Source of the DNA: a virus
Reading direction: 5' to 3' (one strand)
Length of the DNA stretch: 20,798 nucleotides
Virus record (IMG/VR): IMGVR_UViG_3300028025_001813
Coordinates: 1-20,798 of that record
Position 1 is the first letter of the stretch, and every line of letters starts with the position of its first letter. The position numbers and the translations under genes were made by a program. The notes beneath the pieces were generated by a model. The model had not been told where the DNA came from, made no database searches, and worked only from the letters and a program-made list of their open reading frames with translations. This document shows positions 1-20,798 of this stretch, piece after piece.

Positions 1-1
1 T

Positions 2-412
2 ACAGGAACTGGAACTTATGATATTGCATTTAGATACCAAGCAACAGTAAAAGGGTATATTAGGGTTAATTCAACTAACACCACTTACTCAACAACTTCA
101 GATTATCGTTTAAAAGAAAATATTGCACCAATGATAGGTGCTTTAGAAAAAGTAGTTCAGCTCAAACCTGTAACTTATACATGGAAAGCAGATGGCTCTG
201 ATGGTCAAGGCTTTATAGCACATGAATTACAAGCGGTTGTACCAGATGCAGTTACTGGTGAAAAAGATGCTGTAGATGACGAAGGTAATCCAGTTTATCA
301 AGGCATAGATACTTCATTTTTAGTAGCAACTCTAACAGCAGCAATCCAAGAACAACAAACCATCATCAACGACCTAAAAGCAAGAGTAACAGCTTTAGAA
401 GGAGCAGCATAA
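2..412 (+). CDS. Tail fibre/spike C-terminus with S74 intramolecular chaperone domain (5' partial)
   Basis: The reading frame is open from base 2 with no start, so only the C-terminal 136 residues are present and the gene begins outside the window. The motif SDYRLKENI followed by a GFIAHELQAVVPDAV segment is typical of the peptidase S74 / intramolecular chaperone auto-processing domain. This domain ends many phage fibres, helps them trimerise and is then cleaved off. The Ser of SD and the Lys four residues after the Asp match the Ser/Lys pair known from this family. The last 30 residues (AAIQEQQTIINDLKARVTALEG) form a coiled coil, the usual end of the domain. The stop overlaps the next start as TAATG, so the genes are probably translationally coupled. 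The domain call is firm; the receptor-binding part cannot be seen. Confidence 0.85.
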   Translation, partial: TGTGTYDIAFRYQATVKGYIRVNSTNTTYSTTSDYRLKENIAPMIGALEKVVQLKPVTYTWKADGSDGQGFIAHELQAVVPDAVTGEKDAVDDEGNPVYQGIDTSFLVATLTAAIQEQQTIINDLKARVTALEGAA

Positions 413-1029
413 TGTCCTCAGTAGTCATATCAGGTAACACATCGGGAACCATTACACTAGACGCCCCAGCAGTCGCGGGTACAACTACACTTACGTTGCC
501 TACTACGAGTGGGACTGTAGCCTTAACAGCATCACCTACGTTTACAGGTCAAGCAACCATACCTACTATTAATCTTACTGGTGGGCAAATTACATTCCCA
601 GCTACTGCCGTACCTAGTGCAGATGCTAATACGCTAGATGATTATGAAGAAGGAACTTGGACACCATCATTTGCAGGCTCAACTACAAACCCAGTAGCAA
701 CTCAATCTAATGAGGGACGATATACAAAAATTGGCAAATTTGTTTTTGTAACAGCAAATATGGTTACAACAGCATTGTCTAGCGAGGGAACTGGCGATTT
801 AAGAATTAGTGGATTTCCATTTTCCATTGCAAGTGGAGTTTCATCTTTTGGAGGATCAATAGGTTTATCTGCTTTTTTTGATACAAACCCTGGTGCAATT
901 CAGTCAGAACCCACCCAGACTTATGTTACTTTGTATAGAAATATAAACAACACAGTATCACCAACTACCGATTTGCAAGCTGGTACATTTAACAACGTAT
1001 TTAGATTTTCATTTTCATATATGGTTTAA
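412..1029 (+). CDS. Probable tail fibre/adhesin accessory protein
   Basis: This 205-residue protein is rich in Thr, Ser, Gly and Ala with almost no Cys. The N-terminal 60 residues are short beta-prone repeats (TSGTITLDAP, TTTLTLPTTSGTV) common in phage fibre shafts. The segment from about residue 75 (DANTLDDYEEGTWTPSF) and the following GRYTKIGKFVFVTANM match a beta-sandwich tip module frequent in environmental phage fibre genes. The start at 412 overlaps the upstream stop, and the ribosome-binding GGAG at 401-404 lies inside the upstream coding end. Location between two S74 fibre genes supports a receptor-binding or fibre-tip role. The exact role is inferred from composition and position. 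Confidence 0.65.
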   Translation: MSSVVISGNTSGTITLDAPAVAGTTTLTLPTTSGTVALTASPTFTGQATIPTINLTGGQITFPATAVPSADANTLDDYEEGTWTPSFAGSTTNPVATQSNEGRYTKIGKFVFVTANMVTTALSSEGTGDLRISGFPFSIASGVSSFGGSIGLSAFFDTNPGAIQSEPTQTYVTLYRNINNTVSPTTDLQAGTFNNVFRFSFSYMV

Positions 1030-1032
1030 TTA

Positions 1033-1053
1033 ACTAAGCCAGATTAGCTTAGT
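1033..1053 (+). other. Hairpin between fibre genes
   Basis: ACTAAGC at 1033-1039 and GCTTAGT at 1047-1053 form a perfect 7-bp stem with a 7-base loop. No T-tract follows, so it is not a standard intrinsic terminator. It could be an RNA-processing or stability element. It sits just before a strong ribosome-binding site (AAAGGAGA, 1063-1070) in one of the few gaps between late genes. Confidence 0.35.
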
Positions 1054-1076
1054 CAGACACTTAAAGGAGATTTAAA

Positions 1077-1340
1077 ATGGCATTAACTAAAACAACTAAC
1101 ATTGACCAAATTACAGTAACTGAAAATGGCATAGTATTGTATCGGGAAGTTACTCGCATATTAGAGGATGGTATTCAACTGTCACAAACTTACCACAGAA
1201 CAAGCTTAATACCAGCACAAGACTTAACAGGCATACCTGATAATGTTGTAGCTATTTGTAATTTAACTTGGACTCCAGAAGTAATCGCAACGTATAAAGC
1301 ACAACAAGAAGCCAATGCTAATAGATTAGGAGCAGCATAA
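1077..1340 (+). CDS. Small fibre-region protein, unknown function
   Basis: The 87-residue product has no signal peptide or membrane segment. It starts with a beta-prone half (TKTTNIDQITVTENGIVLYREVTRI) and ends with a helix (TPEVIATYKAQQEANANRLGAA). Similar small proteins accompany fibre genes in aquatic phages, where they may be fibre adaptors or chaperones; that role is inferred. The start is well supported by AAAGGAGA six bases upstream of the ATG. The end of the gene (GGAGCAGCATAATG) is base-for-base identical to the end of the first fibre gene, and it doubles as the ribosome-binding site for the next gene, whose ATG overlaps this stop. Confidence 0.6.
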   Translation: MALTKTTNIDQITVTENGIVLYREVTRILEDGIQLSQTYHRTSLIPAQDLTGIPDNVVAICNLTWTPEVIATYKAQQEANANRLGAA

Positions 1341-2587
1341 TGACTACAGTAGTATCAGGCTCATATCCAGCCGTAAATAGTGATAGCGATGTAACCATAA
1401 ATGGTCTTACTGTTGGTAAGGGTGGTGGTGCGGTTGCTAGTAATACGGCTGTTGGTGCTACAGCATTAAATGCAAACACTACAGGAGTAGGAAATGTGGC
1501 GGTAGGACAAAATTCTTTATTGTCTAACACCACAGCTAATTACAACAATGCTTTTGGTGCGGCATCTTTGTTTAGCAACACAACTGGCACGAACAATGTG
1601 GCTATGGGTGATGCGTCTTTATATGCAAATACTACAGGTTCTAACAACACCTCTATTGGTGCTACTGCATTAAGATTTAACACCACCGCATCTCACAACA
1701 CAGCAGTAGGTTATCAAGCTGGGTATACAAATATTACTGGCACGCAATCCACTTATTTAGGTTCTCGTGCTGGTTATAATGCAACTGGAAACTATAACAC
1801 TATTGTTGGTGATTATGCTGGTCAAGGTATAACTACTGGAACAGGTAATTCATTTTTAGGTCAAGGTGCTGGAAACTTAGTTACAACTGGTAGTAATAAT
1901 ACCATTATTGGTCGATATGATGGTAATCAAAGCGGTCTAGACATGCGTACATCTAGTAAATCTATTGTGATATCTGATGGTGATGGTTTACCACAATATG
2001 TAGTTGGTTTTGCTCCGAATGGTCCTGGTGCTTATAGTGGAACTGGAGGCTATACGACTATTGGTGCAGGGGGAACTTCTGCAACTTTGTATAACGGAGT
2101 TATTGGTCTAAATGGAAATGCGGCTACAAACAGGGGTTCTGGCATACAAGGCTACATGGATGGAACGCAGGCTTATGCTTTAGGTGCATATAGCGTTATT
2201 GTTGGTGGCGGCAGTAATGGTTCTTTTGCTGTTAAAAATCTTACTGGCGGTGTTTTTCTAAGTGGCACAGGGGCAACTTCTTGGACTGCCGTATCTGATG
2301 AAACACGCAAAGATATTATTGAACCAATTACAGGCGGTTTAGCTAAAGTTGCAACACTTCGCACAGTTATTGGTAAATTAAAAACCGATGAAGAAGGCAC
2401 ACGCAGACCCTACCTTATTGCTCAAGATGTCCAAAAAGTATTGCCTGAAGCGGTTACTGAAGCAGAAGATAGAGAAGGAAAACATTTAGGTCTGTCTTAT
2501 ACTGAAGTTATTCCACTTTTGGTAAACGCAATTCAAGAACTTAACGCAAAAGTAATTGCTTTAGAAGCGCAATTGGGAGCTAAATAA
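1340..2587 (+). CDS. Repeat-containing trimeric fibre with beta-roll head and S74 chaperone domain
   Basis: This 415-residue fibre protein has three parts. Residues about 35-203 hold ten repeats of near-constant 17-residue period, of the form N-T-A-V-G-x-x-A/S-L/G, resembling the left-handed beta-roll repeats of YadA-like trimeric adhesins. Residues about 204-316 are Gly-rich and beta-prone. From about residue 317 there is a second S74 chaperone domain: VSDETRKDII, with Ser319 and Lys324 in the positions of the self-cleavage pair, and then LIAQDVQKVLPEAV. A coiled coil (VNAIQELNAKVIALEAQL) closes it. The protein is expected to trimerise, cleave itself and form part of a host-binding appendage. 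Both the start and the stop form TAATG junctions with the neighbours. Confidence 0.82.
   Translation: MTTVVSGSYPAVNSDSDVTINGLTVGKGGGAVASNTAVGATALNANTTGVGNVAVGQNSLLSNTTANYNNAFGAASLFSNTTGTNNVAMGDASLYANTTGSNNTSIGATALRFNTTASHNTAVGYQAGYTNITGTQSTYLGSRAGYNATGNYNTIVGDYAGQGITTGTGNSFLGQGAGNLVTTGSNNTIIGRYDGNQSGLDMRTSSKSIVISDGDGLPQYVVGFAPNGPGAYSGTGGYTTIGAGGTSATLYNGVIGLNGNAATNRGSGIQGYMDGTQAYALGAYSVIVGGGSNGSFAVKNLTGGVFLSGTGATSWTAVSDETRKDIIEPITGGLAKVATLRTVIGKLKTDEEGTRRPYLIAQDVQKVLPEAVTEAEDREGKHLGLSYTEVIPLLVNAIQELNAKVIALEAQLGAK
1442..1948 (+). repeat. Ten in-frame 17-residue (about 51-bp) beta-roll repeats
   Basis: Repeat cores begin at protein residues 35, 52, 69, 86, 103, 120, 137, 153, 170 and 187 of the fibre gene. 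The spacing is 17 residues throughout except one 16. The core is N-x-[AVS]-[VIFM]-G followed five to six residues later by L or G, and an NTT or TTG turn separates cores. The DNA copies have diverged, so selection acts on the protein pattern and these are not recent tandem duplications. Confidence 0.8.
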
Positions 2588-2835
2588 TGGAACTTACTAA
2601 AGAACAAGAAGTGCAACGCAACTATGATGCAGCTATGGATTCTGTAAATTTGTTAAACGCTGGCAAACCTGAAAAGATGACTGATGCTGATTGGGCTGAC
2701 GCAGTTAAACGCAATAAAGAACACCTAGAGATTCAAATTGCTAAAGGTGCAGATTATTATGGGACTAATGATTTAACACCATTTACTGCGGCAATTACAA
2801 TAGGCAATACGCCTCTACCAGCAGACGAGGAATAA
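2587..2835 (+). CDS. Small acidic helical protein, unknown function
   Basis: The 82-residue product is mostly helical and charged (LTKEQEVQRNYDAAMDSVNLLNAGKP, ADWADAVKRNKEHLEIQIAKG), with a short acidic end (PLPADEE). It has no membrane segment, signal peptide or Cys. The ATG overlaps the stop of the repeat fibre (TAATG), so its synthesis is probably coupled to that fibre. A fibre chaperone or adaptor would fit the position, but nothing in the sequence proves this. Confidence 0.6.
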   Translation: MELTKEQEVQRNYDAAMDSVNLLNAGKPEKMTDADWADAVKRNKEHLEIQIAKGADYYGTNDLTPFTAAITIGNTPLPADEE

Positions 2836-2836
2836 T

Positions 2837-3166
2837 ATGGGAATTAATGCGTTCACTCAATTAGGAAATACAGTAACTTTTGTAGCTGCTAGTACTGCGC
2901 CTACACCTGTTCAAGTACCATCAACAACTTTAGGTGGAAATCAATATCGTATTATTAATACAGGTACTGTGACTGTATTTTTAGGTTATGGCTCTACTTC
3001 AAGTGACGCAACTAATAATGCTATTATTGTTTCAACAACACAAAAAAGCTTACCTATTTTACCAAACACAGATGAAATTTTAAGTTTTGTACCCAATGCT
3101 TATTTTACAGGAATTACATCAAGCGGAACTGCAAATGTATATATAACGCCTGGCGACGGTTTATAA
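2837..3166 (+). CDS. Small beta-rich virion protein, paralogue of the gene at 13226
   Basis: This 109-residue all-beta protein (YRIINTGTVTVFLGYG, ATNNAIIVSTTQKSLPILPNTDEI) ends in ANVYITPGDGL. The gene at 13226 encodes a protein of nearly the same length with the same layout: N-terminal TTxANTV-type strand, RIxNxGT, centre, then ATIYVTPGEGL. The shared fold and ending suggest a duplicated small structural protein, such as a head-fibre, decoration or fibre-attachment subunit. The ATG follows the previous stop after one base, with GAGG at 2827-2830. Structural assignment is inference from composition and neighbours. Confidence 0.65.
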   Translation: MGINAFTQLGNTVTFVAASTAPTPVQVPSTTLGGNQYRIINTGTVTVFLGYGSTSSDATNNAIIVSTTQKSLPILPNTDEILSFVPNAYFTGITSSGTANVYITPGDGL

Positions 3167-3175
3167 GGAGACACT

Positions 3176-4654
3176 ATGTTAAAAGTTGCAGGTGGTGGAA
3201 TATCAGGAGCTCTTGTATATCAAGGCACCTGGGATGCACTCACTAACAATCCTACCTTAACTTCTAGTGTTGGCACTAAAGGTTATTACTATGTAGTGTC
3301 TGTTGCAGGTACAACCAATCTTAATGGTATCACTGATTGGCAAGCAGGTGACTGGGCTGTATTTAATGGCACAGTTTGGCAAAAAGTAGATAACTCAGAA
3401 ATCACTTATGTAAGTAATGTTGCTACAGGCACAGGTCTTACAGGTGGTCCGATCACAACTACAGGTACTATTTCTATTGCAAATACTACTGTGACTGCAG
3501 CTTCTTATGGAGCAGCTAATACAGTAGGTACTTTTACAGTTAATGCTCAAGGTCAACTTACAGCTGCAGCTAATGCTGCTATTGCAATTAATGTAGGTGC
3601 AGTTTCTGGTGCAGTTCCTAATACAGTGAATGTATTAGCTGGTACTGGATTGTCTGGTGGTGGTGCACTTACAGCCAATGTAACTTTAAGCAATACTGGT
3701 GTACTTTCATTTAATACAAGAACAGGTAATGTAAGTCTTTCAAATACTGATGTCACTACAGCTCTAGGTTATACACCAGGCACAGGTAATGGCACAGTCA
3801 CTTCAGTTACAGGCACTTTACCTATTGCATCTTCTGGTGGTGTAACTCCTAATATTTCTATTAGTTTATCTAATGCTACTACTGACGGATACTTAAGCTC
3901 TACCGACTGGAACACATTTAATAATAAACAACCTTCTGGTACTTATGTTAATTCTGTAGGTGCAACTAGCCCTGTAGCTTCCTCTGGTGGAACAACACCT
4001 ACAATTAGCATGGCTCAAGCCAATGCAACTACTAATGGTTATTTGTCATCAACTGATTGGACTACATTCAATAGCAAAGGTACAGGCAATGGTAGTGTAA
4101 CTAGCGTTGATGTATTAGGTGGCACTACAGGTCTTACAACTTCTGGTGGTCCGATTACTACTTCTGGAAATATCACAATTGCAGGTACATTAAATGTAGG
4201 CAATGGCGGTACAGGTGCCACATCATTAACAGCCAATGCAGTTATCATTGGAAATGCAACAGGTGCTGTGACTACTGTAGCTCCTGGAGCTTTAAATAAT
4301 GCACTTATTTCTAATGGTACAAATTGGGTAAGTACTGCACTTCCTGCTTCTGGTGTTACAATTACAGATGACACATCAAGTAATGCAACACGATATATTA
4401 CGCTAACAGCTAATACTTCAGGCACGATTACAACTGTTAATGTGAGTTCTACAAAACTTACATTCAATCCATCCACTGGTGTATTAGGTGCTTCTATTCA
4501 TTCATCAACGAATGGTATCCATATTAACAATTTAACAATTGCATCTAGCTATACACTTCCTAATGGATATGGTGGTATGTCAACTGGTCCAATTACTTTG
4601 TCTAGTGGTGTTGCAGTTACAGTGCCTTCAGGCTCAAGATGGGTGGTTCTATAA
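3176..4654 (+). CDS. Tail fibre protein with GYLSSTDW repeats
   Basis: This 492-residue protein is very rich in Thr, Gly, Asn and Ser. The N-terminal 75 residues (ALVYQGTWDAL, GYYYVVSVAGTTN, DWQAGDWAVFNGTVWQKVDNS) are a carbohydrate-binding-like module often found at the head of phage fibres. The body contains low-complexity beta repeats such as GTGLTGGPITTTGTIS and VLAGTGLSGGG, a segment FNTRTGNVSLSNTDVTTALGYTP familiar from phage fibre shafts, and two copies of ATTxGYLSSTDWxTFNxK. The C-terminus ends in VPSGSRWVVL. It probably forms a trimeric, host-range-determining fibre. The start has AAGGAG at 3165-3170, five bases upstream. Confidence 0.8.
   Translation: MLKVAGGGISGALVYQGTWDALTNNPTLTSSVGTKGYYYVVSVAGTTNLNGITDWQAGDWAVFNGTVWQKVDNSEITYVSNVATGTGLTGGPITTTGTISIANTTVTAASYGAANTVGTFTVNAQGQLTAAANAAIAINVGAVSGAVPNTVNVLAGTGLSGGGALTANVTLSNTGVLSFNTRTGNVSLSNTDVTTALGYTPGTGNGTVTSVTGTLPIASSGGVTPNISISLSNATTDGYLSSTDWNTFNNKQPSGTYVNSVGATSPVASSGGTTPTISMAQANATTNGYLSSTDWTTFNSKGTGNGSVTSVDVLGGTTGLTTSGGPITTSGNITIAGTLNVGNGGTGATSLTANAVIIGNATGAVTTVAPGALNNALISNGTNWVSTALPASGVTITDDTSSNATRYITLTANTSGTITTVNVSSTKLTFNPSTGVLGASIHSSTNGIHINNLTIASSYTLPNGYGGMSTGPITLSSGVAVTVPSGSRWVVL
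3872..4078 (+). repeat. Pair of 57-bp in-frame repeats in the fibre gene
   Basis: Two 57-bp units at 3872-3928 and 4022-4078 encode NATTxGYLSSTDWxTFNxK-type 19-residue modules, 150 bp apart. The spacer encodes another beta-prone segment. The copies differ at many third positions, which indicates old duplication retained by protein selection. Such modules are sites where fibre genes recombine. Confidence 0.7.
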
Positions 4655-4836
4655 TGGTAGATACTCCAAACAGCCACGAATCAGCATGGGATTTATTATT
4701 AATATGGGTAGGTGCTATTTTAGGGCACTTAACTTTATCTTCAGCTGTGTTATGGGCTACATTAATTTACACACTGTTTAAACTGTATATACTTATAAGA
4801 GACGATTTATTTACAAAGAAAAAAAAGAGAGGGTAG
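4654..4836 (+). CDS. Small membrane protein, T7-like (class II type) holin candidate
   Basis: The 60-residue product has a short polar N-terminus (MVDTPNSHESAWD), one long or two short hydrophobic segments (LLLIWVGAILGHLTLSSAVLWATLIYTLFKLYILI) and a strongly basic tail (RDDLFTKKKKRG). This is the layout of T7-type small holins, which also sit just after the tail fibre gene. I chose the ATG at 4654 because it overlaps the fibre stop as TAATG, like other junctions here; an in-frame ATG at 4639 would add five residues inside the fibre gene. A second holin candidate lies beside the endolysin, so the lysis role is plausible but not certain. Confidence 0.65.
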   Translation: MVDTPNSHESAWDLLLIWVGAILGHLTLSSAVLWATLIYTLFKLYILIRDDLFTKKKKRG

Positions 4837-4846
4837 CTCTATCGAC

Positions 4847-5182
4847 ATGGCAACACTATCCATTGTAAAATTTGGTGATGTAGATTCACTAGCCGAATTT
4901 GCTTTTGAAAATGGTTTACAACATAAATTGTTTCAAGAGACATTAATGGATCAAGGATTTACAGTACCTATATTTCCATTGATAGATATAAATATAGATA
5001 ATATTGATGATTGGCTTTTAGCTCATCAAGTAGAACACCAAGCATTTGCTGGTTTATTAGGACTTAATAATCCATTCAATTTGCTAGATGTAGATGTAAA
5101 CAGAGAAGATGATTGGTATGACTGGGTGGCATCACATTTATACATCCATCAACAAATCGCAGCTTCATTAAATTTAACATAA
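4847..5182 (+). CDS. Conserved-looking phage protein, unknown function
   Basis: The 111-residue acidic protein holds two related halves: DSLAEFAFENGLQHKLFQETL and IDDWLLAHQVEHQAFAGLLGL, followed by REDDWYDWVASHLYIHQQIAASLNL. The repeated pattern [DW]-x-[LV]-x-x-H-x-x-[HE]-x-x-x-[AI]-x-x-L suggests a His-containing helical repeat. It has no export signal. It lies between the small holin candidate and the ACP gene, with GAGAGGG about 14 bases upstream as a weakly spaced ribosome-binding site. I do not recognise the family. Confidence 0.6.
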   Translation: MATLSIVKFGDVDSLAEFAFENGLQHKLFQETLMDQGFTVPIFPLIDINIDNIDDWLLAHQVEHQAFAGLLGLNNPFNLLDVDVNREDDWYDWVASHLYIHQQIAASLNLT

Positions 5183-5201
5183 TTCATTTTTGGGGATAGA
5201 A

Positions 5202-5483
5202 ATGGATAGATTAGAGTTATTTCATGCAGTAGCTCGTATAGCCAAACCTGTACATTTGACTTATACGCCTATTGCAAGCTTAGAAACGCCTTTTAAAGAG
5301 GCAAATATTGACAGTTTAGACATACTTTTGATATGTGTTTACTTCAGTGAGTTATATGGGATCGAGGAGGAAGTGGCAAAAAAGATGTTGCCAACCACCC
5401 CCCAGGAAATTTTCAATTTTCTGGAAATCCATAAAACTAAAGAGCCAGCATCTATAGAAGATGCAGTAGGGCAGATTAAATGA
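5202..5483 (+). CDS. Acyl carrier protein-like protein
   Basis: The 93-residue acidic, helical protein carries the signature IDSLDILLICVYFSELYGIEEE. Ser38 in DSLD is the predicted attachment site for 4'-phosphopantetheine, and the helix after it matches recognition helix II of acyl carrier proteins. Such proteins hold acyl chains as thioesters for ketosynthases and acyltransferases in the cytosol. I prefer the ATG at 5202, preceded by TGGGGATAG, over an in-frame TTG at 5190. The stop overlaps the ketosynthase start (ATGA at 5480-5483), so the pair is coupled. No phosphopantetheinyl transferase is in the window, so a host enzyme would have to activate it. The C-terminal extension (EIHKTKEPASIEDAVGQIK) is longer than in a minimal ACP. 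Confidence 0.8.
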   Translation: MDRLELFHAVARIAKPVHLTYTPIASLETPFKEANIDSLDILLICVYFSELYGIEEEVAKKMLPTTPQEIFNFLEIHKTKEPASIEDAVGQIK

Positions 5484-6586
5484 AAATTTATCTTACCCAT
5501 GGCAGAAAAGCATATAGTGAACATATAGACTATTTAGAAGATTTAGCATTTCCTCAAAGGGTGCATTGGTTCCCTGAGACATATAAAAGAGTTGGCACTG
5601 GTGTCTTTTATGTACCACACCTAGTAGCTGACAAAGTGCTAGACCAAGTATTAGCAACAGAGATAAGAGAAAAGCCTATAGGCAAAACTGCTTTTATCTT
5701 AGCTGCAGGAAATACCAACTTTGCTGGGATTAATCCTAGAAAAGTAAAAGATACACAATTAAGTTATGTATATAAGTTTTTACCTTTTACATTAACTCAA
5801 GTGTATGCAGGTCGTATAGCTCAGTCGTTTGGGGCTAATGACTTAATTATGACTGATACGAGTGCGTGTGCATCAAGTATCAAAGTGATGATGGATGTAC
5901 AGGTTTTGATGGACTACTACAATTATGATCGAGTGGTTGTACTTGCAGTAGAAGATCAGATAGCTAATTCTACTTTAGATTTCTTTGGTGAATCTAAAGC
6001 TATCTTAACAGAGGATGATATTAAACCTTCTGCTTTTGATAGTAAGAATTATGGGTTTTATGTAGGACAAGGTGCAGCTTTAGCAGTGTTTATGTCAGAG
6101 CGTGCTGTGGATAAGTTAGGAGTTACTCCTATTGCTGAATTAAAAGGTGCTTATTCTGCAGGTGAGAAATTAGACAATGCTATAGGACAAAGGGAAGATG
6201 GTGAGGGATTTATGAGGGCTATAGAGGGTGCTTTACACTACTCTAAAGTCAGTTCAGATGAGGTAAAGGTAATAAAAACTCATGGGACAGGTACCCGGTC
6301 TAATAATATTTCAGAACGGGAAGCCACCACCAAAAAAATTCCTGATTTTGTAGCCACATCCTACAAACCAAAAATAGGACATACAATGGGTGCTAGTGGG
6401 CTTATAGAGACATTGATGTTATTTGAAGATATGGCTCAGGGATTTATTCCAGAGATACCAAATCGAACAGAACATGATACAATATTTTTATCAGAAAAAG
6501 GTTCTGTTCCAGAGGGATATGTTATGACTTTAGCAGCTGGAATGGGTAATATATATTCAGCTGCAATATTTAATACAAGGATTTAA
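5480..6586 (+). CDS. Beta-ketoacyl-ACP synthase (KAS I/II, FabF-like)
   Basis: The 368-residue thiolase-fold protein has the full condensing-enzyme signature: nucleophile Cys130 in TDTSACASS, His268 in KTHGTGT with Asn275 and Glu279 following, and Lys296 plus His301 in YKPKIGHTMGASG. It should perform decarboxylative Claisen condensation on acyl-ACP, presumably loaded on the ACP encoded just upstream. It is about 40 residues shorter than typical FabF (about 410), mostly in the N-terminal part. The C-terminal gating loop GFGGTN of FabF reads GMGNIY (Met355 in place of the gating Phe), which may change chain-length selection. No ketoreductase, dehydratase or thioesterase is present, so the host pathway would have to supply them. 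The ATG overlaps the ACP stop. Enzyme class is clear; product is unknown. Confidence 0.88.
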   Translation: MKIYLTHGRKAYSEHIDYLEDLAFPQRVHWFPETYKRVGTGVFYVPHLVADKVLDQVLATEIREKPIGKTAFILAAGNTNFAGINPRKVKDTQLSYVYKFLPFTLTQVYAGRIAQSFGANDLIMTDTSACASSIKVMMDVQVLMDYYNYDRVVVLAVEDQIANSTLDFFGESKAILTEDDIKPSAFDSKNYGFYVGQGAALAVFMSERAVDKLGVTPIAELKGAYSAGEKLDNAIGQREDGEGFMRAIEGALHYSKVSSDEVKVIKTHGTGTRSNNISEREATTKKIPDFVATSYKPKIGHTMGASGLIETLMLFEDMAQGFIPEIPNRTEHDTIFLSEKGSVPEGYVMTLAAGMGNIYSAAIFNTRI

Positions 6587-6587
6587 T

Positions 6588-7037
6588 ATGGCTGAAATGG
6601 TAGATAGTTCAAAAGATTTGCTAGATACGGATAAAATTATCCAAAGAGCAGTGATGAATATTCGTTCTCCTTATTCTTACGATCAAGTTTATAATTCCAT
6701 AGCAGAAGAGTTAAAACAACCTGGCACACAATTCATTCGTGAAGGCAATACCTTATTTATTGTCCATTACGATCATGGTCGAGTAGGCACATTTCGTGCT
6801 TTAAACGCAGACACCGCATTAAATTACATCAATAGTAGTTGGTTATTTATCAAAGCTTGTTATGACATGGGTTATGACACACTTATTACAGAATTTTATG
6901 ATCCTACTATTGTTAATATCTTTAGAACTATATCTAAAAACCCGCCTTACCCCGAAATGGGATACAACGTTAAGCAAAGCGTTGATGGATGGATAGGCAC
7001 TATTAAATTAGGTCCAGACCGAGACGGAGAACTATAA
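6588..7037 (+). CDS. Phage protein with possible GNAT-type acyltransferase fold
   Basis: The 149-residue product follows the ketosynthase after one base. After an N-terminal helical part, the order strand (NTLFIVHYDHGRVGTFRALN), helix (ADTALNYINSSWLFIKACYDMGYD), strand (TLITEFYD), helix (PTIVNIFRTISKNP) and strand (MGYNVKQS) resembles the GCN5-related N-acetyltransferase core. The usual Q/R-x-x-G-x-G/A acceptor loop is not clear, so this could also be a structural protein with a degenerate fold. Similar small proteins precede internal virion genes in podovirus-like phages. If active, it could use acyl-ACP made by its neighbours, but that is speculation. Its stop overlaps the next start as TAATG. 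Confidence 0.5.
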   Translation: MAEMVDSSKDLLDTDKIIQRAVMNIRSPYSYDQVYNSIAEELKQPGTQFIREGNTLFIVHYDHGRVGTFRALNADTALNYINSSWLFIKACYDMGYDTLITEFYDPTIVNIFRTISKNPPYPEMGYNVKQSVDGWIGTIKLGPDRDGEL

Positions 7038-8002
7038 TGGGTGGAGTAGTCAAAGCAATAGGTAATGTTGTTAGTGGTGTAGCTGAAGCTGTAGGTGATG
7101 TAGTTGAGGTTGTAGCAGAAAATCCTATTGTTGCTGCAGCTGCTTTTGCTGTAACAGGCGTTCCTTTGCCAGGTGTACTTGCTAGTTTACCAGCTCCTGT
7201 GTCAGCTGCTGCTATTTCAATGGCATCCACTGCAATTCAGGGTGGTGATTTTGGTGACATTATTAAAGCAGGTGCTGCCGGTGCATTAGGTAGTGCTGTG
7301 GGTGGTGCTGTAGGTAGTAAAGTTGCAAGCTCATTTGGTGACACTGCAGGTAAGATTGCATCAAGTGCAGCAGGTGGTTTTACAGGCACATTAGTTGCTA
7401 CAGGTGATGTTGGCACAGCTCTTAAAGGTGGTGTTATGGGTGGTGCTGGTGCTGCACTACAAGCAGGTATCTCATCTGGTTTAGAATCTATTAAACAACA
7501 ATTTCCAGGAAGCACAACAACTCAACAAGCTGGTCCAAGTGGCTACCAAGTAGGCGAACAAATAGCTACCTCACCATTTGGAACTTTTGAGACTGTGGCT
7601 CAAACATCTCCACAATGGTCTCCAACATCTCCATTTACACAAACATTTGATACTTTACCAAGTATGCAATATAACCCTAGTCTTGTAGAAAGAGCTATTG
7701 GCGCTGCTGGTCCAGCTGCAACTGAATTAGCAAGTGATGCACTTAAACCTACATTAGCTTCTGCATTAGGATTTGGTGGTCAACCTACAACACAAAGTAC
7801 TGGTCCAGCCCCTACAGGTGGTCCAGGTGTAGCAGTGACTGGTGAAGGTACTGCAGTTAATCCAGCTGCTGCTTCAGCATTAGCACAAGCATTAAGGGTA
7901 GGCGATCCTGGTGCACCATTATTTGGCACAGAAGGTAAAGGACAACAACAAGCAGTATGGAATACTGCATCACTTAAATTTAAAGATGAAATAGGAGGTT
8001 AG
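7037..8002 (+). CDS. Gly/Ala-rich internal virion (DNA-ejection type) protein
   Basis: The 321-residue protein is dominated by Ala, Gly, Val and Thr. Residues 1-150 are a run of weakly hydrophobic, glycine-zipper-like helices (VAAAAFAVTGVPLPGVLASL, GAAGALGSAVGGAVGSKVASSFG), suited to membrane insertion or channel formation during DNA ejection. Residues 155-300 are Pro/Gln/Thr-rich and probably disordered, and the end is basic (WNTASLKFKDEIGG). It is the first of four consecutive large genes of this type, which is the usual position of internal core proteins between tail and packaging genes in podoviruses. The assignment rests on composition and synteny, without a named domain. Confidence 0.6.
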   Translation: MGGVVKAIGNVVSGVAEAVGDVVEVVAENPIVAAAAFAVTGVPLPGVLASLPAPVSAAAISMASTAIQGGDFGDIIKAGAAGALGSAVGGAVGSKVASSFGDTAGKIASSAAGGFTGTLVATGDVGTALKGGVMGGAGAALQAGISSGLESIKQQFPGSTTTQQAGPSGYQVGEQIATSPFGTFETVAQTSPQWSPTSPFTQTFDTLPSMQYNPSLVERAIGAAGPAATELASDALKPTLASALGFGGQPTTQSTGPAPTGGPGVAVTGEGTAVNPAAASALAQALRVGDPGAPLFGTEGKGQQQAVWNTASLKFKDEIGG

Positions 8003-8004
8003 TT

Positions 8005-9081
8005 GTGGCTAAGATACTAGAGGCATTAAGAGTAAATGTAATGGGAGACTTAACACTTCCTGCATTAGCTCAAGTTATACAATCAAAAGGTCGTGGTCCA
8101 GATACCATACTAGCTCACATTACACCTAAAGAAGCAGAGAAGCTTAAACGTGCTGGTGGTGCAGGTACTATTAATCCAGATACAGGCTTGCCAGAGTTCT
8201 ATGAGGACTACTATACTCCTACAGACACAGGCGGCTACCCATCATTTATGTCATCTAGCCTACCAGAATATACACCTACAGCATCTTATGCTCCAGATTT
8301 CTCATTCACTGGTGGTGGCTATGAGCCAGACTATTATACAGGTGGCGGTTACGATTACTCCCCCTCAGCTGTTTCAGCTGCCCCTGAATTCTATGAAGCT
8401 CCTGGTGCTTACACAGGTGGCATTACATTTGGTGAAACTCAAAGAGAATTACAACCTATTGAATCATTAATGGATTTAAGAACACCTACAAGTGAAAGAC
8501 CTGGTGTTGGTATTCCTCAACTTCCTAGAGATACTATTGAAATTCCTAGAGGTGGTGCAGCTACAGAACGTGGATTTACAGAGAAATTAAAAGAATATTT
8601 AACTAATCCAGAAGTTTTAGGCAAGCTTGGTATTGCAGGATTAGGTGCAATTACTGGCGCTAAAACTGCTAAAAAAGCTGCTGAACAAGGTAGAGAGGCT
8701 AAAAAAGAAACTCAAGATATAGCAGCTCCATACGCAGTTAGAGGTCGTGATCTTGTGGGTAGAGCAGAACGAGGTGAATTAACACCATCCAATTTACAAA
8801 CTTATCAAGCAACTCAAGCAAGAATAGCTCAAGGTGTTGAATCTCGTGGCGGTGTAGGTGCTCAACAAGCAGCTACTCAACTAGCTAGTTTAAGAAATGA
8901 ATTACTACAAAACCAATATGACTATGGTCTTAAGATTTTAGGTATTGCTGACAATATTGCATTGGGTGCAATCAAGACTGGCTTAGAAGCAGATCGTTAT
9001 GTTAATGAATTAACTGGTAATTACTTTAAAAATATTGCTGCAACGGTTTATGGCAGTGCTGTACAACCTCCTAGGGCTTAA
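8005..9081 (+). CDS. Internal virion protein, probable DNA-ejection component
   Basis: The 358-residue product starts at GTG 8005, preceded by a near-perfect AGGAGGTT at 7993-8000. The N-terminus (DTILAHITPKEAEKLKRAGGAGTINPDTGLPEFY) is a segment I associate with virion proteins of aquatic podoviruses. A Tyr/Pro/Gly-rich flexible linker (about residues 65-150) follows. The C-terminal half is helical: a glycine-rich hydrophobic helix (LGKLGIAGLGAITGAKTAKKAAEQ) and a long charged helix from QGREAKKETQDIAAPYAVRGRDLVGRAERGEL to the end, containing ARIAQGVESRGGVGAQQAATQLASLRNELL. This fits a protein ejected with DNA that crosses the host envelope. No enzymatic motif is visible. Confidence 0.6.
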   Translation: MAKILEALRVNVMGDLTLPALAQVIQSKGRGPDTILAHITPKEAEKLKRAGGAGTINPDTGLPEFYEDYYTPTDTGGYPSFMSSSLPEYTPTASYAPDFSFTGGGYEPDYYTGGGYDYSPSAVSAAPEFYEAPGAYTGGITFGETQRELQPIESLMDLRTPTSERPGVGIPQLPRDTIEIPRGGAATERGFTEKLKEYLTNPEVLGKLGIAGLGAITGAKTAKKAAEQGREAKKETQDIAAPYAVRGRDLVGRAERGELTPSNLQTYQATQARIAQGVESRGGVGAQQAATQLASLRNELLQNQYDYGLKILGIADNIALGAIKTGLEADRYVNELTGNYFKNIAATVYGSAVQPPRA

Positions 9082-9086
9082 AAATT

Positions 9087-10577
9087 ATGGCTATTTCATT
9101 AAGAGAATTTACAGATATTAACCCTCCAATGTTTCAAGATAGAGTTGCACCTGAAGATGCACCTATGCAAGACATGACAATGGCAGCTACTCCTTATACA
9201 CTTCCTGACAATGTAGGTAAGTCTGGTGGTGAATACTTAAAAACTGTTGGTCCAGCTATTGAAGCTGAAAGAAAAGCCCAAACAGAAAAAGATATATTTG
9301 CTTCAGAAGTTAAAGCTAATGAATTTGTTGGTAAAGCTAAAATGGGTGAACGTATGGCTGAAGCTTACAAAACAGAAAAAGCTGCTATAGAAGGCTCTCC
9401 TGAATTTGCAAATTTAAGAAAGCTTGAAGATGATCTTATGAACACGGAGTTTATTCCTACTCAAGATAATGCTAAAGACCTTGGTGGTTTGTTTAGTCTA
9501 ATTGGTGTAGTAGGTTGGGCTATTGGTGGCTCTGGTAAAGACAGTGCTATTCAAGCTATGACTGCTATGAATGGAATGTTATCTGGTTATCAAAAAGGTA
9601 GAACTGATTTATACAAACGCGAAAAAGATATTTTTGATACAAAAATGAAAGCGTTACAAACAAAAACATTAACACTTTCTAATCGTTTAAAACAAATTGC
9701 AGAACTTGCATCTATTGACACTAAAGCAGCTAATCAAGAAGCTGATAATTTATTTAATCAAGAACAAGCTACCTTTTATAAGCAAATTAAAGATAAATTT
9801 GGTTTAGCTGCTACACTTGAGTTTGCTAAAAACAATGTGAAAGCCATTGATAAAGCTTTTGAGTTTAAGCTTAAAGAAGAAGAAAATGCAGCTAGGAAAA
9901 AAACAGAAGCTAGAGGTGCTGTTCAACAACAATTCATGGCTCAAAGAGCAGTTAGTAGTTTAGGTGGTGCAGTCTCAGCTATGGATGCAATTAGTCGTTT
10001 ACCAGCTACAGCTACTTCTGGTGTCTTACCTAACTTGCAAACCAAAGATGGTATGTTTAATTACATTAGAAATTCCTTTGGCAGAACAATGAGTGCTAAT
10101 GAATCTAAATCTGTAGAAACTTTATTTACTGGTATTACTCGTAACTTAGCATCTATTGAAGCTTCAGGTGCAGCCACTGGTTTAGTAGGTTTAGCTACGC
10201 AAATGGAAAAACTTATTCCTAAAGAAGGTGATACTGCGTTTGATGTTGCATTAAAACTTGCTGACATTAGACGTGTTGCTGTAGAAAACATGAGACCTTT
10301 AATTGCATCTGGATTATTAAGACCAGAACAAGTTGTGGAAGCTAATCGTTTGATTACTAAAATGGAACAAGTAGTTCCATATACAGTTAATGAAGTTATG
10401 GATGCACGTTATGCAGGCAAAACTAATTATCGTCAGTCAATGGAAAATATAGTTGAAAAAGGCAATGTTAAAGGAGCCTTTGCTACTGAAGCAGAAGCTG
10501 ATATAGCTTTTCAACAAGGTAGAATTAAAAAAGGTGACCGAATTAAAATTGGTAATGCTACAGGAGTTTATGAATAA
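9087..10577 (+). CDS. Large helical internal virion protein
   Basis: The 496-residue product is almost entirely helical. A hydrophobic, glycine-rich stretch (LGGLFSLIGVVGWAIGGSG, about residues 131-149) could insert in a membrane. It is followed by a long coiled coil (QKGRTDLYKREKDIFDTKMKALQTKTLTLSNRLKQIAEL). The last 35 residues (FATEAEADIAFQQGRIKKGDRIKIGNATGVYE) look like a separate small beta module found at the end of several phage virion proteins. Ejection or core-stack protein is the best guess from position and composition. Five bases separate it from the upstream stop. Confidence 0.55.
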   Translation: MAISLREFTDINPPMFQDRVAPEDAPMQDMTMAATPYTLPDNVGKSGGEYLKTVGPAIEAERKAQTEKDIFASEVKANEFVGKAKMGERMAEAYKTEKAAIEGSPEFANLRKLEDDLMNTEFIPTQDNAKDLGGLFSLIGVVGWAIGGSGKDSAIQAMTAMNGMLSGYQKGRTDLYKREKDIFDTKMKALQTKTLTLSNRLKQIAELASIDTKAANQEADNLFNQEQATFYKQIKDKFGLAATLEFAKNNVKAIDKAFEFKLKEEENAARKKTEARGAVQQQFMAQRAVSSLGGAVSAMDAISRLPATATSGVLPNLQTKDGMFNYIRNSFGRTMSANESKSVETLFTGITRNLASIEASGAATGLVGLATQMEKLIPKEGDTAFDVALKLADIRRVAVENMRPLIASGLLRPEQVVEANRLITKMEQVVPYTVNEVMDARYAGKTNYRQSMENIVEKGNVKGAFATEAEADIAFQQGRIKKGDRIKIGNATGVYE

Positions 10578-10579
10578 TC

Positions 10580-11983
10580 ATGCCATTTAAACCAGATCAA
10601 GATTTAATTGAAACACCATCTACACCAAAATTTAAAGCTGATGTAGAAATGTATCAAGAGCCTAGTAAGGGTGAAAAAGCTAAAGCGTTAGCTTATGGTG
10701 CAGCTACAGGACTTGCTGGTAGTTTAGGTGAATTAGAAAAGTTTGGTGCTTATACTGTTCCAGAGTTTTTAGGTTTAAGAGAAGAAGGTACACGAGAAAA
10801 CATGGGGTTTGGTCGTGAAACTTTTTTCCCTACAATTAAAGAAGCTCAACAAGGATTAAAAAAATTAGGTGTTGAAAGACCTCGTGAAGATGTAAGTGGC
10901 TATGAAACTGGTGGTGAAATTATTGGTGGTTTTGGTACTGCTATTCCTGGTTTAGTTAAAGGCACAGCTAAAGGCTTATTAGGTGTGGCATCTCGCACAA
11001 GTGAGAAGGCTGCAAGACAAGCAGAACAATTAGGTTTTAAATTATCTCCAGCTCAAGTAAGGCAAGACATTCCTACAAGCGCTCAAGGAGCTACATTTTA
11101 TGCTAAGGACAATCAAACTCTAGCTAACAAACTTTCATCTAAAGCTACTGGTCGTGAAGCTACAGAAATTGGTCCAGACTTTGTAAGAGAACGTTTAAAC
11201 ACTTTAGGTGGTGAGTTTCAAAACTTATATAAAGATAAAATATTTAATATCGATCAAAATGCAGTGGATGCTTTAAGACAAATTGCTAATGTTGAGAATT
11301 TACTTCCTCCTTCTGTTCAAGTAGCAGCTGTTAAAAATACAGCTAATACTATCTTAGGTAAGTTTGATGCTTTAACTTCAAGAGCTGGTGCTATCCCTGG
11401 AACCTTTGGTGTAGAAGGTAATGCACTCCAAAGAATTAGAACTGATTTATTACAAGCTGCAAGATCATCTACATCAAGACAAGATGCTCATGCTATCTAT
11501 GAATTAGTAGATGCTATTGATGGTTCAGTAGCACGCAATCATCCACAGATAGCAGCAAAGCTAGATGAGTTAAGACCTTTATATAGAAACACAATTATTT
11601 TAGAAGATTTGGTTAGAAATGGTGGAATACGTCAAGGTAACATTAGCCTTGAAAGTTTAGGCAATATGCTTGGTGCTCGAAGAGAAGGTGTAAGAAGAGT
11701 TCAAGGTCAATTAGATCAGCTAGGTGAGTTAGGTCGCGAACTAAAACTCAGAGCACGTTGGCAAACTGTAGGTGATGCAGCTACAGAATCAACAGATATT
11801 TTAAAGAGAGCTTTAGGCACTGCTTTAAACACTGGAGCTTCTGCGCTTGGCTTAAGATCAAGAGGTGCTCGTGCAGTTCAAAGAGGATTGAATGAAGCAC
11901 CACTATCACCTGTTACTCGTGCTGGTTTAGCATCTGGCGCAGGCACTGCAACAAGACCATTAAACAAAAACGAAGAGGAATAA
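10580..11983 (+). CDS. Large internal virion/structural protein
   Basis: This 467-residue helical, Arg/Lys/Glu-rich protein has glycine-rich helical patches (ALAYGAATGLAGSLGELEKFGAY and GGEIIGGFGTAIPGLVKGTAKGLLG) in the first third and amphipathic helices in the rest. It has no Cys and no signal peptide. I see no lysozyme or transglycosylase motif, which some ejection proteins carry. The last 60 residues (RRALGTALNTGASALGLRSRGARAVQ-like) are basic and might contact DNA. It closes the set of four large virion-type genes, two bases after the preceding stop. Function beyond structural protein is unknown. Confidence 0.55.
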   Translation: MPFKPDQDLIETPSTPKFKADVEMYQEPSKGEKAKALAYGAATGLAGSLGELEKFGAYTVPEFLGLREEGTRENMGFGRETFFPTIKEAQQGLKKLGVERPREDVSGYETGGEIIGGFGTAIPGLVKGTAKGLLGVASRTSEKAARQAEQLGFKLSPAQVRQDIPTSAQGATFYAKDNQTLANKLSSKATGREATEIGPDFVRERLNTLGGEFQNLYKDKIFNIDQNAVDALRQIANVENLLPPSVQVAAVKNTANTILGKFDALTSRAGAIPGTFGVEGNALQRIRTDLLQAARSSTSRQDAHAIYELVDAIDGSVARNHPQIAAKLDELRPLYRNTIILEDLVRNGGIRQGNISLESLGNMLGARREGVRRVQGQLDQLGELGRELKLRARWQTVGDAATESTDILKRALGTALNTGASALGLRSRGARAVQRGLNEAPLSPVTRAGLASGAGTATRPLNKNEEE

Positions 11984-11985
11984 TT

Positions 11986-12171
11986 ATGCCATTAATGAAA
12001 GGTTCAAGTAAAAAGACTATCGGAGCTAACATTGCTGAGATGGTGCGTAAGTTTAAAAATGTAGGAAAGATTGGTACTAGCCGACCAGAGAACAAAGGCA
12101 TGGCTGTTAAACAAGCTGTGGCTATTGCTTTCCGTAAAGCTGGCAAATCTAAACGTGGGAGCAAAAGATGA
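11986..12171 (+). CDS. Small basic protein resembling the DUF6496-type family
   Basis: The 61-residue, strongly basic product contains MPLMKGSSKKTIGANIAEMV near the start and GMAVKQAVAIAFRKAGKSKRG near the end. The KQAVAIA-x-x-x-AG motif is typical of tiny proteins grouped as DUF6496-like, found widely in phages and environmental bacteria. The role is unknown; the charge suggests nucleic-acid contact. The gene starts two bases after the previous stop, and its stop overlaps the next start as ATGA. It begins a run of three tiny basic genes. Confidence 0.6.
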   Translation: MPLMKGSSKKTIGANIAEMVRKFKNVGKIGTSRPENKGMAVKQAVAIAFRKAGKSKRGSKR

Positions 12172-12353
12172 AAGAAACTATGGATAATGATAATAGAATG
12201 AAAGAAGGCATGATTGATAGATCAAACATGAAGTTTGAGAATGAGTATGCTAGAAGCAATCCTGCGTTAAAAGAGATCAGAGACCAAGCTATGAAAAATG
12301 CTAGACCTATGGCTAAACCTATGATGAAACCAACCAGAAAATCAAGGAGATAA
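12168..12353 (+). CDS. Tiny Met/Lys/Arg-rich protein
   Basis: The 61-residue product is rich in Met (9), Lys, Arg and Asn, with no hydrophobic core of note. The tail (RPMAKPMMKPTRKSRR) is basic and Pro-rich. It resembles the next tiny gene in composition, though not clearly in alignment. Translation is probably coupled to the previous gene through the ATGA overlap at 12168. Likely a small nucleic-acid-binding or packaging-associated protein, inferred from charge only. Confidence 0.5.
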   Translation: MKETMDNDNRMKEGMIDRSNMKFENEYARSNPALKEIRDQAMKNARPMAKPMMKPTRKSRR

Positions 12354-12355
12354 AA

Positions 12356-12529
12356 ATGAAACAAGGTTACAATGCAAGAATGAATGAATCATTAGCAATG
12401 CGTGATGGTGCTAAATCACAACCTATGGCTGATAGACGTGCTGAAAGTAAAGGCATGGAAAAAGCTATGGCTAAACGTGCTTATGGTGCAGTTAAGACTA
12501 TGAACCGTGGTAGAAAAACTACAAGATAA
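12356..12529 (+). CDS. Tiny basic protein, 57 residues
   Basis: A clean reading frame starts at ATG 12356, two bases after the previous stop, with AAGGAGATAA at 12344-12353 as a strong ribosome-binding site. It ends in TAATG overlapping the next gene. The product begins MKQGYNARMNESLAMRDGAK and ends with a basic tail (MNRGRKTTR), with a central MEKAMAKRAYGAVKTM helix. Position, ribosome-binding site and coupling make it very likely real. Function is unknown. Confidence 0.6.
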   Translation: MKQGYNARMNESLAMRDGAKSQPMADRRAESKGMEKAMAKRAYGAVKTMNRGRKTTR

Positions 12530-12753
12530 TGGCTAAAAAACGGGAAAAGGGGATAAACCCGGATTTAGAAGATGCGATTAGTCAGTTGTTAAAAAGTGTT
12601 ATGAATGATCCAATGGCATCCCTAACAGATAAAACTAAAGTATTAGATAGATCACTCAAGCTTGAAGCCATTAAACTCAAAATGAAAGATGATGAGTGGG
12701 GTGCAGCTTTCATGGATATTGATGATGAAGCTGATGATGAGCAAAAAGATTAG
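12529..12753 (+). CDS. Small helical protein, weak candidate for a small terminase-like protein
   Basis: The 74-residue product has a basic start (MAKKREKG), two amphipathic helices (NPDLEDAISQLLKSVMNDP and SLTDKTKVLDRSLKLEAIKLKMKDDEWG) and a very acidic end (DIDDEADDEQKD). Size, helix content and acidic tail would fit a T7-type small terminase subunit, and related sequences in podoviruses lie in packaging or structural neighbourhoods. No large terminase is adjacent, so this is only a weak suggestion. The ATG overlaps the preceding stop. Confidence 0.5.
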   Translation: MAKKREKGINPDLEDAISQLLKSVMNDPMASLTDKTKVLDRSLKLEAIKLKMKDDEWGAAFMDIDDEADDEQKD

Positions 12754-12762
12754 TGTTATACT
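12754..12762 (+). promoter_or_regulatory. Possible extended -10 promoter element
   Basis: TGTTATACT (12754-12762) matches the extended -10 form TGnTATAAT with one mismatch. No good -35 hexamer lies 16-18 bases upstream. It is placed in the first short non-coding gap after a long run of coupled genes, ahead of the gene at 12794. A sigma-70 element of this type can work without a -35 box. Evidence is limited to the match and the position. Confidence 0.3.
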
Positions 12763-12793
12763 ATGATTGCTTTTTTATTAAAAGGGGATAAAA

Positions 12794-13024
12794 ATGGATG
12801 CAGTACAAATGGTGCGATTGGCACTGAGCGTTATCACGGACAGGCTTTTGACGATCTTAGCATTAGCAGGAACTTTCGTTCTTTCTCTGTGGATCATGCA
12901 GGAGCCGGAGCTAATAAGACTAGGGACAGAGATCATATTTGCAGTCTTTGCCTACCTACTAATCAGAAACAAGGAGACTAAAAGTGGAAGAGTACAACAA
13001 CGAGAAAGAGAACGAGAAGAGTGA
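12794..13024 (+). CDS. Small two-helix membrane protein
   Basis: The 76-residue product has two predicted membrane helices, about residues 12-34 (SVITDRLLTILALAGTFVLSLW) and 41-58 (LGTEIIFAVFAYLLI), and a highly charged tail (RNKETKSGRVQQREREREE). The ATG at 12794 is preceded by AAAAGGGGATAAAA, the same ribosome-binding type seen in front of many right-arm genes. A holin or anti-holin role is possible given size and charge, but two better holin candidates exist. Its last 41 bases overlap the next gene in another frame. Confidence 0.55.
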   Translation: MDAVQMVRLALSVITDRLLTILALAGTFVLSLWIMQEPELIRLGTEIIFAVFAYLLIRNKETKSGRVQQREREREE

Positions 13025-13223
13025 GTATCCTGGTGGCGCAAAGGCAGTACGCCCTCAAACACCTTGTGATGCTAAAGTAGTACAACCAAACTGGAGACCT
13101 GGAACAATGCCAGCAGGTGGCTTTAGAAGTGTATTTGCTTTTGGAGATCAAGGAAAGACAACGACTGGTACAACACCTTTCAAGGCTCCATACTTTAAGA
13201 ATAAAAAAGAAGGAACTTATTAG
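12984..13223 (+). CDS. Small Pro/Gly-rich phage protein
   Basis: The 79-residue product starts at GTG 12984 with AAGGAG at 12971-12976, seven bases upstream. It opens with an acidic, Asn/Glu-rich segment (MEEYNNEKENEKSEYPGG) and continues with PQTPCDAKVVQPNWRPGTMPAGGFRSVFAFGDQG, a pattern I have seen in small virion-region proteins of aquatic phages. No membrane segment or signal is present. The 41-base overlap with the upstream membrane gene means the tail of that protein (RVQQREREREE) and the start of this one share DNA. Function is unknown. Confidence 0.6.
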   Translation: MEEYNNEKENEKSEYPGGAKAVRPQTPCDAKVVQPNWRPGTMPAGGFRSVFAFGDQGKTTTGTTPFKAPYFKNKKEGTY

Positions 13224-13225
13224 TC

Positions 13226-13567
13226 ATGGCTAACAATATTCCTTTTCAAGTAAAAGGAAAAACTACCCGTATTAATGTAACTACAACAGCTAATACAGTA
13301 GCTATCCTTGCAGACAATCCAAGTAATCAATTGCGTATTCATAATGGTACAGCTGCTGAGGTATTTATTAATGTAAGCACATTATCAAATGGGGCAGCTG
13401 TTATTCCTGTAGCTGGAACTCCTGACTATGGAATGGTATTACATAATAATCAAACTATAATTATCACCGCCCCTTCTCAAGCCTCTTCTACTGCCACTGT
13501 TTATGTGTCAGCTATTGTAGCTTCTAGTACAGCTACTATTTATGTAACACCTGGAGAAGGTTTGTAA
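13226..13567 (+). CDS. Small beta-rich virion protein, paralogue of the gene at 2837
   Basis: This 113-residue all-beta protein (TTRINVTTTANTVAILADNPSNQLRIHNGTAAEVFINV) ends in ATIYVTPGEGL and shows an internal near-repeat (SSTATVYVSAIVASSTATIYVTP). It shares ending, length and strand layout with the product of the gene at 2837. A role as head-fibre, decoration or fibre-base protein fits, with the two copies perhaps occupying different sites in the virion. Two bases separate it from the preceding stop. Structural role is inferred. Confidence 0.65.
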   Translation: MANNIPFQVKGKTTRINVTTTANTVAILADNPSNQLRIHNGTAAEVFINVSTLSNGAAVIPVAGTPDYGMVLHNNQTIIITAPSQASSTATVYVSAIVASSTATIYVTPGEGL

Positions 13568-13580
13568 AATTTTATAACAT

Positions 13581-14045
13581 ATGAATTATATTTATAAAAT
13601 ATTTATCTATGGATTATTGTTTTTAAGTATTAATTCTTTTGCAGAAACAACAACAATAAATCAAAAAGGGATGCCGGTACCAAGTGCTATGGCTCCCTCC
13701 ATGTCAGCATTTTCACAAGATGTTTGTGCAGTACCTATCAGTGCAGCAGGAAATTTAGGCTTTATCTCTTTATCAGGTGGCACAGTATTACTTGATGAGA
13801 ACTGTGTAAAGATTAAGTTAGCAAAAACTCTCAACGATTTAGGACTTAAAGTAGCTGCTGTATCAGTGCTATGCCAAGACCCAAAAGTTTGGGAGGCTAT
13901 GGAGATGAGTGGCTCGCCATGTCCTATGGGTGGTGCTGTAGGATTTACAGCTAAGAAAGCTTGGTATGAAAAAGACCCTGAGAAGTTTAAAAAATTATAT
14001 GGTCAGAATTACACTCTTCCTACTTCTCCTGCTACTAAGGAATAA
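13581..14045 (+). CDS. Exported Cys-containing phage protein
   Basis: The 154-residue product starts with a clear Sec signal peptide (MNYIYKIFIYGLLFLSINSFA, predicted cleavage before ETTT). The mature part has four Cys residues (in DVCAV, DENCVK, VLCQD and SPCPM), likely forming disulfides in the periplasm. A conserved-looking core is KLAKTLNDLGLKVAAVSVLCQDPKVWEAMEMSGSPCP. It has no lipobox, so it is not an obvious outer-membrane spanin. The location just before the lysis block suggests a role at the host envelope, such as lysis or exclusion of other phages, but no family is recognised. Its last 80 bases overlap the next gene. Confidence 0.6.
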   Translation: MNYIYKIFIYGLLFLSINSFAETTTINQKGMPVPSAMAPSMSAFSQDVCAVPISAAGNLGFISLSGGTVLLDENCVKIKLAKTLNDLGLKVAAVSVLCQDPKVWEAMEMSGSPCPMGGAVGFTAKKAWYEKDPEKFKKLYGQNYTLPTSPATKE

Positions 14046-15012
14046 TGCCTATGCTTATTGTTATGCAACTCAATGGACTGATTACGGTCCTGTATTCTCA
14101 AGCCTTGGTGTTGCTCAAGGCACTACTCTACAAGCTTGTCAACAACTTGCGTGTCAACTATATCCTAGCATCCCTGAGTGTGGTCAGCCTGTGGAACCTC
14201 CCTGTCAAGACATTGTTGAATTTCAAAGCATTGCTTGCCAACCTAATTACTCAGGTGCAATTAATCAAAGTAGAACTAAAACGTGCAGCAATAACCAGTG
14301 GACAGATTGGACAACAACTTCTGATAACTGTACACCAAATCCACCAACGTGCATTGAATCTACAGAGACGAGAACTCTAGGATGTTTAAACGGCTTCGAA
14401 GGTTCTATTCAGGAACAGAGAAGTTCAATATGTTCCGATCCATATGGTTCTCCAACTTGGACTGTATGGTCGGAAATATACAATACTTGCAAGATGACAG
14501 CAACGAACCTGAACAATCCATCATCACCAATCAGTCCGATAAGTCCCATGAATCCAAACAGTGTAGTGAACCAAGTCACCACTGCACCTATCATTCAACC
14601 AGAACCTGTAATTGCTCAGGACATGACTGCATTGACAACGACAACGGAAACAGTGACTACTTCGGTAGCCACAGTGAAAAGCGAAACAAACAGCGCATCC
14701 ACTTCTCAAAGTACTACGACGACACAGGGTACAGGGAAAGCACCAGAGGTGCCAAAGGGTAAAACATTAGTTCCTGGATTTGGTATTGTGATGTCTATGC
14801 AACTTATAAATTCAGGATACAATATGCAACAAACACAGATAGAAGAATCAATTAAACTTATACAGGAACAAGATTATGAAAGACAACAAAACATACTCCT
14901 TACATTTGTCAGCGCAAATGATACTGGGGATTATCTTATCCGTGCTAGTGCCAATAGGTGGCGCAGTATATTACGGGATAACCCTCTTCAACGATTTGAC
15001 CTCGACGATTGA
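13966..15012 (+). CDS. Exported protein with two tandem Cys/Trp (thrombospondin-1-like) repeats
   Basis: The 348-residue product begins with a signal peptide (LLLLLLRNNAYA, cleavage before YCYAT). Two tandem repeats follow at about residues 80-123 and 129-175. Each has Cys pairs, G-x-I-x-Q-x-R, a W-x-x-W motif (WTDWTTTSDNC and WTVWSEIYNTC) and a final Cys, similar to thrombospondin type-1-like modules. Residues about 205-260 form a Ser/Thr-rich linker, and the last 85 residues are a helical domain (VMSMQLINSGYNMQQTQIEESIKLIQEQDYERQQ). ATG 13966 lies inside the previous gene; ATG 13999 would leave an equally good signal peptide. The 3' end overlaps the next gene by 137 bases. It probably acts in the periplasm or on the cell surface; the function is unknown. 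Confidence 0.6.
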   Translation: MKKTLRSLKNYMVRITLFLLLLLLRNNAYAYCYATQWTDYGPVFSSLGVAQGTTLQACQQLACQLYPSIPECGQPVEPPCQDIVEFQSIACQPNYSGAINQSRTKTCSNNQWTDWTTTSDNCTPNPPTCIESTETRTLGCLNGFEGSIQEQRSSICSDPYGSPTWTVWSEIYNTCKMTATNLNNPSSPISPISPMNPNSVVNQVTTAPIIQPEPVIAQDMTALTTTTETVTTSVATVKSETNSASTSQSTTTTQGTGKAPEVPKGKTLVPGFGIVMSMQLINSGYNMQQTQIEESIKLIQEQDYERQQNILLTFVSANDTGDYLIRASANRWRSILRDNPLQRFDLDD

Positions 15013-15271
15013 GGAAGTAAAAAAGATGAGTTCTGTTGAAACTCGTATCATAGTTTTAGAAGATAGATCACGCTCTACTGAACGTCAATTAGTTGATGTA
15101 ATGATGTCTAACAATCGTGCATTAGAAAAAGCTAATGAAGCTTATGGTCGTGCCATCGAAGCTAATAGTGTAGCTAAATCAAGCGCAGATAAAATCACAG
15201 ACACAGTAAATAATGTTAAAGATGAAATGAAACAATTACGAAAGGCAATGGTAAATCCATTGAACAACTAA
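14876..15271 (+). CDS. Membrane-anchored coiled-coil protein, i-spanin-like
   Basis: The 131-residue product has a short cytosolic start (MKDNKTYSLHLSAQ), one membrane helix (about residues 14-37, MILGIILSVLVPIGGAVYYGITLF) and a long heptad-rich coiled coil (VETRIIVLEDRSRSTERQLVDVMMSNNRALEKANEAYGRAIEANS). This N-in, single-span, periplasmic coiled-coil layout is that of inner-membrane spanins, and the 3TM holin and endolysin follow directly. The first 137 bases, including the whole membrane helix, are also read in another frame by the upstream gene. No separate outer-membrane lipoprotein spanin was found. Spanin is the best call but not proven. Confidence 0.6.
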   Translation: MKDNKTYSLHLSAQMILGIILSVLVPIGGAVYYGITLFNDLTSTIEEVKKMSSVETRIIVLEDRSRSTERQLVDVMMSNNRALEKANEAYGRAIEANSVAKSSADKITDTVNNVKDEMKQLRKAMVNPLNN

Positions 15272-15272
15272 T

Positions 15273-15758
15273 ATGCTATCCATCCTCTCTTCTATTCTTG
15301 GCTTTGCAACTGCTGGGCTACCAAATATTTTAAGCTTCTTTCAACAGAAAGGAGATCAAAAGCATGAAAGAGAAATGGCTCAATTACAAAATGCTCAAGC
15401 TTTGCTCATGGCAGAGAAAGGTTTTATAGCTCAAGAGAAGATAGCTGCTATTGAATTGGAAGGTACTTATGCTGAAACCTACGCAAAAGAACGTGAAGCA
15501 TTATATGACCACGATAAAAAATTAGTAGAATCTGCTTCTCCTACAGTGCGTAATTGGAACGCTATGGTAAGACCTGTAGTGGCATTTATATTTGTAGGTG
15601 AGCTAGTGCTTATTAATTTTATATCATTAGCATGGGCTATGTGGTCTGGTGTTGATTTTGTTGTAGCTTCACAAGAAGTATTCTCTACTGATGAAATGGC
15701 TATCGTAGCATCTATTATTGGTTTCTACTTTGGGTCTCGTACTTGGGAAAAGAAATAA
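15273..15758 (+). CDS. 3TM-type phage holin
   Basis: The 161-residue product has a weakly hydrophobic N-terminus (MLSILSSILGFATAGLPNILSFF), a charged helix (residues about 27-90, QKHEREMAQLQNAQALLMAEKG) and then two strong membrane helices: SVR-like TVRNWNAMVRPVVAFIFVGELVLINFISLAWAMW and MAIVASIIGFYFGSRTW. The layout and the RNWNAMVRPV and GFYFGSRTWEKK segments fit the three-TM holin family used by phages and gene transfer agents. It would form the inner-membrane lesion that lets the endolysin out. The endolysin start codon comes immediately after its stop, so the pair is tightly linked. Confidence 0.75.
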   Translation: MLSILSSILGFATAGLPNILSFFQQKGDQKHEREMAQLQNAQALLMAEKGFIAQEKIAAIELEGTYAETYAKEREALYDHDKKLVESASPTVRNWNAMVRPVVAFIFVGELVLINFISLAWAMWSGVDFVVASQEVFSTDEMAIVASIIGFYFGSRTWEKK

Positions 15759-16208
15759 GTGAATGTATCAAAAGCTGGCATCGCTCTTATTAAGCACCAT
15801 GAGGGAGTTCGTAACAAACCATACCAGTGTCCCGCAAAACTATGGACAGTGGGAGTGGGTCATTTAATAGGTGATGGCAAAACATTACCAAAGGAATGGA
15901 ATAGAAAATTTACCGATGAGGAAATAGATGCAATTCTTAAATCAGACCTACGTCGCTTCGAGTTGGGAGTACATAAGATGTTACCTAACGTGCCTCTCCG
16001 ACAACATGAATTTGATAGCATTGTTTCTTTTTGCTTCAATCTGGGTCTTGGATGCTTTCAAAGATCAACACTCCGTCAAGCGCTTTTACGCGGAGATAAG
16101 AAGGCGGCTATGGAATCGTTAGTGAAGTATTGTCGTGCAGGTGGTAAAATATTAAGAGGTCTGCAAATTCGCAGACTAGATGAACGTTCACTTTTTGAGG
16201 GCAAATGA
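15759..16208 (+). CDS. Endolysin, GH24 lysozyme (muramidase)
   Basis: This 149-residue soluble lysozyme starts at GTG 15759, directly after the holin stop. The triad pattern E-x8-D/C-x5-T of GH24 endolysins is complete: Glu15 (KHHEGVR), Cys24 and Thr30 (LWTVGVGH). It uses the Cys variant known from lambdoid endolysins such as that of phage 21. Further family marks are GVGHLIGDGK, RQHEFDSIVSFCFNLGLGCFQRSTL and RRLDERSLFEG at the end. It cleaves the MurNAc-GlcNAc bond in peptidoglycan. There is no signal peptide or SAR anchor, so export depends on the holin. Its stop overlaps the next start. Confidence 0.93.
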   Translation: MNVSKAGIALIKHHEGVRNKPYQCPAKLWTVGVGHLIGDGKTLPKEWNRKFTDEEIDAILKSDLRRFELGVHKMLPNVPLRQHEFDSIVSFCFNLGLGCFQRSTLRQALLRGDKKAAMESLVKYCRAGGKILRGLQIRRLDERSLFEGK

Positions 16209-16474
16209 TGGCAGTTAGTTTATCTATTGGTCGTGGTGAGAAGTTACCTGTATCTAAAGGTGCAGGCTTAACAGCTAAAGGTCGTGCTAAATACAATCGT
16301 GCTACGGGTTCTAAGTTGAAACCGCCGGCACCTAACCCTAAAACAAAAAAAGATGCAGGGCGTAAGAAATCATTTTGTGCTAGGATGAGTGGTATGCCTG
16401 GTCCTATGAAAGATAGTAAAGGCAGACCTACAAGAAAAGCAGCATCATTAAGACGATGGGGGTGTGGAAGATGA
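16205..16474 (+). CDS. Small basic phage protein with GAGLTAKGRAKYNRATGSKL motif
   Basis: The 89-residue strongly basic product contains GAGLTAKGRAKYNRATGSKL and then KSFCARMSGMPGPMKDSKGRPTRKAASLRRWGC. I have seen this motif set in small proteins of many aquatic phages (possibly a DUF6321-like family), with no known role. Two Cys and the spacing of basic residues would allow metal or nucleic-acid binding, but this is a guess. ATG 16205 overlaps the endolysin stop; an ATG at 16208 is equally possible and changes one residue. The stop overlaps the following tiny gene as ATGA. Confidence 0.65.
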   Translation: MMAVSLSIGRGEKLPVSKGAGLTAKGRAKYNRATGSKLKPPAPNPKTKKDAGRKKSFCARMSGMPGPMKDSKGRPTRKAASLRRWGCGR

Positions 16475-16623
16475 AGCCTGGTTTATATGCAAACATTCAT
16501 AAAAAGAGAGCACGCATAGCTCAAGGTAGTGGAGAGCGTATGAGAGCACCCGGAACTAAAGGTGCCCCAACAGCTAAAGCGTTTAAACAATCTGCCAAGA
16601 CTGCTAGAAAAACTAAACGTTAA
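16471..16623 (+). CDS. Tiny basic protein, 50 residues
   Basis: The frame starts at ATG 16471 inside the preceding stop overlap and ends at TAA 16621-16623. The product begins MKPGLYANIHKKRARIAQGS and ends GAPTAKAFKQSAKTARKTKR, about 40 percent Lys/Arg/Ala. The MKPGLYANIH and KGAPTAKAF segments recur in tiny phage genes beside the preceding family. It is the last rightward gene, and its stop shares the TTAA palindrome with the stop of the leftward glycosyltransferase. Function unknown, possibly DNA binding. Confidence 0.6.
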   Translation: MKPGLYANIHKKRARIAQGSGERMRAPGTKGAPTAKAFKQSAKTARKTKR

Positions 16624-17360
16624 GGAGCAGGGACTAACTGTCCTTCAAAAGTATATGTCCCAACATGAGCAAGACGAGCCCACGGAGCTCCCCATACCTT
16701 TATCCCGTTTAAACGTGCAATACGACAGAAATGATAATCCTCAGAAAGTAGCCTATTTGTTTCTGGTTCAATCGAGGTTGCAAAGTATTCCACAATCGGA
16801 GCCTGAGCCTTTATTGATCCTCCTAGATCAGTCACATCATTATTATATGTAGGGCATACATCCTTTAACTTCTCAAAGACTTCACGTTTGATAAGCATAA
16901 AGCCTGTACCACCATTCCATATCTCAACTGGATCATTCAATGGCACTACTGTTTCACCAGCATAGCCTACAAGATTCACTACAAAAGAACCTGTGTAATA
17001 CTTTAAATCTTCCTGCTTCACATTATTCTCAATAGCTTTCTTAAGGCTTGGAAAGTTAATTTCTTTTTTAGGATATAGTCCACAGATAATATCTTTATCA
17101 GCTTCAATCATCTTGACTAGATCATTAGGATTAAATCGAATGTCACTATCAATAAACATCATGTGTGTAGCATCAGAGTTTAAGAAGCCATGAGACAAAG
17201 CGTTCCTTGCTCGTGTGATAAGGGATTCATTAAACATAAAACTAAATACAGATTCAATACTATTCTGATCTAATACTCTTTGAAGCATTAAGATTGATTG
17301 AGTGTAGTAGCCATAACATTGACCACCATACATAGGTGTTGCGATAAATACTTTTGCCAT
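16620..17360 (-). CDS. GT-A-type glycosyltransferase
   Basis: The 246-residue product starts KVFIATPMYGGQCYGYYTQS, a nucleotide-sugar-binding opening. It has the metal-binding DxD motif as Asp71-Ser-Asp73 in MMFIDSDIRF, followed by IICGLYPKK, a WNGGTGFMLIKREVFEKL segment and SEDYHFCRIARLNGIKVWG. Together these fit Anp1/family-2-like transferases with a GT-A fold, cytosolic and without membrane helices. Targets could be modified phage DNA bases, host surface sugars or virion proteins; the sequence does not decide. The ribosome-binding site is AAGGGGAT, seven bases upstream. It is the last gene of the leftward block and meets the late genes tail to tail with a four-base overlap. Confidence 0.8.
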   Translation of the reverse strand: MAKVFIATPMYGGQCYGYYTQSILMLQRVLDQNSIESVFSFMFNESLITRARNALSHGFLNSDATHMMFIDSDIRFNPNDLVKMIEADKDIICGLYPKKEINFPSLKKAIENNVKQEDLKYYTGSFVVNLVGYAGETVVPLNDPVEIWNGGTGFMLIKREVFEKLKDVCPTYNNDVTDLGGSIKAQAPIVEYFATSIEPETNRLLSEDYHFCRIARLNGIKVWGAPWARLAHVGTYTFEGQLVPAP

Positions 17361-17422
17361 ATAAATCCCCTTATATAAAATTAATGAGGATACCTGAAAC
17401 GTCTCCTCGTAACGTTCTAACT

Positions 17423-17439
17423 AACCACAGGGCGTGGTT
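17423..17439 (-). other. Hairpin in the gap between rusA-like and glycosyltransferase genes
   Basis: AACCAC (17423-17428) and GTGGTT (17434-17439) form a perfect 6-bp stem with a 5-base loop, seven bases after the resolvase stop on the leftward strand. No U-run follows on that strand, so termination would be weak. It may be an RNA-processing or attenuation element. The rest of the 85-base gap shows only the glycosyltransferase ribosome-binding site. Confidence 0.35.
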
Positions 17440-17445
17440 TCCCAT

Positions 17446-17808
17446 TCAGGCTTGGGGGGTTTTGTATCGATCAACTCTCACGATTGCCCCACCACCTGAC
17501 ACGATTTCTTTTCTTTCAATGACAAGACGATAGACTTGCTTGTCATCATTGTATAGTCCAGCATCTTGCAGTGCATCTAAAATAGATTTACAGCAATTGT
17601 CTATGTCCATGAGCCTTTTGTTTCTAGGATATAAGTCTATGTGAACCTCAAGCAAATCATCACCAAATGATTTAGCTTTAGATTGCATGAGCTCTAACCA
17701 CACAGCCTGTTTAAACTCTTTGCCTCGCTTCGAAATAAATCTTCTATGTCCTGATGCTATCCAATAGTTATTCACTGATGGAGGATAGGGCAAACTTAAC
17801 TTAACCAC
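17446..17808 (-). CDS. rusA: RusA-family Holliday junction resolvase
   Basis: The 120-residue product opens with LSLPYPPSVNNYW and contains RLMDIDNCCKSILDALQDAGLYNDDKQV, the hallmarks of RusA endodeoxyribonucleases. Asp68, Asp70, Lys74 and Asp88/89 match the catalytic acidic residues and lysine of the family (Asp70, Asp72, Lys76, Asp91 in E. coli RusA). It cuts four-way junctions produced by recombination or replication and should act as a dimer. Its start overlaps the stop of the SSB-tip protein by one base, placing it at the end of the recombination operon with RecT- and YqaJ-type proteins. Confidence 0.88.
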   Translation of the reverse strand: MVKLSLPYPPSVNNYWIASGHRRFISKRGKEFKQAVWLELMQSKAKSFGDDLLEVHIDLYPRNKRLMDIDNCCKSILDALQDAGLYNDDKQVYRLVIERKEIVSGGGAIVRVDRYKTPQA

Positions 17809-18089
17809 TAAAAGGGCACATCCTCATCATCGAACTCTCTTGTGTTTACTTCTTTAGGATACTGTGCTGCTCTTTGTTGTTGCTGATCGAAGCGGTATGT
17901 ATCTTCAGATAAAGTAATGAGAGTGCCATTGGCATTAGTGCGTTGCCATGCGCCTATCTGAATAGTATCACCAGCTTTATAGTCACGCTTAATTACAAGC
18001 TTGCCTGTAAAGTGTGGTGCCTTCTCTGACTTCATATTCTTATTGGTAAGTAAACTTCCTGTTCCTGGTTTGTGTATAAACTCTGCCAT
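17808..18089 (-). CDS. Probable single-stranded-DNA-binding-type protein with SSB-like acidic tip
   Basis: The 93-residue product has an N-terminal Gly/Lys segment (FIHKPGTGSLLTNKNMKSEKAP), then beta strands (HFTGKLVIKRDYKAGDTIQIGAWQRTNANGTLITLSEDTYRF) compatible with a small OB-like barrel. A Gln-rich linker follows, and the end is EFDDEDVPF. That acidic tip closely resembles the DDDIPF tail by which bacterial SSB recruits repair proteins. It lies between the RecT-like and RusA-like genes, which supports a role in covering or handing over single strands. The full SSB domain is absent or very short, so binding activity is inferred. Confidence 0.6.
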   Translation of the reverse strand: MAEFIHKPGTGSLLTNKNMKSEKAPHFTGKLVIKRDYKAGDTIQIGAWQRTNANGTLITLSEDTYRFDQQQQRAAQYPKEVNTREFDDEDVPF

Positions 18090-18091
18090 GA

Positions 18092-18910
18092 CTATTCGCC
18101 TTTCCTAATTAATGTAGTTATTTTTGTAATTTCAATTTGTTCTAGTGCTGACAACTTGTGGATTAAATCGATGTTAGCATCTCTTAAATCATCAAGCTTG
18201 TGTCCCTTATCCTCTACTGAATACTTAGTGCTAGTCCATATCTTTTTATACAAATCTGTATAGGCTGTGATCCATTCCTTGTTGGTAGCATACTGAGCAT
18301 AAGGCTCATCGCTTCCTGGAATAAAGATAGGAATAGATAGTTCATTGAAAGGTTTATCATCTTCCATATCATCAAAGTTCACTTGCTTTTTTTGTAAGGC
18401 TTGAACCGTGGGAGTGACATCTACCTCTTGTGGTTTGCTATCGAAGTCTTGTATCTCTTCAGGCGTGTAGGTGCCAACTACACAGCCTGGAAATACAGTT
18501 CGAATACCCTCACTGACTACCCTAGCTCTTAACATAGCTCTAGGATACTTAGCCCAATTATCCTTGCCAGCTAAACCAATACGCTTGGCTTGTTCGATTG
18601 TCCATGTGAGTTCAATCGATCCACCATTGGGATGGGAGAATATACCAGTGACTTTCTCATCAGTATAATCTTTCCATTCCACCTTACCCCCAGCGCTTTG
18701 AAATCTAGCGAGCATGGCATCAGCTTTTAATGCTGGTCTGCCTTGGATAATATGGTAGTCCCGTGCAGCCATGGCAGGATGCAGCCCCTCAGCTTGCGCG
18801 ATTGCCATGAGTGCTAGGACTTGTTCAGGTGTTTGCATACCGAACAGCTTTGATTTGGCTATGGCATCTGCCATGCCTCTCATTTCTTCAAACGGAATGA
18901 TGTGATTCAT
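18092..18910 (-). CDS. RecT-family single-strand annealing protein
   Basis: The 272-residue product matches the RecT-type recombinase core: PEQVLALMAIAQAEGLHPAMAARDYHIIQGRPALKADAMLARFQSAGG, then WTIEQAKRIGLAGKDNWAKYPRAMLRARVVSEGIRTVFPGCVVGTYTPEEI. These proteins anneal complementary single strands in the cytosol, working with a partner exonuclease, here the YqaJ-type product upstream. Residues about 170 to the end form a variable, charged C-terminal domain. The ATG overlaps the stop of the 58-residue gene as ATGA, and AGGGGAG lies ten bases upstream. The next gene starts two bases after its stop. Confidence 0.82.
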   Translation of the reverse strand: MNHIIPFEEMRGMADAIAKSKLFGMQTPEQVLALMAIAQAEGLHPAMAARDYHIIQGRPALKADAMLARFQSAGGKVEWKDYTDEKVTGIFSHPNGGSIELTWTIEQAKRIGLAGKDNWAKYPRAMLRARVVSEGIRTVFPGCVVGTYTPEEIQDFDSKPQEVDVTPTVQALQKKQVNFDDMEDDKPFNELSIPIFIPGSDEPYAQYATNKEWITAYTDLYKKIWTSTKYSVEDKGHKLDDLRDANIDLIHKLSALEQIEITKITTLIRKGE

Positions 18911-19083
18911 TTTATTTTTACTCCCCTGTGGTTAGAAATCTTTTTAATGTTGCTCCAAGTTTGCGGATTAATATAAGGTTGCATATTTCTTATCTTAATT
19001 TCTTCCTTTTGTAGTATCCAATCCAATTGCATACGCACAGATTCTGGATACAGTTCTCTAGCTCTTTCTACAAATTCTTTCAT
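18907..19083 (-). CDS. Small basic protein of the recombination operon, 58 residues
   Basis: An open frame fills the space between the HTH gene and the RecT-like gene. It starts at ATG 19083, one base after the HTH stop, and ends in an ATGA overlap with the RecT-like start. The product begins MKEFVERARELYPESVRMQL, continues DWILQKEEIKIRNMQPYINP and ends in basic residues (ISNHRGVKIK). The exact coupling on both sides makes it likely real. I do not recognise a family; it might be a partner of the annealing protein. Confidence 0.55.
   Translation of the reverse strand: MKEFVERARELYPESVRMQLDWILQKEEIKIRNMQPYINPQTWSNIKKISNHRGVKIK
18923..18938 (-). promoter_or_regulatory. TCTAAC-AGGGG leader element before the RecT-like gene
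   Basis: Read leftward the site is TTTCTAACCACAGGGG. It includes the ribosome-binding site of the RecT-like gene and lies inside the end of the 58-residue gene. It is one of four such sites in the leftward block. Confidence 0.45.
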
Positions 19084-19084
19084 T

Positions 19085-19303
19085 TTAATTCGCTGCCTTT
19101 CTTAAAGAATATTCAGCAATTCGTTTGGCTCCCCCCCTACCAGAAATTTTCACGATTTTGCAATCGATCTCATTTCCTGCTTGAGCCAAATCATAAATAC
19201 GAGCTGCTAGTCTAAAACATCCATAAAGCTTAAGTGCTTCAATGGCTGTAATTGTTTTATGTTGCTTTAAGTGTGACAAAATTTCTGTTGTTTGTGAATC
19301 CAT
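19085..19303 (-). CDS. Small helix-turn-helix protein
   Basis: The 72-residue product matches the phage winged-helix/HTH pattern ILSHLKQHKTITAIEALKLYGCFRLAARIYDLAQAGNEI, followed by a two-strand wing (CKIVKISGRGGAKRIAEYSL). This fits the HTH_39-type family found in phage early operons. It probably binds DNA, as a regulator or replication accessory. The ribosome-binding site is TAGGGGAT seven bases upstream, preceded by TCTAACT. It lies between the exonuclease and a small gene coupled to the RecT-like gene. Confidence 0.72.
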   Translation of the reverse strand: MDSQTTEILSHLKQHKTITAIEALKLYGCFRLAARIYDLAQAGNEIDCKIVKISGRGGAKRIAEYSLRKAAN

Positions 19304-19310
19304 TTTTTAT

Positions 19311-19326
19311 CCCCTAAAAGTTAGAT
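19311..19326 (-). promoter_or_regulatory. TCTAAC-AGGGG leader element before the HTH gene
   Basis: Read leftward the site is ATCTAACTTTTAGGGG. It lies just after the exonuclease stop and contains the ribosome-binding site of the HTH gene. Here TCTAAC is non-coding, which argues that the repeated sequence is not a by-product of coding sequence. Confidence 0.45.
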
Positions 19327-20228
19327 TATTTGACAAGGAACCGCCTTGACCCCGGCATTTCTACTACAAATTGCTCATAAACCTCTGGCATAGACTGTTT
19401 AAACAGATCAGAGCTAAAACGCTTTGATGGTTTACTAGAGCGCCATGTCACGAGTGTTGAACCATTGACACTCAAAATATCAGAGTAATCTTGCATAGAG
19501 GCTCTAATAGCAGTCTCTAATTGCTCTGCTTTCTCTTCATATTGCTTAACAACCCCTCTAATCTCTTTTAATTGAGCCACAGCAGTTTCTAGGGCTTGAT
19601 TAGCCACTAAAGACTGCCCATTATCTTGTGGATAGATCAATTTTGTTGCTTCAAGCGATTCTGGAGCTGGTAGTGTGTCAGCCTTGACATGACCCCAATA
19701 CACAGCCATATCTTTTATGAGGTTGTCTTTTTCTTCTTCGGTGAACGTAAAGTCAAACGTCTGAAACTCTTGACCACCAAATAAGACAGCAAGAATGACA
19801 CGATCAACTCGATGAACGGTTGCTTCGTGTAGAATTTGAGCATAATCAGCAGGAGGAATCCTATTGCTATCTGCATCAAACTTATTCCTTGCATTAATGT
19901 TGTAATTCTTTGCTTCGACCAATACTCGACCATCAGCAGAAATAAAATCGAAATGGGAACGTAGCCAACTATGATCTGGATGTGTGAGAGGGTAATCTGC
20001 ATCTTTTAACTCCATGTTTAGTTTGTCTTGTGCTAACCTACCAATAATGGGTTGCATGACATGACCCATCTGAACAGCCTCTATTTGAGACAAATCAGGG
20101 GGATCAATTTTGCCTTGTTTTTGCATGATGACCTCAACAGCTTTGCCATTCATGACCATACGGGTATCAGACGCCCACCAAGCACTATTTCTTATCTCTG
20201 GGGCGAAATCATCTCTATCGTTTGCCAT
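19326..20228 (-). CDS. YqaJ-type viral recombinase/exonuclease
   Basis: The 300-residue product contains the PD-(D/E)xK nuclease core of the YqaJ/lambda-exonuclease group: Asp94 in SHFDFIS, Glu105-Ala-Lys107 in GRVLVEAKNYN, and PPADYAQILHEATVHRVDRVILAVLFGGQEF containing the conserved Gln helix. It should resect double-strand ends in the cytosol to give single strands for the RecT-like partner. The first family motif, usually G-x-x-x-E-P, reads GHVMQP, with Gln59 where Glu is expected. A C-terminal coiled coil (TAVAQLKEIRGVVKQYEEKAEQLETAIRASMQ) and a small end domain follow. The start has GGAGGT five bases upstream and lies inside the end of the coiled-coil microprotein gene. Confidence 0.8.
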   Translation of the reverse strand: MANDRDDFAPEIRNSAWWASDTRMVMNGKAVEVIMQKQGKIDPPDLSQIEAVQMGHVMQPIIGRLAQDKLNMELKDADYPLTHPDHSWLRSHFDFISADGRVLVEAKNYNINARNKFDADSNRIPPADYAQILHEATVHRVDRVILAVLFGGQEFQTFDFTFTEEEKDNLIKDMAVYWGHVKADTLPAPESLEATKLIYPQDNGQSLVANQALETAVAQLKEIRGVVKQYEEKAEQLETAIRASMQDYSDILSVNGSTLVTWRSSKPSKRFSSDLFKQSMPEVYEQFVVEMPGSRRFLVK

Positions 20229-20382
20229 GTTGCACCTCCGATAAGAGAATTGCTAAATTATTGATGACTTGTTCTAGTCTTTTAATACGATCATCAAGCT
20301 TATTGATTTTGACATCAAGCTTCATATCGTCTAGTTTTAAAGATTCCATTTGAACCCTCAATTCATTTAATATAATTTCCAT
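20215..20382 (-). CDS. Coiled-coil microprotein, 55 residues
   Basis: The frame starts at ATG 20382, six bases after AGGGGATA, and ends at TAG 20217-20215, overlapping the exonuclease gene by 14 bases. The product starts MEIILNELRVQMESLKLDDM and continues with heptad-spaced Leu/Ile (KLDVKINKLDDRIKRLEQVINNLAILL), so it should form a short parallel coiled coil. Close spacing, a good ribosome-binding site and a regular heptad pattern support a real gene. It may be an oligomerising partner of the nuclease or a regulator; neither is shown. Confidence 0.6.
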   Translation of the reverse strand: MEIILNELRVQMESLKLDDMKLDVKINKLDDRIKRLEQVINNLAILLSEVQHGKR

Positions 20383-20388
20383 TGTTAT

Positions 20389-20405
20389 CCCCTTTATAGT
20401 TAGAA
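20389..20405 (-). promoter_or_regulatory. TCTAAC-AGGGG leader element before the microprotein gene
   Basis: Read leftward the site is TTCTAACTATAAAGGGG. The TAA in it is the stop codon of the upstream Cys-rich gene, and the AGGGG is the ribosome-binding site of the microprotein. Confidence 0.45.
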
Positions 20406-20642
20406 CGGATTATTTTCCAAAATTTGATCCCATTGATAATCTTTTTTCTTATTTTCAATCGGCTCAAAATACTGACCAGCATTGCCACAATTTCCATTGT
20501 ATCTAGCACTGACACATAAGTTATAGCTCTTATTGCCACTGACTAAATCAATTGTAGGTAATCGTTTGCATATTGCTGAAAATGATGGTGTCTCTTCGAA
20601 ATGAATACAATCTGCACATATTCTTATTTTGCGACTAATCAT
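20400..20642 (-). CDS. Small Cys-rich protein, possible zinc-binding
   Basis: The 80-residue product has CADC near the N-terminus (Cys9 and Cys12) and three further Cys (AICKRL, NLCVSA, GNCGNA), a spacing that could bind zinc. The pattern C-x2-C-x-H-F...C...C...C-G...F-E-P recurs in small early proteins of aquatic phages. The C-terminal part (KKKDYQWDQILENNPF) is charged. It is the first gene after the leftward promoter, so it is likely expressed first after infection, where small host-takeover proteins are common. No specific function can be assigned. Confidence 0.6.
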   Translation of the reverse strand: MISRKIRICADCIHFEETPSFSAICKRLPTIDLVSGNKSYNLCVSARYNGNCGNAGQYFEPIENKKKDYQWDQILENNPF

Positions 20643-20647
20643 AATGT

Positions 20648-20661
20648 CCCCTAGTTAGAAA
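20648..20661 (-). promoter_or_regulatory. TCTAAC-AGGGG leader element before the first leftward gene
   Basis: Read leftward the site is TTTCTAACTAGGGG, ending five bases before the ATG of the Cys-rich gene. It lies wholly in the untranslated leader of the predicted transcript. Confidence 0.45.
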
Positions 20662-20675
20662 GTTAGTGTGTTATC

Positions 20676-20704
20676 AAGTTAAATGATTATGTTTACCTTG
20701 TCAA
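20676..20704 (-). promoter_or_regulatory. Sigma-70-type promoter for the leftward operon
   Basis: Read leftward there is a perfect -35 box TTGACA (20704-20699), a 17-base spacer and a -10 box TAACTT (20681-20676, with TA and the final T matching). Transcription should start near 20669, giving a leader of about 27 bases before the first ATG at 20642. No other gene separates it from the leftward block. This fits use of host RNA polymerase early in infection. The -10 is imperfect. Confidence 0.7.
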
Positions 20705-20737
20705 GCACTATTTTTAATTCTTTTTACAAACTATCCC

Positions 20738-20770
20738 CTGTGGATAAGTCTGTGGATAACCTGTGGATAA
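20738..20770 (-). promoter_or_regulatory. Three tandem perfect DnaA boxes
   Basis: The nine-base box TTATCCACA, read leftward, occurs three times, at 20762-20770, 20751-20759 and 20739-20747, spaced 11 and 12 bases apart. All three have the same orientation and each is followed by G. This matches the consensus DnaA site TTATNCACA exactly. The cluster lies about 35 bases upstream of the leftward -35 box, with an AT-rich stretch (about 20661-20735) between it and the first gene. It could be part of a replication origin or a DnaA-dependent control of the promoter. More boxes may lie beyond the window edge. Confidence 0.75.
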
Positions 20771-20798
20771 CTTCTTATCGCTTATAATATTAGAGTAT

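Follow-up and report, generated by a model that had tools for sequence, protein, structure and literature searches.

An acyl carrier protein, a ketosynthase and a GNAT-fold protein encoded together among phage virion genes: a possible acylation cassette

The individual enzyme classes considered here, and the logic of HlyC-type acyl transfer, are already known; their combination and setting are new. Fatty-acid condensing enzymes of the FabF/FabB type (KAS I/II) use Cys-His-Lys-His catalytic residues. HlyC and ApxIC are acyltransferases with GNAT folds that lack the CoA-binding elements and use acyl-ACP donors, HlyC taking its acyl-ACP from the host (PMC8339906). Rhodobacteraceae prophages carry acpP-fabF-fabG, which has been interpreted as a set of metabolic genes of fatty-acid synthesis (PMC8224337). 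In podophage ejection operons, the smallest protein (T7 gp14 type) forms the outer-membrane pore (PMC8954989). In the openly accessible literature searched, we found no earlier description of a phage acyl carrier protein together with a ketosynthase or with virion acylation.

Here we analysed a virus record of 20.8 kb (the whole of this stretch is called the window), in which an acyl carrier protein (ACP) and a beta-ketoacyl synthase-type condensing enzyme (KS) are encoded in a co-directional late block amid virion genes (Table 1). The initial annotation had described them as a coupled pair overlapping by ATGA in the middle of virion genes, and the coordinates and frames are as claimed: the overlap spans 5480-5483 with both frames intact, a tail-fibre gene lies upstream, an ejection-type region downstream and the endolysin gene later still.

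The locus shares features with each of the systems above. Its KS belongs to the same fold family as FabF and FabB, with Cys-His-Lys-His at the same positions, but it is about 25% identical to them, falls in its own clade, has a first 100 residues that do not align with FabF, and carries an invariant Met355 and Gln197. Its GNAT-fold protein recalls HlyC and ApxIC of the RTX systems in fold, in being encoded beside a gene for a membrane-active (here putative) substrate and in its expected acyl-ACP donor; unlike them, it has no sequence match or invariant His, and comes with a private ACP and KS. As in the Rhodobacteraceae prophages, phage-associated ACP and ketosynthase genes lie side by side, whereas the cassette is without fabG, includes a GNAT gene and sits among virion genes on contigs that are not prophages. 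The genes that follow resemble the podophage ejection operons (T7 gp14-gp15-gp16, P22 gp7-gp20-gp16) in having a hydrophobic first protein and then larger ones, but in the cassette phages ACP, KS and GNAT sit just before the hydrophobic gene. The complete genome MW202545.1 (Caudoviricetes sp., Manatee Spring) shares the order ACP-KS-GNAT-gene 1, with identities of 58% for KS, 51% for ACP and 36% for GNAT; only its KS is annotated as such, the ACP and GNAT being hypothetical proteins. The annotated start of that KS (locus L001, 19998-21098) is internal, at locus position 20154, and the conserved family start lies upstream, overlapping the ACP gene.

Table 1. Features of the window, with the basis of each assignment or its place in the gene order.
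Feature	Position	Strand	Basis or remark
Tail fibre with S74 chaperone	1340-2587		upstream of ACP
492-aa gene			between tail fibre and holin-like gene
Small holin-like gene	4639-4836		weak match
Conserved 111-aa protein	4847-5182		directly upstream of ACP
Acyl carrier protein (ACP), 93 aa	5202..5483	+	family profile, ACP fold, Ser38 invariance
ACP Ser38 codon (DSLD)	5313-5315		
Beta-ketoacyl synthase-type condensing enzyme (KS), 368 aa	5480..6586	+	Pfam, TIGR03150, FabF alignment, PHROG
KS Cys130 codon	5867-5869		
KS His268 codon	6281-6283		
KS Lys296 codon	6365-6367		
KS His301 codon	6380-6382		
GNAT-fold protein, 149 aa, probable acyltransferase	6588..7037	+	predicted model, fold search, KS adjacency
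Gene 1: ejection-region protein, 321 aa, hydrophobic N-terminus MGGVVKAIGNVVSGVAEAVGDVVE; proposed acyl acceptor	7037..8002	+	hydrophobic segment, GNAT association
Putative ejection block, gene after gene 1	8005..9081	+	follows gene 1, conserved in 33 loci; no family match
Putative ejection block, further gene	9087..10577	+	next gene of the block; no family match
Putative ejection block, further gene	10580..11983	+	conserved in 2 loci; no family match
Endolysin	15759-16208		later than ejection-type region

The genes downstream of the 149-aa gene are large and Ala/Gly-rich, and the opposite strand of the window carries RusA, RecT and RecE-type genes. The 111-aa protein, which directly precedes the ACP in the 38 loci of the window's own subgroup, gave no family match and contains many invariant His, Trp and Asp residues (DDW..HQ.EHQ, HL.IH.QIA). 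Further along, a 348-aa Cys- and Thr-rich ORF (13966-15012) that overlaps two other open frames (111 and 126 aa; 14045-14762) had no PHROG match, and a glycosyltransferase-like protein (16620-17360, minus strand; phrog_1574, E 2.6e-49) has counterparts in several related loci.

The ACP gene starts with an ATG at 5202, preceded by GGGGAT, and stops at 5483; a TTG at 5190 is also open. The single ACP sequence gave a weak match (PDB sequence search, E 0.5), the family profile retrieved ACPs (best E 4e-5; the chains listed were ACPs or carrier domains), and 25 of 50 family members matched PP-binding. The predicted model (pLDDT 92) has the four-helix ACP fold, and the matches listed were again ACP or carrier domains (Z 6.6-7.8). 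The identity of the ACP is secure at the level of family and fold and weak from the single sequence. The family is acidic (pI 4.05-4.94) and divergent, and D37, S38 and D40 of the DSxD motif are present in all 151 distinct phage ACPs, Ser38 being the expected phosphopantetheine site. Here and below, residue invariance was counted over distinct sequences rather than loci.

The KS matched the Pfam families Ketoacyl-synt_C (9e-15) and ketoacyl-synt (3.1e-10), its N and C domains scoring 40.5 and 55.2 bits against a curated cut-off of 20.8. Against the FabF model TIGR03150 it scored 101 bits (E 4.7e-29), far under the cut-off of 493.75, which places it in the condensing-enzyme superfamily and not in FabF proper. 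It also matched phrog_35856 (E 1.6e-38) and FabF structures. Profile searches against the KAS and ACP families, proposed in the initial annotation, thereby confirmed both identities, as did the folds. Cys130, His268, Lys296 and His301 align with the catalytic residues of FabF and are invariant in an alignment of 132 distinct phage KS sequences; with these intact, the enzyme would be expected to catalyse condensation. Met355 in GMGN and Gln197 in GQGA are likewise invariant among the 132. FabF usually has Phe at the first of these positions and Glu at the second, and the FabF alignment shows Glu opposite Gln197. In the KS tree, 21 phage sequences lie on one side of a branch with 100/100 support, with FabF-type and type I synthases on the other; the references are few and long-branched, so that the sister group is not fixed.

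For the third gene of the cassette, Pfam, PHROG and PDB-sequence searches gave only chance-level matches. The predicted model of its product (pLDDT 88.7, pTM 0.82) has the element order a-a-b-b-b-a-b-a-b-b, which is that of GNAT proteins, and all matches listed in a fold search (VIA-align) were GNAT proteins, the best with Z 11.1 over 125 residues. These included RimI, Ard1 and NatC-type N-terminal acetyltransferases and, among viral matches, a protein annotated as internal virion protein A; HlyC- or LuxI-type structures were absent from the matches listed, which carries no weight either way. Conserved motifs are DS(6-7), E41, GNT(53-55), NAD(73-75), F112 and MG(124-125), and the conserved polar residues are D6, S7, E41, N54, T55, N73, D75, N79 and D105. 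On its modelled fold, the product is a probable acyltransferase. The CoA pyrophosphate loop (R/Q-x-x-G-x-G/A) was not seen in the family, in which LNADTAxNY follows strand b4 with no glycine loop; its absence would fit an acyl-ACP donor, an argument made for ApxIC (PMC8339906), and would also fit a loss of catalysis. The adjoining ACP and KS suggest that acyl-ACP is the donor. No invariant His was found in the family (His60 occurs in 42/49 sequences), and Phe112 stands at the usual GNAT Tyr position; without the His of HlyC or the usual Tyr, the protein could be non-catalytic. Membership of the HlyC family was rejected because the conserved catalytic His (His23 in HlyC) is lacking, although the protein may still work like HlyC.

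A protein scan of viral contigs yielded 73 loci with KS identities of 51-98%, and scanning with the KS profile gave at least 564 matching stretches. Because one contig can recur under several loci, a locus count given here is the most that the number of independent phages could be. The ACP adjoins the KS in 76/76 sequences of the first set (the window itself counted twice), and the order ACP-KS-GNAT on one strand is kept in 205 of the 207 loci that hold all three genes (some repeating one contig). The KS is upstream of the GNAT in all GNAT-anchored loci, and in the five without an ACP the ACP side is beyond the contig end. The survey thus bore out a conserved ACP-KS pair at one locus across relatives, and the distinct phage clade that had been suggested; the notion of a bare pair did not stand, the GNAT being a near-constant third partner. 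All three genes are under purifying selection, with dN/dS of about 0.03-0.22 for KS, 0.06-0.13 for GNAT and 0.05-0.31 for ACP.

Among 50,697 GenBank phage records, one holds the phage-type KS cassette, namely the metagenomic MW202545.1. When bacterial and archaeal genomes were scanned, the phage-type KS turned up in one MAG contig (L076, titled Balneolaceae) with the whole trio present, and neither in 394 other genomes of that phylum nor in 99 of another; the contig is probably viral sequence binned with a Balneolaceae genome. KS matches in Listeria, Enterococcus and Staphylococcus 'phage' records were excluded as relatives, since at 21-27% identity they look like host FabF; OR848703.1, OR846615.1, OR849884.1 and others are probably cases of host DNA contamination in phage records. 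The phage-only KS branch is widespread in viral contigs and nearly missing from annotated phage records. A recent stray insertion of host genes, which the initial annotation had raised as a possible objection, was rejected in view of the distinct 100/100 clade and the single MAG contig in the genome scan; relatives keep the active-site residues and frame, and the tree does not place the pair within one host genus. In the GNAT of L202, what had looked like a stop codon proved to lie outside the gene.

To survey linkage we used as anchor the virion protein encoded just upstream of the cassette, named 'phage stabilization protein' by the depositor of MW202545 and a virion structural protein in PHROG, which gave 80 loci. 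Among anchored loci with room for the cassette, 31 hold the trio, three hold ACP and KS and end before a complete GNAT, four have the GNAT without ACP-KS, and 26 have none of these genes. In every readable GNAT-positive locus (32/32; 28 with the trio, four without ACP-KS), the next large gene starts with a hydrophobic stretch, mostly Val-rich, of the form M[S/G]AVV..VGDVVE or similar; in gene 1 of the window, the hydrophobic segment covers about residues 31-49. Among the 24 clear GNAT-negative loci the next gene never starts this way (0/24), and in four of them a middle part like that of gene 1 occurs within a larger protein that lacks the N-terminal part. The other two of the 26 (L281 and L282) were set aside on account of a very divergent GNAT-like gene with a hydrophobic gene further on; in L281 (7762-8786) and L282, a divergent GNAT-like 146-aa gene is followed by an extra 194-aa gene and then by a hydrophobic gene 1. 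A Fisher test of 32/0 against 0/26 gives 5e-17, a descriptive value only, since related loci are counted and two of the 26 are open to doubt.

GNATs that accompany ACP-KS group together, and four without it (L290, L298, L321 and L322) form a second clade (100/100). L261/L316, also without ACP-KS, has altered GNAT motifs and an altered start of gene 1; it falls in the first GNAT group, where its placement is not fixed. The last product of the MW202545 block is an SLT transglycosylase with similarity to internal virion proteins, and the gene order, resembling that of podophage operons, suggests that gene 1 encodes an ejection protein. The second residue of gene 1 was rejected as an acylation signal by itself, because G/S/A/T at 97% against 79% in control genes is too weak a difference. 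Because adjacent phage genes frequently travel together, the linkage does not prove that the gene 1 product is the substrate.

In 13 related records (one complete 57-kb genome, the rest possibly fragments) we found no ACPS-type phosphopantetheinyl transferase (PPTase), malonyl transferase or SDR reductase. This extends to relatives the lack of a ketoreductase and malonyl transferase in the initial annotation, and agrees with its view that the pair plugs into host metabolism: the host must prime and feed the cassette, and a 3-oxo chain is either processed by host enzymes or transferred as made. The analysis shows the carrier, condensing and GNAT folds, the intact residues, the fixed order and the tie to one kind of downstream gene, and ACP, KS and GNAT probably make up an acyl-transfer module of some kind.

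We propose the following route. A host AcpS-type enzyme would prime the phage ACP, and the KS would then lengthen an acyl chain on that ACP with a malonyl group, chain and malonyl alike being supplied by host fatty-acid synthesis. The expected product is 3-oxoacyl-ACP, which may be reduced by host enzymes or used as made. The GNAT-fold protein would take the chain from acyl-ACP in the manner of HlyC and pass it to an amine. Gene linkage points to the hydrophobic N-terminal part of the gene 1 product as the likeliest acceptor, and the lipidated virion protein may then pass into the host envelope as the genome is delivered. That the locus is a dedicated acylation cassette with the gene 1 protein as acceptor is a proposal we put forward tentatively. 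It is supported by the invariant residues, purifying selection, fixed order, GNAT fold, the association with a hydrophobic gene, the differing GNAT-only lineages and the HlyC/ApxIC precedent. More tentatively still, the system could be a virus-specific form of protein lipidation, in which a private ACP, a KS and an acyl-ACP-using GNAT attach a fatty chain, perhaps a 3-oxo one, to an ejection protein, so that the envelope of the host receives a lipidated pore or anchor from the virion. The strongest counter-case is a set of three loci (L044, L049 and L054) where ACP-KS, beside a helicase-like gene, seems to belong to the early genes of another phage; in L054 the pair is at 9703-11101 of contig IMGVR_UViG_3300020735_000013, and neither a GNAT nor a gene 1 relative was found on the 51-kb contig. 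In at least one lineage, therefore, ACP-KS is useful without this GNAT.

Other uses of such a module have to be considered. GNATs that join chains from acyl-ACP to small amines include the LuxI-type and OlsB-type synthases. The KS could similarly make 3-oxoacyl-ACP for the GNAT to join to a small amine, giving a signal, surfactant or lipid, with the position among virion genes setting late timing only. The GNAT fold of the third gene is in keeping with this route, as is the absence of a ketoreductase in the 13 records, which would suit a 3-oxo chain being used directly, but the route leaves unexplained why the GNAT goes with one kind of following gene in the virion region and why the early expression site is almost wholly avoided, and we consider it unlikely.

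It is also doubtful that the ACP and KS serve to alter the chain length or saturation of host acyl groups, before lysis or for entry into the envelope, with the GNAT as an unrelated neighbour. Both are of fatty-acid synthesis families, the prophage acpP-fabF-fabG genes are read as metabolic (PMC8224337) and L054 carries the pair alone in an early region; yet the GNAT adjoins the KS in 205 loci (some repeating one contig), nearly all loci have the late position among virion genes, and a host ACP would suffice for a shift in the pool. Among the outcomes listed in the initial annotation, virion acylation is favoured and a bulk change of the membrane is not, since the linkage implicates the gene that follows in the virion region; for the same reason its suggestion of late action at lysis was not upheld.

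Improbable, in our judgement, is a structural role in which the GNAT-fold protein, without any catalysis, helps the ejection protein to assemble while ACP-KS act as a scaffold or regulator. The GNAT-like fold of the viral protein named internal virion protein A, the occurrence of the GNAT without ACP-KS and its unusual motifs would suit such a role, but a scaffold needs no catalytic residues, and the four of the KS are invariant in 132 sequences and the Ser of the ACP in 151. The remaining suggestion, that an acidic, divergent phage ACP acts as a decoy that, by binding the host's PPTase or the partners of its ACP, blocks lipid synthesis in the host, is very improbable even though ACPs are known regulators by interaction, because a decoy could do without an active KS and without a GNAT, and both of these are conserved with the phage ACP.

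Looking forward, virion lipidation, if true, would represent a new type of phage system, one in which a bacterial virus itself makes the acyl chain carried by a virion protein. Some animal viruses have N-myristoylated capsid proteins, a modification of comparable purpose. If true, the proposal would also provide a chemical handle on the way in which ejection proteins of short-tailed phages are inserted into membranes, and a GNAT-fold phage protein without an assigned role becomes a testable enzyme. Even with a different target, the cassette represents a phage-only branch of condensing enzymes, found in at least 564 stretches of viral contigs.
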